The notes under the pieces were generated by a model. It had not been told where the DNA came from. It saw only the letters and a program-made list of their open reading frames with translations, and did not search any database. A stretch of 64,000 bases of DNA, from positions 62,001-126,000 of the forward strand of contig NZ_SDPU01000009.1 of the NCBI RefSeq assembly GCF_004168035.1, in the 5' to 3' direction. A program made the position numbers and the translations under genes. The stretch's first letter is position 1, and each line of letters starts with the position of its first letter. This DNA is from Nocardioides iriomotensis (GTDB lineage: Bacteria > Actinomycetota > Actinomycetes > Propionibacteriales > Nocardioidaceae). Of the stretch, positions 1 to 64,000 are shown in pieces.

Positions 1-1320
1 GCTCGCGTGTCCAAGTTGGCGACCGGCAGCAACGCGAAGGGCACCACGTGGGTGGCGTACTACTCCGGCGAAGGGCTGGTGGCAACCCAGCACACGCCGC
101 GGGGTCGCCGGCTGCGTGAGCCCGTCGTGCTGGCGCGCGGCCGGGTATCGCCGTCGTGGGAGACGACGCCGACCGTCGAGGTCGGTACCGGTGGTCGGGT
201 CCTGGTGACCTTCGGGGAGACGTGGTATGAACGCTCGCGCGACGGGACGTGGTCCTCCTACCGGACCCCGTCCATCGATCAGCAGTTCACCTACCTACGC
301 GGTCACGGCTTCACGCGCGCCGGCGACCTTCTCGTGTTCTTCTCGTCCTGGGGACCTTCCGCGCCGAGTTTGATGGTCTCGCGCAAGGTGGACTCGGCGG
401 GCGCGACGTGGTCGGAGCCGACCAGGGTCGGCCCAGCCGGGACAGCCCAGCTAGCCGCCACCGCTCTGGGCGAACGGCTGGTCACGCGTGATGACACCGG
501 GCACGCGATCCGGCTCTACCGCTACGAGTCCACCGACGCCGCGGGGCGGCCGGCGTTCACGCTGCTGCGCGAGCTGCCCCGGTCTTCCCCGGAAACGCCC
601 GCGACGACGAGGTTCCACTCACCGGTGGTGCTAACCGATGACGACGGCACCCTGACGGTCGCCTGGCGAGAGCCGATGCCGCGCGGCGGTGTCATGGTCT
701 TCCAGGAGGACCGCCCGAGCGGGCAGCACCTGGAATATCCGACGCTGGTGCCCGGGACCCGGTCGGTGGGCGAATGGTCACTGGTGACCGACCCGATGGG
801 AAACCTGAGCATCTCCTACGAGGACCTCGACAATGCGCTGCCGCGTCCGGCCAGGACGCGTCACTTGCCGGCAGGCAAGTCCGCGTGGACGCGGACGCAC
901 CGGGTCATCAGCCCGAAGCCGACCGACCGCGGCGAACCGCTCGTGCTCGGTCCGCCGGCGTCCGACGGGGACATCGTCGCGGCGATGTCGGACCGCGCGG
1001 GCGTGTTGGCCTTCGACACCAGAGTCCCGGCGCCGGTGACCAAGGTGACGCGACCGGTCCGTCACCGCGTCGCGACACGCGAGTACCGGTTGGCCTGGAA
1101 CACCACATGGGCAAACGGGGACCGGTGGCAGGTGCACTTCCGAACAGACAAGGCCGGCGGCTACACACGGTGGCGCCGGCTCGACATAGATCCGTCGTCC
1201 CGCTCGCAGACAGTGACGCGGCCCCGCGGAGAGAAACGTTGCTACCAAGCTCGTGCCCGCATCTCCACAAGCGGGAATTGGACCCCTTGGTCACGCGCGC
1301 GCTGCGTCACCGTGAAATGA
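1..1320 (+). CDS. Secreted propeller-like protein, C-terminal part (5' end outside window)
   Basis: The reading frame is open to the left window edge, so the true start and any signal peptide lie outside; a GTG at 7 is not a convincing start. The protein is a paralogue of the minus-strand gene at 12133-13794. Both end in a similar domain of about 90 residues with an NTTWA stretch, a WQV stretch, the string RGEKRCYQAR and a final WSxxRCVTV, which reads like a fibronectin-III-type fold closed by a cysteine pair. The body has repeated short beta-strand patterns (ending in phrases such as VLTDDDGTLTVAWRE), as in beta-propeller or sialidase-like secreted proteins. No catalytic residues can be named. 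Repeat copy 1413-1427 follows 93 bases after its stop. Confidence 0.75.
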   Translation, partial: ARVSKLATGSNAKGTTWVAYYSGEGLVATQHTPRGRRLREPVVLARGRVSPSWETTPTVEVGTGGRVLVTFGETWYERSRDGTWSSYRTPSIDQQFTYLRGHGFTRAGDLLVFFSSWGPSAPSLMVSRKVDSAGATWSEPTRVGPAGTAQLAATALGERLVTRDDTGHAIRLYRYESTDAAGRPAFTLLRELPRSSPETPATTRFHSPVVLTDDDGTLTVAWREPMPRGGVMVFQEDRPSGQHLEYPTLVPGTRSVGEWSLVTDPMGNLSISYEDLDNALPRPARTRHLPAGKSAWTRTHRVISPKPTDRGEPLVLGPPASDGDIVAAMSDRAGVLAFDTRVPAPVTKVTRPVRHRVATREYRLAWNTTWANGDRWQVHFRTDKAGGYTRWRRLDIDPSSRSQTVTRPRGEKRCYQARARISTSGNWTPWSRARCVTVK

Positions 1321-1412
1321 CCACCCCTTGCCCTCATCTCGAACGCTTCGCGCTGTCCTCAGGTCTCGACCCTGGGAAACTGTAGGGACGACCGCTTAGA
1401 AATGACATCGTC

Positions 1413-1427
1413 GCGGCGGAAAGACGC
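1413..1427 (+). repeat. Array motif copy 1
   Basis: Exact consensus GCGGCGGAAAGACGC. It has an inner stem CGTC (1409-1412) / GACG (1423-1426) closing a 10-base loop, and an outer stem GACATC (1404-1409) / GATGTC (1432-1437) that shares one base with the inner stem. Confidence 0.85.
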
Positions 1428-1503
1428 TGTGGATGTCGTGGGGCCGTCCCCGGGCAGGGAGTGCCAGTGGACCTCGCGCCGCGCGACTGGCTAGGTTCAA
1501 TGA

Positions 1504-2073
1504 GTGCCTGTGACGAGCACCCGCTCGAAGAGAAGCAAGGTGCCGCTCAACAAGCGGCATCTTGCTCGGCTCTCGAAGATCGCGGCGGAAGATCACGAGA
1601 GTTTCTACGCTCGCCGACCGGAGTATCAGGGCCGCCTGATAGCGGTGGTGCTGGCCCAAGGGGCGGCTCTGCACTACCTGGACCGATCCAACGGAGTGAA
1701 GGACCTCGATGTCTGGTCGTTCTTCGCGCTGCCGGTCGAACAAAATCGGTTCCCTGAGGATCAGCGCAAGAAGCACGTGGACTTCGGCCCCTCAGACCTC
1801 GGCCGGCAACGGTACGAACTGAAGTTGGCGAAATCGCCTCGCCAGAAAGCACTCATGGCGCGGTGGTCGAACGAACACGTGGGCCGTCGGGTCGACTTGA
1901 TGATGCGCGGACTTGCCTGTGATCCTGAGGACGACCCAGCCGACGCGATACGAACCTGGCTTGCGTCCGGCGTGAGGAAGCCAGGAAGTTCTCCATGGCA
2001 TCTTCGGCAGAAGGCCGTCATCCTGGTTGACCCACCCGAGCGACGTGGTGAGGTGGTCTGGGACCCGCGGTGA
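1504..2073 (+). CDS. Conserved hypothetical protein, possible nucleotidyltransferase-like fold
   Basis: The protein has 189 residues. I recognise a conserved actinobacterial hypothetical family by the phrase ALHYLDRSNGVKDLDVWSFF near residues 53-72, a later GRRVDL and a C-terminal AVILVDPPERRGEVVW. The GxxxxDxDVW arrangement is reminiscent of a nucleotidyltransferase acidic motif, but this is only a resemblance and no function is claimed. The GTG at 1504 (M-P-V-T-S) is followed by another possible GTG at 1510, and neither has a strong ribosome binding site. The gene is alone between array motif copies 1 and 2, whose second copy starts 14 bases after its stop. Confidence 0.7.
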   Translation: MPVTSTRSKRSKVPLNKRHLARLSKIAAEDHESFYARRPEYQGRLIAVVLAQGAALHYLDRSNGVKDLDVWSFFALPVEQNRFPEDQRKKHVDFGPSDLGRQRYELKLAKSPRQKALMARWSNEHVGRRVDLMMRGLACDPEDDPADAIRTWLASGVRKPGSSPWHLRQKAVILVDPPERRGEVVWDPR

Positions 2074-2087
2074 GCCCGTCCGAGAGA

Positions 2088-2102
2088 GCGGCGGAATGAC
2101 TC
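2088..2102 (+). repeat. Array motif copy 2
   Basis: GCGGCGGAATGACTC. The 3' end differs from consensus and the flank changes with it: GTCCGAG (2078-2084) pairs with CTC (2100-2102) and GGAC (2104-2107) around one bulged A. Confidence 0.8.
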
Positions 2103-2192
2103 AGGACCGCCAGAGCACCGGCACTCGGGTCGGCGTTCGTGACCTGCGCTTTGCACTCAGCATCGAGCTTTACTGCGACGACTGTCGGGGGC

Positions 2193-2294
2193 TCAGGTCT
2201 CGAAGATCGCTCGAGCCATGAGCAGGAATCCCACCCCGGCCACGAACAGGGCTAATGACCATCCGACGATCAAGTACAGGTCTCGCCTGGTCAT
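2193..2294 (-). CDS. Small membrane protein, 33 residues
   Basis: On the minus strand, ATG at 2294 to TGA at 2193 encodes 33 residues: a basic start (MTRRD), a hydrophobic run of about 22 residues (positions 6-27, rich in L, V, A, G and F) and a short tail ending FET. This is the pattern of a single-pass small membrane protein. It is the best coding candidate between array motif copies 2 and 3, where longer frames look like noise. A GGTAGG stretch lies about 11 bases upstream as a weak ribosome binding site. No function is known; it could be chance, but charge and hydrophobicity are well ordered. Confidence 0.4.
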   Translation of the reverse strand: MTRRDLYLIVGWSLALFVAGVGFLLMARAIFET

Positions 2295-2366
2295 ACGCCG
2301 AGGCTACCTACCGAGGAGCCGCAGCTGAGCTGTCCGGGCGGTATCACCGAGCAGCAAGCCCGGCAC

Positions 2367-2381
2367 GCGGCGGAAAGGCGC
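2367..2381 (+). repeat. Array motif copy 3
   Basis: GCGGCGGAAAGGCGC. Flanked by CCCG (2359-2362) / CGGG (2381-2384), inner GC/GC, and outer GAGCA (2349-2353) / TGCTC (2385-2389), giving a long imperfect stem. Confidence 0.8.
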
Positions 2382-2397
2382 GGGTGCTCTTCGCGCA

Positions 2398-3096
2398 TCA
2401 GCTGTTGGCGGCATCCCACCAGATGCTAACCAGGATGTCCCATCCAAGAGATTCGTCGAGCGATCGGTGCAGACCCAGCTGGACGATCCGATCATCGTTA
2501 GGCATGAACGGACGCCGAGGGTCCGGCTCGCCCAGCAGCGGGCCCAATGAGTCGACGGCCGGTTTCCAGAGAGTGGACCAGTTGCGGCCTGAGCTCACGT
2601 GAAACTCGAGATCCATGCTGATTGCGCCAGCTAGCGAGATCCTGGCGCCGCCGCCACGCACGCGGCGCGAACCTGTTCTTTCCAGGCCCTGGTACTTGCG
2701 GAGGCCGTCGTTCGGACCTTCATGTCGGGTTCTCGAGGACTGGGCGTGCGTTCCGCTGGGCCAACGATCAGCGCCGAGCTGGCCGCGTGGGTCTTGGCGC
2801 CGAACACGGCATCGAACCTCGCGGCTCCAAGGCGGCGTGCAATCGGGAAAAGGTAGTTGTCCAGATCCCCGCCCCCCGAAGTTAGGGACTTCGTGTCGGG
2901 CAACCCGACTTGCAGGGCGAGGGCCAGATGTCCCACCTCGGGAACCAGTTCGACAAGGGTCTCGACCTCGTCGAGGAAAGTAGCCAAACGGAGTTGGTCC
3001 GGATGGTCGTGGGCGTTCCAACTCTCCAGTACCGGCGCAAGCTGCAGTCGTCTGTGGGGTTCTGTGGGACGTCGATACACGACTGCAGCGTGACAT
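2398..3096 (-). pseudogene. Conserved actinobacterial hypothetical gene, frameshifted
   Basis: Two minus-strand frames each carry half of one recognisable family. The N-terminal half (around 2880-3040) reads HPDQLRLATFLDEVE, then LQVGLPDTKSL and GGDLDNYLFPIARRLG, then ASTRAWKEQVRAA, and stops at 2631. The other frame continues with ISMDLEFHVSSGRNWSTLWK, then PNDDRIVQLGLH, and ends at 2398. Joining them restores the usual order of the family, so a 1- or 2-base indel lies near 2643-2650. The N-terminus beyond about 3040 is also unclear and may hold another shift. Function of the family is unknown to me. It is the only gene between array motif copies 3 and 4 and points against the motif direction. 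Confidence 0.6.
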
Positions 3097-3144
3097 GCAT
3101 CGTTCGGGGACGCGCGGCTCGCGGCGCGCACCCGTGGCAACACC

Positions 3145-3159
3145 GCGGCGGAAAGACTC
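3145..3159 (+). repeat. Array motif copy 4
   Basis: GCGGCGGAAAGACTC. A wide inverted repeat surrounds it: GGCGCGC (3123-3129) / GCGCGCC (3165-3171). No close inner stem is obvious. Confidence 0.8.
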
Positions 3160-3286
3160 AGCTGGCGCGCCGGCCCCTTGAATCGACCGGGATTCGCCCC
3201 AAGGGGGCGGGGCGCGCCGCGGTCCGCGATCAGCCTCAGCAAGGCGTCAGGGCCGACGCTGAGTGGACATCGCGCATCGCTAGCCT

Positions 3287-3739
3287 GTGCCGGTGACTGA
3301 CGAAGATCGGATCGGCGAGCTGCTCGCCGACTTCCCTGTGACGGTGGAGATTCCCGTTGCATGGGGCGACATGGATGCCATGGGCCACGTGAACAACGCC
3401 GTCTACTTCCGCTACTTCGAGACCGCTCGGATCAAGTGCTTCGCGGAGCTCGGCCTGGGCTCGATCGAGCAGTCGGACGGCGTCGGACCAATTCTGCACT
3501 CGGCCAGCTGCCGGTTCCGGATCCCGCTGACTCATCCCGACACCGTGACGGTGGGCGCGCAGATCGGGGAGGTTGGCGACGACCGGTTCGTCATGCGGTA
3601 CCGGGCTGTGAGCCACCAGCATGGTGCGGTCGCTGCAGACGGCGAATCGCTGATCGTCACCTTCGACTACGCCACCGGCAGCAAGGCTCAGGTGTCGGAG
3701 GATCTGGCAGCGCGTCTCCAGGACTTGTGTAAAGCCTGA
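3287..3739 (+). CDS. Hotdog-fold acyl-CoA thioesterase (4HBT/YbgC type)
   Basis: The protein has 150 residues, normal for single-domain 4HBT thioesterases, which hydrolyse acyl-CoA thioesters in the cytoplasm. The family signature is at residues 25-43: V-A-W-G-D-M-D-A-M-G-H-V-N-N-A-V-Y, with the catalytic Asp (D28 or D30) and the HVNN turn, followed by YFRYFETAR. Later strands (VGAQIGEVGDDRFVMRYRAV and ESLIVTFDYATG) complete the hotdog sheet. The substrate cannot be inferred. GTG at 3287 is chosen; a second GTG at 3293 is possible. It is the only gene between array motif copies 4 and 5, and copy 5 begins 35 bases after its stop. Confidence 0.88.
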   Translation: MPVTDEDRIGELLADFPVTVEIPVAWGDMDAMGHVNNAVYFRYFETARIKCFAELGLGSIEQSDGVGPILHSASCRFRIPLTHPDTVTVGAQIGEVGDDRFVMRYRAVSHQHGAVAADGESLIVTFDYATGSKAQVSEDLAARLQDLCKA

Positions 3740-3773
3740 CCACGGCTGGGCGCAGCTCCGAAGTCGCGCCCAA

Positions 3774-3788
3774 GCGGCGGAGTGACGC
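3774..3788 (+). repeat. Array motif copy 5
   Basis: GCGGCGGAGTGACGC. Inner CGCG (3765-3768) / CGCG (3786-3789) and outer GGCGCAG (3749-3755) / CTGCGCC (3795-3801). Confidence 0.85.
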
Positions 3789-3958
3789 GGGTTTCTGCGC
3801 CTTTGCTTGGACAGACAGCCGCCCGAGCGCCAGAGTCGGTGAACAGACGTGCGCCGCTCAAGTCTGAGATCGCGAATCGACCCGAACGTCCTCATCGCCA
3901 GGGGCGTGCGAGTGCCCGGTACTAGGATCGCGGACCGTTCACAGCGAGGAGCTCATGA

Positions 3959-4978
3959 GTGTCAGTGGCCAAGCGACACCACACCGTGCCGCAGTTCTAC
4001 CTGCGTGGGTTCGCGAATGGAGAAAGGATCGCGACCGTTCGCCTGCCTGGAGATCAGCGCTTCGTGCAGTCCGTGCGCAAAGCCGCCAGCGAAACGAACT
4101 TCTACGCCGTGGCTGGCCATGAGGACGGACCGGATGTCTTCGAGAAACTGTTGTCTTCGATTGAAGGTGACGCTTCGCGGGTCTTTACCCGTATTTCCAG
4201 CGGCACTTGGCCCCTAGAACTGGAAGACCGTTGGACGCTTGCTCACTTCATTGCTGTTCAGACCGTCCGCGGACCCGAACAACGACGCAACATGGAACAC
4301 CTCGCCGCGCAAGTCGCCCGAATGGAGATTGGCTACGGCGGGCGTGCGAGCGTGCGGGACTGGGTGGCACGCAATAGGGGGATCTCGATCTCAGAGGAGC
4401 AAGCGGAATCGATTTGGGACCAGGCCACGCGCCCGGAGGGACCGCCCATCAAGATAGGCGCCATCGCGCACATCGAGCAGATGGCAGAACTCTCTGAGGC
4501 GCTGCTGCCCTATGTCGCTGGGCGCCCATGGACGCTCATTCGATTCGGCAGACGCTCATTGGTCACAAGCGACACACCGGTTGGTCTTGTGCCACACAGC
4601 GATAGCCCGCCTTGGTCCGGCGTGGGCTTCGGAACCGCTTGGGGCGTCACCTTCCCGCTCACGCGGAAACTCGGCCTACTCATGAGCGACCCGATGCTCC
4701 TGGCGCAGAACGATGTACCCGTAGAGGAAGTGCACGCCGGCACCTTTGACCACGCAGAAGCCGGTACAGCCAGGATGGAGCAGTTCTTCAATCAGACCAC
4801 CATCGGCTCCGCAAGCCTCTGGGTCTACCACCACCCCGACGACGAGAGCTTCGTGCCCGCTGAATTGCCAGAGCCCAACCCCGTGACCATGCGGATGGCG
4901 GGAGGACCAGCCGAGTTCACAGGAGAACCGATCTTTGGCGGGCCCGACACCAGGGATGGCCCTACTCCTGAGGAGTGA
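3959..4978 (+). CDS. DUF4238 family protein
   Basis: The protein has 339 residues. The N-terminus AKRHHTVPQFYLRGFANGE is the hallmark of DUF4238 (conserved KxHHxxPxxYLxxF), with the usual middle helix block (DRWTLAHFIAVQTVRGPE) and a later LVTSDTPVGL segment. The family is widespread in accessory DNA and has no established biochemical role that I know of. An AGGAG lies about 9 bases before the GTG at 3959 (GTG-TCA-GTG-GCC-AAG), so either GTG 3959 or 3965 could start translation; the ATG at 3955 is out of frame. It is alone between array motif copies 5 and 6, and copy 6 starts only 2 bases after the stop. Confidence 0.88.
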   Translation: MSVAKRHHTVPQFYLRGFANGERIATVRLPGDQRFVQSVRKAASETNFYAVAGHEDGPDVFEKLLSSIEGDASRVFTRISSGTWPLELEDRWTLAHFIAVQTVRGPEQRRNMEHLAAQVARMEIGYGGRASVRDWVARNRGISISEEQAESIWDQATRPEGPPIKIGAIAHIEQMAELSEALLPYVAGRPWTLIRFGRRSLVTSDTPVGLVPHSDSPPWSGVGFGTAWGVTFPLTRKLGLLMSDPMLLAQNDVPVEEVHAGTFDHAEAGTARMEQFFNQTTIGSASLWVYHHPDDESFVPAELPEPNPVTMRMAGGPAEFTGEPIFGGPDTRDGPTPEE

Positions 4979-4980
4979 TC

Positions 4981-4995
4981 GCGGCGGATTGACGC
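4981..4995 (+). repeat. Array motif copy 6
   Basis: GCGGCGGATTGACGC. Candidate arms are ATCGCG (4978-4983) / CGCGAT (5014-5019), and a weak inner GTGATC (4975-4980) / GATT-g-AC (4987-4993) with one G-T pair. Confidence 0.85.
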
Positions 4996-5508
4996 AGTTT
5001 TCAACGCGCGCATCGCGATAGATCAGGATGTGTGGAGAGTTCTTCCATTCGGGCGTCGACCATCCAGCAGATAAGAAACAGAGACCGGTTCCACTGAAGG
5101 GTGGGAGAAGAGCTTGGGAAGTAAACCTGGCCTATCCGCGGCTGGACGGTCATCTTGGGCTGCTCTGCTTGGACTCCAGCCCATGGGCTTGCGACCATCT
5201 GTCACAGCTACAAGTCACTATGCAGGCCACACCGCGGACGACAAATACATCGACCTCGTCCCGGATCGGGATCGTCTCCGGTGACTTTGATGATCGGCGG
5301 ATCCGCATTCGCCTTGCCGGAAATGCAGTCGCTCGGACGAAGTCCAGGCAATTCAGCCGAGCCGCCGAGGTACCGACCTTGTTGCTGGTGCGGCCCCCAG
5401 TTGGTAAACGCGTACGTGACGGGGTGCCGTCGATGAGCCGTGGGCGTCACACGCACATGACTCGGTAGTGCCATTGCCGATACCACCTCATCCGCGGAGC
5501 ATGAGGAC
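4996..5508. other. Leader region before the CHAT operon, no convincing gene
   Basis: About 510 bases between array motif copy 6 and the first CHAT gene. Open frames exist on both strands (for example 5028-5468 plus and 5208-5588 minus), but they overlap each other and show no recognisable protein segment or good ribosome binding site. The region probably contains the promoter of the downstream operon; no promoter element is clear enough to call. Confidence 0.5.
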
Positions 5509-7992
5509 ATGGGGGACAACGGGGGAATTGTCGCGGCGGTGGTGTTCAACGCCGACCTGAGCGTCGACGTGGTCGGAGCGGCAATCAACGCGCTCGACCC
5601 TGCCGCCCACGTCGTTTTCGTCGACCACGACCACCGTCCTCCGCGCTTCCTGAAGTTTCAGGCAGGAATCGTTCGGCGAGCGCTTGAACGGGACGAGAAC
5701 TTGTCCGACGTGCGGCACGCCCTGAATCTCGGCAGTGTGCGCGCGGCCCCGACGCTCGACGTTCTCACGACCCCTAATGGTTGGGCGAGCGCGGAGCCGG
5801 GGACGGTCGTGCTCGAGGGTCGGCAGGTGCTCGGGGTGGCGATAGCAGCCGGCGGCACGCGCGGAGTGCCTGTCACGCCCCCGCCGCCCGAACCACCGGC
5901 ACCTGTGGGCTCGCCGCTGGACGCCACTGCTGGCGGCTTGGGGGCCGACGGTGGCGCTGACGACCTTGAGTATGACGAGGGACAGCCCTGGGACGGCCTC
6001 GACGGTGTCGATGTCGACGGTGACGCCGGCTGGGGCGGCAGCGGGCCAGGTGGTGGCGGTAGCGGCCGCCGCGCGGAAGGCGGTGGTGCAGACCGCGGTG
6101 GAGGTAGTCGTGGGCGCCCTGGCGGATATGGCTACACCCCCGGCGCTGGGTTACCGCGGCCCGCCCCACCCGCACCGCCCATGCCCGCTCCGATGTCCCC
6201 GCCGCCTACCGGCGGACCTGACCCCCACCCGATGCCCGCCCCGGTTGGCGACGGGAACACCGGCACGGACCGGGAACCCGAAGACCGGGCCCGGTTCCGT
6301 GCGTTCCCGAGCGCGACGGGACCCGCTGAGGTTCAAGCGGGAGAGTTATTCACCGTCAGTGTCGGCTTCACCACTCAGGCGACCTCGGCGGGGGCGAAGC
6401 CTGTTGTGCGCGCGAACGCGGCACCCGAGCTGACCTTCGAGGTTCAGGCCGATGGGTTCGGGTTCCATTTTCCCGACGGTATCCGCTTGTCGCTCACCGT
6501 CGAGCGGGACAACCCCACGACCGCCAAGGTCGCCATCAACGTCGTTGCAGACGACGTGCCAGTTCCAGTCGATCGGAGCGTCGAGGTGATGTTCTCCATT
6601 GGCGGCGGCGTTGTCGGCTTCGCCTGGTGTGACCTGACCGTGCACCCCGCTCAGCACCCGACCGCGCCAGGTCCCTCCCTTGAGCCGCCGGCGGATGCTG
6701 CTCCTTCGAAGCCGGTAGCTACCGGCAGCGGCGGCGGCACCGCCATCGGCACAGCTGGTGAACCCGCCGACCTCACCGTGACCATCCTGACCAGCCAAGG
6801 GAGCCCGGAGATTCACTGGCAGTTCCACACGCCGTATTCCGTCGATCGCCCCGATGGCCAGGTCACCAACGCATTGCCGGCTGCGAACGCGCAGGCGTTC
6901 GCTGACCAGCTGATGGGTCAGCTGCCCGCGCTCAAGGGTTCCGGCATGCTCGACAACGCAGTGCGCGGCTTGGGGCTCGACGTGTCCGGGGTGTTCCCGC
7001 TGGAGTTCTGGCACGTTCTCGCTGACGTGTGGGTACGCGTGCGGCAGGAGTCGCCGGGCCGGGTGCCGACTCTCATGTTCATCACGAGCGAACCGTTCGT
7101 GCCGTGGGAGCTCGCCTGGGTTGTCGGCGACCAGCATGTTCCGTCGAGTCTTCTGCCCGATGTTGGCTCGGAGGAGCATCGGCAGCTGGGCGTGTTGTGG
7201 TCGATCGGCCGGTGGATAACGCCGGCGCCGCAACCGATGGGTCCCGCGCGACCGGTCACACCTCCCGAGCCGACCATCGACGCCACGACGATGGCGGTCG
7301 TCATCGGTGACTACCAGGGCCCGGGCGTCGAGAAGCTCGTGCACGCCGTCGACGAGGGCAATGCGCTGACGCTGATCTACGACGCCGTCTCGGTCGGCAT
7401 CGACGAGGGCGAAGTGCTCACCCTCATGGACGACCAGCTCACCCGAGACGAGGTCCCGTATCGGCCAGCGGTGGTGCACATGGCAGCGCACGGCAAGGTC
7501 GGACTGACTGCTCAGCAGTACACCGGCATCGTTCTCGGCAACAAGCGCGTCCTCGACCCGTGGGTCATCAAGGGCTCCAAGCTCGGTCGCGAGTCGCGCC
7601 CGTTCGTGTTCCTCAACGCCTGCCAGGTTGGTACCGCCAGCACGGTGTTGAACACGTACGGCGGACTCGCGGCCGCGTTCCTGGTGTCCGGCTGCCGCGG
7701 GTTCCTTGCACCGTTGTGGAACGTCGACGACGACGTGGCCCGTGACCTCAGCCTGCGGTTCTACGAGCAGGTGCTCGATGACGGAGTGAGCGTGGGCGAG
7801 GCGGTCCGACAGATGAGAGCGAGCTTCCTCACCGACCCGGACGCGACCGCATCCGCGACGCCGTTGGCGTACACGTTCTACGGCCACCCGAACCTCGTCC
7901 TGCGCCGGCCCAGGAAACGAGCAAGGCCGCAGGAAACCACCGAGCCGAAGCAGGACCCAGAGGCTCCGGAGCTCACCGACCCCAAGGAGTAG
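5509..7992 (+). CDS. CHAT-domain (caspase-like) protein with low-complexity linker
   Basis: The protein has 827 residues. Residues 1-110 form an unidentified N-terminal domain. Residues about 115-262 are a Gly/Pro/Asp-rich linker. Residues 265-390 look like a beta-sandwich. A further segment precedes the C-terminal CHAT domain (about 580-800). The CHAT catalytic dyad is visible: H661 in HMAAHG and C705 in LNACQVG, followed by GGLAAAFLVSGCRGFLAPLW, as usual for the family. CHAT proteins are clan CD cysteine proteases, often triggered by a sensor and cutting a neighbour protein. ATG at 5509 is used; the upstream ATG at 5501 is out of frame. The next gene starts 4 bases after the stop, so it is the first gene of a three-gene operon. 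Confidence 0.85.
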   Translation: MGDNGGIVAAVVFNADLSVDVVGAAINALDPAAHVVFVDHDHRPPRFLKFQAGIVRRALERDENLSDVRHALNLGSVRAAPTLDVLTTPNGWASAEPGTVVLEGRQVLGVAIAAGGTRGVPVTPPPPEPPAPVGSPLDATAGGLGADGGADDLEYDEGQPWDGLDGVDVDGDAGWGGSGPGGGGSGRRAEGGGADRGGGSRGRPGGYGYTPGAGLPRPAPPAPPMPAPMSPPPTGGPDPHPMPAPVGDGNTGTDREPEDRARFRAFPSATGPAEVQAGELFTVSVGFTTQATSAGAKPVVRANAAPELTFEVQADGFGFHFPDGIRLSLTVERDNPTTAKVAINVVADDVPVPVDRSVEVMFSIGGGVVGFAWCDLTVHPAQHPTAPGPSLEPPADAAPSKPVATGSGGGTAIGTAGEPADLTVTILTSQGSPEIHWQFHTPYSVDRPDGQVTNALPAANAQAFADQLMGQLPALKGSGMLDNAVRGLGLDVSGVFPLEFWHVLADVWVRVRQESPGRVPTLMFITSEPFVPWELAWVVGDQHVPSSLLPDVGSEEHRQLGVLWSIGRWITPAPQPMGPARPVTPPEPTIDATTMAVVIGDYQGPGVEKLVHAVDEGNALTLIYDAVSVGIDEGEVLTLMDDQLTRDEVPYRPAVVHMAAHGKVGLTAQQYTGIVLGNKRVLDPWVIKGSKLGRESRPFVFLNACQVGTASTVLNTYGGLAAAFLVSGCRGFLAPLWNVDDDVARDLSLRFYEQVLDDGVSVGEAVRQMRASFLTDPDATASATPLAYTFYGHPNLVLRRPRKRARPQETTEPKQDPEAPELTDPKE

Positions 7993-7995
7993 TAG

Positions 7996-9528
7996 ATGGC
8001 TGTCCCGCTGCAACCGGTGCCTGTCCCGCTCGGCGACGGAGTCACTCTCGAGGCGCCTGGTCTCACCGGCACCGCTGAACTACAGCCCGGCCTCCTCGGC
8101 GGACGCTCCACGGACGAACCGAACGCCACCCCAGGCTTCGAGGCTGCCCTGAGGGAGCAGGATTTCTACCAGCTACACGCCGTCGAGGTGCGCTCCCAAG
8201 AGGACGCGTTCCCCACCGATGTGCTCCGCACCCGCAGCGGCGCCCCAGCAATGGTGCTGCGCGTACCGGACCTTGGCAGCACCCAGCCGCAGGTCTTGAT
8301 GATGGTCGACGAAGCCGGCGTCGTAACGTGGCACCTGCCTGAAACCGAGGAAGCTCACCCCGGCCAGATCGCGTTCACCGTCGACCGGACCGTCGCGGAG
8401 AACTCTGCGCTCCCCGACGTTGAGGGTGGCGCAGTTGGCGCGGGTGGCGCCGAGACCACCGACCGTGGACTCGTCGCCAAGATCGGTTCCAAGCTCCTGA
8501 CGGTGCTGGTGGTCCCAATCCTCGAGAAGGCCGTCGGCCTCGCCGGCAAGGCAGCCATCAAGGCCTACGAAGACAAGAACCGTCCCCAAGGGATGCGGTG
8601 GATGACCCCGACAGGATTCAGAACCGCCGGCAGCGACCCCGTCCATGACTGGTCCCTGCTTGCCGAAGGACGCACCCTGCTCTTCCTGCACGGAACGGCC
8701 AGCTCGAGCCACGGCGCCTTCCAAGGTCTGCCTGACGCAACCTTCCAACGGCTGCACACCGCCTACGGGGGCCGCGTCCTCGCATTCGACCACCACACTC
8801 TGTCCGCCGACCTCGACGACAACCTCACCGAACTCCTTACCCACCTGCCGACCGGGCGCCGCATCCCGGTCGACGTCATCTCCCACAGCCGCGGCGGACT
8901 CGTCGGGCGCGCCATCGCCGCCGCGATGACTAAGGGTGACGCGCCGCTGGACGTCCGCAGCCTCGTCTACGTCGCCACCCCCAACGACGGCACCCCGCTC
9001 GCTGATCCAGAGCACATCCGCGCCTACCTCGACCGCGTCACCACCATGCTCAACCTGGTCCCGGACGGACCCTGGTCCGTCGTCACAGACACCCTCTCGG
9101 GACTGCTGACCGTCATCCGGTCCCTCCTCGCCGGTGTCGTGCAGGAACTTCCCGGCCTCGCCGTGATGCGACCCGACAACCCCCGACTGAACGAGCTGCC
9201 GTTCCTCGGCAGCCTCGGGGCGACCGAGTACGCCGTCGACGTCGAGTTCGAACCAAAGGGTCGCCTCCTGCGCCTCGTCCGCGGTGTCGATGGCCTCGTT
9301 GACACCGTCTTCGACGACGAACCGAACGACATCGTGGTCCCCACCAACGGCGTCACCCGCGTCCGCAACCGCTCCGACTTCACCGTCGAACCGGCCCGGC
9401 ACGTGGCGCTCGGACAGTCGGAGGCCTCGTGGCACTGCGCCATGTTCTCCCAGGCGCCCACAGGGGAGGCACTCGACAACTGGCTCGCCGCACCACTCGT
9501 CGCCGCGCCCGGCAATGGTCACGGCTGA
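7996..9528 (+). CDS. Alpha/beta hydrolase (lipase/esterase-like), middle gene of CHAT operon
   Basis: The protein has 510 residues. Residues 1-215 are an unidentified N-terminal region that includes a Gly/Ala-rich stretch and a helix near residues 160-185 with hydrophobic character (LLTVLVVPILEKAVGLAGKA), which could contact membrane. The hydrolase domain follows: LLFLHGTASS with H232-G233 (oxyanion side) and the nucleophile elbow ISHSRGG with S298, then LVYVATPNDGTPLA as in PGAP1-like lipases. A His late in the domain (around RHVALG, ca. 470) is a candidate third triad member. Start ATG 7996 is 4 bases after the preceding stop, and its own stop overlaps the next start (TGATG). Flanked by two CHAT genes, it may be their substrate or effector; that is inference. 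Confidence 0.8.
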   Translation: MAVPLQPVPVPLGDGVTLEAPGLTGTAELQPGLLGGRSTDEPNATPGFEAALREQDFYQLHAVEVRSQEDAFPTDVLRTRSGAPAMVLRVPDLGSTQPQVLMMVDEAGVVTWHLPETEEAHPGQIAFTVDRTVAENSALPDVEGGAVGAGGAETTDRGLVAKIGSKLLTVLVVPILEKAVGLAGKAAIKAYEDKNRPQGMRWMTPTGFRTAGSDPVHDWSLLAEGRTLLFLHGTASSSHGAFQGLPDATFQRLHTAYGGRVLAFDHHTLSADLDDNLTELLTHLPTGRRIPVDVISHSRGGLVGRAIAAAMTKGDAPLDVRSLVYVATPNDGTPLADPEHIRAYLDRVTTMLNLVPDGPWSVVTDTLSGLLTVIRSLLAGVVQELPGLAVMRPDNPRLNELPFLGSLGATEYAVDVEFEPKGRLLRLVRGVDGLVDTVFDDEPNDIVVPTNGVTRVRNRSDFTVEPARHVALGQSEASWHCAMFSQAPTGEALDNWLAAPLVAAPGNGHG

Positions 9529-11924
9529 TGACAGTCCTCGAAGAGCTGTACGCCGCGTTCGCACGTGACAACGGTGACGCGCTCCTCGCCGCGCGACCAC
9601 AGTTGGCAACCAGCGCGAACGCCGACGATGCCAGGGCGCACGCCGAAGCCGCGGTCGGGCACGGCGACCCCCAGACAGCGACCCTGTGGGCGCTGGTCGC
9701 GGAGAACCTGTATCACCTCATCGGCAACACCGAGGCGTCGCTCAGTGCCACCCTCCTGCGGTTCTCGGTCCTGTACGCAGCGGCGCAGAACCCGCAGCAG
9801 TACGGCCGCGTGCGAGACGCCCTTCTAAACCTGGCGGACGTGACCGAACGTGCCGGTTACCCCACCTTGAGTGCCGAAGCGCGAGTCACCGCGGCGGACT
9901 GTTCGTACTGGGCGCTCAACGCGTTGCCGTCACCCGACCCGGAGAAGGACCGGCTGGCTCACCAGCTGCTCAAGGATGTTGCGACCGCGTGGACAGGTGG
10001 GGACGTTCTTGAGTCGATGCAGTTGGAACGCCTCGGGTCCTTGAGCGTGGAGTGCCTGAACGTGTGGCTCGAACGTGTCGAGCTGCTCTACGACGAGGAA
10101 CCACGAGACCTGGCTGGACGCATAGTCTTGGCTACGCACGCGTACCTGCCCCTGGACGTCTTCGATCGCCCAGACGGCGCCGAGGGCCGCTCCGTAATCG
10201 CGGCTCGTCTCGCTCGGGCTGCCGTCAGGCTCGGCCTGGACCTCACGAAGGACACCGAGAACCCGGACGGCACGCTCGTCGACCGGCTGCGCGTGGCGCT
10301 CGACCTCGCCGAGCAGGACGGCCAAGACGACGCATGGGCGATCGTCTGCCAAGCAATCCTTCAGGACGTGGGGGACGCGTTCGACCCGGGCAAGCTAACT
10401 GCACTGCGTGGACGGTTCTACCGTTCCCAGGACCATCGCGGCCGGTTCCGCAGCCGGCTAGGGCGGCTCGCGGGTGCAGCATCGTTCGATGAGCTCGTCG
10501 GTGCCGACCTCAGCAACCTCGTCGACGCCGAGGTTCCGGATGTGGAGCAGATCTTCAATCTCGCCGAGACGGCTGCCGCCCGCACGCTGCTCGACGGGCT
10601 CCACGGGCTGTTAACGACTCCTGACGATGAGCTGTGTCGAACCCTGGAGCGCGCCGCCACCGATTTTGAACAACCCGAACACGACGACCTGCTGCGCCGC
10701 GAGATGCGTCTACTGAGCGAGCTGCCGGTCGCGTCCACGGACGTTCTCGCCCAACTGGAGGACCGTTACGCCCAGCTGGACGCTGGGTTCATCGGCACCG
10801 CGGAAACGGCCGCCCTTAACGACGTGCAGGCGCTGCTGTCGCCCGGGGAGCTGATGGTGCGGTACGTGCTGCCCTACCGCTGGTCACACCCGGCCTACCG
10901 ACCCGGCGTTGTTGTGGCCACGCGCGAGGACGCCGTCTTCGTGCGGCTGCCTGAGCTGGGGAGTGGCGATGTGACCGGCAAGTTCGTCATCGGCGGCCGT
11001 AGCCCGCTAGACGTCAGTCCCTTTGTCGACGCGTTGTTCGACGCGCGCGGTGCGGTCTCCGGTGTCTCAGGACGCGGTGCAGAGGCACACGAGCTTCTCA
11101 CCGTGCTCGATGACTTGTTGCTAGCGCCGGTGCGCGCAACAGGTCTTGCCGAGGGCTGCGACCGCTGGGTACTCGTCCCGCAGCGGTCCTTGCATCTCGT
11201 CCCGTGGATGGCCCTGGTCGACCGCAATGGACACTGGCTGCTGGACGAAGCCAAGGTGACCGTGGCTCCTAGCGCATCAGTATGGGCAACACTGCGACAA
11301 CGCGCCCGACGGTCAACTGGCAGGTTGGGATTTCTCGCAGACCCCTTGGTTGGCTACGCGGGTCTGCCGCAGCTCCCCGGAGCCATGAGCGAGATGTCCG
11401 CGGTCGCGCTGGCCTGGCGGTCGCGTGGCCTCCACGTCGAGGAGTTCCCCCAGGAAGACGCAACATACAAGGCGCTCGCGAACGCCGGCGCAGCCAGCGA
11501 CGTCCTAGTCATCGCGGCGCACGGCTCGTTCCCTGGTGATGCGGCCCTCTTCGACCACCAGCTGCTGCTCTCGCCCAACCTGGAGCACCCCGGCCCCGTC
11601 ACCGCCGATGCACTCAGGCGGCTGGATCTTTCTGGCGTGTCCTGCGTCGTCCTGAGCGTTTGTGACGGTGGTGCCTATCGCGTTGGCCGAGGCGATGAAC
11701 CGTACGGCCTCGTCCCGGCGCTGCTGGAGGCCGGGGCGCGGTCAGTGATTGCCGCCCAATGGGCGGTGGACGACGAGCGGACGCGCGCACTGATGACGCG
11801 CACCGTGGAGTTGCTCGCTCAGGTAGATCCCGCCGAGGCACTCCAGCGCGCATGCCGAGAGCACCGCAAGACCTTGTCGAGTGAAGAGTGGACTCATGCG
11901 GCGTTCCTGAGCGTGGGCGGCTAG
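9528..11924 (+). CDS. CHAT-domain protein with helical N-terminal region
   Basis: The start is ATG 9528, overlapping the preceding TGA (TGATG), which gives 798 residues. Residues 1-450 are rich in Ala/Leu/Glu helices spaced like TPR-type repeats. The C-terminal CHAT domain spans about 560-795: H665 in VIAAHGSF and C712 in LSVCDGG, then GLVPALLEAGARSVIAAQW and AVDDERT, all typical positions. TPR-CHAT proteins act as sensor-protease units in several systems. Here the helical part may sense a partner or ligand, and the protease may act on the hydrolase or the first CHAT protein; neither is shown. Array motif copy 7 starts 28 bases after the stop. Confidence 0.85.
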   Translation: MTVLEELYAAFARDNGDALLAARPQLATSANADDARAHAEAAVGHGDPQTATLWALVAENLYHLIGNTEASLSATLLRFSVLYAAAQNPQQYGRVRDALLNLADVTERAGYPTLSAEARVTAADCSYWALNALPSPDPEKDRLAHQLLKDVATAWTGGDVLESMQLERLGSLSVECLNVWLERVELLYDEEPRDLAGRIVLATHAYLPLDVFDRPDGAEGRSVIAARLARAAVRLGLDLTKDTENPDGTLVDRLRVALDLAEQDGQDDAWAIVCQAILQDVGDAFDPGKLTALRGRFYRSQDHRGRFRSRLGRLAGAASFDELVGADLSNLVDAEVPDVEQIFNLAETAAARTLLDGLHGLLTTPDDELCRTLERAATDFEQPEHDDLLRREMRLLSELPVASTDVLAQLEDRYAQLDAGFIGTAETAALNDVQALLSPGELMVRYVLPYRWSHPAYRPGVVVATREDAVFVRLPELGSGDVTGKFVIGGRSPLDVSPFVDALFDARGAVSGVSGRGAEAHELLTVLDDLLLAPVRATGLAEGCDRWVLVPQRSLHLVPWMALVDRNGHWLLDEAKVTVAPSASVWATLRQRARRSTGRLGFLADPLVGYAGLPQLPGAMSEMSAVALAWRSRGLHVEEFPQEDATYKALANAGAASDVLVIAAHGSFPGDAALFDHQLLLSPNLEHPGPVTADALRRLDLSGVSCVVLSVCDGGAYRVGRGDEPYGLVPALLEAGARSVIAAQWAVDDERTRALMTRTVELLAQVDPAEALQRACREHRKTLSSEEWTHAAFLSVGG

Positions 11925-11951
11925 CGATCACCCAAACGAAATGGTCCGGAT

Positions 11952-11966
11952 GCGGCGGAAAGATGC
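11952..11966 (+). repeat. Array motif copy 7
   Basis: GCGGCGGAAAGATGC. Only a local CGGCG / CGCCG pairing (11954-11958 with 11966-11970) is visible; no wide arms. Confidence 0.75.
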
Positions 11967-12132
11967 GCCGTCGAAACCCACTCGCATGGGCAGATCGGGT
12001 TTCTTGCCGCGCCGAGCAAGGCCGGCGCACACCGACACCTCTGCGCCCCCGACACGAGACGGCCCGGCACCTCATCCGAGTGAGGGGTGCCAGGCCGTCT
12101 GCCGCTACGAGCGACGCGCCATGGGGTGAACG

Positions 12133-13794
12133 TCAGCGCCGCACGGTCACGCACCTCTGCTTGGACCACTTCGTCCAGCCGCCTGGGGTCTCACCGCGCG
12201 CCTGGTAGCACCGCTTCTCGCCGCGCTTGCGGGTCACGTCCTTGAACCGCTGGCCGTCCCTGACCGCGACGGTCTTCCAGGCGCCGGACCGCTTTCCGTT
12301 GTCGACGCGGGCCCGGACCTGCCAGTCGGAGGCGTACGCCCACGTGGTGTTGAAGGCGATCGTGTAGGACGGGCCGACCTTCCGGTTCGTCGGTCGCGTC
12401 ATCTTCGTGACTGCCCGCGGGGCGTCGAACGTGGTCGCGTAGACGCCGCGGCCGTCGTTGGTGACCAGCGTCAGGTCGCCGTTTCCCCGCGGCACGCCCA
12501 GCGTGGAGTCGGACCAGGAGTCGGCCGTGACCGCGGGGGCGACCGTGAGCCACTTCGTCCAGCCGGACTTTCCAGCTGCCAGGTGCTTTATGCGCGGCGA
12601 CGACCAGCGGTCGGTGCGCGGCTGTGTGGCGATGGTGATCGTCCCGGACGGCGCGACCGCCCAGTGGATCTGCGAGTCGCGGGTGCCGCCGATGAACGTC
12701 GGCCGTTCGAGGTACTTGCCCTGCGGCCGGTTCTCCTGCCACAGCACCAGACCGGCGCCGTCGTCCGCGATCCTCTCGCGCCACCCGATCGTCAGGTCAC
12801 CGCGGCCGTCGACCACGACTCGTGGCGCGTCGAGCGTGGTCACGCCTGCCTGCTGGGGCAGCGGGCCAGCGAGCACCCGGCGGTTGCCGGTGGCGAACGT
12901 GTCGGTCGCGTCGTCGGTCGAGAGGTCGTGCAGAACCACGCTCTGGTCGTCGGTCTGAGTGACGATCCGCTCACCCTTGGTCGTGGACGCGAAGTCCGCG
13001 AACCGCTCGTCGTCCGCGACCTTCTGCGGGTCCGACCAGTCGAGTTGCGCGCCCGGGTTCGAGCCGATGATCCCGGTCCGCTTGTCGCGGCGGGCCGCCA
13101 TGAGGTCGCCGGTGCCCTGCTCGGTGTAGAAGGCGAGCATGCGGCCGTCGTTGTCGTACTCGTAGAACGGGCCGGATGCGATCGGGGCGCCCTTCGACAC
13201 GTCGTACGCCGACTCCGGGTTGGCGCGCCAGCCCGCGTGCCAGCCGTCGTTGCCGGTCTGCCCGTTGACCCACTCGTAGACGTTGCCGGCGTAGCGGATC
13301 ACACCGAGAAAGCCGCCGGTGCCGGACCCGCCGGTCATCACCGTGACCTTCGGCTGGACCCCGGCAGCGGCTGCGCCCAGGTCGGTGTCGCTGGCCGTCG
13401 ACGCACGCGCCGGGTGCGTGAAGCCGTGAAGGCGCCCGTTGGAGACGTAGGCGCCGAACGTGTGCCCGGTGCTGCCCGTTTCGTACGTCAGGTCTGTGAC
13501 AGCCGCCGGCAGATTCGCCGGGTTGCGCCACACGCCGTCATTGCTGCGTTCCCGCAGCCGCCAGGTCTGCGAGTCGTCGGCGTCGCGGCCGAGCTCGCGG
13601 GCCATGAGCGCCCACGCCGACCGTCCGGTGGCGAGTTGCAGGGCGGCCTCGTCCACGCCCGCCTTGAGCGCTCTCTTGCCGGACCAGTCGCTCCGGTCGT
13701 TGTCGCCGGCGGACGCGCTCGGTGTGGCCACGCCGACCACGCCGACGGCAAAGACCATGGCGGCGGATGCGCCGAATCGGCGTCTTGCTTGCAT
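12133..13794 (-). CDS. Secreted propeller-like protein, paralogue of the gene at the left edge
   Basis: The start is ATG 13794 (MQARRRFGASAAMVF), chosen because GGGGGAG lies 8-14 bases upstream and a clear signal peptide follows (basic start, hydrophobic core, cleavage near ASA-GD). The mature protein of about 520 residues has repeated beta-strand units and a C-terminal domain shared with gene 1-1320 (NTTWA, WQV, RGEKRCYQAR, WSKQRCVTV), probably held by a disulfide. It is an exported protein of unknown activity; sialidase- or lectin-like propellers are a structural guess. It lies alone between array motif copies 7 and 8 and is transcribed against the motif direction. The longer frame up to 13872 lacks a ribosome binding site. 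Confidence 0.78.
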   Translation of the reverse strand: MQARRRFGASAAMVFAVGVVGVATPSASAGDNDRSDWSGKRALKAGVDEAALQLATGRSAWALMARELGRDADDSQTWRLRERSNDGVWRNPANLPAAVTDLTYETGSTGHTFGAYVSNGRLHGFTHPARASTASDTDLGAAAAGVQPKVTVMTGGSGTGGFLGVIRYAGNVYEWVNGQTGNDGWHAGWRANPESAYDVSKGAPIASGPFYEYDNDGRMLAFYTEQGTGDLMAARRDKRTGIIGSNPGAQLDWSDPQKVADDERFADFASTTKGERIVTQTDDQSVVLHDLSTDDATDTFATGNRRVLAGPLPQQAGVTTLDAPRVVVDGRGDLTIGWRERIADDGAGLVLWQENRPQGKYLERPTFIGGTRDSQIHWAVAPSGTITIATQPRTDRWSSPRIKHLAAGKSGWTKWLTVAPAVTADSWSDSTLGVPRGNGDLTLVTNDGRGVYATTFDAPRAVTKMTRPTNRKVGPSYTIAFNTTWAYASDWQVRARVDNGKRSGAWKTVAVRDGQRFKDVTRKRGEKRCYQARGETPGGWTKWSKQRCVTVRR

Positions 13795-14148
13795 CGAAGG
13801 GTCTCCCCCTGAATCGAGACTCGAAAGCTCGACCTTATCGAGCGAGTCACACCCGTCACATGGGTGCCACACCCCATGTGACGCGTCGACGATGCACGAA
13901 CGTCACACGGAAGGCTGACCCGGGGAGCAGGTCCCACTCACGCTGCTCAATCGCTCATCGGCTGCTATGACAGCGAATGTCTGCGCCCCGTCGCGGCGGA
14001 TCGACGCAGACCGGACCGGGGGCTGGTGAGATAACTGCTAAGGCGCGGTCCGCCTGTGGGTGTGCTCGCACGGGCGGCGTCGATGACGCGGGTCGCCTCC
14101 AAACCTTGGGGCTCGACCATTACCAGGTTGCGACTCCCCGGAAGGGGG
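13795..14148. other. Intergenic region with array motif copy 8
   Basis: Some 350 bases between two minus-strand genes. It contains the promoter side of gene 12133-13794, motif copy 8 with its arms, and a GC-rich stretch at 14071-14091 (GGCGGCGTCGATGACGCGGG) that loosely resembles the motif. No gene is seen. Confidence 0.5.
13993..14007 (+). repeat. Array motif copy 8
   Basis: GCGGCGGATCGACGC. Inner CGTC (13989-13992) / GACG (14003-14006) with a 10-base loop, the same geometry as copy 1, and outer GTCTG (13979-13983) / CAGAC (14007-14011). This is the best-folded copy. Confidence 0.88.
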
Positions 14149-15099
14149 TCAGGCTTCGCCGATGACCTCGACCGGTGCCTGGCGGGCGGTGTTGACGCGA
14201 AGCTGGAACACGTCAGGTCGGTTGTAGTGGCCGACAGGGTCCATGAAACGCCGCGTCGCCGCCACCTTGTTCAGGTCGAGGTCCACGATGACGGTCTCCT
14301 CACGCTCCCGAACCGGGCCCGCGATGATCTTCCCGGTCGGGGCTACGACGACGGTGTTCCCCGGCTCGATCCAAGGCCCGGACTCTTCTACGAACTCGGC
14401 CGGGTAGAGGTCCTCGCGGTTCGGGAAATTGGCAGGGAGCATGTCGACGTGCTGCACGGGGTTCACACCTATGACGTACATGCGGTTCTCGCGCGCTAGG
14501 TGCTGCATGGTCGCGACCCACTCATCGCCCGGCGCGAGCGTCGGCGCGAGCCACACGTCAACGCCTTGCGCGTACAGGTGGAATCGGGCCAACGGCATGT
14601 AGTTCTCCCAGCAGATGAGCCCACCCAGGCGACCGAACGGGGTCGGAACGACGTTGAGGGTCGAGCCGTCGCCGAGCCCCCACACAGTGCGTTCCGACCC
14701 GGTCGGCATCAGCTTGCGGTGCCGCTCCGCTAGCTCACCCTCAGGGGAGAAGTACATGACGGTCCCGTAGATCGACGATCCCGAAGCCTCCCGCTCCTGA
14801 ACGCCCACGACGAGCCAGACCCCGTACGACGACGCCACGTCGGCGAGCAGGTCACACGCCGTACTGCCCACGACGATCGCGTTGTCGTGGAGCAGCCGAA
14901 ACCACTCGTCGTCGCCGTTCCAGATCGGCCGAGTGTCGATCCAGATCGGCGTACCGGGCACGAACGCCTCCGGGAACACCACGAGCTCGGCGCCCTGCGC
15001 CGCCGCTTCCGCCGTCAGCGCGCGGATCCGGTCGATGTTCGCGTCGCGGTCCATGAGCACGTACGCCGCCTGTACCGCCGCCACCCGCACAGTCCCCAC
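14149..15099 (-). CDS. Nitrilase (carbon-nitrogen hydrolase family)
   Basis: With the GTG start at 15099 (VGTVRVAAVQAAYV) the protein has 316 residues and begins as nitrilases do; a longer frame to 15159 starts at TTG and adds 20 unlikely residues. The catalytic triad is visible: E44 in VFPEAFVPG, K129 in RHRKLMPT and C163 in GGLICWENY, with a second supporting Glu in GSERTVWG. WENY after the Cys and the HRKL-P-T string fit true nitrilases (nitrile to carboxylic acid plus ammonia) better than amidases. It is cytoplasmic and normally forms spirals or oligomers. It is the only gene between array motif copies 8 and 9, on the minus strand, so it carries its own promoter or depends on an outside one. 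Confidence 0.9.
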   Translation of the reverse strand: MGTVRVAAVQAAYVLMDRDANIDRIRALTAEAAAQGAELVVFPEAFVPGTPIWIDTRPIWNGDDEWFRLLHDNAIVVGSTACDLLADVASSYGVWLVVGVQEREASGSSIYGTVMYFSPEGELAERHRKLMPTGSERTVWGLGDGSTLNVVPTPFGRLGGLICWENYMPLARFHLYAQGVDVWLAPTLAPGDEWVATMQHLARENRMYVIGVNPVQHVDMLPANFPNREDLYPAEFVEESGPWIEPGNTVVVAPTGKIIAGPVREREETVIVDLDLNKVAATRRFMDPVGHYNRPDVFQLRVNTARQAPVEVIGEA

Positions 15100-15362
15100 C
15101 GCTGCCGCCCTCCTCAGCACTTGCTTGGCATCGTCGCCTTGGGTCGCGGGGAGGAGCAATAGCGCGAACGTGCCAGGGCCGGCCGCAAGCCGCGGCGTCC
15201 GCGTCAGGAGATCCCGAACCTGGTCGACTCTCGCGTCGACCGTGCAGCGCGCCCGTCTGTGGGCAGGAAAAATTCGTGCCGGACAACTACGAAGTCAAGG
15301 CGGCGACGCACTTCGTCCGTAGAGGTGCGCAGCACACGACGCTCGCACAGCTCAGGTCGACC

Positions 15363-15377
15363 GCGGCGGAATGTCGC
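15363..15377 (+). repeat. Array motif copy 9
   Basis: GCGGCGGAATGTCGC. The usual GACG is GTCG here, and the left arm changes to match: CGAC (15358-15361) / GTCG (15373-15376). This is a compensatory change relative to copies 1 and 8. Confidence 0.82.
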
Positions 15378-15413
15378 TGCCTCGGGGGCGGCGCTTATGG
15401 CGATACTGCTGGC

Positions 15414-15764
15414 GTGAATGGGTGGAATCGCCTCCGCGAGGCACTGTTGAGACGCAGGCATCGCGAAGAGCTGGCTGCTCCGCTGTCCATTGCGCCCGCT
15501 TCAGGCGTCAAGCCGGCAGGCAAACCCTTGGAGCTCGGTGACCGAGCGATCGTGATTGAGGAACTTCTCGGTGGTTACGGCACTGTGGTCGCAGTACTGG
15601 CTCTGCCGGATGACGAAGTTCTCGTCGATGACTTCGCAGGTGCAACGCACTTACTGCCGAGCACGGCTGTCTATCGGCCGGCCGATGTCGGCTACTTGGA
15701 CTGCGGCGACTCCCATGGCTACAAGATCGATGCCAGCGGCGAGCCGTTCGGGCAGATCCTCTAG
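15414..15764 (+). CDS. Hypothetical protein, 116 residues
   Basis: GTG 15414 (VNGWNRLREALLRRRHREEL) is chosen because the longer frame from 15276 would run through motif copy 9. The protein starts with a basic amphipathic helix and continues with a beta-rich part, GDRAIVIEELLGGYGTVVAV, then DDEVLVDDFAG. The pattern resembles small SH3-like barrels, but no family is recognised. It is the only gene between array motif copies 9 and 10. Confidence 0.5.
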   Translation: MNGWNRLREALLRRRHREELAAPLSIAPASGVKPAGKPLELGDRAIVIEELLGGYGTVVAVLALPDDEVLVDDFAGATHLLPSTAVYRPADVGYLDCGDSHGYKIDASGEPFGQIL

Positions 15765-15878
15765 CTGCTGACGACCTTCGTGCACACCAGTCTGCTGGGC
15801 GTACTCCGCGTCCGCTCGAACAAGGCGTCTCGACGACGCTGTGTAGGTGTCCTGGCGCGGCGATACCCGGTCCGGATC

Positions 15879-15893
15879 GCGGCGGTAGGACGC
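15879..15893 (+). repeat. Array motif copy 10
   Basis: GCGGCGGTAGGACGC. TCC (15871-15873) / GGA (15888-15890), then CCGG against CCGG, and outer CGATAC (15861-15866) / GTATCG (15898-15903) form a long imperfect stem. Confidence 0.85.
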
Positions 15894-16038
15894 CGGCGTA
15901 TCGGCGGGGCCAGCGATCCATCGTCGAAAAGCAGGGAGCGTCCCCATCTGGCGATGGCGTGGGGTGGGCAGATCGGGACGTGTTTGAGCAGTACCCCGTG
16001 CGGCGGGGCAGAACAAACCTCCACGTAAAATTGGTCCG

Positions 16039-16076
16039 CCTTGCCCGCTGGATCATCCCCCGACCGGCGGGCAAGG
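16039..16076. repeat. Hairpin, 13-base stem with one mismatch
   Basis: CCTTGCCCGCTGG (16039-16051) pairs with CCGGCGGGCAAGG (16064-16076) over a 12-base loop. No T tract follows. It could be a terminator or part of a larger structure. Confidence 0.6.
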
Positions 16077-16335
16077 CCTCGGCCTGACGGGGTCGAGACG
16101 CGGCCCCGCTGGGGGATCGCACGAGTGCGAATCGTCGGCGAGCGCTCCGCCGTGATGAGACCTCGGCCGAGACGAGCGGTCCGTCATCGGAGACAGTCGA
16201 GGTAGCGGCGGGCTCACCGCGCGGGTAAGACCCGGGATCGCTCCGCTGCTCGACGGATCGGAACCCGCCATCGACGATCCGTACCGACGGCCGGCGCCAC
16301 GCCTTCCGGTGTCAGCTGAGCGTGAACGTGAGTCA

Positions 16336-16392
16336 CGAGGACCTCCAGTAGAAGGGTCGGTGTGACTTACCCCTCCGTACTGGAGGTCCTCG
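16336..16392. terminator. Perfect 15-base inverted repeat, probable terminator
   Basis: CGAGGACCTCCAGTA (16336-16350) is exactly complementary to TACTGGAGGTCCTCG (16378-16392) across a 27-base loop. It lies about 50 bases beyond the 3' end of the minus-strand gene 16443-17177, so it may end that transcript. Strong GC hairpins without a U-tract are common terminators in actinobacteria. The long loop makes a protein-binding site an alternative. Confidence 0.5.
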
Positions 16393-16442
16393 CTGTGCGT
16401 CTATGACTTCCGTTCAACAACCTCTGTGGGAACTACCGCGGG

Positions 16443-17177
16443 TCACGGCAGCGGAAGCGGGAGCGGGAGGGTGCCGCCGTCGCCGCCGCCACTCTCGGGG
16501 CCGCTGTCGTTCGACGAGACGAGGTTCAGCACACCGCAGGTCACCGGGTCGGTGGCCTCGGCGGGCAGGCTCGGGTCGAGCTCGCTCTTGCCGGCGCCGC
16601 GGAAGTCGTACTTGCCGTTGCCGTTGTAGTCGATGCCGTGGATGACCACGACGGCGTTGCCAGCGCGGATCGCGTCGGCGACCTTCCGCGACACGTGGAT
16701 GCCGTCCCGGTCGTAGTGGACCTCCCGGTGGTGAGCCTTCGGGAACCGATTCACGGCCAGCGTGCTCTTCGACGAGGTATCACCGCGCTTTGTCAGTGAG
16801 ACCCGCACGGGCCCGTACGCCGGCGTACCTTCGACGGTGTTGAGGCGATGGTCGGCGTTGTCGTCATCGCGGACACTGGGGCACTCATGACGCGCCTTGG
16901 CACCGAAGTGGATGTGCTGAGCGTGCGGCATGCCCTTGAGCAGCCGGTTGGCGTCGAGACTGACATTGATCTGCCGGCCGTTGACCGTCACATCCGCGGT
17001 CCCGTGTGCGGCAGCATTGTTGAGGGGACTGAGATCGGCGTGCGTCACCGCAGTCCCCGCCTCGGCGTTGGAAGCCACGGCACCGCTCGCCGACCCTCCC
17101 AGCGTGCCGAGGAGTCCGGCGGCGACCAGGAGGGTTGCTCCGCCAACTGCGCGCTGCTTCGGTGTGGTCATCTGCAT
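16443..17177 (-). CDS. Secreted CHRD-like domain protein
   Basis: The ATG at 17177 (MQMTTPKQR) follows GGAGAAGG; a second ATG at 17171 has better spacing, so the start is uncertain by two codons. Either gives about 242-244 residues with a signal peptide (TLLVAAGLLGTLGGSASGA). The mature part resembles CHRD-type domains: ADVTVNGRQINVSLDANRL followed by HAQHIHFGAKARHECPS, then a long middle with KAHHREVHYDRDGIHVS and VVVIHGIDYNGNGKYDF. The many His and Asp residues could bind metal. The tail is a low-complexity Gly/Ser stretch ending LPLPLPLP. It is an extracellular protein of unknown role. Degenerate array motif 17387-17401 lies upstream. Confidence 0.72.
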   Translation of the reverse strand: MQMTTPKQRAVGGATLLVAAGLLGTLGGSASGAVASNAEAGTAVTHADLSPLNNAAAHGTADVTVNGRQINVSLDANRLLKGMPHAQHIHFGAKARHECPSVRDDDNADHRLNTVEGTPAYGPVRVSLTKRGDTSSKSTLAVNRFPKAHHREVHYDRDGIHVSRKVADAIRAGNAVVVIHGIDYNGNGKYDFRGAGKSELDPSLPAEATDPVTCGVLNLVSSNDSGPESGGGDGGTLPLPLPLP

Positions 17178-17550
17178 GGCCTTCTCCGTTCTCACCCGAG
17201 TGAGTGATGGTGATTTATGCCTCTTGTGCGTGTTCGTGCCCGACCCGATGCCCGGATTGGTCCTGAGCTGGTCGCGACGTGCCAGGCTCCCGGCGAAGCC
17301 CCCTCCCTGCCGTGGCCTCTCGAGCAAGGGCGCGAGCACCGCAGCCTGGCCGCAGCGAGACAGGTCCGCTGGGTCACGGATCGGCGATGGCGGTGAGGCG
17401 CGCATCAAGCCGTCACGCCGCAGCCTCTCCGCGACACGGTGTCTGAGGAAGCCTGTGCGTCGCCGATTCGGTGCCCGCGGCGAGGTCGGGATATGGCAGC
17501 CGCGCGCCTCGCGGCGAAAAGACGTCCCCTGGATGGGGAGACCTGCGCTT
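17178..17550. other. Intergenic region with a degenerate array motif
   Basis: 370 bases between two minus-strand genes, with promoter space for 16443-17177. Apart from the degenerate motif near 17387 I see nothing that supports a gene. Confidence 0.45.
17387..17401 (+). repeat. Degenerate array motif
   Basis: ATGGCGGTGAGGCGC matches the consensus at 11 of 15 positions and sits between two unrelated minus-strand genes. GATG (17386-17389) can pair with CATC (17403-17406). Plausible but not certain. Confidence 0.4.
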
Positions 17551-18308
17551 CTACTCGAGGCGCGCGTTCAGCTCACCGGCACTATTCTCGTCGCCCAGCT
17601 GGGCAACCATCTCGCGGAGAGCAGCCACCTCCTTGGTCAGGGCCCTAAGGTCTCGGCTCGTCGCGGCCTGCCCCTCCTCCTCGACCTCCGTCACTCGTTC
17701 GATAAGCCAGGAGGCCAACGATGCCGTGACCACGCCGAGCAGCGCGATGCCCGACAGCATCAGGCCGGCCGCCACGAAGCGACCGGTCCCAGTCACGGGA
17801 AAGCGGTCGCCGTAGCCGACGGTCGTCACCGTGGTCATGGCCCACCAGAGGGCGTCGCCGAAGTCGACGATGTTCGCTCCCTTCGAATCTCGCTCGGCAT
17901 CTAGTACAGCCAGGGCGGCGACGAAGAGGATCAGGGCGGTGGAGCCGATGACGTACACGGCCACTCGGCCGCGCAGCGAGGCTCCGGCGTGCCGGTTGAG
18001 TACCGAGAGCAGGCTGACCAGTCGGAGGAGTCGTAGCGGACGCAGGATCGGCAAGGCGACCACAAGCAGGTCGAGCACATTCGAACTGACGAAGCGTGAC
18101 CGATCTCTGCTGAGGATGAGGCGGACGGTGTAGTCGAGAGCGAACCCGGCCAAGCCGCCCAGGTCACGATGGTGCAGGCAAGCACAGCCCCAGGCGCCAA
18201 GTCCGGGTCCAGGATCGGCCAGGCGTAGGCCACGAGGAACAGCACCGCGGCCGCGGTCAGCGGCCACTCGGCTGCCTCTTCCCAGCGGTCTCGAGCCCTC
18301 TCAGTCAC
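17551..18308 (-). pseudogene. Voltage-gated-type potassium channel, frameshifted
   Basis: The first frame starts at 18308 with MTERARDRWEEAAEWPLTAA and a first membrane helix, then leaves the expected sequence after TWAAW. The second frame resumes with FALDYTVRLILSRDRSRF and VLDLLVVALPILRPLRLLRL (helices S2 to S4) and continues to the pore signature TTVTTVGYGDRFPVTG and a C-terminal coiled-coil-like tail (DLRALTKEVAALREMVAQL). Together they make a normal 6-TM channel of about 250 residues. A one-base loss near 18144-18152 separates the parts. Either the gene is broken or the assembly has an error. The channel would be in the cytoplasmic membrane. It lies before array motif copy 11. Confidence 0.75.
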
Positions 18309-18391
18309 GCCGACAGCGTGTCAGAGCATGGACGGTCTGGGGCGCAACTGCCGCCGTGCCGTCGATGCCTACGTTCGTCGCGCGCTTCAAC

Positions 18392-18406
18392 GCGGCGGAA
18401 AGACCC
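18392..18406 (+). repeat. Array motif copy 11
   Basis: GCGGCGGAAAGACCC. One mismatch to consensus; only a weak GTC/GAC pairing is seen. Confidence 0.78.
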
Positions 18407-18430
18407 TGCCACCACCCTTGTCATGCTCCG

Positions 18431-18733
18431 CTACCAGGCGTCCCCTCGGACACGTTGATCCATCAAGATGGCCCAGGTGTACGCCGACCCCTGGCTCTCC
18501 TTGATGTCGCTCGGTCTGGATGCCGGCATGGCGGCAGCCGCTTTCATGAAGTTGGTACGTGACAGCGAACGGTTGATCTCGCGCCCTTCGCGGGACACCT
18601 TGATGTAGTCGCCGGGCACCCGATACGTGAACGGGAGCCCGGTAGCGGCAGCAAGCGTCTCACCGGCATGCCGATCAATGCGGGTCCAGACTTCGTCAGA
18701 GTCGGCCATGAAGGGATTCTCGGGCAGGAACAT
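18431..18733 (-). CDS. Conserved hypothetical protein, 100 residues
   Basis: A 100-residue protein with the phrases TGLPFTYRVPGDYIKVSREG, REINRSLSRTNFMKAAAAMP and YTWAILMDQRV. I recognise this pattern (short beta segment, REIxRxLxRxxFxxA, then a GPSDI/QG-like turn and a YxWAIL-D-RI ending) from a small hypothetical family common in actinobacteria and phage-related regions; function unknown. The ATG at 18709 (MADSDEVW) is an alternative start. The gene fills the 370-base interval between array motif copies 11 and 12 almost alone and points against the motif direction. Confidence 0.6.
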   Translation of the reverse strand: MFLPENPFMADSDEVWTRIDRHAGETLAAATGLPFTYRVPGDYIKVSREGREINRSLSRTNFMKAAAAMPASRPSDIKESQGSAYTWAILMDQRVRGDAW

Positions 18734-18778
18734 CCGGCGATCCAGCGCATCACGGGCCGCAGAGATGAGACCCGGCTC

Positions 18779-18793
18779 GCGGCGGATTGAAGC
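18779..18793 (+). repeat. Array motif copy 12
   Basis: GCGGCGGATTGAAGC. GCT / AGC close the loop; no further arms are clear. Confidence 0.78.
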
Positions 18794-18911
18794 AGTTGAT
18801 CTATTTCCGACCAGCGATCGAACTACGACGACGCCGCCGCAGGCATATCCATACCGATGGCTGGGTCAGCGTGGCTTCTCACGTCGCGACTAGAATTCGA
18901 AAACGACGGCC

Positions 18912-19340
18912 TCAGCGGCTCGTGCCGTCGCGATCAGTGACTTCCACGGCGCCGACTGCGTCGATCTCGATGCGCTTGTCGCCGCGGAAGCGGGCCACCT
19001 CGACCGTGGTCCGGGGTGGGAGCGTCACCCCCGAGAGCCGGGCTTGGTAGGCCGCGTCGTAGGCGTCGAACTCGTCGAGGTCGGCGAGGAACACGGTCAC
19101 TTTCAGGAGGTGACCGAGCGACGACCCGGCCCGCAGGAGCACGGCCTCGAGGCTGTCCAGCGCGACGGCGACCTGGTCCTCGATCGACGTCGGCGTGGTC
19201 CCGTCGCTGCGGCGCGGCACCTGCCCGCACGCCCACACCAGGCCCCCGTAGGACGCCGACGCCGTGTAGGGCCGGGGGACGCCGTCGGCGTGGTCGAGCC
19301 GGGTCAGGGTTGGCGCACCGTCGACCTGCGCGCCGGTCAT
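18912..19340 (-). CDS. RidA/YjgF family protein
   Basis: The start is ATG 19340, overlapping the stop of the preceding gene, giving 142 residues. RidA features are present: YTASASYGGLVWACGQVP, then SIEDQVAVALDSLEAVL, a long KVTVFLADLDEFDAYDAAY block and the end PPRTTVEVARFRGDKRIEIDAVG with the conserved Arg of the trimer cleft. RidA proteins hydrolyse reactive enamine or imine intermediates to 2-oxo acids. As the last gene of the catabolic operon it probably clears an imine formed by an upstream enzyme, which would suit an amine or amino-acid substrate; this is inference. Confidence 0.9.
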   Translation of the reverse strand: MTGAQVDGAPTLTRLDHADGVPRPYTASASYGGLVWACGQVPRRSDGTTPTSIEDQVAVALDSLEAVLLRAGSSLGHLLKVTVFLADLDEFDAYDAAYQARLSGVTLPPRTTVEVARFRGDKRIEIDAVGAVEVTDRDGTSR

Positions 19341-20095
19341 GCGTCCACCTCCGGAACGAGGAACCGCTTGGCGTGGTCGGCGACCACGGCCCAGGTGGAG
19401 GAGTCGACAGAGACGCCGCGCTGGGCAGCCTGACGGCGGCGCGTGGCACGCTCGGCGACTGTCGAACGGGACAGGACCGCGAGGTCCCGCGGCCGTGAGC
19501 TCGGGCCAACCCGCACCTCCACCCGCGCCGCACGAGGGCTGCCATGCACTTCGGGCATGCGACCGACGACCAGGTCTCCGGCGGCCGTCGCCAGCCGCAC
19601 CTCCGCGCGGCCGAGGTCGCCGTACCCGATCACAACCACGTCTGCCGCCGTCGAGACAGCCGCCGCGACTAGCGCCGAGTCCCACAGCCCGTTCACGTCC
19701 ATGCTGCTGTCGGTGGACACGCACACCCGGCCGGCTTCGCCAGCCGCCAGGTCAGTGAGCACCGTGCTGAGTTGAAGCTCGTCTGCGACGTCACCGCAGC
19801 GTACGTCGAGCACACCGGTGGCCACCCGCACCATGGTCAGGGGCTGGGTAGGCCAAGGGCCGCGCGTGAGCGTCCGGGCGAGCCCGGCGAGCCCGTCCCC
19901 TTCGTGGAGCTCGGCGTGCACCACCTGCTCGGCCGCCGACATCGCTTCGCCCGGGCTGGCGCCCGCAACGACCAAAGCGCGGTACGCGTACTCGCGCACT
20001 TCACGGATGGCGATGCGCACGCGATGCGCCGACTGGTCCATCGCGGTCTCCTCGACATCGAACGGTGTGTGGGTCATCGGGACCGTGGTACTCAT
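19337..20095 (-). CDS. Hypothetical protein of the catabolic operon (252 residues)
   Basis: The protein has 252 residues and starts with ATG 20095 overlapping the dipeptidase stop. Residues 28-70 (IREVREYAYRALVVAGASPGEAMSAAEQVVHAEL in shortened form) resemble the N-terminal helices of the malate/L-lactate/ureidoglycolate dehydrogenase group, but the later sequence does not carry its known active-site His. It may be a DUF3726-type protein. The rest has alternating beta strands with a repeated V-x-V pattern. No function is claimed. Its strict coupling to neighbours (ATGA overlaps on both sides) argues for a role in the same pathway, perhaps with the 578-residue unknown protein. Confidence 0.6.
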   Translation of the reverse strand: MSTTVPMTHTPFDVEETAMDQSAHRVRIAIREVREYAYRALVVAGASPGEAMSAAEQVVHAELHEGDGLAGLARTLTRGPWPTQPLTMVRVATGVLDVRCGDVADELQLSTVLTDLAAGEAGRVCVSTDSSMDVNGLWDSALVAAAVSTAADVVVIGYGDLGRAEVRLATAAGDLVVGRMPEVHGSPRAARVEVRVGPSSRPRDLAVLSRSTVAERATRRRQAAQRGVSVDSSTWAVVADHAKRFLVPEVDA

Positions 20096-21096
20096 GACGA
20101 CCTCCCTCCGGCAAACACGTCGTCGAAGAGGCGAAGCCAGTTCTCGCCCAGCACGCCGCGCACGGTCTTCTCGTCAAGCCCCGCGTCGATCAGGCCGTCG
20201 GTGACGCGAGGAAAGTCCTCCGGTCCCCGGAACCAGTAGGGCCACTCGGGCCACTGTGCCGCGGTCTCCCCGCGCGGGCGCCAGTGCCCGCTGCGGAGCC
20301 ACTCGACGTAGTCGTCTCCCCAGTTGCGGGTGCAGTCGCTGCCGAGCGCCACCTGGTCAGGCCCGAGATCGTCAACCAGCCTGGCCACCATCGCGCAGAA
20401 CTCGGCGACGGTGGTGGCGGCACCGCCGAGGACGATGGGGTAGAGGCAGCAGCCGACCACGCCTCCGGCCGTCGCGACGGCGCGGATCACCTCGTCGGGC
20501 TTGTTGCGAGGGTTGTCCACGAACCACGTCGGGTTGGCGTGGGTGATGGCCACCGGCGCCGACGACGCCTCGACGGCCTCCAGCGAGGTCCGGTTGCCGA
20601 CGTGCGACAGGTCGACGAGCATGCCGACGCGGTTCATCTCGGACACGATCACCCTGCCGAATCGCGTCAGGCCGCTGTCCTCGGGCTCGTAGCAGGAGCC
20701 GCCCACCGCGTTCTGGTTGTTGTAGGTCAGCTGGGCAACCCGGACACCGAGGCGGTGGAACACTTCCACCATGCGGTAGTCGTCGCCGAACGGGCTGGTG
20801 TTCTGGAAGCCAAGCACCACTGCGACCCGGCCCTCGTCCTTGGCCTTGCGGATGTCGTCCGCGGTCTCCGCCAGCACGACGATGTCCTGGTTGTTGCGTG
20901 TCAGCTGGTACCACTCGCCGACGGCTCGGAGCGTCTGCTCGGTGCCTTCCCACACGGCGGCGGTGGCGTTGACGCCGGTCACCCCTCCCGTGCGGAGCTC
21001 CTGGATGACCTCGCGGTTCCAGTTGTTGATCTGGAGGCCGTCGACGATGACGGCGTCGTCGTGGAGCCGGCGGGCGTCGGAGGCGTGGGGGGTCAT
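20092..21096 (-). CDS. Membrane dipeptidase-like protein (peptidase M19) with altered metal ligands
   Basis: The start is ATG 21096, overlapping the stop of the upstream gene; 334 residues. M19 features: IVDGLQINNW near residue 17, VAVVLGFQNTSPFGDD, LTYNNQNAVGGSCYEPE, LVDLSHVGNRT and PVAITHANP. The two later metal histidines (in DLSH and ITHAN) are present. The classical first motif DGHxD reads DGLQI, and the bridging Glu appears as Gln in LGFQN. I remember a subfamily with this VDGL start in catabolic clusters, so it is probably a distinct hydrolase, not a true dipeptidase. Cytoplasmic: no signal peptide is visible. The longer frame to 21141 has no ribosome binding site. Confidence 0.82.
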   Translation of the reverse strand: MTPHASDARRLHDDAVIVDGLQINNWNREVIQELRTGGVTGVNATAAVWEGTEQTLRAVGEWYQLTRNNQDIVVLAETADDIRKAKDEGRVAVVLGFQNTSPFGDDYRMVEVFHRLGVRVAQLTYNNQNAVGGSCYEPEDSGLTRFGRVIVSEMNRVGMLVDLSHVGNRTSLEAVEASSAPVAITHANPTWFVDNPRNKPDEVIRAVATAGGVVGCCLYPIVLGGAATTVAEFCAMVARLVDDLGPDQVALGSDCTRNWGDDYVEWLRSGHWRPRGETAAQWPEWPYWFRGPEDFPRVTDGLIDAGLDEKTVRGVLGENWLRLFDDVFAGGRSS

Positions 21097-22829
21097 CGTG
21101 TGGTCCTCCCGCTGTCGGCCGTCGGCCTCGGGGTGAAGCACCAGTCGTCGTCGGCGGTCCCTCTAGCGAGGTCGTCGATGCGCGGCGCGCCGGAGAAGAG
21201 AGTGACGCGCAACCAGTCGGTCGACTGCGGGTTGAAGTTGTCCATCCCGTAGACGGCGAGCTGGAGCCGCTGGACGTGCAGGGGCATGAAGTCACTGGCG
21301 AGCAGGTTGGCCCTCAGCTCGGCATAGTCGAGTTCAGCCACGGCCTGGATGCGCATGACCGCACCCCGATGACGCGGATTGCCGAGGAGGAACTCCCCGA
21401 TGCTCATCGTGGGCTCGGTCCCAGCCAGTTCCTCGCGTAGCGCGCTGATGGCGCGGGCAACGTCGATGGCGTGCTGGACCCGCTCGCCGGGGTCGACGCC
21501 CGCCAGCGCCCGACGGGGCTCCTCGTTGTTGGCGGACGAGAACCAGAACTTCTCCGACTGCTGGGGATCGGTGAAGTCGAAGTCCGCGAGCCAGTCGTAC
21601 CGCTCATAGATCAGCTCGAGGAGATCCCGGACCCGCGCACGGGCGCGCACCGTGCGGCTCTCGCGGCAGCGGAGAAGCCCCTCGACCCAGCTGTCGAGGT
21701 CTTCGGTCAGCTCGATCAGGACGGAGGCGACGACGCCGCGGACCTCCGCGTCGACCTGTGCCGCGACGTCGTGCAGCAACCGCCACGGGTAGTTCGTCGG
21801 CTGGCCGCGCATGGTGCCGTGCTCGTCGTACTCGTCGACCAGCTGGGTCAGCGGGGACAGCCGGGCCGCGAGCTCTGCGCCGGAGGTGTAGGGAGTCGGC
21901 TGCTCAAGACCCTGTTCGTGGAGGAAGGTGGCGGCGCGGTCGAGCAGCTCGCGCACACGGCGTACGTCGGGACTGCCGGGTTCCGCGGTGCGAGCGACGA
22001 CCGCAGCGAGCGGCAGCTCCCGCAGCCTCATCCACGCGTCGAGCACCTCGGGGTGGTTGACCACGTAGGGGACCATCCCGAGACCGGTGGCATTGCCCAG
22101 GCCGAAGTAGCGGCGCCACTTCCCCGTCAGCCGTGCGGCGTCAGGGGTGCGGGCGATTGCGCACGTCTCGACCAGCAGGTAGCCCAGCTCCCGAAGCAGC
22201 CACGCAGAGAGCATGTGAGCGCGGTACGGCACCGCAAAGGGGTGGTCGTCCGCGAACCGCTCGAAGTCGGCGAGTCCGAACTTGCCATTGCTGTAGAACG
22301 CGGTGCTCCGCAACAGGTAGGGGGACAGGCCGAACATGTGAGGGTCGGGCTGCTGGCCCCGAGCCAGACGGTCGACGACCTGGTCGAAGAAGCGCCCGCT
22401 GCGGTTGGCGCGCGTCCAGATGATCGTGCGCTCGTCTGCGCGGCCCTGTTCCTGACGGGTGACCTGCGGTCGCAGCCGCTCGACGTCCTCGTCGTCGACG
22501 CCGCCCTCGACGAGAGCGGCCGTCACGTCCCACGACGCCGCCACCACCCGATCCTCGCGGTCGGCGTCGGCAATCGTCTTGCTGAAGGCCACGAAGCTCC
22601 AGCGGTGGGCACCCGCGAGGACGTCGAAGACGACGACGCCGCGTCCCTCGCCGTCCAGGTCGACTCGGCCGAGGGCGATATCCCACCCGTCGGCGCTGGC
22701 TCGCCTGATGACCGACCGGGCGAAGCTGTGGCGAGTGGCACGTGCGCCGGCGAGGTCCTCGGGCCTCAGCACGGTGTCGGGTGACCGCAGCTCCAGCACG
22801 CGGGCGTCGATCGGCGCTTCGACGCTCAC
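21093..22829 (-). CDS. Uncharacterised 578-residue protein of the catabolic operon
   Basis: The protein has 578 residues and is coupled by ATGA-type overlaps to the aldehyde dehydrogenase upstream and the M19 protein downstream. I do not recognise a named family. Visible features: an Arg/Asp-rich helical sequence, RSVIRRASADGWDIALGRVD near residue 40, GVVVFDVLAGAHRWSFVAFS near 65, and a string GKWRRYFGLGNATGLGMVPY near 240 that looks like a conserved core, followed by WMRLRELPLA, TNYPWRLLHDVAAQVDAEVR and SSANNEEPRRALAG. There is no signal peptide or membrane segment. Its place in the operon suggests an enzyme or accessory factor acting on the same substrate. Confidence 0.75.
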   Translation of the reverse strand: MSVEAPIDARVLELRSPDTVLRPEDLAGARATRHSFARSVIRRASADGWDIALGRVDLDGEGRGVVVFDVLAGAHRWSFVAFSKTIADADREDRVVAASWDVTAALVEGGVDDEDVERLRPQVTRQEQGRADERTIIWTRANRSGRFFDQVVDRLARGQQPDPHMFGLSPYLLRSTAFYSNGKFGLADFERFADDHPFAVPYRAHMLSAWLLRELGYLLVETCAIARTPDAARLTGKWRRYFGLGNATGLGMVPYVVNHPEVLDAWMRLRELPLAAVVARTAEPGSPDVRRVRELLDRAATFLHEQGLEQPTPYTSGAELAARLSPLTQLVDEYDEHGTMRGQPTNYPWRLLHDVAAQVDAEVRGVVASVLIELTEDLDSWVEGLLRCRESRTVRARARVRDLLELIYERYDWLADFDFTDPQQSEKFWFSSANNEEPRRALAGVDPGERVQHAIDVARAISALREELAGTEPTMSIGEFLLGNPRHRGAVMRIQAVAELDYAELRANLLASDFMPLHVQRLQLAVYGMDNFNPQSTDWLRVTLFSGAPRIDDLARGTADDDWCFTPRPTADSGRTTR

Positions 22830-24292
22830 GAGGGGTCCTTGGGCGAGAGCCGCAGGTAGGCGGTCTTGCTGATGGTGAAGAACTCAGCCGCGGAGTCGCT
22901 GGCCTGCTCCCGCGGGGCGGGAAACGAGGAGTCGCGAAGCCCGCCGAAGGGGGCGTGCAGCTCTGACCCGGTCGACGGGGCATTGACCTTGACCAGGCCG
23001 GCGACCAGCTCGTCCACGCAACGGCGTGCCGACCGCTCGTCACGGGTGAAGACCGCGGCGGTGAGGCCGAAGTCCGTGGCGTTGGCCAGGCTGATGGCGG
23101 CGTCCAGGTCGTCGGCCCGGAGCATGGTCGTGACCGGGCCGAACACCTCCTCCCGACAGATCGTGAGGTCCGAGACCCCTGCCAGCAGGGTGGGCGCCAC
23201 CCAGTGACCCGGGCCAGCCGGGACCGTCCCGGTCGCCAGCACCTCGGCGCCTTCGTCAACCGCGAGCTGGACGGCCGCGACGACCTGGTCACGAGCCCTG
23301 GCCGACACGACCGGCCCGAGTGCGGCCCCGGGTTCGAGACCGTTGCCCACGGACAGCTTCTCCACCCGCGTGACGAGCTCGTCGACGAGCCGGTCGTAGC
23401 AGTCACCGACGGCGATCACCCGCCGGGTGGCCGTGCACTTCTGACCGGTGCTGCCCATCGCTGCCGCTACGATCGCGTCCGCTGCCGCCGCCAGGTCGGC
23501 GTCGGGCAGGACGAGTGCGGCATTGTGGCCGCCGAGCTCCATCTGGAGCTTCGCGCCACGAGGCAGCGCGGCGTCGCGAATCGCACGACCCACCGGCACC
23601 GACCCCGTGAAGGTCACGGCCGCGGCCTGCGGGTGGGCGACGAGCTCCGCGCCGAGGTGCCCCGGGCCGAGGAGCAGGTTGAGCACGCCGTCGGGCACGC
23701 CTGCCTCGACGAGGATCTCCGCCAGGGCGACCGCCATCGCGGGGGTGTCGCTGGCGGGCTTCCAGACGACCGGGTTGCCCCACAGCAGTGCCGGGGCGAT
23801 CTTCCAGACCGGGATCTGGAGCGGGAAGTTCCACGGCGTGATCACCGCGACCGTGCCCACGGGCCGGCGCACCGTGCGGATCAGCTCGTCCGGGTGGGCC
23901 GAGGGGTAGGTCGCGCCGTCGGGCCGGCGGGCGGCAGCCGCGTGGTAGTACAGCGTCTCGACCGTGGCTCCCACCTCGCCGCGCGAGTCGGCGAGCGACT
24001 TGCCCTGCTCCCGGGTCATGAGGATCGCGAGGCCTTCCGACCGCTGCTCCATGAGCTGGGCTGCGCGTCGCAGCACCTGGCCGCGCCCCAGCAGTCCCTG
24101 CTGGTCCCAGCCGCGAGCCGCGGCTGCGGCGGCGGCCATCGCCTGCTCGAGCTGCTCGGAGGTGGCGGTGGTGTAGTCCGCGACGGCGGCACCGTCGGGG
24201 TCGGCGGGGTTCTCACTGTGCGCTGCGGATCCGAGGCCTTCGGTCCAGACGCCGCCGACCAGGTGACGCAGGGCGATCGTGTGGGTGGTCAT
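22826..24292 (-). CDS. Aldehyde dehydrogenase (NAD(P)-dependent, ALDH superfamily)
   Basis: The start is ATG 24292, overlapping the stop of the transporter gene; 488 residues, the normal ALDH size. Family motifs in order: ITPWNFPLQIPVWKIAPALL, VWKPASDTP (nucleotide-binding Lys), FTGSVPVGR, the general-base Glu in MELGGHNAAL (about residue 255), the catalytic Cys in GSTGQKCTATRR (about 289), then EEVFGPV. It oxidises an aldehyde to the acid. Together with a BCCT carrier and RidA, an amino- or betaine-aldehyde, or a semialdehyde such as succinate or glutarate semialdehyde, is a reasonable guess but not shown. Cytoplasmic, probably tetrameric. Confidence 0.93.
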   Translation of the reverse strand: MTTHTIALRHLVGGVWTEGLGSAAHSENPADPDGAAVADYTTATSEQLEQAMAAAAAAARGWDQQGLLGRGQVLRRAAQLMEQRSEGLAILMTREQGKSLADSRGEVGATVETLYYHAAAARRPDGATYPSAHPDELIRTVRRPVGTVAVITPWNFPLQIPVWKIAPALLWGNPVVWKPASDTPAMAVALAEILVEAGVPDGVLNLLLGPGHLGAELVAHPQAAAVTFTGSVPVGRAIRDAALPRGAKLQMELGGHNAALVLPDADLAAAADAIVAAAMGSTGQKCTATRRVIAVGDCYDRLVDELVTRVEKLSVGNGLEPGAALGPVVSARARDQVVAAVQLAVDEGAEVLATGTVPAGPGHWVAPTLLAGVSDLTICREEVFGPVTTMLRADDLDAAISLANATDFGLTAAVFTRDERSARRCVDELVAGLVKVNAPSTGSELHAPFGGLRDSSFPAPREQASDSAAEFFTISKTAYLRLSPKDPS

Positions 24293-25938
24293 GCAGAGAC
24301 TCCTTCTGCGGGGTCGGTGGCAGCGGTGCTCGCCGCAACCGCGGTGGTCGGCGCGCTGCTGGACGTCGTAGTCTCGGCGGTCGCGCCCGACTGCCGCCAA
24401 CCGGTGATCCCCTGCTCGGCGGCCATCCTGCGCACGATGACAGGGGCAGCGAACACCGACGGGAGCAGGATCAGGCCGACCGGGACGGCGGTGATGACGA
24501 TGAACGACTGGAGGGCGGAGATGCCTCCGTCGCCGATGCTGATGAGCACCGCGGCCGCCGCCCCCATGAGGAGCGCCCAGACCGCGCGCAGCTTGGTGCC
24601 CGCGTGGTCCTCGGAGGTGCAGGACTGTGCGATGGCGTAGGACATCGAGTCGGTCGTGGTGGCCACGAACAGGATAGTGAGGACGAGGAATCCGAGACCG
24701 ACGAGCGTCGACAGGGGCAGCCCCTCCGCGATCGACATCACGGCGGCCGGCAGCCCCGACTCGTTGAGCGGTCCCGAGACTGCTCCGGGTCGCTCCTGCT
24801 CGAGCATGATGCCGGTGCCGCCGAGCACGGAGAACCAGAGGCAGGTGGCGACCGGCGGGAGCACGGCGGTGCTGACGATCAGGTCGCGAACGGTGCGGCC
24901 CCGCGAGATGCGGGCGATGAAGATGGCCATCAGCGGGGCGTACCCGAGGAACCAGCCGAAGAAGAAGACGGTCCAACCCGACAGCCAGGCCGGGTCGCCG
25001 CGGTAGAGGCTGGTGCCGACGAAGTCAGTCACGTAGACGCCGAACCCACCCACGAACGCCCGCAGGACGTACCAGGCGGAGCCGAGCACGAGCACGGCCG
25101 CCATCAGTGCCAGGGCCAGCCACACGTTAACGCGGCTGAGGAACTGGATGCCGCGGTTGACACCCGAGACGACCGACACAGCAGCGACCGCCGTCAGCAC
25201 GGCGATGACCGCCAGCTGGACGCCGTAGACGTCGGGCAGGCCGAACACCGAGGAGAGTCCGTAGGAGACCTGGAGACCGAGGAAGCCGATCGGACCAACG
25301 GTCCCGGCCACGACGGCGATGATGCAGACGATGTCGGCCGCGGCTCCGACCGGGCTCGTCACGACGCGCTTGCCGAGCACGGGGTAGAGAAGGCTGCGCG
25401 GCCGCAACGGCATCCCCTTGTCGACGGCGTGCATGATGACGATGGCGGCCAGGGAGCCAAGGATGGCCCAGGCGAGGAATCCCCAGTGCACGAAGCTCTG
25501 GGCGAGGGCCACGTGTGCCGCTTCGTTGCTGCCGACCTCGACGTCGCCGAAGAAGGGCGGCGCATTGAGGTAGTGGTACATCGGCTCCGCCGCTGCCCAG
25601 AAGACGCCTCCGCCGGCGAGCAGGGTGCACATGATCATGGCGACCCACTTGAACCGACCGAACTCGGGCGCCTTGGTGCCGAATCGGGCACGCGCCCACG
25701 GGGTCAGGGCGAGACCGATCGCGACGAGGAACGTCGCGAACATGAGGATCTGCCAGTAGAAGCCGAACCAGGACGCGCTCTTGGTGAATCCGGTCGAGAC
25801 CCAGCCGCCGACGGTGTCGGGTCCCGCGACCGCGGCGACGACGAACGCGGTCAGGGCACCCGCGCTGACGCCCGCGACGATCCTGTCGACGCCCCCTCGG
25901 ACGTCGGAAGCGGCCGCCTCAGTGGTTGGTGTGGTCAT
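24289..25938 (-). CDS. BCCT family transporter
   Basis: The protein has 549 residues and about twelve membrane helices. BCCT carriers (betaine/carnitine/choline transporters) are recognised by the aromatic membrane segments: FGFYWQILMFATF, GVFWAAAEPMYHYLNAPP, HWGFLAWAILG, then GRGIQFLSRVNVWLA-like text and FFFGWFLGYAPLMAIFIARISRGRT, all present here. The C-terminus is a Thr/Ala-rich cytoplasmic tail. The probable substrate is a quaternary amine or related zwitterion. It is the first gene of the minus-strand operon and is divergent from the LysR gene, with a 149-base shared control region. Stop overlaps the aldehyde dehydrogenase start. Confidence 0.92.
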   Translation of the reverse strand: MTTPTTEAAASDVRGGVDRIVAGVSAGALTAFVVAAVAGPDTVGGWVSTGFTKSASWFGFYWQILMFATFLVAIGLALTPWARARFGTKAPEFGRFKWVAMIMCTLLAGGGVFWAAAEPMYHYLNAPPFFGDVEVGSNEAAHVALAQSFVHWGFLAWAILGSLAAIVIMHAVDKGMPLRPRSLLYPVLGKRVVTSPVGAAADIVCIIAVVAGTVGPIGFLGLQVSYGLSSVFGLPDVYGVQLAVIAVLTAVAAVSVVSGVNRGIQFLSRVNVWLALALMAAVLVLGSAWYVLRAFVGGFGVYVTDFVGTSLYRGDPAWLSGWTVFFFGWFLGYAPLMAIFIARISRGRTVRDLIVSTAVLPPVATCLWFSVLGGTGIMLEQERPGAVSGPLNESGLPAAVMSIAEGLPLSTLVGLGFLVLTILFVATTTDSMSYAIAQSCTSEDHAGTKLRAVWALLMGAAAAVLISIGDGGISALQSFIVITAVPVGLILLPSVFAAPVIVRRMAAEQGITGWRQSGATAETTTSSSAPTTAVAASTAATDPAEGVSA

Positions 25939-26046
25939 GCGTGCCTTCTCTCCTAGGGACAGTGTTGCCCAGGTCAGCGGGCGCCGTGACGCCCTTCACA
26001 CCTGACGGTAGGAACGAGGTACCTATTCAGTCCAAGACCTGTTTGG

Positions 26047-26075
26047 CACTGATTGATTCAGATTCGTCATCAGTG
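26047..26075. promoter_or_regulatory. Candidate LysR operator in the divergent control region
   Basis: CACTGAT (26047-26053) and ATCAGTG (26069-26075) form a perfect 7-base inverted repeat with a 15-base spacer, ending 12 bases before the LysR start codon. LysR-type regulators usually bind such interrupted dyads (often T-N11-A). Its closeness to the regulator start suggests autoregulation and control of the divergent operon. Confidence 0.45.
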
Positions 26076-26087
26076 ATAGAAGGCCTC

Positions 26088-26969
26088 ATGGACCTCCGCC
26101 AGATCCGGTACGCCGTGGCCGTGGCCGACGAGCTGCACTTCGGGCGCGCAGCGGAACACCTGCTCGTCGCGCAGCCGTCACTGTCTCGCCAGATCCGCGA
26201 CCTCGAGCGGGATCTCGGGGTCACCCTCTTCGACCGGACCAGCCGCAGGGTGGACCTCACCGCCGCCGGAGCCGCCTTCGTCGAATCAGCGCGCCTGGCC
26301 CTCCGAGCCGTCGATGTGAGCCGCACGGCTGCACTGGACGCAGCTCGCGGTGTCCAGGGACAGGTCACGCTCGGCTTCGTGGCCTCGGCAGCCATCGAGA
26401 TCCTGCCCGGAGTGGTTCGCCGTTATCGCAGCGCCCGTCCCGCGGTCAGACTCTCGTTGCGCGAGATGACCACCGAGGAGCAGATGGCTGCCCTGCACGA
26501 CGGCCACGTGGACGTCGGCCTAAGTCGCGACCTCGAGCCCAGCGAAGGCGTCGAGGTCACGGCCCTGCTGCGGGAGCCTCTGCTGGCGGTCGTTCCCACG
26601 GGACATCCGCTGCAACGCCGGCGCACCATCGAGATGTCAGACCTGGCCGGCTCCGACTTCGTCACGCTCCCCCGCCAGCGGGTTCCGCGAGCCTGGGACA
26701 GGCTCATCATCCTCGCCGACTCCAGCGGCATGCGCCCGACCTTCGTCCAGGAAGCCAACCAGTTCTCGACCCTGCTCGCGCTAGTCGCGGCGGAGGTCGG
26801 AGTTGCGGTGGTTCCGTCGTCGGTGCGACATCTCCGACGTGACGGTGTCCACTACCTCCGCCTCCGCGACGACCGTGCCTGGTCCGAGGTCTGCGCGGTC
26901 ACTCGGTCGGACGACCCGACCCCCACCGCCCGCGACCTCTACGGCGTCCTCACCGATGGTCGCCCATGA
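26088..26969 (+). CDS. LysR-type transcriptional regulator
   Basis: ATG 26088 gives 293 residues beginning MDLRQIRYAVAVADELHFGR, the exact start pattern of LysR proteins; longer frames to 25926 have no support. The winged helix-turn-helix covers residues 1-60 (AAEHLLVAQPSLSRQIRDLE, LGVTLFDRTSRRVDLT). The rest is the usual effector-binding domain (LGFVASAAIEILPGVV, then EGVEVTALLREPLLAVVPTG and VAAEVGVAVVPSS). It is divergent from the six-gene operon at 18912-25938 and is probably its regulator, responding to a pathway metabolite. Array motif copy 13 begins 11 bases after the stop. Confidence 0.93.
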   Translation: MDLRQIRYAVAVADELHFGRAAEHLLVAQPSLSRQIRDLERDLGVTLFDRTSRRVDLTAAGAAFVESARLALRAVDVSRTAALDAARGVQGQVTLGFVASAAIEILPGVVRRYRSARPAVRLSLREMTTEEQMAALHDGHVDVGLSRDLEPSEGVEVTALLREPLLAVVPTGHPLQRRRTIEMSDLAGSDFVTLPRQRVPRAWDRLIILADSSGMRPTFVQEANQFSTLLALVAAEVGVAVVPSSVRHLRRDGVHYLRLRDDRAWSEVCAVTRSDDPTPTARDLYGVLTDGRP

Positions 26970-26979
26970 AGCGGCGCAC

Positions 26980-26994
26980 GCGGCGGTAAGACGC
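26980..26994 (+). repeat. Array motif copy 13
   Basis: GCGGCGGTAAGACGC, exact consensus with the T variant. GCG (26974-26976) / CGC (26992-26994) may pair; wide arms are not clear. Confidence 0.85.
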
Positions 26995-27090
26995 GGTCAC
27001 CGCAGCCGTCCACACGCACCGAGCCGAATGCCGCTGCTCCGCCTCTTACTGGCTGCAGCGAGTGGGGGCGGAGGGCCACCGCGTGACGAG

Positions 27091-28671
27091 TTATTTGCCG
27101 GGCCGACACGGGCAGCCGAACGCGATGTCGCCTAGGCGCTCGGCGCTGATCCGACCGCATCGGCCGCATTCCGTGCGGTGCGGGTCGTCGGGCAGCGAGG
27201 GGCTTGTGAGCGGTCCGAGGTAGATGAATCCGTTCTCGCTCGCGATGGTCTGCGCATGCTCGAAGGGCACGGGCTCGAACCGGGCGAACCGCCCCGCCAG
27301 TGCCCGCGATTGCTCGGCCCACGCTCGCCAGTAGCACGCCCGACACGTTGCCTCGCTACAACCGTTCTTCTCGAGGACGTACTCGAAGCGGTAGTGGGCG
27401 ACGTTGCTGCAGGCCTTGCACCGGGTCAGCAGGAAGTCTTGGGGGTGAGTGAACGACTCCAGCGCCTCAAGGCCACCGACATCGAGGATGGCCGCGATGT
27501 GGGCATCGCAGTACGTCGGCCTGCTCCATGTCCTGAATGCGGCAGTGTCCCCGCACCCTTCAACCGAACAGACCTGGCCCACGGGCTTTCGTTCGCGCCG
27601 TAGCGGCTTCGGCGGCTTCGGCGGCTTCGGCGGTACTGGGATCGGGCGTCGATCGAGGGGTACTGAGCGCAACGGATTGCGGTTCGGCGCAGCGCTGGGA
27701 ACCGGCTCTTCGAGCAGGAGGTCTTCGATGACGGTGAGTGCCTTGCCGTCGAGACACCGCAGGAAGTCGTCCTCCGTCATGACCTCGATCGCTTGGCCGT
27801 TGTCCTGCAGTTCGAAGGCCTTGCGCGCTTTGCCGGTCAGGTTGGAGCCGGGGCGCAGGACGGCCGGGTTGATGTCGCCGATGACGAGGACGTTGGTCTT
27901 CTTCGTTGTGTTCTGCTCGGGAATCGCGCCGACGCGGGCGCATTCTTGCCGAGCGATGTCGCGAGTCATCGACATAAGGGTTCCGGTGAACACCACGACG
28001 CGTCCGTAGAGGTAGCCGTCCGGGTCGGCGTCCGGGTTGACCTCGATGGGCGTGAAGCCACGACTGCCGGTGCCAGTCGCAACGCTGCCTTGGTAGGGGC
28101 CGCTGCTCATGCATCCAATGGACATGCTGTGGGCGGCCGCGAGGTCAGCCAGGTCTTGCACGCCCGCCGCGTCGGCCAAGGCCGTGACGATGCCGACGAC
28201 ACCGTGCGCGTCCGCCAGGGGGTCATGGTGATCGCCCATCGCGAAGCCCAAGGATTCCGCCACGTAGGGCAGCCGGTAGGACGGCAGGCTGAGCGCCCGG
28301 CGGGACATGGCCATGGTGCAGAGGAAACGCATCTCGGGCCATTCGATGTTGTCCACGGCGCAGGCGTAGCGGATGACGCCGATGTCGAAGCCCGCGTTGT
28401 GAGTCACCACGACGTCGTCTGCGACGTACTCCATGAGTGCCGGCAGCACGGCGCGCCATCGGGCTGCTCCCTGCACCGTTTCTGCGTCGATGCCGTGGAG
28501 AGCGGTGTTGAAGCCGTCGAAATAGTCCACTTGCTCGGGTGGCCTGATCAGCCAGCGCTGCTCGTCGACGGGCCGGCCGTCGCGGACACGAACCAGCCCG
28601 ACGGCGCAGGGCGAGCCCCGGTAGGAGTTGGCGGTCTCGAAGTCGATGGCGGTGTAGTCGAGCACCGTCAC
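27091..28671 (-). CDS. DnaQ-like exonuclease fused to BRCT and zinc-binding regions
   Basis: The protein has 526 residues. Residues 1-175: DEDDh 3'-5' exonuclease (DYTAIDFETAN with the first Asp/Glu, VVTHNAGFDIGVI, and DHHDPLADA with the His-x4-Asp). Residues about 220-320: a BRCT domain like that of DNA ligase (GRVVVFTGTLMSMTRDIARQ, QNTTKKTNVLVIGD). Residues about 335-370: a basic Pro-rich linker with the repeat KPPKPPKP. The C-terminal 150 residues carry several CxxC pairs (CSVEGCG, CDAHI, CKACSN, CRACYW, CGRCGR), probably zinc ribbons. The start is GTG 28671, overlapping the preceding gene. It acts on DNA or RNA ends, and this architecture suggests repair or defence. Confidence 0.85.
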   Translation of the reverse strand: MTVLDYTAIDFETANSYRGSPCAVGLVRVRDGRPVDEQRWLIRPPEQVDYFDGFNTALHGIDAETVQGAARWRAVLPALMEYVADDVVVTHNAGFDIGVIRYACAVDNIEWPEMRFLCTMAMSRRALSLPSYRLPYVAESLGFAMGDHHDPLADAHGVVGIVTALADAAGVQDLADLAAAHSMSIGCMSSGPYQGSVATGTGSRGFTPIEVNPDADPDGYLYGRVVVFTGTLMSMTRDIARQECARVGAIPEQNTTKKTNVLVIGDINPAVLRPGSNLTGKARKAFELQDNGQAIEVMTEDDFLRCLDGKALTVIEDLLLEEPVPSAAPNRNPLRSVPLDRRPIPVPPKPPKPPKPLRRERKPVGQVCSVEGCGDTAAFRTWSRPTYCDAHIAAILDVGGLEALESFTHPQDFLLTRCKACSNVAHYRFEYVLEKNGCSEATCRACYWRAWAEQSRALAGRFARFEPVPFEHAQTIASENGFIYLGPLTSPSLPDDPHRTECGRCGRISAERLGDIAFGCPCRPGK

Positions 28672-29264
28672 ACCAGAGGCTGCTCATGGACGCGTGCCGC
28701 GAAAGACTCCGGGAACCTTGCGAGCTGCGGGGAGTTCATGTGCTCGGGCATGATCCATGGCGTCTCGCCGGTCTGCGGACGCGTCGTGCGGCGGCGACGC
28801 TCCTCGTCGGTCTGAAGCCAGGCCGTCCACGCCGCGGCGAGGTAGTTCGCAGCGGCGAAGGCCCGTCCAGACGCGGTGTCCTCCACCGGCACGTGGTCGG
28901 CCGGGTTGGGCGTGGTCGGGAAGCTGGGGGCCTTCAATGAAGAGGAGCGCGTTCTGCGCTTGTGCTCAGCAACCGCCGCCGCGATCACTTCCTGCTGGGT
29001 TTCGGTCTCGGTCACCAGGCCAGCGATGTCGGACTCATCGAGCGGCGCCCCTTGTATGGGCAGCCCGTCGAGGTCCGTGCCCTTCGTGACAAGGACACTG
29101 CAGCAGCGAGTCAGGGAGCGCACGTTCTCTACGGCGTCCGTGTCGGTTGCGGTGTCGATCACTACCGCGTTGACGTGCCGCGGCTGCCCCTCCGACGCAC
29201 TGGTCACCCAGATCGCGATCGTGTTGCTTCCAGGCTGCCGGTCAATGGTCGCGATTCCCCGCAA
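28668..29264 (-). CDS. Hypothetical protein coupled to the exonuclease gene
   Basis: The protein has 198 residues. The N-terminal half has an alternating strand/helix pattern (MRGIATIDRQPGSNTIAIWV, HVNAVVIDTATDTDAVENVR, CCSVLVTKGTDLDGLPIQ) like a small Rossmann-type or RNase H-like domain. The C-terminus has a characteristic TPWIMPEHMNSPQLARFPES-like string. I believe it belongs to an unnamed actinobacterial family but cannot name it reliably. Its stop overlaps the start of the exonuclease-BRCT gene, so the two are co-translated and probably act together. Confidence 0.65.
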   Translation of the reverse strand: MRGIATIDRQPGSNTIAIWVTSASEGQPRHVNAVVIDTATDTDAVENVRSLTRCCSVLVTKGTDLDGLPIQGAPLDESDIAGLVTETETQQEVIAAAVAEHKRRTRSSSLKAPSFPTTPNPADHVPVEDTASGRAFAAANYLAAAWTAWLQTDEERRRRTTRPQTGETPWIMPEHMNSPQLARFPESFAARVHEQPLV

Positions 29265-29367
29265 CTCCCCACCCCCGTTTTAATGCGCCTCCCGACGGCG
29301 CGCGCACGCAGGCTAGCCGGGATTGGCGTCGCCTGTCCGGGCATCAAGGAAACGTGACTACCCGTGG

Positions 29368-29382
29368 GCGGCGAAATGCCGC
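29368..29382 (+). repeat. Degenerate array motif
   Basis: GCGGCGAAATGCCGC lacks one G and has TGC for GAC, but folds as GCGGC/GCCGC and sits where a border is expected, between the minus-strand pair 27091-29264 and the plus-strand gene at 29558. Confidence 0.35.
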
Positions 29383-29557
29383 ATGTGGCGCTGCGTTCGG
29401 CGCGACTGGCCCAAGCGTGCGGTCACTGCGACTGTCATCGGCAGAAACGGGGGAACAGCGACTCGCCACGGCCGGGGAATCGTGCACGTTCGCGCCGAGA
29501 AGCCTCAGCTACGGGATATCTTCGGCCAACGCAGTTACATGAACGGGGGAATGCTAG

Positions 29558-30388
29558 ATGGAGTCACGCCTGCGCCGATTGGCCGCAACACTGAGCATTG
29601 TTGTCGGCGCTTCGCCCATCGTGGCGGGGGCAAACGTAGCAGCCGCGGAGTCCGGCACAAGGTCAGCGGAACGTGCCCTGACCGGGGTTTCTATTGGCCA
29701 CGCGCCGTCCGATGTGACGGAGGGCGAGCGCTTCAAGGTCAAGGTCCGAGTGGGTTCGCCGGCCAATGCCAAGACGCTGTCGCTGCAACTGCGGGTCGTC
29801 GACGTTCTCGGCAACGCGAGCTGGACCACCGTCAGGTCGAGGAGGGTTGCGTCGACGGCTCGTCACACGTTCAAACTCGTCGCGACAGGGGTGGGCAAGC
29901 AGCGGTTTCGCGCGTTGGTCGCCTATCGCGGCTCTGGGAAGGCTCGATCGACTGCACGGGGTGTGACGGTCTGGGCGTGGACCGACCTTGCCCGAATCCC
30001 TGCCTACTACGCCACGTCCGGAGTCAACCACGAGTACTTCCAGTTCGGGCTGGCAGGTACGCAGTACCGGGGTTGGCTCACCATGGGCGGGTACGGCTCG
30101 TGGGAAACACGATTCACCCCTGGCCGGAACTGCAAGGCCTTCCGCGGAGTGGCGGGTGTTACCGATCAATCGGCCGACGGATCCTCGGGTCAAGTGACGC
30201 TGATCGCCGACGAGACCACAGTCGTCTATCAGTCGCCCGTTCTGACGCCCGGCGCAGCCCACGTGTTTGAGGTACCGCTCAGCGCGCCGTACCGATTCGC
30301 CATACAAGGGCGCAACTTGTCGCTGGATGGTGTCCGTTCCTACCCAGCGATCGGCACGCCACAGTTTCTCTGCGACACGGCGTACTAG
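29558..30388 (+). CDS. Secreted protein with NPCBM-like C-terminal domain
   Basis: The protein has 276 residues. ATG 29558 is followed by a signal peptide (RLRRLAATLSIVVGASPIVAGANVAAAE). Residues 40-135 form an Ig-like beta domain (VTEGERFKVKVRVGSPANAK, then TARHTFKLVATGVGKQRFRA), and residues 145-275 resemble the NPCBM/NEW2 carbohydrate-binding domain (YRGWLTMGGYGSWETRFTPG, CKAFRGVAGVTDQSADGSSG, VTLIADETTVVYQSPVL). The last Cys pairs well with the Cys in NCKAF. It is probably a cell-surface or exported binding protein; no catalytic residues are visible. Array motif copy 14 lies 62 bases after the stop. Confidence 0.72.
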   Translation: MESRLRRLAATLSIVVGASPIVAGANVAAAESGTRSAERALTGVSIGHAPSDVTEGERFKVKVRVGSPANAKTLSLQLRVVDVLGNASWTTVRSRRVASTARHTFKLVATGVGKQRFRALVAYRGSGKARSTARGVTVWAWTDLARIPAYYATSGVNHEYFQFGLAGTQYRGWLTMGGYGSWETRFTPGRNCKAFRGVAGVTDQSADGSSGQVTLIADETTVVYQSPVLTPGAAHVFEVPLSAPYRFAIQGRNLSLDGVRSYPAIGTPQFLCDTAY

Positions 30389-30813
30389 GAATACCGCGGG
30401 TCGCCGATTCGGTCTCCTTAGCGAGACGGAAATCAGGCATGCCCGCCTAGCGGCGGTAAGACGCACCACAAGTGGCCATGCACAAAGTGTGTGCACGTGA
30501 GGACGAGGCACACGGCCGAGAGAAATTGCCGCGGAGTTCGACAGTGACGTAACTACCGCACGATCGCTCGCTTGAACCATGCACTGAAGGTCTTGACAGC
30601 GAAGGACGACGACTGCCTCGCCACGGTGGAGGGTTCAGAATGAGCTCGAGCGACGGTTCGACCGGTGATCACAAGATCCCTATCGAGAAGCGTTAGCCGA
30701 GGAACCGTGACGGCCGCCGCTCACGATCAGCGGGGCGGAGGTCACACAAGATGAGGGAGTCAACGCACTAGCCCAGCTAGCCGCTAGGTTGCTCGGCAAC
30801 GAGGGGGGACGTC
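30389..30813. other. Gene-free region with motif copy 14
   Basis: 425 bases with array motif copy 14 and its arms. An 18-codon frame near 30640 is not convincing. A CGAGGGGGGAC stretch just before 30814 is the ribosome binding site of the next gene. Nothing else is recognised. Confidence 0.5.
30450..30464 (+). repeat. Array motif copy 14
   Basis: GCGGCGGTAAGACGC, exact consensus with the T variant. GCATG (30437-30441) / CATGC (30477-30481) flank it. Confidence 0.85.
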
Positions 30814-32109
30814 ATGACAGAACGACCGGACGACTTTGATCCCGATCTGTGGTTCGAACCGAATCGCGATGCCGAATCCGCCGCAACTTCGTCATCGAAT
30901 GAGCCGACCAACGTTTGCCGGGTGGCCGCGCTGTCGAGCATGCTGGCCGCCGACGAGGACCCCCTGAGGGGCCTCCAACCGGAGCTCAGTGCGCTTGGGT
31001 TTGCCGAGAGGCTTGCCACGGGTGAGGTGCCCTTCCGGCACGCCGCTGTTGAGGAACTGCGGGAGAGTGCCGGCAGGTCGTTCCGCTCCCGCGAGGAGCA
31101 ACGCGTTGAACAATGGGCCGCAATCAACCAGGCCGCCGATGTTGCATCGGTCTATGACTTCCTCCTCTCCGTGCTTCAGAGCCCGCTTGAACGCGAGTCA
31201 GCGGCGGCGGCGGTCGCGATCGCGAGGGACCTCCACGATCAAGGAGGCGATGGGCTGATTTGGTCCGGATGGCTGAACCTTGCGCTTCCTGATTGGGATC
31301 CGTGGCAGCTACCGGACCCAGAACTGCTACGGGACTATTTCGAGTGGGACGATGTCGCATGGAACTCGACGCTGGAGCAAGTTCGCGGCACCTTCGCAGG
31401 ACAACCACTCCTTTGGGCTCAAGTGCTGGTGGAGCTTCGGCTGCGCCTTGCGTTGCGATCTGCCGACCCAGTCACACGATCGCTCGTCCATGCCTTGTTC
31501 TTGACCGACGACACAACTGACATCGAGACGGAAGAACTTGAGGACGGTCATGCCGTTCCAAACGTCTCGCTACTGATACATGGAACCAACGCGTGGCAAG
31601 GCGATTGGTGGCGACCAGGGAAAGGGACGTTCCACCATTTCGTGTTGTCGGAGTTGCGACGAGATCTTTACCGTGGGGGCGCACGGTTTGGCTGGAACGG
31701 GTATCTAAGGGACACCCACCGCACCCTGGCGGCCCGCGACCTGCTCGACTGGGCGGCCGACCTAGCTCCTTATGGCCTACGAACCGTGTTTGCACACAGC
31801 TATGGATCCGATGTCGCTGCGAAATCGTGGATTTTCGGACTACCCGTGGAGGAACTCGTCCTTCTCAGCGCGCCCGTCAACAAGGCAGTTGTGATGGCCG
31901 CGGCCGGTATCGATCACGTGGTCGACGTTCGCTTGCCATTTGATCCCGTTCTCGCTTGTGCAAGGCTTTTTCAACGGGTCTCCCAATCGCTGCCACCGCT
32001 CTCCAACGTAGACGAAGTCCTTTTGAAGTGGTCCCTGCATCACGGCGCGAGCCACGATCCACTTGTCTGGAAAGCTGAGGATGTTGTCCAACGAGGGCAC
32101 TTGATCTAG
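30814..32109 (+). CDS. Alpha/beta hydrolase-fold protein
   Basis: The protein has 431 residues. A strong ribosome binding site (GGGGGGAC) precedes ATG 30814. Residues 1-240 are an unidentified helical region, acidic at the start (ERPDDFDPDLWFEPNRD). The hydrolase core follows: VSLLIHGTNAWQGDWW (oxyanion side) and the nucleophile elbow TVFAHSYGSDVA with S329, then VEELVLLSAPVNKAVV. Asp and His candidates follow (RLPFDPV, LHHGASHDPLVW). The long N-terminal part suggests a specialised role rather than a household esterase. Unrelated in detail to the hydrolase of the CHAT operon. Array motif copy 15 begins 32 bases after the stop. Confidence 0.78.
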   Translation: MTERPDDFDPDLWFEPNRDAESAATSSSNEPTNVCRVAALSSMLAADEDPLRGLQPELSALGFAERLATGEVPFRHAAVEELRESAGRSFRSREEQRVEQWAAINQAADVASVYDFLLSVLQSPLERESAAAAVAIARDLHDQGGDGLIWSGWLNLALPDWDPWQLPDPELLRDYFEWDDVAWNSTLEQVRGTFAGQPLLWAQVLVELRLRLALRSADPVTRSLVHALFLTDDTTDIETEELEDGHAVPNVSLLIHGTNAWQGDWWRPGKGTFHHFVLSELRRDLYRGGARFGWNGYLRDTHRTLAARDLLDWAADLAPYGLRTVFAHSYGSDVAAKSWIFGLPVEELVLLSAPVNKAVVMAAAGIDHVVDVRLPFDPVLACARLFQRVSQSLPPLSNVDEVLLKWSLHHGASHDPLVWKAEDVVQRGHLI

Positions 32110-32140
32110 AGCGAGCTGTCGTCCGTGAGTGAACCCGCTG

Positions 32141-32155
32141 GCGGCGGAATGATCG
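32141..32155 (+). repeat. Array motif copy 15, last copy seen
   Basis: GCGGCGGAATGATCG, two to three mismatches at the 3' end. AGCGAGC (32110-32116) / GCTCGCT (32160-32166) form a perfect 7-base outer arm. Confidence 0.72.
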
Positions 32156-32339
32156 AGGCGCTCGCTAACCTCCGGGCGCTCGGATGATCGCGCGGTTCAT
32201 TATCCGCTACCAGGCGGCGGTGGAAGTCGTCCGTCGTCCTGGCATGTCTGTCGATGAAGTCCGCGCTCGGACCCCATGGAGCACCGTCATAGGAGGTGTC
32301 GCCAGTTGACGAGCATGAGTCCCGATGCACGTGGAACGC

Positions 32340-32678
32340 TCATCGAGAGAACTCCGTAATGGTTCGCACCTCTTCATCGCCAACAAGAATCGGCTCCCCG
32401 CGCACGACTCCGCGATTACGGGTGCAGACGAGGAAGGCGTTCGACTCCAGGATGACCAGGACGGTCTCCCCGGTCCGGGGGTCCGGCTTGCCGACCTCTG
32501 CCACGAAGGGCTTGCCCTCATGGTGGTAATTGAGCTGGAAAATGCGTCTATCCGTCACCTGCCAAGCGAGCTGATCCTGGGCGAACGTTCGGGTGGCGTT
32601 CCACAGGTGTTCCGCTTGCTCGATGTCGGCGGCGCCAGGCACGAAGAACCTCACGCACGTATCCTGCACCGTTGTCAT
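32340..32678 (-). CDS. Hypothetical protein next to RelA/SpoT-like gene
   Basis: ATG 32678 (MTTVQDTCVRFFVPGA) gives 112 residues; the longer frame to 32861 is basic noise. The sequence contains LTDRRIFQLNYHHEG-like text and a beta-rich end (VAEVGKPDPRTGETVLVILE, LVCTRNRGVVRGEP), with a helix between. No family is recognised. It lies 193 bases downstream of the RelA/SpoT-domain gene in the same direction, so the pair could be an operon, with this protein as a candidate partner or antitoxin; that is inference from position only. Confidence 0.55.
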   Translation of the reverse strand: MTTVQDTCVRFFVPGAADIEQAEHLWNATRTFAQDQLAWQVTDRRIFQLNYHHEGKPFVAEVGKPDPRTGETVLVILESNAFLVCTRNRGVVRGEPILVGDEEVRTITEFSR

Positions 32679-32871
32679 GGGTGCACCCGCACATAGTGCC
32701 ACCTCAGAGCCCCTTGGTTTCGGGGCGGCGCTCGACGCCGCCAGTGTTTGGCATTCACGGGAACTGGCGCCCAGGTACGCGAGGGCGGGCCGAGCATCGG
32801 TCGTCTCGCGGGGAGTGACGCAATCTTCGCACCGGCGCAGGCGCCGGGCTCGTCGCTTCAAACAGCACCGA

Positions 32872-33912
32872 TCAGGCGGGCACTCTGGCGTTCAGCCGGG
32901 ACTCAACGAAGTCGGTGAACATCGACGTGTCGGCGTAGTAGTTCGGGTATGCGGCCTGAAGTTGGCTGATCCGGGCGATATTCACGAGGACGGCGTCGAG
33001 GTCGTCGTCGTTTAGCGCCTCCAACTCCGTCAGGCGTGCCTCCGCCTCGGCCATGGTCTCGTGCACAGAGACCGTCAGTTCCCCGGCCGCGCGGCGAAGC
33101 TCCAGCGTCAGGGCGTTGCGCCGGTCGCTTGTCGCGTGGTCGCCCACGATGGCCGCGTAGCCGCGCAAGCGGCCGACGATGCCCAGCCGCTCTTCTAGAC
33201 CCGCCAACTCCTCTAGCAGTTCGGGTACGGGCGACTCCGCGCCGGGCACCGGGGCGGTGCCCTCCTCGATGGCCATGAGCGAGCTAACCAGGGCGAAGAA
33301 GCGGATGACGTCGTCCTCACCCTTGCTGTACTTCAACTCACTGCCTGAGAACAGGTCCATCGTCTCGACGGCGGTCGCCCAGGCGTGCTGCAACTGGGTA
33401 CGGACCTGCAGTTCAATCCTGAGTCCGTGATACTCGGGCTTGGAGGCGCCGTACTCATAAGCGAGATGCACGCCTCGGTAACCCGAGCGCTTCGGTCCCG
33501 GGTCGTCGTGGAGGTAGTCGTACACGCGGGTGACCCGATTGCGCGAGCGCGGGAGGTCTCGCAGTACTTCGACGAGCTGCTCGACCTCCTTCACCGACTC
33601 GAAGACGACCCTGCAGCCCCCTAGGTCATGCATGGTGGTCACGCTCATCGTCGGGATGCGGACCAACTTGTCGAGGATGGTCGGAAGTCGCTTGAGCCGC
33701 TGGGCGACAACCGCGTTCGGGTTGACGGCCAAGGCTTTCTGACGGACGGTTACCGTCACCGCGTTCAGTGGGAAGGCGTGCGCGCTTCGAAAGTTGCTCA
33801 GGACGGCGCGGGCCTCAGCCAGTTGCTCAGGCGTGCCCTTGCCCTTGCCGACAAGTTTGCTCGCACGGCCGACCGCGCTCTTCGAGTACTCGGGGACGAC
33901 GCGGGCGACCAT
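32872..33912 (-). CDS. RelA/SpoT-domain protein (nucleotide pyrophosphokinase-like)
   Basis: The protein has 346 residues. The synthetase-type domain lies at about 75-200: VTTMHDLGGCRVVFESVKEV with the metal-binding Asp, RVYDYLHDDPGPKRSGYRGV (the YRGVH loop that stacks the acceptor base) and ELQVRTQLQHAWATAVE with the catalytic Glu. No HD hydrolase, TGS or ACT domain is seen. The C-terminal 130 residues are helical. Stand-alone RelA/SpoT proteins make (p)ppGpp or related alarmones, or modify tRNA ends as toxSAS toxins. Location in an integrase-bearing accessory region fits a toxin or phage-defence role, but the length is larger than typical small synthetases. Confidence 0.85.
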   Translation of the reverse strand: MVARVVPEYSKSAVGRASKLVGKGKGTPEQLAEARAVLSNFRSAHAFPLNAVTVTVRQKALAVNPNAVVAQRLKRLPTILDKLVRIPTMSVTTMHDLGGCRVVFESVKEVEQLVEVLRDLPRSRNRVTRVYDYLHDDPGPKRSGYRGVHLAYEYGASKPEYHGLRIELQVRTQLQHAWATAVETMDLFSGSELKYSKGEDDVIRFFALVSSLMAIEEGTAPVPGAESPVPELLEELAGLEERLGIVGRLRGYAAIVGDHATSDRRNALTLELRRAAGELTVSVHETMAEAEARLTELEALNDDDLDAVLVNIARISQLQAAYPNYYADTSMFTDFVESRLNARVPA

Positions 33913-34186
33913 GACCCAACGCTATCGGGCCGTGCTCCCGCCAGTCTCGCGTTCGGCAAGCGTCCTAGGCGACTCACCCGCGCGGCAGACGGCCGTGTAG
34001 GGATCGTCCTCGGCCCTGCGTCTTAGTGGGCGAGATGGGCGTGGAGCTGCGACGACGGTGATCCAACACCGCGCGAGACCCGATAGGCCTGTTGCTTCGA
34101 CGTGACAACCCTCGACAACTGTTGCGATCGACCTCGTGGTGATCCTCTGGATGCGTGGATCTGCGTCGCTGTCAGAGGAGGGCGTG

Positions 34187-34528
34187 ATGCATACGAGGAA
34201 GAATCGGGATCGCGTGCAGGCGAGCGCATGCAGGGGTGTGGGCTGCTTCGAGTTGGCAACCGTGCGAGTTCATCTCGGCGATGACTCAATCGACCTCTGC
34301 CCTCTGCACTGGCAAGAGCGCCGCGCATCGCCACAAAAGCGACTGGTCGTCGAGAAAGAGTTGTCACGTCCGACCTGCTTCAAGCTGGAGTGCCGCGCGG
34401 ACGCCGTGTCGGGGATGACTCATCTCGACGGTCGCTGCCTTCCGGTTTGTGAACAGCACCTGGAAGACCTCAGCTGGGTAACTCCGAGCCAGCGGGAACT
34501 GGCAGCGCTCGGTGGCCAGCATGAGTGA
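34187..34528 (+). CDS. Small protein with two Cys/His zinc-knuckle motifs
   Basis: ATG 34187 with AGAGGAGG directly upstream gives 113 residues. Two similar units are visible: CRGVGCFELATVRVH followed by DLCPLHW, and TCFKLECRADAV followed by CLPVCEQHL. Each has a C-x4-C...C-x2-H pattern, so the protein may bind two zinc ions. The family is unknown. Its stop overlaps the start of the excisionase-like gene, so it belongs to the integration module upstream of the recombinase. Confidence 0.6.
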   Translation: MHTRKNRDRVQASACRGVGCFELATVRVHLGDDSIDLCPLHWQERRASPQKRLVVEKELSRPTCFKLECRADAVSGMTHLDGRCLPVCEQHLEDLSWVTPSQRELAALGGQHE

Positions 34529-34826
34529 GGCCACAGTCAGCCGCGCGCCCTTTCAGAGCCAGCAGGCGAACGAGTCGGCCGTCAGTGATCAAGAAAGTCC
34601 GCTCAGACATCACCAGTATGTCCGTCCAGCGGCTGCGGCGGGGCGTCCTCGGAGTCACCTGACTGTCGCGGATGTTTGCGATGAACTCGGAATATCGAAG
34701 TCGACGTTCTACGACTGGCGCGCAGCCCACAAGGCACCGTGCTGCATCCGCTTACCCAATGGTTCGCTGCGAGTCCGCCGTGCCGACCTCGAGCGCTGGC
34801 TGAGTGAGTGCGAAGAGCCGGCGTGA
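34521..34826 (+). CDS. Excisionase-like helix-turn-helix protein
   Basis: ATG 34521 (MSEATVSRAP) gives 101 residues. Residues 50-98 form a MerR/AlpA-type helix-turn-helix: LTVADVCDELGISKSTFYDW, then IRLPNGSLRVRRADLERWL, the classic excisionase/DNA-binding pattern in which a recognition helix is followed by a wing ending in RRxDLExWL. Such proteins direct excision by a partner recombinase. It overlaps the preceding gene by 8 bases and the integrase start overlaps its stop (GTGA). Confidence 0.85.
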   Translation: MSEATVSRAPFQSQQANESAVSDQESPLRHHQYVRPAAAAGRPRSHLTVADVCDELGISKSTFYDWRAAHKAPCCIRLPNGSLRVRRADLERWLSECEEPA

Positions 34827-36205
34827 GCGAGACAACTTACGACGTGCGCATCTGGACCATCCACCAGTACAAGGGTGCGCGCAGGACGACCTACACGGCC
34901 AAGTGGCGAGTTGGCGGTGTCAAGCACCAACGGACGTTCGCCACGGCGAAGCTGGCCGAAGCCTTCCGCACGAGTCTTTTGGTCGCCACCCGCGAGGGGA
35001 TGCCCTTCTTTGTCGACGATGGGCTGCCCGCGAACCTACGAGCGAAGCAGCCCGAACAATCCTGGCTGCAGCACGCGATGGCTTACGTCGACGCCAAATG
35101 GCCGACAGCCTCAGCGAGGCACCGAAAGGGCATCGCGGAGGCGTTGACCGACGCGACCGTGGTCCTTCTAGGTGTGAACCCGACGGGTGTAGATGCGACT
35201 CAGTTGCGATCCGCCCTGTATCGTTGGGCGTTCAACTCGCAGGCCCGAACGGGTCCGCTGCCTCCGGGGCTTGAGGCGGCCGCCGCATGGGCGGAGCGGA
35301 GCTCCCCGTCACTCGCCGTCATGGCGGATGCGACTCGGCTTCGCGCTGTATTGGATCGGTACGCCCGGAGGCAGGACGGCAAGCCCGCTGCCCCCGCGAC
35401 GGTGGCTCGCAAGCGTGCCACCCTTCACAACGTCCTGGAGTACGCGGTGGAGCTCGAACACTTCGACAGCAACCCACTTAAGAAAGTGAAGTGGAGGGCG
35501 CCCAAGGCCACTGACGTGGTGGACCGTCGTGTCGTCGTCAATCCGGCCAAAGCGAGGGCACTACTCGAGGCCGTGTGGCAGCAGGATCCCGCGGTCGCCG
35601 CCTTCTTCGCTTGCATCTATTACGCCGGCCCGCGCCCCGCTGAGGTGCGTGCGCTGACGATCCATGACTGTTCCCTGCCCGACTCCGGCTGGGGTCAGCT
35701 CACGCTGGTCGGTAGTCAACAGACCTCGGGGTCAGCCTGGACAGACGGAGCGACCCCTACCGAGGAGCGAGGACTAAAGCACCGCAGCACTCGGGACACT
35801 CGATTGGTCCCGGCTCATCCCGAGCTCGTCGCGGCGCTCCGACGCCACCTCGACCACTTCCAGGCGGGCGCCTCTGGGCAGCTGTTCGTTGCCCGTACCG
35901 GGCGGGCCGGGGTCCCGATCTCACCCCCGTACGCCAATCCCGTCGACACGGGGACGATCTACCGCGCCTGGCACCGCGCGCGGGCTGCTGCCCTAACCGC
36001 GCGGGAGTTCGACTCCATGCTGGCTCGTCGGCCGTATGACCTGCGCCACGCCTGCCTGTCGACCTGGCTAAACGCCGGCGTCCCGCCCGCACGGGTCGCG
36101 GAATGGGCCGGACACGGCGTCGACGTCCTCCTGCGTGTCTACGCGAACTGCGTCGAAGGGGACGATGAGATCGCCCTCGGGCGCATCGAGGGGGCGCTCA
36201 GATGA
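34823..36205 (+). CDS. Tyrosine recombinase/integrase
   Basis: GTG 34823 overlaps the excisionase stop and gives 460 residues. The N-terminal arm-binding region (residues 1-55) has IHQYKGARRTTYTAKWRVGG, then a core-binding SAM-like domain, then the catalytic domain. Catalytic residues visible: R271 in YAGPRPAEV, R408 and H409 context in YDLRHACLSTWL, H431 in EWAGHGVDV and Y440 in LRVYANC. A Lys near the beta hairpin (about 315) fits the fifth residue. It lies 145 bases from the 3' end of tRNA-Tyr, the usual target of such enzymes, so it probably integrates an element there. Whether it also acts on the array motifs is unknown. Confidence 0.93.
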   Translation: MSETTYDVRIWTIHQYKGARRTTYTAKWRVGGVKHQRTFATAKLAEAFRTSLLVATREGMPFFVDDGLPANLRAKQPEQSWLQHAMAYVDAKWPTASARHRKGIAEALTDATVVLLGVNPTGVDATQLRSALYRWAFNSQARTGPLPPGLEAAAAWAERSSPSLAVMADATRLRAVLDRYARRQDGKPAAPATVARKRATLHNVLEYAVELEHFDSNPLKKVKWRAPKATDVVDRRVVVNPAKARALLEAVWQQDPAVAAFFACIYYAGPRPAEVRALTIHDCSLPDSGWGQLTLVGSQQTSGSAWTDGATPTEERGLKHRSTRDTRLVPAHPELVAALRRHLDHFQAGASGQLFVARTGRAGVPISPPYANPVDTGTIYRAWHRARAAALTAREFDSMLARRPYDLRHACLSTWLNAGVPPARVAEWAGHGVDVLLRVYANCVEGDDEIALGRIEGALR

Positions 36206-36350
36206 GGCTCCGACCGCGCCCACTGCGCAAAGTTCCTTCCATATTCCTTCCAACTGCCCGCAAACGACCGTTCACAGCCGCAACCAGCCGGACATGCGAG
36301 AAGGACCCCCGAGCCGGGAAAGTCCCAGGTCAGAGGCCCTTCTCTGTGTG

Positions 36351-36433
36351 TGGCAGGTGCAGGATTCGAACCTGCGTAGGCGTAAGCCGACGGATTTACA
36401 GTCCGCTCCCATTGGCCGCTCGGGCAACCTGCC
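36351..36433 (-). tRNA. tRNA-Tyr (anticodon GUA)
   Basis: On the minus strand an 83-base tRNA folds with acceptor GGCAGGT/ACCTGCC, discriminator A, a class II long variable arm, anticodon GTA in ACTGTAAAT, and a normal T loop (GGTTCGAATCC). CCA is not encoded. Its 3' end points toward the integrase at 34823-36205. No second copy of the tRNA 3' end was seen in the window. Confidence 0.93.
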
Positions 36434-36518
36434 GTACGAGCCCCGGGTTGGTCCCCGGCGCAGCGACACGAAAGAATAGCGCAGCCCGACCGACGCACTA
36501 AATCAAGGGGATGCCGCC

Positions 36519-37010
36519 GTGGCCGACTCGTCGTTCGACATCGTCAGCAAGCTGGACCAGCAGGAGATCGACAACGCGATCAACCAGGCCCAGCGTGAGA
36601 TCGCGCAGCGGTTCGACTTCAAGAACACCGGCGCGACGATCAGCCGTTCGGGCGACAACGCCCTCGAGATCTCGGCGAACGCCGACGACCGGGCCACCGC
36701 CGTGCTCGACGTGTTCAAGGACAAGCTGATCAAGCGCAACCAGTCGCTGAAGATCCTCGAGGCGGGCGACCCGCGGCAGTCCGGCCGCGAGTCCAAGATC
36801 ACCGTCGGGCTCAAGGAGGGGATCAGCCAGGAGAACGCCAAGAAGGTCTCGAAGCTGATCCGCGACGAGGGACCCAAGGGCGTCAAGGTCCAGGTCCAGG
36901 GCGACGAGCTGCGCGTGTCGTCGAAGAAGCGCGACGACCTCCAGGCCGTGATCGCGCTGGTCAAGGGCCAGGACTACGACTTCGCGGTGCAGTTCACCAA
37001 CTACCGCTGA
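36519..37010 (+). CDS. yajQ: YajQ family cyclic-di-GMP-binding/nucleotide-binding protein
   Basis: GTG 36519 gives 163 residues, exactly the size of YajQ (DUF520). The start [20 protein letters not shown], then [36 protein letters not shown] and the ending [20 protein letters not shown] match the whole length of the family. In some bacteria the protein binds cyclic di-GMP and works with a regulator; its role in actinobacteria is not established. It marks the start of ordinary chromosome right of the tRNA. Confidence 0.95.
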
Positions 37011-37061
37011 GGCGTGCCGGCGCGCCCTCACGGGTAAGCGACCTCCCGGGAAGGGAGGCTC

Positions 37062-38120
37062 ATGGACTGGCGCGCGCACACGCTCCGGTCGCTCAAGGCA
37101 GCGACGGCGGCGGGGCTGTCCTGGCTGCTGGTGCTGCCTCTGGGCGGGGCCGCGGCCGAGTACCCCTACTACGCACCCCTGGGTGCGGTCATCGCCGTGT
37201 CCACCACGGTGGCCGGCTCCGTGCGCGAGTCGCTGCAAGCGGTCCTGGGGATCGCGCTCGGTGCGGTGATCGCGGTGACGGCGATGACCGTGACGGACTT
37301 CCCGGTCGTGGTCGACATCGTCGTCGTGGTGCTCGTGGCGAGCCTGCTGTCGGCCTGGCGGCGGCTCGGCAGCCAGGCGTCGTTCGTGCCGGTCTCCGGT
37401 GTCTTCGTGCTGATCCTCGGCCAGGAGGACCCGATGGGGATGTCGCTGGCGTACGTCGGGCTGGTCTCCCTCGGCGCGGCCGTGGGCATCGCGCTCAACG
37501 TCGCCTTCCCCCCGCTCGCGCTGACGCCGATGACCGACTCGGTACGGCGTCTGCGCGAGGTGCTGGCCGACCAGCTCGACGACCTTGCCGCGGGTCTGCT
37601 CAGCGAGGAGGTGCTGACCCGGGACGAGTGGTCCAAGCGGCAGCGGGCCATCCGGCCCGGCACCGAGGACCTGCAACGCGTCGTCGGCCACGCCACCGAC
37701 AGCCGGCGTGCCAACTGGCGAGCCAAGAGGTGGAGCGAGACCGCCGAGCAGCGCTACCAGCAGGCCAGGGCGCTGCAGCAGGTGGCGTTCCTCATCGAGG
37801 ACCTCACCGCACTCGTGGTCGACCAGGAGCACGCCGACCGGCAGCTCGTCGCGCTCGGGCCCCGGCTGCGCCCGCACGCCGCGCACGTGGTCCAGGACCT
37901 TGCCCAGGCGCTCCGCTCGGTCGAGGGCGAGACCGCCGCGGAGAAGGAGCTCCGCGAGACCGACGCCTCCGTCGTCAAGCTGGCGGGCGAGATCCGCGAC
38001 GAGCGGGTGCGCACCGACCACGACCTGTTCGCCGCCGGCACGATCGTCGCCGGGGTGCGCCGGGCGATGGCGTCGCTGACCCCCGAGGACCTCCGCGGTG
38101 AGGTGCCGTCGGACTGGTGA
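37062..38120 (+). CDS. FUSC/ArAE-like membrane protein
   Basis: The protein has 352 residues with GGGAAGGGAGG upstream of ATG 37062. Residues 15-150 hold five to six membrane helices (LKAATAAGLSWLLVLPLGG, AAAEYPYYAPLGAVIAVSTT, VVVDIVVVVLVASLLSAW, LAYVGLVSLGAAVGIALNV). The YYAPLGAVI stretch is typical of FUSC and aromatic-acid exporter (ArAE) families. The C-terminal 180 residues are cytoplasmic and helical. It may export aromatic or other acids; the substrate is not known. Confidence 0.8.
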   Translation: MDWRAHTLRSLKAATAAGLSWLLVLPLGGAAAEYPYYAPLGAVIAVSTTVAGSVRESLQAVLGIALGAVIAVTAMTVTDFPVVVDIVVVVLVASLLSAWRRLGSQASFVPVSGVFVLILGQEDPMGMSLAYVGLVSLGAAVGIALNVAFPPLALTPMTDSVRRLREVLADQLDDLAAGLLSEEVLTRDEWSKRQRAIRPGTEDLQRVVGHATDSRRANWRAKRWSETAEQRYQQARALQQVAFLIEDLTALVVDQEHADRQLVALGPRLRPHAAHVVQDLAQALRSVEGETAAEKELRETDASVVKLAGEIRDERVRTDHDLFAAGTIVAGVRRAMASLTPEDLRGEVPSDW

Positions 38121-38413
38121 TCAGTCCTGGTCGAGTGCGTCGAGCTGCTCGAGCGCCCGGCGCCAGCGTGCCTCCCGCTCCGAGGCGGACTGCTCCACCA
38201 GGGCGTGCCGCGCTCGCCGAGGCCGTGCTTGGCGAGGTCGACGCGCCGCCGGTACGGTGCCGGGTCGTCGCCGGCGCGGCGGGCGCCGGCGACACCGGAG
38301 CGCCCACGACCCAGGTGCGAGCGCAGCCGCGCAGCCACCTCGTCCGGGAGCGACGGGTCCTGGCGACGCCAGCGCCGCCCGTCGACGACGAGGTAGCGCT
38401 CGTCGTCGCTCAC
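38121..38413 (-). pseudogene. Small conserved actinobacterial gene with one-base frameshift
   Basis: From GTG 38413 the protein begins MSDDERYLVVDGRRWRRQDP, continues SLPDEVAARLRSHLGRGRSG and RVDLAKHGLGERGTPWW, a small conserved actinobacterial protein sometimes labelled biopolymer transporter Tol. After TPWW the frame changes; the other frame gives the expected end EQSASEREARWRRALEQLDA and LDQD, stopping at 38121. One missing G near 38189 (GGTGGAGCAG for GGTGGGAGCAG) explains this. A real mutation or a homopolymer sequencing error are both possible. It overlaps the nuoN stop. Confidence 0.75.
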
Positions 38414-39882
38414 CCGAGCGCGGCCAGGACCGGGTCGAGCAGCCAGCCGGGCAGCACCGAGAACAGCACGCCGGCCACGAACGTCATGCCGATGGCGACG
38501 CCGACCCCGTTGGGCACGTCGTACGTCGAGTCGCCGGGCTCGGCGGCCGGCCGGAAGAGCTCACGCAGCCAGGCGGCGTAGTAGACGAGCCCGATCGCGA
38601 CGTTCACCGCCATGACCACGACGAGCCAGGTGACGCGGGAGGCCGCGTCGAACACGAGGACCTTGGCGAGCAGGCCGATCACGCCGGGCGGCAGGCCGGC
38701 GAGCGCGACGAGCGCGAACGCCAGCGGCCAGCCGGCGCCGGGCTCCTCCTTGACCAACCCGCGGTAGTCGGCGAGCCGCTGCGCGGGGTGGCGGGTGCCG
38801 ACCACGGCGGCCACAGCGAAGGCAGTGAGGTTCACGATCGCGTAGACCGCGAGGTAGCCGAGGCTCCCCGACAGCGCCGGGCCCACGTCGTCGGGGGTGA
38901 CCGCACCGAACGGGACGAGGATGTAGCCGGCCTGCGCGACCGACGACCAGGCGAGCAGCCGGACGGCGTGGGTCTGCCGCAGCGCCAGCACGTTGCCGGC
39001 GGTCATCGTCAGCGCCGCGAGGATCGCCACGACCGGCGCCCAGGTGTCGGCGAGGCCGGGCAGCCCGCGGCCGAGCACGAGCATCAGCCCGACGAAGCCG
39101 GCGGCCTTGGAGACGACCGAGAGATAGGCGGCGACCGCGACGGGCGCGCCGACGTACGTGTCGGGCACCCACATGTGGAACGGCACCGCGGCGACCTTGA
39201 ACGCCAGCCCCACGACGGTGAGCAGCGCGCCCACGACGAGCACCGACCACGGCTCGCTGCCGGTCGCCACGCCGGCGGCGATCCCGTCGAGGAACACCGA
39301 GCCCGTGACGCCGTACAGCAGCGAGATGCCCATCAGCGTGATCGCGGTGGCGACGACGGAGACGAGGAAGAACTTCACCGCGGCCTCGGCCGCGCGCGGG
39401 TCGCCGCGGCGCAGGCCCGCGAGCGCGAACGCGGGCAGCGAGACCACCTCGAGCGCGACCAGCAGGGTGACGAGATCACGGGAGGCCGCCAGCGTGACGG
39501 CGCCGGCGGCGGAGCAGAGCAGCAGGAAGTGCCACTCCCCCGCGGGCGTGCGGCCGTCGGCGACGGCGGCGGTGCCGATCAGCGTCACGACGGCGGTGCC
39601 GAACAGCACGATCCCCCACACGACCAGGGTGAACGCGTCGGTCGAGAACGAGCACAGCTCGGGACCCTCGAGCGCGTCGCCGGTGCAGAACGTGCTCTGG
39701 GCGGGGTCGCCCCACAGCACCCAGGTCGGTACGGCGGCCGCCAGCACGGCGAGGAGCGTGAGCGTCGCGGGGAGCAGGGGTCGCGGCAGGAACGCATCGA
39801 CGAGCAGGACGACGACGGCGGCGACGGCCAGGACCGTCGGCGCGGCGATCGCGAGCCAGTCGATGCTCTGGACGAGGTTCAC
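38410..39882 (-). CDS. nuoN: NADH-quinone oxidoreductase subunit N
   Basis: GTG 39882 overlaps the nuoM stop (GTGA) and gives 490 residues, a normal length. It is an antiporter-like membrane subunit with about 14 helices. The motifs VFGIAP-like proton path are represented by FKVAAVPFHMWVPDTYVGAP (conserved Lys in AFKVAAVPFH) and LVALEVVSLPAFALAGL (conserved Glu in helix 5). It is the last nuo gene of the operon; the small frameshifted gene follows with overlap. Confidence 0.95.
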   Translation of the reverse strand: MNLVQSIDWLAIAAPTVLAVAAVVVLLVDAFLPRPLLPATLTLLAVLAAAVPTWVLWGDPAQSTFCTGDALEGPELCSFSTDAFTLVVWGIVLFGTAVVTLIGTAAVADGRTPAGEWHFLLLCSAAGAVTLAASRDLVTLLVALEVVSLPAFALAGLRRGDPRAAEAAVKFFLVSVVATAITLMGISLLYGVTGSVFLDGIAAGVATGSEPWSVLVVGALLTVVGLAFKVAAVPFHMWVPDTYVGAPVAVAAYLSVVSKAAGFVGLMLVLGRGLPGLADTWAPVVAILAALTMTAGNVLALRQTHAVRLLAWSSVAQAGYILVPFGAVTPDDVGPALSGSLGYLAVYAIVNLTAFAVAAVVGTRHPAQRLADYRGLVKEEPGAGWPLAFALVALAGLPPGVIGLLAKVLVFDAASRVTWLVVVMAVNVAIGLVYYAAWLRELFRPAAEPGDSTYDVPNGVGVAIGMTFVAGVLFSVLPGWLLDPVLAALG

Positions 39883-41402
39883 CGGCCACCCCCGAGGAAC
39901 GCGACGGTCGCCTCGGCCACCGGCGTCAGCAGCAAGCCGGGCGCGACGCCGAGGACGACGATGGCGGCGACCAGCGGCGACCAGACGAGCCACTCCCACC
40001 GGCTCACGTCACCGGCGACGACGGCGGGCGGCGGCGAGGCGCCGGTCTCGCCGGCCTGGAACGCCGAGCGCAGCAGCGCGAGGAAGTAGGCGGACGCCAG
40101 GATCACGCCGAGCGCGGCGACCACGGCGAACCCGACGAACGTGACCCGAGGCAGCACGCCCGCGGGGAACAGCGCGGCCCGGACGGCCAGCATCTCGCCC
40201 CAGAAGCCGGCGAGCCCGGGCAGTCCGAGCGAGGCCATCGCCCCGAACGCGACCAGACCGCCGAGCCGCGGCACCCGGCCGTAGAGACCGCGCAGCTCGC
40301 GGAGGTCGCCGGTGCCGTAGCGGTCCTTGACCGCACCGGCCAGGAAGAACAGCAGGCCGGTGACCACGCCGTGCGCGACGCTGGCGTAGACGGCGCCCTG
40401 CACGCCGCCGATGGTGTAGGTCGCGGCGGCGAGGACGACGAAGCCCATGTGCCCGACGGAGGAGTAGGCGATCAGCCGCTTGAGGTCGGTCTGCGCGAGG
40501 CAGGCCAGCGCGCCGTAGACGATCCCGACCACGGCGACGCCGCCGACGACCGGCAGCAACCAGTCCCAGCCCGGGTCGACCAGTGGCAGCCAGAAGCGCA
40601 GGAAGCCGTAGGTGCCGAGCTTCAGCAGCACGGCCGCCAGAACCACGGAGCCGACGGTCGGTGCCTTGGAGTGCGCGTCCGGCAGCCAGATGTGCAGCGG
40701 CCACAGCGGGGTCTTGACCGCGAGGCCCAGCGCGACGAGGGCGGCAGCGGTCAGCGCGACGGGGCCGACCGGGTCGTACGAAGCCGCGATCCGCACGATG
40801 TCGAAGGTGCCGGTCTCGGACCGGACCACGACGAAGCCGACCAGCATCAGCGCCGAGCCGAGCACGGTGAAGACCAGGAAGCGGGTGGCGGCGCGCCGCC
40901 GCTGCTGCAGGCCGCGCGGGCCGTGGGCGTCGCCCCACTGGTCGATCACGAACCACATCGGGATCAGCGCGACCTCGAAGAACGCGAAGAACAGCACGAG
41001 GTCGAGCGCCAGGAACGACCCGAGCACGCCCGCCTCGATGAGGAGCAGCAGCGCGGCGAGCCAGGCGGTGCCACCGCAGTCGGGTGCGTTGCGCACCAAC
41101 GCCAGGAGCGTGCAGGCGAAGACGACGGTGCTCATGAGCAGCAGCGGCAGCGAGATGCCGTCGACGCCGAGGTGCCAGCGCACGTCGATCGCCGCCAGCC
41201 ATGGCACGTCCACGGCGGTGCCGTCGAGGCGCGTCTGCGACAGCGCGGCCAGCCAGACCGACCAGCCGAGCACGACGAGGCCGCCGAACGCGGCGACCCG
41301 GACGGCCGCGGCCTCGCTCAGGCGAGCCACCAGCAGGACGAGCACGACGAGCACGACGGGCGCGGCGACCATCCCGTTGAGCACGAGGGCGGACAGGTTC
41401 AC
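39879..41402 (-). CDS. nuoM: NADH-quinone oxidoreductase subunit M
   Basis: GTG 41402 overlaps the nuoL stop; 507 residues. The conserved helix 5 Glu is in FFAFFEVALIPMWFVIDQWG, the helix 7 Lys in LAVKTPLWPLHIWLPDAHSK, and the helix 8 Lys in LKLGTYGFLRFWLP; LKRLIAYSSVGHMGFVVLAA is also typical. It is one of three proton-pumping antiporter-like subunits in the membrane arm of complex I. Confidence 0.95.
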   Translation of the reverse strand: MNLSALVLNGMVAAPVVLVVLVLLVARLSEAAAVRVAAFGGLVVLGWSVWLAALSQTRLDGTAVDVPWLAAIDVRWHLGVDGISLPLLLMSTVVFACTLLALVRNAPDCGGTAWLAALLLLIEAGVLGSFLALDLVLFFAFFEVALIPMWFVIDQWGDAHGPRGLQQRRRAATRFLVFTVLGSALMLVGFVVVRSETGTFDIVRIAASYDPVGPVALTAAALVALGLAVKTPLWPLHIWLPDAHSKAPTVGSVVLAAVLLKLGTYGFLRFWLPLVDPGWDWLLPVVGGVAVVGIVYGALACLAQTDLKRLIAYSSVGHMGFVVLAAATYTIGGVQGAVYASVAHGVVTGLLFFLAGAVKDRYGTGDLRELRGLYGRVPRLGGLVAFGAMASLGLPGLAGFWGEMLAVRAALFPAGVLPRVTFVGFAVVAALGVILASAYFLALLRSAFQAGETGASPPPAVVAGDVSRWEWLVWSPLVAAIVVLGVAPGLLLTPVAEATVAFLGGGR

Positions 41403-43240
41403 GTCGTCACCGCCCCGGCCACGACCGCGACCGCGGCGGCACCCACGACGACGACCATGAGGTAGGACTGCACATTGCCGTTCTGGGCCAGGCGGAGCAG
41501 GCCGCCCACCCCCCTGGCGGTGCCGCCGGCGCCGTCGGCGTAGCCGTCCACGACGTCCCGGTCGGCGGCCACGACCAGCCGCGCCAGCCAGCGCACGGGG
41601 CGCACCAGCGCGGCGTCGTACAGCCGGTCGACGGGCGGGTGGGGTACGACGACCCGGGGCCACAGCTCGCGGCCGCGGGAGCGCCAGAGCGCCAGCACCA
41701 CCAGCGACGTCACCGCCACCAGCGCGGTCATCAGGATCGACTCGCCGACGTGGAACATCTGCTCGACGTGCTCGGGGCCGAGCACCGCGGCCGGGTTGAG
41801 CACGACGAAACCGCCGATCGTGGTCGGCACCACGAGCAGCCAGAGCGGGACCCGCATCGAGGGCGGCGCCTCGTGCAGGTCGAGCTCGTCGGCGTGCTCC
41901 TGCTCGGGACCGAAGAAGGTGAGCAGCCAGGCGCGCAGGGAGTAGGCGACCGTCAGCACCGCCGTGAGCACCATCGACCCGACGAGCACCCACGCCACCC
42001 ACGGCCAGACCAGGCGTCCGTGCACCGCGCCTTCGTAGGCGCCGGCGATCACCGCGTCCTTGCTGAAGAAGCCGACGAACGGCACGACGCCGGCGAGCGC
42101 CGCGAAGCCGATCGTCATCGTCGCGAAGGTGTCGGGCAGCTTGGTGCGCAGGCCGCCCATCCGGTCCATCGACGTCGAGCCGACCGCGTGCATGACCGAG
42201 CCGGCGGCGAGGAACAGCAGCGCCTTGAACGCGCCGTGCGACAGCAGGTGCATCACGCCGGCCGACCAGGCGCCGAGCGCGAGCGCGCCGAACATGTAGG
42301 CGAGCTGGCTGACCGTCGACCAGGCGAGCACGCGCTTGAGGTCGTCGGTGACGAGGGCGTAGAGGGCGGCAAGGAACATGGTGGCGGCGGCGGTCAGCGC
42401 GAGCAGAGTGAGCGCGGCCGGGGCGGAGACGAACAGCGGGTACAGGCGGGCGACGAGGAAGACACCGGCCGCCACCATCGTGGCCGCGTGGATCAGCGCG
42501 GAGATCGGCGTCGGGCCGGGCATCGCGTCGGGGAGCCAGGTGTGGAACGGGAACTGCGCCGACTTGCCCATCACGGACACGGCCACCAGGACCGCCGGGA
42601 GCCACAGCTCGTCGCGCTGCAGCGCCTGACCGGCGACGGCCTCGAGGATCGTGCTGATCCGGTAGCTGCCGAACCGCTCGCCGAGCAGCAGGATCGCGAA
42701 GAGCAGGCCGAGGTCGGCGGTGCGCGTCATCAGGAACGCCTTCACCGCGCCGGCCCGCGCCTCGGCGAGCTCCCAGTGGTGCGAGATGAGGAAGTAGGAG
42801 CAGGCGCCCATCAGCTCCCAGCCGACCAGCAGCACCCACAGGTCGTCGGCCACGACGACGGTGCACATGGCGCCGGTGAAGATCGAGACGAGGGCGGCGT
42901 ACGACGGGTAGCGGGAGTCGCCGCGCAGGTAGCCGAGGGAGTACACCTGCACGAGCGCGGCGACGGTGCCGGCCAGCAGCAGCAGCACCGCCGAGAGCGG
43001 GTCGACGAGCACCGCGAGCTGGAAGGGCGGCAGCGTGGCGGCCGTCTCGGCGTAGACGTGGGTGAGCGGCGCCGCCGCCCCCAGATGGGGTACGGCGACC
43101 GCGGTGGCGAGCCCGAGCGTGAGGAGCGACCCGCCGACGGCGATGCCGCGCCCGGCACCTTCCGCGCGGTGGCCGAAGCCCAGCGTCGCGACCGCCGAGA
43201 CGAACGGGACGACCAGCAGGGTCAGCACGAGCCAGCTCAT
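41399..43240 (-). CDS. nuoL: NADH-quinone oxidoreductase subunit L
   Basis: ATG 43240 overlaps the nuoK stop; 613 residues. Features: [19 protein letters not shown] (helix 5 Glu), [20 protein letters not shown] (helix 7 Lys), [16 protein letters not shown] and [20 protein letters not shown]. The C-terminal lateral helix region is present but short (DEEP tail near [13 protein letters not shown]). It forms the distal end of the membrane arm. Confidence 0.95.
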
Positions 43241-43554
43241 GAGGCGTCCCTGTCCGCCAGGCTGCGCAGCCGGTCGAGGTCGATGTGGCCGTGGTGCCGG
43301 AACACCAGCAGCACGATCGCCAGCGCGAGGCCGATCTCGGCGGCGGCGATGACGATCGTGAACAGGGCGAGGGTCTGGCCGCCGTGCAGGACGTCGCGGA
43401 ACGCCGCGTCGAACGCGACCAGGTTGATGTTGACCGCGTTGAGCATCAGCTCGACGCCCATCAGCACCAGCACGGCGTTGCGGCGGGCAAGCACGCCGTA
43501 CACGCCGATCGCGAAGAGCAGGGTCGAGAGCAGCAGCGGCCACCAGAGCGGCAT
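43237..43554 (-). CDS. nuoK: NADH-quinone oxidoreductase subunit K
   Basis: The protein has 105 residues and three membrane helices: [40 protein letters not shown] with the two conserved Glu/Asn positions, and [20 protein letters not shown] with the second Glu. Overlaps nuoL (ATGA) and starts directly at the nuoJ stop. Confidence 0.95.
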
Positions 43555-44069
43555 CAGTCGTCACCGTCCTCGGAGCGCAGCCGGGACAGCACGATCGCGC
43601 CGACGAGGGCGGCGAGCAGCAGCACGCTGAGCACCTCGAACGGCAGCACCCAGCGCCGGAACACGGTCTCGCCGGTCACCTCGGCGGAGCCGACGACGGC
43701 CTGGTCGAGGTCGAGCCGGACGTCCTGGAAGCCGGCCACCAGCGTCGCGCCGAGAAGCACCGCGACGAGCAGCGCGACGAAGGCCGCGGGCGCCCAGCGC
43801 CGCACGGTGAGGTCCGGTTGCGGCCCGGTGGGCGCACGGGTGAGCATCAGCGCGAACAGCAGCAGCACGACCACCGCGCCGACGTAGATCAGCACCTGCA
43901 CCCACGCCACGAACTCGGCGGCGAGGACGAGGAAGACGCCGGCGATCGCGCCGAGCGTGACGACCAGCCAGAGCGCGGAGTGCACGAGGTGCGGCGTGGT
44001 GACGACGAGCAGCGCCGACACCACGGCGACGAGCGAGAGCAGCACGAACACGACCTGGACAGCGGTCAC
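43554..44069 (-). CDS. nuoJ: NADH-quinone oxidoreductase subunit J
   Basis: The protein has 171 residues and five membrane helices. The helix 3 signature [20 protein letters not shown] (flexible pi-bulge helix) is clear. Start overlaps the nuoI stop. The C-terminus is acidic (RLRSEDGDD). Confidence 0.94.
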
Positions 44070-44662
44070 GTGTCGCCCTCCTTCGGCTGATCGAGCTTGT
44101 CGAGATCACCCGTCGTGGTCTCGACAGGCTCGACCACCCGTTGTGCCGCCGCGGCCCGTTCGGCCGCCTTCTCGGCGACGCCGATCTCCTTGGCCTCCTC
44201 GGCGCCGGGGTCGAGCGCCACCGGCGCGGGGACGGTCCACATCCAGTCGCGCAGGCGGTCCTTCTCGTGGGTGAGCTCGCGGATGTCGAGCTCGGCGTAC
44301 TCGAACTCCGGGCTCCAGTGCAGCGCGTCGAAGGGGCAGGCCTCGACGCAGATGGAGCAGTACATGCACAGCGAGAAGTCGATCGCGAACCGGTCGAGGA
44401 CGTTGCGGGTCTTGTCCTTGCCGCCCTCGGTGGTGGCCGGGATGACGTCCTTGTGGGAGTCGATGTAGATGCACCAGGCGGGGCACTCGCGGGCGCAGAG
44501 CATGCAGGAGGTGCAGTTCTCCTCGATCAGAGCGATCACGCCGCGGGTGCGCGGCGGCAGCTCCGGGAGCGCGTCGGGGTAGTGCGCGGTCACCGACCGG
44601 CGCGTCATCTGCCGGAAGGTCACGGCGAGGCCCTTGGCGAGGCCCTTGCCGGGCCAGTTCAT
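44066..44662 (-). CDS. nuoI: NADH-quinone oxidoreductase subunit I, with extended tail
   Basis: The protein has 198 residues. Two 4Fe-4S motifs: [12 protein letters not shown] and [12 protein letters not shown], for clusters N6a and N6b that pass electrons to NuoB. The C-terminal tail contains RVVEPVETT, which is encoded by a palindromic repeat (44113-44137) also present at 59162-59188; the repeat seems to have entered the end of the gene and lengthened the protein. A 70-base gap with short GAGTGAGCGCAGCGAGCG repeats separates it from nuoH. Confidence 0.94.
44111..44137. repeat. Dispersed palindromic repeat inside nuoI
   Basis: A 25-27 base element with palindromic core GGTCTCGACAGGCTCGACC. 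The same sequence and orientation occurs at 59162-59188. The type is common between genes in actinobacteria of this kind; here it is read as protein. Confidence 0.75.
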
Positions 44663-44732
44663 TCGGGGCCCCCGCGGAAGCGCGAACGGAGTGAGCGCAG
44701 CGAGCGCAGAGAGCGGTTTCGTGGGGTGTTTC

Positions 44733-45692
44733 TCACGCGGTCATCACCGCCCCGACGGCCGTGATCGCGAGCTGGAGCAGGGCGAGCGGCACGAGTCCCT
44801 GCCAGGCGAGGCGCTGGAGCTGGTCCTCGCGCAGCCGCGGGTAGGCCACCCGCACCCAGATCACGACGAAGGCGACCGCCATGGTCTTCAGCAGCGTCCA
44901 CAGCCAGCCGAGCTGGTCCTCGAACGGGCCCCGCCAGCCGCCCAGGAACAGCACGGCCGTCAGCGCGGACAGCACGACGATGCCGGCGTACTCGGCGAGG
45001 ATGAACAGCGCGAACCGCAGGCCGCCGTACTCCGTGTAGGGGCCGAAGACGATCTCGGCGTCGGCGACCGGCATGTCGAACGGCGGGCGCTGCACCTCGG
45101 CGAGGCCGGAGACGAAGAACACGACCGCGGCGATCGCCTGCCAGAGCAGCCACCAGGGGTTCCAGGCCTCCACGATGCCGGTGAGCGACAGGGTGCCGGC
45201 CGCCATGGCGACGGAGGCGGCAGCGAGCACGAACGGCAGCTCGTAGGCCATCAGCTGGGCGGCGACGCGGATGCCGCCGAGCAGGCTGAACTTGTTGGCG
45301 CTCGACCAGCCGCCCATCAGGCTGCCGACGACGCCGACACCCATCACGGCGATGACGAAGAACAATCCGACGTCGAGGTCCTGACCGACCAGGCCGGGCC
45401 CGATCGGGATGACGAGCATCGCGACGAGGTAGGGCACCAGCGCGACGGCCGGCGCGATCTTGAAGACCATGCGGTCGGCGGCCGCCGGGACGACGTCCTC
45501 CTTCTGCACGAACTTCACGCCGTCGGCGACGAGCTGCGCCCAGCCGTGGAAGGCGCCGGCGTACATCGGGCCGACCCGGCCCTGCATGTGGGCCATCGCC
45601 TTGTGCTCGACCTGCCCGACGAGCAGGGGCACGAGCAGGAACGCGACCAGCACCCCGGCGAGGCGGAGGACGGTCTCGAGCGTCTCACTCAT
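44733..45692 (-). CDS. nuoH: NADH-quinone oxidoreductase subunit H
   Basis: ATG 45692 gives 319 residues and overlaps nuoC by 8 bases. Eight membrane helices; quinone-site signatures [58 protein letters not shown] and [17 protein letters not shown] are all present, so the quinone chamber side of this subunit is intact. In a standard operon nuoD, E, F and G come between nuoC and nuoH; here they are absent. Confidence 0.95.
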
Positions 45693-46338
45693 CGGCGTCA
45701 CCGTCGGACCCGTCGGACGGTGCGTGGCGCCAGTCGTCGGGTACGCCGGGCGGCTTCACCCGGCGACGGGTGGCGGGCGCGGCCCGTCCGGTGTCCCCGG
45801 TGTCGTGGTCGCTCTCCCCCGGCTCCTTGGCGCCCGGCCAGGGCTTGGCGACCCGGGAGGCGAGGACGAACTCCTTGCGCAGCGGGTGCCCCTCGAACTG
45901 CTCGGGCAGGAGCAGCTTGTCGAGGGCGAGCACAGCGCCGGCGTCGTCGGTGAAGTCGACGCCGAACATCTCGTGGGTCTCGCGCTCGTGCCACCGGGCG
46001 CCGGCGTACACGGCTGCGACCGACGGGAGCGTGGCGGCGTCGCGTGGGACGAGGGTGCGCACGAGGACGTGGCGCACGCCGCCGGCGCCGGGCGCGTGGT
46101 GGTCGGCGACGTGGCAGACCACGCGGAACCCCTCGTCCAGCTCGTCGACGGCGGTGAGGAAGTCGAAGAACGCGCAGTCGAGGCCGTCACGCGCGAGGCG
46201 CAGCGCGTCGACCCAGTGCTCGGTGGGGACGTCGACGGACAGCGGGCCGAAGCCCTCGTCGACGGTGGCGGCGTCCCCGAACGCCCCGGCGAAGGCGGCC
46301 CGGACGCGTCCGGGCCAGAGCTCGGATCCGGCGCTCAC
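45685..46338 (-). CDS. nuoC: NADH-quinone oxidoreductase subunit C
   Basis: GTG 46338 overlaps the nuoB stop; 217 residues. The 30-kDa subunit signature is [19 protein letters not shown], with [18 protein letters not shown] near the end. The tail ends [13 protein letters not shown] plus an acidic stretch, typical of the nuoC copies in reduced actinobacterial clusters. There is no fused NuoD domain. Confidence 0.94.
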
Positions 46339-46892
46339 CGCTCCCCTCCTGGAGGCAGGACCAGCCCGCGCTGCACGGAGGCGGCGTCGGTCGCGCGGTA
46401 GCGGTCGGCGAGGCGCTCGCCGTCGATCTTCTCCTGCAGCTTGAGGATTCCCTGCAGCAGCGCCTCGGGGCGGGGCGGGCAGCCGGGCACGTAGACGTCG
46501 ACGGGGATGATCTGGTCGACGCCCTTGGTGACGCAGTAGGAGTCCCAGTAGGGACCGCCGGAGTTGGAGCAGGAGCCGAACGAGATGACGTACTTCGGCT
46601 CGGGCATCTGCTCGTAGAGGCGCTTGATCGCCGGCGCCATCTTGTCGGTGACGGTGCCGGACACGACCATCAGGTCGGCCTGCCGGGGGCCGGGGGCGAA
46701 CGGGATGACGCCGAGGCGGATGAAGTCGTGGCGGGCCATCGACGTGGCGATGAACTCGATCGCGCAGCAGGCGAGGCCGAAGTTGAACACCCAGAGGGAG
46801 TACTTGCGACCCCAGTTGAGGATGTAGCGCGCGGGCTTCGGTGCCAGCCGCTGCAGCGGGCCGACGGTGGGCATGCCGAGGTCTACGTCCAC
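46335..46892 (-). CDS. nuoB: NADH-quinone oxidoreductase subunit B
   Basis: GTG 46892 overlaps the end of nuoA; 185 residues. It holds cluster N2: [15 protein letters not shown] with the tandem Cys pair, [18 protein letters not shown] and [12 protein letters not shown]. NuoB normally sits against NuoD at the quinone site, so the missing nuoD matters most for this subunit. Confidence 0.95.
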
Positions 46893-47272
46893 GTCAGCAC
46901 CCCCTTGCGCCAGGCGTAGACGAGGCCGACCGCGATGAAGCCGATGAACACGCCCATCTCCGCGACGCTGACCCAGCCGAGGCCGGCGAACACCGTGGCC
47001 CAGGGGAAGAGGAAGACGGCGTCGACGGCGAAGACGACGTACAGGTAGGCGTAGACGTAGTAGCGGACGTGCGTCTGCGCCCATCCCTCGCCGACCGGGT
47101 CCACTCCGCACTCGTAGGTGAGGAGCTTCTCCGGCGTGGCGTGGGACGGGCGCAGCAGCGCGTTGCCGCCGAACATGGCGAACACGAGCAGGACGCCGAC
47201 GACGATGATGGCGAGCAGCGGGACGTACGACCCGAAATAGGCCGTCTGCAGTGTCGTGCTCGAACCCGCCAC
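46883..47272 (-). CDS. nuoA: NADH-quinone oxidoreductase subunit A
   Basis: The protein has 129 residues and three membrane helices ([20 protein letters not shown] first), with [20 protein letters not shown] as the conserved loop containing the Cys used in A/D switching, then FLFPWATVF. It is the first gene of the ten-gene nuo operon; GTG start. Confidence 0.94.
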
Positions 47273-47281
47273 GGGGTCACT

Positions 47282-47791
47282 CTAGTGGCGCACGTCCTCG
47301 CGTCGAGTGAGCCGAGCGCCCAGCGCGTGTGCGGCCACGACGAGGCCGCCGGCGACGAGCACGACGTCCTTGATGACGTACTGGCCGACGCTGGTCGGGC
47401 CGGCCGGGAACAGCTCGCCGGGGAACAGCACGAGCGGCGACATGATGCCGACCAGCGACATCCCGAGGACGGCCAGTCCGGCCTTGAGGAAGCGGCCGCT
47501 GAGCAGCGTGATCCCGATGAACGTCTCGAGGGTCGCGGTCATCAGCAGCGCCGACGGGCCGGTCACGAGACCGAACGTGAGCGCCTCCACGGTGCGCGTC
47601 GCCAGGTCGGCCGCGGGGCTCAGGCCCGGGACGAACTTCAGCGCGCCGAAGAGGAGGAAGACGAAGCCGAGGCTCCACCTCAGCAGCGTGATGCTGTGCC
47701 GGTCGAGCAGCACCTGGGCACGTCGTACGGCGTCCTCGACGGTGGTCGTGGTGCGGTGCAGGGCCGGGCGGGTGGTGGGGATGGTGGTCAT
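47282..47791 (-). CDS. DoxX-like membrane protein
   Basis: ATG 47791 with GGAGCTCC upstream gives 169 residues. Four membrane helices: LRWSLGFVFLLFGALKFVPG, a second around LMTATLETFIGITLLSG, LAVLGMSLVGIMSPLVLFPG and VIKDVVLVAGGLVVAAHALG. This is the DoxX/DUF417 pattern. Members are linked to oxidative stress or to electron-transfer partners; no catalytic role is known. It lies 9 bases beyond the nuoA start, on the same strand. Confidence 0.8.
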   Translation of the reverse strand: MTTIPTTRPALHRTTTTVEDAVRRAQVLLDRHSITLLRWSLGFVFLLFGALKFVPGLSPAADLATRTVEALTFGLVTGPSALLMTATLETFIGITLLSGRFLKAGLAVLGMSLVGIMSPLVLFPGELFPAGPTSVGQYVIKDVVLVAGGLVVAAHALGARLTRREDVRH

Positions 47792-47899
47792 GCGGAGCTC
47801 CTGGAACGAGTGGTTGATCTGACTCGTCCAGACTTCCGGCGCCACGCCTCAACCGGATCGGCCCGCGGACCGAATCTCCGCTCGTCCCCCGGACCGAGG

Positions 47900-48484
47900 T
47901 CAGGCGTGCGCCAGGTCGTACGTGCGGCGGATGCTGCTGCCCAGCTTGCCGATGTCCGCGCCGTACACGTGCAGCGAGATGGCGGTGTCGCCGCCGCTGT
48001 TGGAGACCGCGTGGATGTCGCCGGGCGGGGCGATGCCGGTGACGCTGCCCTGCGGGTTGACGCCACCGCCGCGCACGACCAGGTGGCGCTCGTCGTCCTC
48101 GCCGTCGACGTGGTCCACGCGGTACAGCGTCTCGGTCTCCTGGCCCTGGTAGACGCCGACCGTGCACCACGAGACGTGGTCGTGCACCGGGGTCGTCTGG
48201 CCGGGCAGCCAGACCAGCGCGACGATCGAGAACGAGCCGTCGGGCTCCACGTGCAGGATGTGCTGGGTGTAGCACTCCTCGTCGCCGTGGCACTGGTGCT
48301 CCTGGAGCAGGCCGGGGTGGCGCAGGGCCGGGGCCAGCAGCGCCGCGACGCGGTCGGCCGTCTCCTGCTCCGGGAGGCGCTCGGCCACCACGGCCCGGAC
48401 GCCGGTCACGAGGTCCTGCAACGGGGCACACAGCTGGGTCGGGATCCCGGGCTGCGTCGGGATGCCGGGTGTCGTCATGGTCAT
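47900..48484 (-). CDS. Cysteine dioxygenase-type cupin
   Basis: The protein has 194 residues. Cupin metal ligands: PVHDHVSWCTVGVYQG (two His) and DIHAVSNSGGDTAISLHVYG (third His). The pattern fits cysteine dioxygenase, which turns cysteine into cysteine sulfinate using Fe(II) and O2. The 12-base spacing to the FAD oxidoreductase gene suggests joint transcription. The N-terminus contains a small repeat, PGIPTQPGIPTQ. Confidence 0.88.
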   Translation of the reverse strand: MTMTTPGIPTQPGIPTQLCAPLQDLVTGVRAVVAERLPEQETADRVAALLAPALRHPGLLQEHQCHGDEECYTQHILHVEPDGSFSIVALVWLPGQTTPVHDHVSWCTVGVYQGQETETLYRVDHVDGEDDERHLVVRGGGVNPQGSVTGIAPPGDIHAVSNSGGDTAISLHVYGADIGKLGSSIRRTYDLAHA

Positions 48485-48496
48485 GTCCGCCTCCGC

Positions 48497-49840
48497 TCAG
48501 CCGACCAGGCTGCCTATGTCCGAAGGTACGACGGAGAGCGTCCCCGCGACAGACTTTGCCTGACGCCGGATGTCCGGGACGGCCGCGACCTCCCACTCGA
48601 CGCCGCGACGGGCCGCGCCGACGACATGGAGGGCCCGCGCCGGCACACCGGCCTCGTCGAGCAGCCGCCCGTCACTGGCGACGTCGAGGCCGAGGCCGTG
48701 CGGGCCGGGGCGGAGCAGGCCGCGCGCGGCGAGGCCGTCGACGAGCGGGTTCCAGCCGGGCGTCGCGGCCGGCGCCGGGCCGGTGCAGTTGACGACGAGG
48801 TCGAACCCGGACACGTCGACGTCGGCGGGCCCAGCCAGCCGGAGCCGGCCGTCGAGCACCAGACCCTCGACCAGGTCGGCCATCGCGGGCGCCATCCGGT
48901 GCCGGGCGACCTCCCAGTAGCGGGCGGTGTGCCGGACGAAGCGCTGCTGCTCGCCGTACGGCAGCGCCTGCCACTGGGCGTTGAAGCCCGCCTTGACGGT
49001 CTCGACCAGGCTCCGCCAGGCCGCGGGGTCGGTGGCGTTGGCGGCGCGGACCGCGGACAGCACCTCGGCGAGGGTGCGGCCGGTCGCGACCGGCCGGCCG
49101 GTGGCGACGGGCGGGTGCTCGTGGTGGCGCAGCGGCAGCAGGCCGTGCCGCGAGACGGCCACGAGCTCGACGTCCTGGTGGGCGTTGGTGAGCTGCGCGG
49201 CCACGTCGACCGTGGTGAGGCCGGTGCCGACGAGCAGCACGCGCGAGCCGCGCCCGATCCGGTCGGTCAGGTCGCCGGCCCACGGGTCGGCGGCGTAGCT
49301 GCGGGCAGCCTCGCGGATCTCGGGCAGGTCGCGCGGCGGCGGGTTGCCCAGGGCCAGCACGACGAGGTCGGCGGACGTCCGGCGTCCGGACGCGAGCGTG
49401 GCGACGTAGTCGGTGCCGCTGTCGTCGAGGCCGACCACCTCGTCCCGGGTACGGCGTACAGCCGCCCCGCCGGGCAGGCCGTCGAGCAGTCCCGAGAGGT
49501 ACTCGCCGTACACCTGCCGCGGCAGGAACGTCTCCGCGCCGACGACCTCGTCGCGCTCGCGACACCACCGCACCAGGTGCCCGGGGTCGTCCTCGAACGC
49601 GCTCATGCGGCCGGCGTAGTTGTTGAGCAGGTGCACGCGCTCGCTGGTGCCGTAGGCGAGACCGGGGCCGACGGTGACGTCGCGCTCCACGATCTCGATG
49701 TCGAGCGGGGTCGCCCCCACACCGTCGGCCGCCTCCCGCAGCAGGGTCGCCGCGGTGATCACGCCCGCCGCCCCACCGCCGACGACCAGCACCCTCACGG
49801 GTCTCTGCACCATCCAGGCCTCCTCGTCCCCGCTGCTCAC
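48497..49840 (-). CDS. FAD/NAD(P)-binding oxidoreductase
   Basis: The protein has 447 residues. The first dinucleotide fold is at residues 14-45 (VRVLVVGGGAAGVITAATLL), then GPGLAYGTSERVHLLNNYAG, a second NAD(P) fold at about 200 (SRVLLVGTGLTTVDVAAQL) and NCTGPAPAATPGWNPLVDG near 370. This is the FAD-NAD(P)-binding family often found beside cysteine dioxygenase in actinobacteria; the exact reaction is not known. ATG 49813 (MVQRPVRV) is an alternative start. Upstream lies AAGTCAAGTAA, shared with the sulfate operon. Confidence 0.85.
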   Translation of the reverse strand: MSSGDEEAWMVQRPVRVLVVGGGAAGVITAATLLREAADGVGATPLDIEIVERDVTVGPGLAYGTSERVHLLNNYAGRMSAFEDDPGHLVRWCRERDEVVGAETFLPRQVYGEYLSGLLDGLPGGAAVRRTRDEVVGLDDSGTDYVATLASGRRTSADLVVLALGNPPPRDLPEIREAARSYAADPWAGDLTDRIGRGSRVLLVGTGLTTVDVAAQLTNAHQDVELVAVSRHGLLPLRHHEHPPVATGRPVATGRTLAEVLSAVRAANATDPAAWRSLVETVKAGFNAQWQALPYGEQQRFVRHTARYWEVARHRMAPAMADLVEGLVLDGRLRLAGPADVDVSGFDLVVNCTGPAPAATPGWNPLVDGLAARGLLRPGPHGLGLDVASDGRLLDEAGVPARALHVVGAARRGVEWEVAAVPDIRRQAKSVAGTLSVVPSDIGSLVG

Positions 49841-49858
49841 CCAGGTAATACAAGCGAA

Positions 49859-49869
49859 TTACTTGACTT
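49859..49869 (-). promoter_or_regulatory. Shared sulfur-gene motif AAGTCRAGTAA, copy 1
   Basis: Read on the minus strand: AAGTCAAGTAA, 19 bases upstream of the FAD oxidoreductase start at 49840. The matching sequence AAGTCGAGTAA lies upstream of the sulfate-binding protein gene (54998-55008). It may be a promoter part or a common regulator site. Confidence 0.4.
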
Positions 49870-50027
49870 GATGACTCTAGGTAACCACGTCGACCCGGTT
49901 CGACGCACATCGGGCGGGCGTGTCGCGCCTGCACCGTTCGCGTCGTCCGCGCGGATAATCTGCCGAAGGTAAAAAGTGGGGCCACCGGGGAGGCAACCTC
50001 CACGCCCCGAACGGCGTCTGAGGAGAC

Positions 50028-51191
50028 GTGAGCACTGTGGAGAAGACCGGCCGGCACAGGCTGCGCCGCGCACTCGTCGCGACGACCGCGACCCTGGCCG
50101 TGCTGGTGACCGCCACGGGGGCGTCGTACGGCGTCCTCGGGCTGAGCCGCGCCACCGACGCCGCCCTGCGCGCCCGGGAGGTGCCGCGCGCGCCGGTCAC
50201 CGCCGAGGTCGCCGGGGTCGAGTCGCTCGCCCCGGACGCCCGCGCCGAGGCGGACCCGAGCACCGACGCCGAGCCGGTACCCGCCGACCCGACGTCGGCG
50301 AAGCCCGAGCCGGTCCTCGAGCCCGGCGACCACGGCCGGAAGGTGCGCGCCCTCCAGGCGCGGCTCGCCCAGCTGCTCTGGTTCACCCCGCCGATGACCG
50401 GCGACTACGACCGAACGACCCGGACTGCCGTGCGCGGCTTCCAGGGCAAGCGCGGGTTCGACAGGACCGGCGTGGTCGACGCCCGCACCTGGCGCCGCCT
50501 GGTCGCCATGACCCGGAAGCCCACCGGCGACGTGCTGTTCAACCGCGCCGGCCCGCCGCTCTTCGAGCCCGGCGACACCGGCCGCGAGGTGCGGGTGATC
50601 CAGGCCCGCCTGCGCCAGATCGCGTGGTACTTCGGCGACGTCACCGACCGTTACGGGCCGCTCACCCGGCAGGCCGTGCTCGGCTTCCAGGGCAAGCGCG
50701 GAGTCCCGCAGACCGGCAAGGTCGACCGCCGTACCCTCGAGCTGCTCGTCGGGATGACCCGCACGCCGACCAAGGACGAGCTCGCCAACCGGCCGCCCGA
50801 CCCGGCCGACGGCCAGCCGCTCGACCCGCGCTGCAAGACCGGCCGGGTGCTGTGCATCGACAAGACGTCGAGCAGCCTGCGCTGGGTCGTCGACGGCAAG
50901 ACCCAGGTCACCGTCGACGTCCGGTTCGGCTCGTCGGAGCTGCCGACGCGCGAGGGGGTGTTCTCCGTCTACCGGAAGTCCCGCGACCACGTGTCGTCGC
51001 TGTACCACACGTCCATGCCGTTCGCGATGTTCTTCTCCGGCGGCCAGGCCGTGCACTACTCCCCCGACTTCGCCGCCAACGGCTACGCCGGCGCCTCCCA
51101 CGGCTGCGTGAACGTCCGCGACTACGGCGCCATCGCCAGCCTGTTCGACCAGGTCCCCCTCGGGACCAAGGTCGTCATCTACTGGTCCTGA
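50028..51191 (+). CDS. L,D-transpeptidase with two peptidoglycan-binding domains
   Basis: GTG 50028 gives 387 residues. A signal anchor (LRRALVATTATLAVLVTATG) is followed by a Pro/Ala/Asp-rich linker, two PG_binding_1 domains (about 98-165, GDHGRKVRALQARLAQLLWF, and about 178-250, GDTGREVRVIQARLRQIAWY) and a YkuD catalytic domain with the signature GASHGCVNVRDYG. The active-site Cys is in SHGCVN. It cross-links peptidoglycan stem peptides or attaches proteins outside the cell membrane. The interdomain linkers are short and similar, suggesting the two binding domains arose by duplication. Confidence 0.92.
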   Translation: MSTVEKTGRHRLRRALVATTATLAVLVTATGASYGVLGLSRATDAALRAREVPRAPVTAEVAGVESLAPDARAEADPSTDAEPVPADPTSAKPEPVLEPGDHGRKVRALQARLAQLLWFTPPMTGDYDRTTRTAVRGFQGKRGFDRTGVVDARTWRRLVAMTRKPTGDVLFNRAGPPLFEPGDTGREVRVIQARLRQIAWYFGDVTDRYGPLTRQAVLGFQGKRGVPQTGKVDRRTLELLVGMTRTPTKDELANRPPDPADGQPLDPRCKTGRVLCIDKTSSSLRWVVDGKTQVTVDVRFGSSELPTREGVFSVYRKSRDHVSSLYHTSMPFAMFFSGGQAVHYSPDFAANGYAGASHGCVNVRDYGAIASLFDQVPLGTKVVIYWS

Positions 51192-51194
51192 CGG

Positions 51195-51251
51195 CGAGAG
51201 GCCACCTTCCCACCACATTCCCCGCGTGTCGGGTGGGAAAGTGGCCTCTCG
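51195..51251. terminator. Bidirectional terminator between convergent genes
   Basis: CGAGAGGCCACCTTCCCACC (51195-51214) pairs with GGTGGGAAAGTGGCCTCTCG (51232-51251) with one mismatch and a 17-base loop. It lies between the stops of the plus-strand transpeptidase and the minus-strand cysA gene. Confidence 0.8.
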
Positions 51252-51264
51252 GGCCCCGAGAACG

Positions 51265-52248
51265 TCAGGCCGACACCCCCGCTGCCGGCCTGGCGTCGAC
51301 CGTCAGGGCGCCTCGGTGCGGGGTCAGCCACACCGTCGCGCCCTCCGCGAGCCCGGAACCGCGCGCCTCGGCGCGGCTGAGCACCACTGCGACGTCGTGA
51401 CCGTCCTCGGCCGTCACGGTCACGCGCACCTCGAAGCCGACGCGCAGCAGCCGCGTCACGGTGCCGACGACCGCGCCGTCGACGGGCGTGCTGTTGACGT
51501 CCACGTCGTGCGGCCGGATCATCACGCCGTTCAGCCGCGTGACGTCGCCGAGGAACGACATCACGAAGTCGTTCGCGGGCTCGTCGTACAGCTGGTCCGG
51601 CGTGCCGACCTGCTCGATCCGGCCGTCGTTGATGACCACGATCTCGTCGGCGACCTCGAGGGCCTCCTCCTGGTCGTGCGTCACGAACACCGTCGTGACG
51701 TGCACCTCGTCGTGCAGCCGGCGCAGCCAGTCGCGCAGCTCCTTGCGCACCTTGGCGTCGAGCGCACCGAACGGCTCGTCGAGCAGCAGGACCGTCGGCT
51801 CGACGGCGAGCGCGCGGGCGAGCGCCATCCGTTGCCGCTGGCCGCCCGAGAGCTGTGCCGGCAGCCGGTGCGCGAACTGCTGCAGGTGCACGAGCCGGAG
51901 CAGCTCGTCGACCCGTCTCTCGACGTCCGCCTTGGGCCGCTTGCGGATCTCCAGCCCGAAGGCGACGTTCTTCGCGACGTTCATGTGCTTGAAGGCGGCG
52001 TAGTGCTGGAACACGAAGCCGACGTTGCGCTTCTGCGGCGGCAGGTGCGTCGCCTCGACACCCTCGATCTCGATCGTGCCGTCGTCGGCGTTCTCGAGAC
52101 CGGCGATGATCCGCAGCAGCGTGGACTTGCCGCCGCCGCTGGGACCGAGCAGTGCCGTGAGCTGGCCGGTCGGGATGGACACGGAGACGTCGTCGAGGGC
52201 GACGAAGTCGCCGAACCTCTTGTCGACGTTGCGGACCTCGATACTCAT
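51265..52248 (-). CDS. cysA: Sulfate/thiosulfate ABC transporter ATP-binding protein
   Basis: ATG 52248 overlaps the cysW stop; 327 residues. Walker [11 protein letters not shown]-loop HYAAFKH context, signature [15 protein letters not shown], Walker [13 protein letters not shown], and H-loop [14 protein letters not shown]-terminal TOBE-like beta domain follows ([22 protein letters not shown]). [20 protein letters not shown] is characteristic of CysA-type sulfate importers. Confidence 0.95.
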
Positions 52249-53069
52249 GACTCTTCCTTCGGACGGAGGATCGAGACGACGACGATGCACACCACCGAGG
52301 CGAAGGCCAGGAGGAACGCGACGGAGTACGCCGTCGTCTGCTCGAAGTTCTGGTACTTCTGCTCCACGACCAGGGTCGCGGTCTGGGTCCGCCCGACGAT
52401 GTTGCCGGACACGACCTTGACGGCACCGAACTCTCCGAGCGAACGGGCCAGGCTGAGCACCACGCCGTAGACCACGGCCCACTTGATGCTCGGGAGGGTG
52501 ATCCGCCAGAACGTCTGGGCGCCGCCGGCCCCCAGGCTCCGGGCGGCCTGCTCCTGCTCGTCACCGACCTCCTCGAGCACCGGCACGACCTCGCGGATCA
52601 CCAGGGGCAGCGCGACGAACGCCGTGGCCATCACCATGGCCGGCGTCGCGAACACCATCTGGATCCCGGCGTCGGCGAGGGCGGGCCCGAACCAGCCGGT
52701 GCGCGAGCCGTAGACGAGCAGCAGCGCGAGACCGACCACGACCGGCGACACCGACAGCGGTACGTCGATCATCGCGGACAGCGCACGCTTGCCCGGGAAC
52801 TCGTAGCGGACGAGCAGCAGCGAGATGGTCACGCCGAACAGCAGGTTGATGACCACCGCGCTGACCGCGACGACCGCCGTGAGCCGCAGGGCGTTCTGGA
52901 CGACGGGGTCGGCCAGGGCCTCGGCCATGTGCACGAAGCCGTCCTGGAAGGTGTTGAGCACGACCAGGGCCACCGGCCAGGCGACGAGCAGCACGAGGTA
53001 GGTGACGACCACCGTGCGGAGGATGAGCCGCACCCACAGCGGCTCGCGGACACGCGACGACCTAGCCAC
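52245..53069 (-). CDS. cysW: Sulfate ABC transporter permease
   Basis: GTG 53069 overlaps the cysT stop; 274 residues with six membrane helices. The EAA loop is [20 protein letters not shown] followed by [31 protein letters not shown] is a CysW hallmark. It pairs with CysT in the membrane. Confidence 0.94.
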
Positions 53070-53913
53070 GGCGCGACACCCGCCTCTGGATCACGTCGAG
53101 CAGCACGATCACGAGCAGCGCCACGACGAGCATCACGGTCGCGACCGCCGACGCCGCGGCGGGGTTGCCGTTCTCGATGTAGGTCAGCACGCGGACCGAC
53201 GCCACCTCGGTGCGGAACGGCAGGTTGCCGCTGAGCAGCACCAGCGAGCCGTACTCGCTGATGCCACGCGCGAACGACAGCGCCGCACCGGCCGCGATCG
53301 CCGGCACGAGGCTCGGCAGGATGACCCGGCGGAACGTCGTGAGCCGGCTGGCGCCGAGCGAGGCGGCCGCCTCCTCCACGTCGAGCTCGAGCTCCTCGAG
53401 CACCGGCTGCACGGTCCGCACGACGAAGGGCAGCGTGACGAACGCCAGCGCCAGGAACACCGCGGTCTCGGTGTTGGCGAAGTCGACGCCGAGCGGGCTC
53501 TGCTTGCCGTAGAGCGCGAGGAGCACCAGCCCGGCGACGATCGTCGGCAGGGCGAACGGGATGTCGATGACGACGTTCAGCGCACCGCGCCCCCAGAACC
53601 GGTCGCGCACCAGCACCCACGCGATCGTCGTCCCCATCACCACGTTGACCGCGGTGACGAGAAGCGACTGGACCACGGTGAGCCGGATCGCGGCCTGCGT
53701 CTGGTCGTTGGTCAGGGTCGTCACGAAGTTGTCCCACCCGCCGGCTGCGGCCGTCGACACGACCGCGGCGAGGGGAATCAGCACGAGCAACGAGAACCAG
53801 ATGAGCGCGACCCCGAGGCCGAGCGCGCTGGGTCCGTTCAGGGTCCCGACAGCCCGAGAGGGGCGGCGCCGTCGCGCCACCCCTCCCTGACCGACCGTTG
53901 CGGTCGAGGTCAC
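53062..53913 (-). CDS. cysT: Sulfate ABC transporter permease
   Basis: GTG 53913 overlaps the binding-protein stop; 283 residues. Six membrane helices; ALPTIVAGLVLLALYGKQSP, EAA loop ELELDVEEAAASLGASRLTT and FRRVILPSLVP, then SFARGISEYGSLVLLSGNLP typical of CysT. A basic start (ARRRRPSRA) precedes the first helix. Confidence 0.94.
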   Translation of the reverse strand: MTSTATVGQGGVARRRRPSRAVGTLNGPSALGLGVALIWFSLLVLIPLAAVVSTAAAGGWDNFVTTLTNDQTQAAIRLTVVQSLLVTAVNVVMGTTIAWVLVRDRFWGRGALNVVIDIPFALPTIVAGLVLLALYGKQSPLGVDFANTETAVFLALAFVTLPFVVRTVQPVLEELELDVEEAAASLGASRLTTFRRVILPSLVPAIAAGAALSFARGISEYGSLVLLSGNLPFRTEVASVRVLTYIENGNPAAASAVATVMLVVALLVIVLLDVIQRRVSRRG

Positions 53914-54941
53914 TCGCCGAGCTTCCCTGTCTCGGTCTGGATCTGCGGGACGATGCCGGTCTCCTCCTCGAAGAACTTCTCGGTCGCGGCCGGCCAGCCG
54001 CCGAAGTCGTCGGCGACGGTGAGGAGGGTCTTCGGAGCGGGGAACGGGTCGGCCGGGTCGTTGGCGCCCTCGACCTCGCCGGTCACCCCGTCGACCACCG
54101 GGCGGTAGCCGCTCTTCAGGAAGACCTCCTGCGCCTCCGGCGTGTACAGGTAGTCGAGCCAGTCCTGCGCCACGGCCGGGGCGTCCTCGGTGACGGCGGC
54201 CGGCGTCTCGATGAGCAGCGTCTCGTCCGGGACGATGTAGTCGAGCTCCTCGCCGTTCTGCCGGGCCAGGATCGCCTCGTTCTCGTAGGAGATCAGCACG
54301 TCGCCGTTGCCGCTGGTGAAGCTGGTCAGGGCGTCGCGCGCCGAGCCCGGGAGCGCCACGGCGTTCTCGAAGAACTTGGTGACGTACTCCTTGGCCTCCT
54401 CCTCGGTGCCGCCGTTGGCGATCACGTGGCCGTACGCCGCCAGCAGGTTCCAGCGCGCACCGCCGGACGAGCCGGGGTTCGGCGAGACGATCTCGACGCC
54501 GGGCTTCACGATGTCGTCCCAGCCCTGGATGTTCTTGGGGTTGCCGGGGCGCACCGCGATCACGACGACCGAGTCGGCGACGATGCCGCCGTGCTCGCCG
54601 GCGTTCCAGTCGTCGGCCACCAGGCCCGCGTCGACCAGGCGGGTCACGTCGCTCTCGAGCGAGAAGTTCACGAAGTCGGCCGGCTGGCCGGCCTCGACGG
54701 CGCGGCTCTGGTCGCCGGACGGGCCGTAGGACGCGCTGAAGTCGACGTCCTTGCCGGCCTCGGTCGCCTGGAAGGCGGCCTCGATGTCGTTGAAGGCGGT
54801 CTCCGGGGTGGAGTAGGCCACCAGGTCGATGGTCTCGCCGTCGCCGGCCTCGCTGCCACCGGCCGACGTACCACCGCACGCGGCGAGGGCCAGGAGGCTG
54901 ACGACGGACGCCGCGACAGCGGTCTTCTTCTTGATGCTCAT
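53910..54941 (-). CDS. Sulfate ABC transporter substrate-binding lipoprotein
   Basis: The protein has 343 residues. A lipoprotein signal (KKKTAVAASVVSLLALAACG, lipobox LAAC) anchors it. Sbp/CysP features: NDIEAAFQATEAGKDVDFSASYGPSGDQSR, NPKNIQGWDDIVKPGVEIVS followed by NPGSSGGARWNLLAAYG, and VISYENEAILARQ. The last gene of the group in map order but the first transcribed. It captures sulfate (or thiosulfate) outside the membrane and passes it to CysTWA. Confidence 0.93.
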   Translation of the reverse strand: MSIKKKTAVAASVVSLLALAACGGTSAGGSEAGDGETIDLVAYSTPETAFNDIEAAFQATEAGKDVDFSASYGPSGDQSRAVEAGQPADFVNFSLESDVTRLVDAGLVADDWNAGEHGGIVADSVVVIAVRPGNPKNIQGWDDIVKPGVEIVSPNPGSSGGARWNLLAAYGHVIANGGTEEEAKEYVTKFFENAVALPGSARDALTSFTSGNGDVLISYENEAILARQNGEELDYIVPDETLLIETPAAVTEDAPAVAQDWLDYLYTPEAQEVFLKSGYRPVVDGVTGEVEGANDPADPFPAPKTLLTVADDFGGWPAATEKFFEEETGIVPQIQTETGKLGE

Positions 54942-54990
54942 TGCACCCTCTTCTGTGCTCCGTCCCTCCCACCCAGGAAGGACTGTTGGC

Positions 54991-55008
54991 GAGTAACTTA
55001 CTCGACTT
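54991..55008 (-). promoter_or_regulatory. Candidate operator of the sulfate operon
   Basis: GAGTAACTTACTC (54991-55003) is a perfect 13-base palindrome, and it overlaps the motif AAGTCGAGTAA (minus strand, 54998-55008) shared with the cysteine-dioxygenase operon. Position: 50-67 bases upstream of the binding-protein start at 54941. It probably mediates sulfur-dependent control; the regulator is unknown. Confidence 0.45.
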
Positions 55009-55130
55009 TAGTGAAAAGAAGGTTATTGGTCGGCGTGTTTCGCCCACCGGGACGGCGTGAGGCAGCCCACAGGGCCGGGTCGGGCATGTGGGATGAGCGT
55101 GAACGCGGCGTGTCGCGGTCGTAGAGTGAA

Positions 55131-55149
55131 CCGGGTAAGGCTCACCTCA
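55131..55149. promoter_or_regulatory. Candidate DtxR/IdeR-like iron box before korA
   Basis: CCGGGTAAGGCTCACCTCA has the core GGTAAGGCTCACCT, close to the known actinobacterial iron-box core GGTTAGGCTAACCT with two differences. It lies 16 bases upstream of the chosen korA start. Plausible because KorAB uses iron-sulfur chemistry, but the match outside the core is poor. Confidence 0.35.
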
Positions 55150-55164
55150 GTCGGAGGGATCGGC

Positions 55165-57099
55165 GTGACCAAGCAGGTCAAGCAGCTCGACCGCGTGATC
55201 ATCCGTTTCGCCGGGGACTCCGGCGACGGCATGCAGCTGACGGGCGACCGTTTCACCCAGGAGACGGCGACGTTCGGCAACGACCTGTCGACGCTGCCCA
55301 ACTTCCCCGCCGAGATCCGGGCGCCGCAGGGCACCCTGCCGGGCGTCTCGTCGTTCCAGGTGCACTTCGCCGACCACGACATCCTCACCCCGGGCGACCA
55401 GCCGGACGTGCTGGTCGCGATGAACCCGGCCGCGCTGAGGGCCAACCTCGGCGACCTGAAGAAGGGCGGCACGGTGATCGTGGACTCCCACGACTTCACC
55501 GCCCGCAACCTGACCAAGGCCGGCTACGCGGAGAACCCCCTCGAGAACGACTCGCTCGCGGAGTACGACGTGCAGCCGGTCGACCTGACCGGGATGACCG
55601 TCGAGGCGGTCAAGGAGTTCGGGCTGTCCCGCAAGGACGCCGCCCGCGCCAAGAACATGTTCGCCCTGGGACTGCTCTCCTGGATGTACGGCCGTCCGAC
55701 CGAGCCGACGATCACGTTCCTGGAGCGCCGCTTCGCCAAGGCGGCCGACATCCGCGACGCCAACGTCACGGCGTTCAAGGCCGGCTGGAACTTCGGCGAG
55801 ACCACCGAGACGTTCGTCGTCCAGTACGAGATCAAGCCCGCGCCGATGCGCAGCGGCACCTACCGCAACATCACCGGCAACCTGGCGCTGGCCTACGGCC
55901 TGATCGCCGGGGCGACCCAGTCCGGCCTGCCGCTGTTCCTCGGCTCCTACCCGATCACCCCGGCCAGCGACATCCTGCACGAGCTCAGCAAGCACAAGCG
56001 GTTCGGCGTCACGACGTTCCAGGCCGAGGACGAGATCGCCGGCATCGGCGCCGCCCTCGGTGCTGCGTTCGCCGGCTCGCTCGGTGTGACCACCACGTCC
56101 GGGCCGGGCATCGCGCTGAAGTCCGAGACCATCGGCCTGGGCGTGATGATGGAGCTTCCGCTGCTCGTCATCGACGTGCAGCGCGGCGGCCCGTCCACCG
56201 GCCTCCCGACGAAGACCGAGCAGGCCGACCTGCTGCAGGCGATGTTCGGCCGCAACGGCGAGGCGCCGGTGCCGATCGTGGCGCCCCAGTCGCCGGCCGA
56301 CTGCTTCGATGCCGCCCTCGAGGCGGCCCGCATCGCGATCACCTACCGCACCCCGGTGATGCTGCTCTCCGACGGCTACCTCGCCAACGGCTCCGAGCCG
56401 TGGGCGATCCCGGCCGTCGACGAGCTGCCGACCATCGACCCGTCGTTCGCGACCGGCCCCAACCACGAGGTCCGCGACAAGGACGGCAACGTCACCGGCG
56501 AGGACTTCTGGCCCTACCTGCGCGACCCCGAGACCCTCGCCCGGCCGTGGGCGGTCCCCGGCACCGCTGGCCTCGAGCACCGGATCGGCGGGCTGGAGAA
56601 GGGCGACGGGCACGGCAACATCTCCTACGACCCGGCCAACCACGACCTGATGGTCCGCACCCGTGCCGCCAAGGTCGAGCGGATCGCCGACACCATCCCG
56701 CCGCTCGAGGTCGACGACCCCGGTGCCGAGACGGGCGACGGTGCCCGGGTCCTGGTGCTGGGCTGGGGGTCGACTTATGGCCCCATCGGCGCCGCCGTCC
56801 GGCAGGTCCGCGACGCCGGCCTGCGCGTCGCTCAGGCGCACCTGCGCCACCTCAACCCGTTCCCCAAGGACCTCGGCGACGTGCTCAAGCGGTACGACGC
56901 CGTCATGGTCCCCGAGATGAACCTCGGCCAGCTCTCGATGCTGCTGCGCGCGAAGTACCTCGTCGACGTGGTCGGCTACAACCACGTCCGCGGTCTGCCG
57001 CTGCGCGCCGCCGAGCTCGCCGAGGCCGTCACCCACCTGATCGAGTCCACCAGCGACGCGGTCGACACCGACATCGAGACCGAGGAGGTCGTCCGATGA
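55165..57099 (+). CDS. korA: 2-oxoacid:ferredoxin oxidoreductase subunit alpha (fused gamma-alpha)
   Basis: GTG 55165 with GGAGGGATC upstream gives 644 residues; the longer frame to 55057 is not supported. The gamma domain comes first (QLDRVIIRFAGDSGDGMQLT, then NFPAEIRAPQGTLPGVSSFQ), followed by the pyrimidine-binding alpha domain (FLGSYPITPASDILHELSKH, FQAEDEIAGIGAALGAAFAG, TTTSGPGIALKSETIGL) and the C-terminal domain. With KorB it forms 2-oxoglutarate:ferredoxin oxidoreductase, used by many actinobacteria in place of, or beside, the 2-oxoglutarate dehydrogenase. The GDSGDG start and PSTGLPTKTEQADL string support the Kor assignment. Confidence 0.93.
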   Translation: MTKQVKQLDRVIIRFAGDSGDGMQLTGDRFTQETATFGNDLSTLPNFPAEIRAPQGTLPGVSSFQVHFADHDILTPGDQPDVLVAMNPAALRANLGDLKKGGTVIVDSHDFTARNLTKAGYAENPLENDSLAEYDVQPVDLTGMTVEAVKEFGLSRKDAARAKNMFALGLLSWMYGRPTEPTITFLERRFAKAADIRDANVTAFKAGWNFGETTETFVVQYEIKPAPMRSGTYRNITGNLALAYGLIAGATQSGLPLFLGSYPITPASDILHELSKHKRFGVTTFQAEDEIAGIGAALGAAFAGSLGVTTTSGPGIALKSETIGLGVMMELPLLVIDVQRGGPSTGLPTKTEQADLLQAMFGRNGEAPVPIVAPQSPADCFDAALEAARIAITYRTPVMLLSDGYLANGSEPWAIPAVDELPTIDPSFATGPNHEVRDKDGNVTGEDFWPYLRDPETLARPWAVPGTAGLEHRIGGLEKGDGHGNISYDPANHDLMVRTRAAKVERIADTIPPLEVDDPGAETGDGARVLVLGWGSTYGPIGAAVRQVRDAGLRVAQAHLRHLNPFPKDLGDVLKRYDAVMVPEMNLGQLSMLLRAKYLVDVVGYNHVRGLPLRAAELAEAVTHLIESTSDAVDTDIETEEVVR

Positions 57100-58169
57100 G
57101 CACGACCGAGCTGCCCTTCCCGGGTCTGCGCGGCGTCCCGACCAACGACGAGCCGCAGAACCGCAAGGAGTACACCTCCGACCAGGAGGTCCGCTGGTGC
57201 CCGGGCTGCGGCGACTACGCCGTGCTCGCCGCGGTGCAGGGCTTCCTGCCCGAGCTCGGCCTCAAGCGCGAGAACATCGTGTTCGTCTCCGGCATCGGCT
57301 GCTCGTCGCGGTTCCCCTACTACCTCGACACCTACGGCATGCACTCGATCCACGGCCGCGCGCCGGCGATCGCCACCGGGCTGGCCACGGCCCGCGAGGA
57401 CCTGTCGGTGTGGGTCGTGACGGGCGACGGCGACGCGCTGTCGATCGGCGGCAACCACCTCATCCACGCGCTGCGCCGCAACGTGAACCTCAAGATCCTG
57501 CTCTTCAACAACCGGATCTACGGCCTGACCAAGGGCCAGTACTCCCCGACGTCCGAGCTCGGCAAGGTCACCAAGTCCACCCCGATGGGCTCGCTGGACA
57601 ACCCGTTCAACCCGGTCTCGCTCGCGCTGGGCGCCGAGGGCACGTTCGTGGCGCGCACCATCGACTCCGACCGCAAGCACCTGACGTCGGTGCTGTCCGC
57701 CGCGGCCGCGCACCGGGGCACCGCCCTGGTCGAGATCTACCAGAACTGCCCGATCTTCAACGACGGCGCCTTCGACGCGATCAAGGACAACCAGACCCGG
57801 TCCGACGCGATCATCCCGCTGGTGCACGGCGAGCAGATCCGGTTCGGAGCGGAGCTGCAGTACGGCGTCGTGCGCGACAAGGACACCGGCTCGGTGTTCG
57901 CCGTCGAGGTCGCCGACGTCGACGAGTCCGACCTGCTGGTCCACGACGCCCACGCCAACGACCCGACCACGGCCTTCGCCCTGTCCCGGCTCACCGACGC
58001 CGGCGTCCTGCACCGCGCCCCGATCGGGATCTTCCGGCAGGTCCAGCACCCGACGTACGACGACCTCGCCCGCGAGCAGGTCCGTACCGCCCGCGGCGGC
58101 GACGGGCTGGAGAGCCGCGAGGCGCTCGCGGGGCTGCTCGGCAGCGGCGACACGTGGACCGTCGCCTGA
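57096..58169 (+). CDS. korB: 2-oxoacid:ferredoxin oxidoreductase subunit beta
   Basis: ATG 57096 overlaps the korA stop; 357 residues. TPP-binding motif TGDGDALSIGGNHLIHALRR followed by FNNRIYGLTKGQYSPTSE. The 4Fe-4S cluster ligands are in RWCPGCGDYAVL, GIGCSSRFPYY and the Cys of NCPIFNDGAF. It receives electrons from the TPP adduct and passes them to ferredoxin. Confidence 0.95.
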   Translation: MSTTELPFPGLRGVPTNDEPQNRKEYTSDQEVRWCPGCGDYAVLAAVQGFLPELGLKRENIVFVSGIGCSSRFPYYLDTYGMHSIHGRAPAIATGLATAREDLSVWVVTGDGDALSIGGNHLIHALRRNVNLKILLFNNRIYGLTKGQYSPTSELGKVTKSTPMGSLDNPFNPVSLALGAEGTFVARTIDSDRKHLTSVLSAAAAHRGTALVEIYQNCPIFNDGAFDAIKDNQTRSDAIIPLVHGEQIRFGAELQYGVVRDKDTGSVFAVEVADVDESDLLVHDAHANDPTTAFALSRLTDAGVLHRAPIGIFRQVQHPTYDDLAREQVRTARGGDGLESREALAGLLGSGDTWTVA

Positions 58170-58237
58170 CCGTCGACCCCGTCTCACGTCACGGGTAAAC
58201 CGGGCATTTGGTCCTGACGCCGGGGTAGCCTGCCGGT

Positions 58238-59146
58238 GTGTCCGAGAGCAGCCGCGGCTTCCTGCTGGGAGCGGCCGCCTACCTGATGTGGGGCCTGTTC
58301 CCGCTCTACTTCCCGCTGCTCGAGCCCGCCGGCGCCACGGAGATCCTGGCGCACCGGGTGTTCTGGTCGCTGATCACGATGCTCGTCCTGGTGGTGGCGG
58401 TCCGCCGGTGGACGCAGCTGCGCCGGATGCTGGTCGACGGCCGCAAGGTGCGGATCCTCACGCTGGCCGCAGCGCTGATCGCGGTCAACTGGGGCACCTA
58501 CATCTGGGGCGTCAACAACGGCCACGTGATCGAGACGTCGCTGGGCTACTTCATCAACCCGCTGGTCACCGTGCTCATGGGCGTGGTGATCCTCGGCGAG
58601 CGGCTCCGGCCGCTGCAGTGGGTGGCCCTCGGCATCGCCGGCGCCGCCGTCGTCGGGCTGACCGTCGAGTACGGCCGGCCACCCTGGGTGGCGCTGGTCC
58701 TGGCGTTCTCGTTCGGCAGCTACGGCCTGGCCAAGAAGAAGGCGAACGCCGGCGCCGTCGAGAGCCTCACGTTCGAGACGCTGGTCATCGCCCCCGTGGC
58801 CTTCGGCTACCTCGTCCTCCTCTCCGTGACCGGCACGTCCACCTTCACCACCGAGGGACCGCTGCACGTCGTGCTGCTGCTCGGGATGGGCGTGCTCACC
58901 GCGGTACCGCTGCTCTGCTTCGGCGGTGCGGCCACACGGGTGTCGATGACCACGCTCGGCCTGCTGCAGTACGTCACGCCGACGATGCAGTTCGCGCTGG
59001 GGGTGCTGGTGTTCCGCGAGCCGATGCCCGCGACCCGGTGGGTCGGCTTCGCCCTGGTCTGGGTCGCCCTCGTCATCTTCACGGTCGAGTCGCTGCACCA
59101 CCGCCGGCGCTCGCTGCGCCTCGTCGCGGAGACCGTCGCGCCGTAG
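58238..59146 (+). CDS. rarD: EamA-type transporter, RarD family
   Basis: The protein has 302 residues with ten membrane helices. RarD signature segments: LGAAAYLMWGLFPLYFPLLE, EILAHRVFWSLITMLVLVV, VNWGTYIWGVNNGHVIETSL followed by GYFINPLVTVLMGV, and LLQYVTPTMQFALGVLVFRE. Some members were named for chloramphenicol sensitivity; the true substrate is not known. Confidence 0.92.
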   Translation: MSESSRGFLLGAAAYLMWGLFPLYFPLLEPAGATEILAHRVFWSLITMLVLVVAVRRWTQLRRMLVDGRKVRILTLAAALIAVNWGTYIWGVNNGHVIETSLGYFINPLVTVLMGVVILGERLRPLQWVALGIAGAAVVGLTVEYGRPPWVALVLAFSFGSYGLAKKKANAGAVESLTFETLVIAPVAFGYLVLLSVTGTSTFTTEGPLHVVLLLGMGVLTAVPLLCFGGAATRVSMTTLGLLQYVTPTMQFALGVLVFREPMPATRWVGFALVWVALVIFTVESLHHRRRSLRLVAETVAP

Positions 59147-59161
59147 CCCGCCCGCCGGCGA

Positions 59162-59236
59162 GCCGTGGTCTCGACAGGCTCGACCACCCGGACCAGGCTC
59201 GACCACCCGGACCAGCTCGACCACCTGGACCGCTGG
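59162..59236. repeat. Dispersed palindromic repeat plus tandem copies
   Basis: The element identical to 44111-44137 is followed by decaying tandem copies of CTCGACCACCCGGACCAG. It lies after rarD and before the phoX promoter region. Confidence 0.75.
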
Positions 59237-59348
59237 TTTTCACCGGGGGTTCACCCGCCGCACCCGCCGGGCTCGCCGTACCTCCCTAGCGTCGCGCGCG
59301 AAGAGACATTTCCTCCCGGAGCGCACATTCGACACTAGGAGTGCCCAG

Positions 59349-61355
59349 GTGACCATCCGTCATCTCCCCCTCGTCACGACCGGGCCGGACGGCCCGCACG
59401 GCAGCCGAAGCCACATGACCTGCCGGTACAAGTGCGGCAACGCGTGCGACCAGCCGGTCCCCAACACCTCCGCCAACCAGCACGTCCAAGACGTCATCAC
59501 GACCGCCCTCGCGCGCCGTTCGGTGCTCAAGGTCGGTGGCGGCGCGCTCGCCCTGAGCGCCGTCTCCTCCTTCGCGCCCGCGGCCGCCAAGGGCAACGGT
59601 GCGCCGGCCGGCGCCGGCCTGAGCCGCAACCTCGGCGCGACCCAGTTCTCGCCGGTCCCACCCAACACGCACGACGACGTGACCACCGCCGACGGGTTCA
59701 CGAGCGACGTCGTCATCCGCTGGGGCGACCCCGTCGTCGCGGGCGCACCGGGCTTCGACGCCGACAACCAGACCCCGGAGTCGGCCGCCAAGCAGTTCGG
59801 CTACAACAACGACTACGTCGGCGTGCTGCCGCTGGCCGGCCGCCGGCACCTGCTCGTGACGAACCACGAGTACACCAACGAGGAGCTGATGTTCCCCGCC
59901 GGGCGCTACAGCGACGACGCGAAGCGCAAGATCGCGATCCAGTCGCACGGGCTGTCCGTCGTCGAGATCGTGCGCGACCCCGAGCCGGGCGGCTACACCG
60001 TGCGCCCGGTGGGCAAGGCGCCCTACAACCGGCGGATCACCGGCACCACCCCGTTCACCGTGGACGGCCCGGCCGCGGGCGACGCGCGCCTCAGGACCGC
60101 CGCGGACCCGACCGGCAAGAAGGTCCTCGGCACCTTCAACAACTGCGCCGGCGGCACCACGCCGTGGGGCACCGTGCTGTCGGGCGAGGAGAACTTCAAC
60201 CAGTACTTCGGGACCGACGGCGCGCTCGACACCCGCTACACGGCGTCGTACGCCCGGCTGGGCATCTCCCGGACCGGCGACTCCTCGCGGAAGTGGCGGC
60301 TCTCCGACCCGCGCTTCGACCTAACCACCGAGCCGCACGAGGTCTTCCGGTTCGGCTGGGTCGTCGAGGTCGACCCGTACGACCCGACCTCGACGCCGGT
60401 CAAGCACACGATGCTCGGCCGCTTCAAGCACGAGGGCGCCAACGTCACGATCTCCCGGGGCGGTCACGCCGTCGCGTACATGGGCGACGACGAGCGCGGC
60501 GACTACCTGTACAAGTTCGTGTCGGCGGAGCGGTTCGACCCCACCGAGACCCAGCAGGCCAAGAAGCACAACATGACGCTGCTGACCAAGGGCACGCTGT
60601 ACGTCGCCCGCCTCACCGGCGACGGCGCCGCGGACGGCGTCCACGACGGCACCGGCGAGTGGATCAGGCTCACCACCGACACGGAGTCGTTCGTGCCGGG
60701 CATGTCGGTCGTCGACGTGCTGATCGACACCCGCCTGGCCGCCGACAAGGTGGCGCCGACCAAGATGGACCGCCCCGAGGACGTCGAGCCCAACCCGGTG
60801 AGCGGCAAGATCTACGCCGCGCTGACCAACAACACCAACCGCGGCAACAGCGCGATACCGGTCGACGAGGCCAACCCGGTCGCCGGCAACAAGCACGGCT
60901 ACGTCCTGGAGATCACGGAGAACGCCGGCGACCACACCGGCACCGCGTTCACCTGGCTGCTGCTGCTGGTCTGCGGCGACCCGAACGACGCGGCCACCTA
61001 CTTCGGCGGGTTCCCCAAGGACCAGGTCAGCCCGATCAGCTGCCCCGACAACGTCGCCTTCGACCGCCAGGGCAACCTGTGGATCTCGACCGACGGCAAC
61101 GCGCTCGGCTACCACGACGGCCTGTTCCGGGTCCCGCTCACGGGCGCCAAGCGCGGCCAGGTCCAGCAGTTCCTCTCGATGCCGACCGGCGCCGAGACCT
61201 GCGGGCCGCTCATCAGCGAGGACCAGCTCACCGCGTTCGTCGCGGTGCAGCACCCGGGCGAGAAGGGCGGCTCGACCTTCGAGACGCCGGCCAGCACCTG
61301 GCCGCACACCGACGCCTTCCCGCGGCCCTCGGTCGTGGCGGCGTACCGCGCCTGA
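59349..61355 (+). CDS. phoX: PhoX-type alkaline phosphatase (DUF839)
   Basis: The protein has 668 residues. A twin-arginine signal lies at residues 55-80 (LARRSVLKVGGGALALSAVS), unusually far from the start. The PhoX domain follows: NNDYVGVLPLAGRRHLLVTN followed by HEYTNEE (metal ligands), NNCAGGTTPWGTVLSGEENF, HEVFRFGWVVEVDPYDPTS, RGGHAVAYMGDDERGDYLYK, MDRPEDVEPNPVSGKIYAAL and a final CPDNVAFDRQGNLWISTDGN. PhoX enzymes use Fe and Ca to release phosphate outside the cell, normally under phosphate starvation; no Pho box was identified. The N-terminal 50 residues contain TCRYKCGNACDQPVPN, which is common in this family. Confidence 0.92.
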   Translation: MTIRHLPLVTTGPDGPHGSRSHMTCRYKCGNACDQPVPNTSANQHVQDVITTALARRSVLKVGGGALALSAVSSFAPAAAKGNGAPAGAGLSRNLGATQFSPVPPNTHDDVTTADGFTSDVVIRWGDPVVAGAPGFDADNQTPESAAKQFGYNNDYVGVLPLAGRRHLLVTNHEYTNEELMFPAGRYSDDAKRKIAIQSHGLSVVEIVRDPEPGGYTVRPVGKAPYNRRITGTTPFTVDGPAAGDARLRTAADPTGKKVLGTFNNCAGGTTPWGTVLSGEENFNQYFGTDGALDTRYTASYARLGISRTGDSSRKWRLSDPRFDLTTEPHEVFRFGWVVEVDPYDPTSTPVKHTMLGRFKHEGANVTISRGGHAVAYMGDDERGDYLYKFVSAERFDPTETQQAKKHNMTLLTKGTLYVARLTGDGAADGVHDGTGEWIRLTTDTESFVPGMSVVDVLIDTRLAADKVAPTKMDRPEDVEPNPVSGKIYAALTNNTNRGNSAIPVDEANPVAGNKHGYVLEITENAGDHTGTAFTWLLLLVCGDPNDAATYFGGFPKDQVSPISCPDNVAFDRQGNLWISTDGNALGYHDGLFRVPLTGAKRGQVQQFLSMPTGAETCGPLISEDQLTAFVAVQHPGEKGGSTFETPASTWPHTDAFPRPSVVAAYRA

Positions 61356-61383
61356 ACCGCACCCACCGAGCCATCCGACGCAC

Positions 61384-61414
61384 GGGCCCGCGGGGACACG
61401 CTCCCCGCGGGCCC
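61384..61414. terminator. Terminator after phoX
   Basis: GGGCCCGCGGGGA (61384-61396) pairs exactly with TCCCCGCGGGCCC (61402-61414) across a 5-base loop, 28 bases after the phoX stop. Confidence 0.85.
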
Positions 61415-61463
61415 TCCTGCTGTCCCCGTTTCACGTGCGTCGCAACTGGGCACCCGGTCGGGC

Positions 61464-61931
61464 ATGGCCTGGTTCACCGCGTCGACGACGTCCGACGGAG
61501 TCGTGTCCGCCTCGCGCGAGGACGTCTGGGCGGTGCTGACCGACCCCGGCACCGTCGCCCGCCTCACGCCGTTCGTCCGCTCGATCACGGCCGAGGGCGA
61601 CCACTGGCGGTGGGAGATGACCAGCGTGCCGGTGCTCGGGCGCGCGTTCACGCCGTCCTTCACCGAGCTGATGGTCTTCGACCGGCCGACCCGGATCGAC
61701 TACACCCACGCCCCGCCCGAGGACCGGCCGGAGCAGGCCGGGGTCGAGGGCTGCTACCGGCTCACCGAGCGCGGCGGCGGCACGCACCTCCTGATCGAGC
61801 TGCGGGTGTCCGCCGACCTGCCGCTCCCGCGCGCCTCCGGCCCGGCCGTCCGGACGGCCATGCGCGCGGTCATGGGGACGATGGGAATCGGCTTCGAGCG
61901 AGCGTTTCGCCGGGAGCTCGGCGAACCCTGA
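61464..61931 (+). CDS. SRPBCC (START-like) family protein
   Basis: The protein has 155 residues with the SRPBCC pattern: SASREDVWAVLTDPGTVARL at the start, WRWEMTSVPVLGRAFTPSFT in the middle, GGTHLLIELRVSADLPLP and a long C-terminal helix (AVRTAMRAVMGTMGIGFERA). Binds a hydrophobic ligand in a helix-grip fold; the ligand is unknown. Confidence 0.85.
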   Translation: MAWFTASTTSDGVVSASREDVWAVLTDPGTVARLTPFVRSITAEGDHWRWEMTSVPVLGRAFTPSFTELMVFDRPTRIDYTHAPPEDRPEQAGVEGCYRLTERGGGTHLLIELRVSADLPLPRASGPAVRTAMRAVMGTMGIGFERAFRRELGEP

Positions 61932-62039
61932 CGTCGGCCGTGTCCTCCGTTCGGCGTAGGGAACCTAATCCCCAGGGGGGGCGTGTCCGGACATACGGGC
62001 ACAGCAGTCTGTCTCGGGGGTGAGAAGGGGGTCGTGCAT

Positions 62040-63452
62040 ATGGACGAGTCGAGAAGCGGCAGCGGGCGGATCCGGCGGGCCGCGGTGTGGGGGCTGGCGG
62101 TGCTCACGGGGGTGCTGCCGCTGCTGGTGGCTCCGGCGTGGGCGGCACTGCCGGCGACGCCGGTGCCGACACTCGTCAAGACCATGCGCACGTCCCCCTT
62201 CCCAGGCTCCGACGTGTCCATGCGCGACCACGAGGGCCTCGTCCACGTCGCGCGGGACAACGCCGTGTGGCTGGTCGACGACGACGGCCGCTCGATCTAC
62301 GAGGTCGACGCCACCACGGGCCAGCTGAGGCGCAGGATCCGCGGCTCGGTGATCGCGGCGACGCCCCAGCTCGGCGGGGCCCAGACCGCGGGGCTGACCC
62401 GCACGGACGACCTGCAGGCCGTCGCCTACGACCGGGCCCGGGACGTCCTCTACGTGTTCTCCGGCCGTTGCTGCGCGCCGGAGCTGCAGCCGACGGCGTA
62501 CCGGCTGACCCGGTCCGGTGGCCGGCTCGAGCTCGACTCGTGGCAGCCGCTGCCGCCGCAGGTGCAGGTCGCCGCCGCGGCCTGGGACCCGGCCGACGGA
62601 CAGCTGTACATCGGCGCCGACAGCAGCCTCTACAGCTACAGCTACGCCACCAACACGCTTGGTCCGGCGTTCGGCGTGGGCGTCAACAACATCTACGGAC
62701 TCGGCTTCACCCCCGACGGCCGGGACCTGTTCGTCACCAGCCCGCCGGCCAGGATCACCCGGGTCGATTTCCCGAGCCGCACCGTTGTCCCCGGCTGGAC
62801 GCTCGACCTGTCCTCCCAGGGCGTGCTGGACGCTCGCGGGGCCGAGGTGGTCGACGACCGGCTGTGGATCTCGGACGGGTACGACGCCCGTGCAGCCGGC
62901 GACCCGCTGGCCCACGCGGTCTTCATCTTCTCGCTCGACGGCAGCACGACACCGCCGACGGGACCGTCCCCGACGCCGCCGCCCCCGACCGACCAGCCGC
63001 GCGGCAAGAACCTGGTCGCCAACAACGGGTTCGAGAAGTCGCTGAAGGGCTGGGACTCCGGTCCCAAGTCCGACCTGGACCGGGTGAAGGGCGGGCACAG
63101 CGGGAAGCGGGCGGCCCGCGTCGAGCGCACCAAGGGCAAGGGGAAGATCCAGCTGAAGGACGTCCCGGGCTGGGTGACCACGACCGCGACCGGCACCTAC
63201 ACGGCGACGATGTGGGTGCGCTCGACCGACACGAAGTCGACCCTCAAGCTCCGGCTGCGCGAGCTGCAGAGCGGCAAGACCCTCGCCACGAAGGTCAGCC
63301 CGGTGAAGCTCACCAAGAAGTGGTCCAAGGTGTCCGTGGCGCTCAAGATCACCCGCCCCGGAGCGACGGCACTCCAGGTGTCGGCCACGGTCAAGGGCGC
63401 TGCGAAGGGCAAGTCCTTCGACGCGGACGACGTCTCGCTGGTGCTGGGCTGA
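62040..63452 (+). CDS. Secreted propeller-like protein with carbohydrate-binding-like end domain
   Basis: ATG 62040 gives 470 residues with a signal peptide (RIRRAAVWGLAVLTGVLPLL, cut near AWA-A). Residues 40-305 resemble an NHL or quinoprotein-type beta-propeller (DNAVWLVDDDGRSIYEVDAT, LYIGADSSLYSYSYATNTL, GLGFTPDGRDLFVTSPPARI). A Pro/Thr-rich linker follows, then a C-terminal CBM-like jelly-roll (NLVANNGFEKSLKGWDSG, RVKGGHSGKRAARVERTKG, DADDVSLVLG). It is exported; function unknown. Confidence 0.8.
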   Translation: MDESRSGSGRIRRAAVWGLAVLTGVLPLLVAPAWAALPATPVPTLVKTMRTSPFPGSDVSMRDHEGLVHVARDNAVWLVDDDGRSIYEVDATTGQLRRRIRGSVIAATPQLGGAQTAGLTRTDDLQAVAYDRARDVLYVFSGRCCAPELQPTAYRLTRSGGRLELDSWQPLPPQVQVAAAAWDPADGQLYIGADSSLYSYSYATNTLGPAFGVGVNNIYGLGFTPDGRDLFVTSPPARITRVDFPSRTVVPGWTLDLSSQGVLDARGAEVVDDRLWISDGYDARAAGDPLAHAVFIFSLDGSTTPPTGPSPTPPPPTDQPRGKNLVANNGFEKSLKGWDSGPKSDLDRVKGGHSGKRAARVERTKGKGKIQLKDVPGWVTTTATGTYTATMWVRSTDTKSTLKLRLRELQSGKTLATKVSPVKLTKKWSKVSVALKITRPGATALQVSATVKGAAKGKSFDADDVSLVLG

Positions 63453-63456
63453 GCCG

Positions 63457-64000
63457 TCAGGCGGTGCGGGTCGCGACGATCTCGGCGAACGCGTCGAGTG
63501 CCGCCCGCACCGGAGAGCCCTCCGGCAGCACGGTGAGCAGCTGCCGGGCCTCACGCGCCCGGTCGAGGACGTAGGCGCGCGCCTCGTCCATCGCGGGGTG
63601 CCGGCGCAGCAGGTCGAGCGTCTCGGCGTGCAGGGCGTCGTCGGCGAGGTCGCCGTCGAGCAGCTCGAGCAGCCGGGCGTCGCCGGGGTCGCCGGACCGC
63701 TTGGCGAGGAGCACCGGCAGGGTGTCCACGCCCTCGCGGAGGTCGGTGCCCGGTGTCTTGCCCGACTCGTCGGACTCGCTCGCGATGTCGAGGATGTCGT
63801 CGGAGAGCTGGAAGGCCGCGCCGATCATCTCGCCGTACTGGCGCAGCGCCTCCTCGACCTCACGCGAGGCACCGGAGAAGCGCGCGCCGTACTGCGCGGA
63901 GGTGGCGATCAGCGACCCCGTCTTGCCGGCCACGACCCGGAGGTAGTGGTCGAGCGGGTCGAAGTCGCGCGGCCCGACGGTCTCGAGGATCTGGCCCTCC
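63457..64000 (-). CDS. Polyprenyl (heptaprenyl/nonaprenyl-type) diphosphate synthase, C-terminal part
   Basis: The frame is open to the right window edge, so the N-terminal half including the first DDxxD motif lies outside. Visible: EGQILETVGPRDFDPLDHYL, then VVAGKTGSLIATSAQYGARF (KT pair), GAAFQLSDDILDIASESD with the second DDxxD motif, and GTDLREGVDTLPVLLA, all typical of trans-prenyl synthases that make the side chain of menaquinone. It ends 5 bases from the convergent gene 62040-63452. Confidence 0.93.
   Translation of the reverse strand, partial: EGQILETVGPRDFDPLDHYLRVVAGKTGSLIATSAQYGARFSGASREVEEALRQYGEMIGAAFQLSDDILDIASESDESGKTPGTDLREGVDTLPVLLAKRSGDPGDARLLELLDGDLADDALHAETLDLLRRHPAMDEARAYVLDRAREARQLLTVLPEGSPVRAALDAFAEIVATRTA

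Follow-up and report, generated by a model that had tools for sequence, protein, structure and literature searches.

A tRNA-Tyr integration module beside a putative directional cassette array in Nocardioides iriomotensis, and a Xer-like recombinase linked to such arrays

The window analyzed here is a stretch of 64,000 nucleotides from Nocardioides iriomotensis in which three overlapping plus-strand genes run up to a tRNA-Tyr gene. The first gene of this int operon (34187-34528) encodes a small Cys/His protein of 113 amino acids, the second (34521-34826) encodes an HTH_17 excisionase-like protein that is a probable directionality factor, and the third (34823-36205) encodes a tyrosine integrase of 460 amino acids. 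The overlaps are 8 bp and then 4 bp, as in the preliminary description; the reading frames are given as listed, and longer alternative starts exist. The complete tRNA-Tyr gene (GTA; 36350-36433, minus strand), recognized by a tRNA search, is the integration target. It lies 144 bases from the integrase stop codon and is followed on its right by yajQ. The integrase product matches Pfam Phage_integrase (PF00589, E 1.1e-6) and the phrog_1 integrase family (5.5e-29). The middle product matches HTH_17 in Pfam (E 2.5e-13) and the phrog_66 excisionase family (1.2e-10), and reaches 24.7 bits against TIGR01764, an excisionase family, short of the cut-off of 28.8. These matches confirm the recombinase and excisionase-like identities proposed earlier. 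The first protein has no family match in Pfam, NCBIfam, or PHROG and is assigned no function. Its earlier label of zinc knuckle is withdrawn, because the two Cys/His clusters read from its sequence are CX4C...CX2H and CX4C...CX3CX2H, not CCHC.

Homologues of the integrase at E<=1e-20, with up to 8 candidates scored per genome, were found in 19 of 197 relatives, the own genome included. Their 19 loci (L021-L039), taken with flanks of up to 1.5 kb, contain tRNA-Tyr in eight cases and tRNA-Arg in one, and ten are without a tRNA. In the eight, tRNA-Tyr lies about 140-220 bp from the end of the integrase match, and in genomes G080 and G109 the integrase stands directly ahead of yajQ, as in the window. 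The HTH protein has a homologue in 13 of the 19 loci; tblastn found the Cys/His protein in none of them. A phage origin of the integrase was considered and rejected: none of 50,697 phage records matched, and a search of viral contigs with peptide patterns, able to detect close relatives only, also found no such integrase. Eight plasmid records matched, seven from Streptomyces and one from Nonomuraea. The gene trio is an ICE-type integration module and, taken alone, adds a new but otherwise ordinary example to the known tRNA-integrating elements. As in AICEs and ICEs, a tyrosine integrase is combined with an adjoining excisionase-like gene and with insertion at the 3' end of a tRNA gene. SLP1 inserts at tRNA-Tyr. 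One published account names an SLP1 integrase subfamily (PMC3218068). The integrase of the window would recombine the chromosomal tRNA-Tyr gene with an attP that contains the 3' half of tRNA-Tyr, restoring the tRNA at the right end and leaving a 3' fragment behind at the other, and the HTH protein would probably direct excision.

The attachment repeat at 36285-36405 (plus strand) of the window recurs at C46:42626-42746, with 94% identity over 121 bp. It covers the tRNA-Tyr 3' half from the anticodon loop onward, plus the terminator. The second copy was expected outside the window, and it does lie there, on contig C46 and not to the left on C47. Integration at tRNA-Tyr, with the trio at the right border, is supported both by this copy and by the homologue loci with tRNA-Tyr. 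On C46 the order is terminator, tRNA fragment, and TrwC relaxase gene, as would be expected at the distal border of an element that carries int on the right. The relaxase gene (C46:42890-45856, E 4.6e-85) counts toward an ICE only on the condition that the element includes C46. It is adjoined by a gene for a CAP12/Pycsar-type TIR effector (C46:46052-46984; L004:3453-4385). C47 carries a VirD4-type coupling protein (T4SS-DNA_transf, E 2.9e-35) and TrbL (E 3.6e-6), and its region at about 22-33 kb contains the coupling-protein, TrbL, M23-peptidase, and DnaB-like genes; no VirB4 was recognized among the ORFs scanned. The C46 repeat is probably the other end of the element. The position of the left-flank gene of this copy does not support that assignment: in G002 this gene is some 1.5 Mb away from tRNA-Tyr, and at E<=1e-100 it was not found in 11 of 13 genomes. 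We infer that a single element spans C46 and C47, with a length of more than 115 kb if the two are contiguous. The TrwC relaxase, VirD4-type coupling protein, and TrbL would set it apart from AICEs, which transfer with an FtsK/SpoIIIE-like protein according to the same account (PMC3218068).

In four other genomes (G002, G003, G086, and G111; L051-L054), the genes beyond tRNA-Tyr have no counterpart on the own contigs and, on visual comparison, are not alike among themselves. The tRNA-Tyr locus resembles an integration hot spot. In the same four genomes, empty-site synteny gave scattered weak matches to the own contigs only, besides the genes on the yajQ side.

The window also contains part of a cassette array (1413-32157, plus strand), delimited by a matrix scan at score >=12 and by alignment. 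Its 17 core sites share one orientation and start at 1413, 2088, 2367, 3145, 3774, 4981, 11952, 13993, 15363, 15879, 17511, 18392, 18779, 26980, 29368, 30450, and 32141; no minus-strand site occurs in the window at score 12. The last site is 2.05 kb from the first gene of the trio, in agreement with the 2 kb estimated before. A RelA/SpoT-domain gene (32872-33912, minus strand), matching the candidate defence family PDC-S33 (356 bits) and phrog_4773, is located between the array and the int operon. The core, GCGGCGGAWWGACGC, is directional and about 15-17 bp long, with imperfect inverted arms GCGGC/GACGC. The consensus from 172 sites of the own genome and related loci is W-N-GCGGCG-R-W-W-W-GACGC-R, in which the arms flank a 5-base center. 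The matrix was trained on 41 plus-strand sites (scores 11.7-28.6) hand-picked from matches with up to 3 mismatches, leaving out minus-strand matches and matches in genes such as C47:48397 and C47:87557.

Pattern searches located clusters of the motif on C47, C3, and C10 of the own genome. In an unselected scan of these three array spans, which were drawn from the hits themselves, all 45 sites at score 12 are plus-oriented and none is in a gene called by our custom codon-usage script. The genes of the three arrays lie on both strands (plus/minus 7/25, 7/5, and 10/3). Outside the spans, the rest of the 265.5 kb of own contigs fetched holds 2 sites at score 14. One of them, at C46:42494 (plus strand, score 17.1), is an array-like core about 130 bp to the left of the C46 tRNA fragment, at the end of L003. 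An attC hairpin model was examined for the sites and is weak. When 41 sites were folded with one of the two energy sets, DNA or RNA, z was below -2 in four and no consistent hairpin was found. An exact inverted partner arm is present in 20 of 172 sites, a weak excess over the controls (mean 7.7, maximum 12). By its sequence, the short palindromic core would fit a double-strand tyrosine-recombinase site.

In a few cases, homology between cassettes has an edge at the core. Two cassette pairs of the own genome are homologous from the first core base in both copies, with 72% identity over 873 bp and 82% over 256 bp, and the cassette at 11952-13992 (plus strand) is related in this way to one at C47:59557. 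Among 39 non-recombinase homology segments, two start at sites in both copies, for which chance is about 1e-4 per segment, and none of the 39 ends at sites in both copies. The cassette at about 3145-3773 (plus strand), with a thioesterase gene (3287-3739), has a homologue in G315 that is 86% identical in the matched part, where the similarity sets in slightly within the first core and extends into the following one. The G315 homologue has no site at score 12, and its cores are too degraded to score. Across the thioesterase homologue loci L131-L136 and L138, a site at score 12 is present in L135 only, and L131 (G315) is the only one whose edges resemble those of a cassette.

The enzyme that works on these sites could be sought in the neighboring integrase, and the preliminary description asked whether it acts on the array sites in addition to the tRNA. 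The integrase gene flanks the array and points away from it, in the manner of intI. In addition, the looser 15-base core occurs at least once in all 6 family genomes with the integrase versus 62 of 114 without it (p 0.036), a weak association. Against this, the exact 17-base motif is present in 13 of 197 genomes, and 12 of these 13 lack the integrase at E<=1e-20 (up to 8 candidates scored per genome); the sole exact-motif genome with the integrase is the window's own. Within the 69 kb scanned in G080, the integrase and the closest site are about 62 kb apart, and in G109 the contig with the integrase (48.8 kb) is free of sites at up to 2 mismatches. The attachment region at the tRNA scores -0.1 on the array matrix, where random windows have a median of -1.4 and a 95% point of 4.1. 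A scan of 77 kb around the 19 integrase homologues, with flanks of about 1.5 kb, also found no array site; it is uninformative because no site appears around the own integrase either when that locus is trimmed to an equal flank. With another recombinase linked to the arrays (below), a double role of the window integrase is very improbable. It was rejected as the array recombinase on the motif distribution, G080, G109, and the attachment score, and the array is most likely not worked by it. Array motifs in genomes without this integrase family, named in advance as evidence against the shared role, are what the 12 genomes display.

The own genome has four PF00589 matches, namely a XerC-like gene (C14), a XerD-like gene (C16), the window integrase, and a fragment lying within the array on C3. 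This fragment forms the end of a gene of about 300 codons that carries a frameshift and belongs to a family of Xer-like recombinases of about 303 amino acids, here called ArrR. Full-length relatives lie inside arrays of G003, G010, and G074, where there are two. A scan of named genomes gave 31 ArrR loci, mostly from Nocardioides. The other hosts are Jiangella, Ornithinimicrobium, an Intrasporangiaceae bacterium, and Mumia, together with MAGs labelled Mycobacterium, Aeromicrobium, Pimelobacter, Nocardioidaceae, and Micrococcales. The preliminary description had held that a separate, dedicated recombinase beside the array start would count against a shared enzyme. Such a recombinase does exist, in another array (C3) and not beside that of the window.

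ArrR is linked to the sites in a fixed orientation. In the 540 kb of the 31 ArrR loci, 98 sites are antiparallel to ArrR and one is parallel; the reversed matrix gave 5 matches and 20 column-shuffled matrices gave 0-5. At score 16, 27 of the 31 loci have at least one site and four have none. Only 2 of the 99 sites are in called genes, though 60% of the sequence is coding. ArrR is antiparallel to the sites in 34 of 34 loci that have both, own C3 included, and in three further ArrR loci the direction is undefined because they are site-less. At score 12, 19 of the 31 loci, and not the other 12, have a site at a distance of 99-172 bp upstream of the ArrR match, and relative to ArrR, 59 sites lie before it and 39 after it. 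ArrR itself is common to 27 of 32 loci and is the only widely shared gene; the next cluster is found in 5, and no companion gene occurs in more than 5 of the 32.

The stop-free ArrR genes (21) have a median dN/dS of 0.12 over 210 pairs, with a maximum of 0.43. Among them His-x-x-Arg and Tyr are kept in 20, the first Arg in all 21, and the Lys of GKG in 19. ArrR-like genes at E<=1e-40 are present in 30 of 197 relatives, down to clearly more distant ones. G002, G111, G114, and G117 have site clusters but no ArrR at this threshold, and the own arrays on C47 and C10 are without ArrR on the contig. Plasmids contributed 794 records with ArrR matches, 793 of them below 60% identity; in viral contigs no ArrR was confirmed. 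XerC and XerD were also tried as the array enzyme and rejected. A tblastn search with C14 and C16 in 13 array regions, picked for holding pattern matches or ArrR, gave a single C14-like gene (in G033), and otherwise found ArrR genes and one 23-residue piece.

The motif could instead be a regulator-binding, segregation, or other directional motif beside which ArrR genes have merely settled. A short core without a consistent hairpin would suit such a role, as would the several arrays in genomes without a close ArrR. The sites, however, are clustered in islands, intergenic, and independent of the direction of the genes; their 98:1 orientation against ArrR and the homology edges at cores, in the own cassette pairs and in G315, further argue against it, and we regard this reading as unlikely. 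It could also be supposed that ArrR is a small mobile unit that targets the core, the cassettes being assembled by another enzyme. Among ArrR loci, homology is lost at the stop codon on one flank of the gene and close to the core on the opposite flank; with sites on both sides of ArrR as well, the gene may itself be mobile. Two ArrR copies in G074 are 91% identical. The reading that another enzyme assembled the cassettes has to contend with the fixed antiparallel order of ArrR and sites and with the lack of any other gene common to more than 5 loci, and it is rather unlikely. By eye, several of 21 ArrR loci (among L099-L123) have a CGCCCASWATGGG-like stretch about 20-60 bp past the ArrR stop codon, a possible terminator or second end of a unit.

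The explanation that we favor with good confidence is that two systems are nested here: an ICE-like tRNA-Tyr module and a cassette array served by its dedicated recombinase, ArrR. The array would be a row of gene cassettes separated by the directional core. ArrR would most likely bind directly repeated cores and join them by strand exchange. Circular cassettes would enter at the core beside the ArrR gene, or at other cores, and leave again by excision, and the site 99-172 bp before ArrR would be attI-like. The own arrays are probably frozen, or served in trans, because the own ArrR gene is frameshifted. Arrays without ArrR, such as those on C47 and C10 and those of G002, G111, G114, and G117, would resemble CALINs, and an ICE-like element would carry one of them and could transfer it. 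With less assurance, we lean toward a wider reading, in which Nocardioidaceae and some other actinobacteria possess an independently evolved integron-like platform. In this platform, ArrR would capture and shuffle cassettes at short cores of the double-strand type, not at folded attC hairpins, and conjugative elements would spread the arrays between genomes.

Like integrons and CALINs, the arrays have directly oriented sites that separate diverse genes and a tyrosine recombinase linked to them; a site resembling attI precedes the recombinase gene, and some arrays are without a recombinase. They also differ from integrons in several respects. On TIGR02249, the model of integron integrases, whose cut-off is 265, two ArrR proteins reach 49.1 and 41.5 bits. 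Integron attC sites have the boxes GTTRRRY/RYYYAAC, whereas by inspection the short core lacks them, as it lacks a consistent hairpin. In addition, the array genes occupy both strands and sites are found on both sides of ArrR. As judged from these comparisons, the array system appears to work like an integron, but its recombinase is not an IntI and its sites are not attC. ArrR also resembles Xer proteins: its best NCBIfam models include XerC (98.2 bits) and XerD (88.1 bits), and its best PDB match is XerD (1a0p). In contrast, these scores are far under the equivalog cut-offs of 335 bits for XerC and 330 for XerD, and the own genome has other Xer-like genes, C14 and C16. The shufflon with its Rci recombinase likewise combines several short sites with one tyrosine recombinase; its sites are inverted, unlike the 17 of 17 in the window that point one way.

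A survey reported no complete integron from Actinobacteria (PMC9024848). A literature search of largely open-access papers, judged by title and the start of the abstract, found no description of such arrays. The array system would matter more than the integrase trio. If the explanation is true, the system is an analogue with another recombinase and another type of site, and cassette capture arose more than once. The short core could then be tested as a genetic tool, and it could serve to annotate gene islands in the family, where the 15-base core has 200 matches and at least one in 68 of 120 genomes (counts transcribed by eye). Outside the family, 28 core matches in 22 of 77 genomes compare with 38 control matches, also counted by eye. 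The window array, if it lies inside the ICE-like element, would be a mobile array without a recombinase.

Several genes and segments of the arrays deserve a separate mention. The 7-kb array segment at 4981-11952, without internal sites at score 12, contains a gene for a CHAT-domain protein (6406-7992). The array cargo also includes an exonuclease-domain gene (RNase_T, DEDDh-like; 27091-28671), whose product has a partial match to the candidate defence family PDC-S48. Internal tandem copies of about 170 bp are present in an array segment of a related locus (L123:11696-12900).
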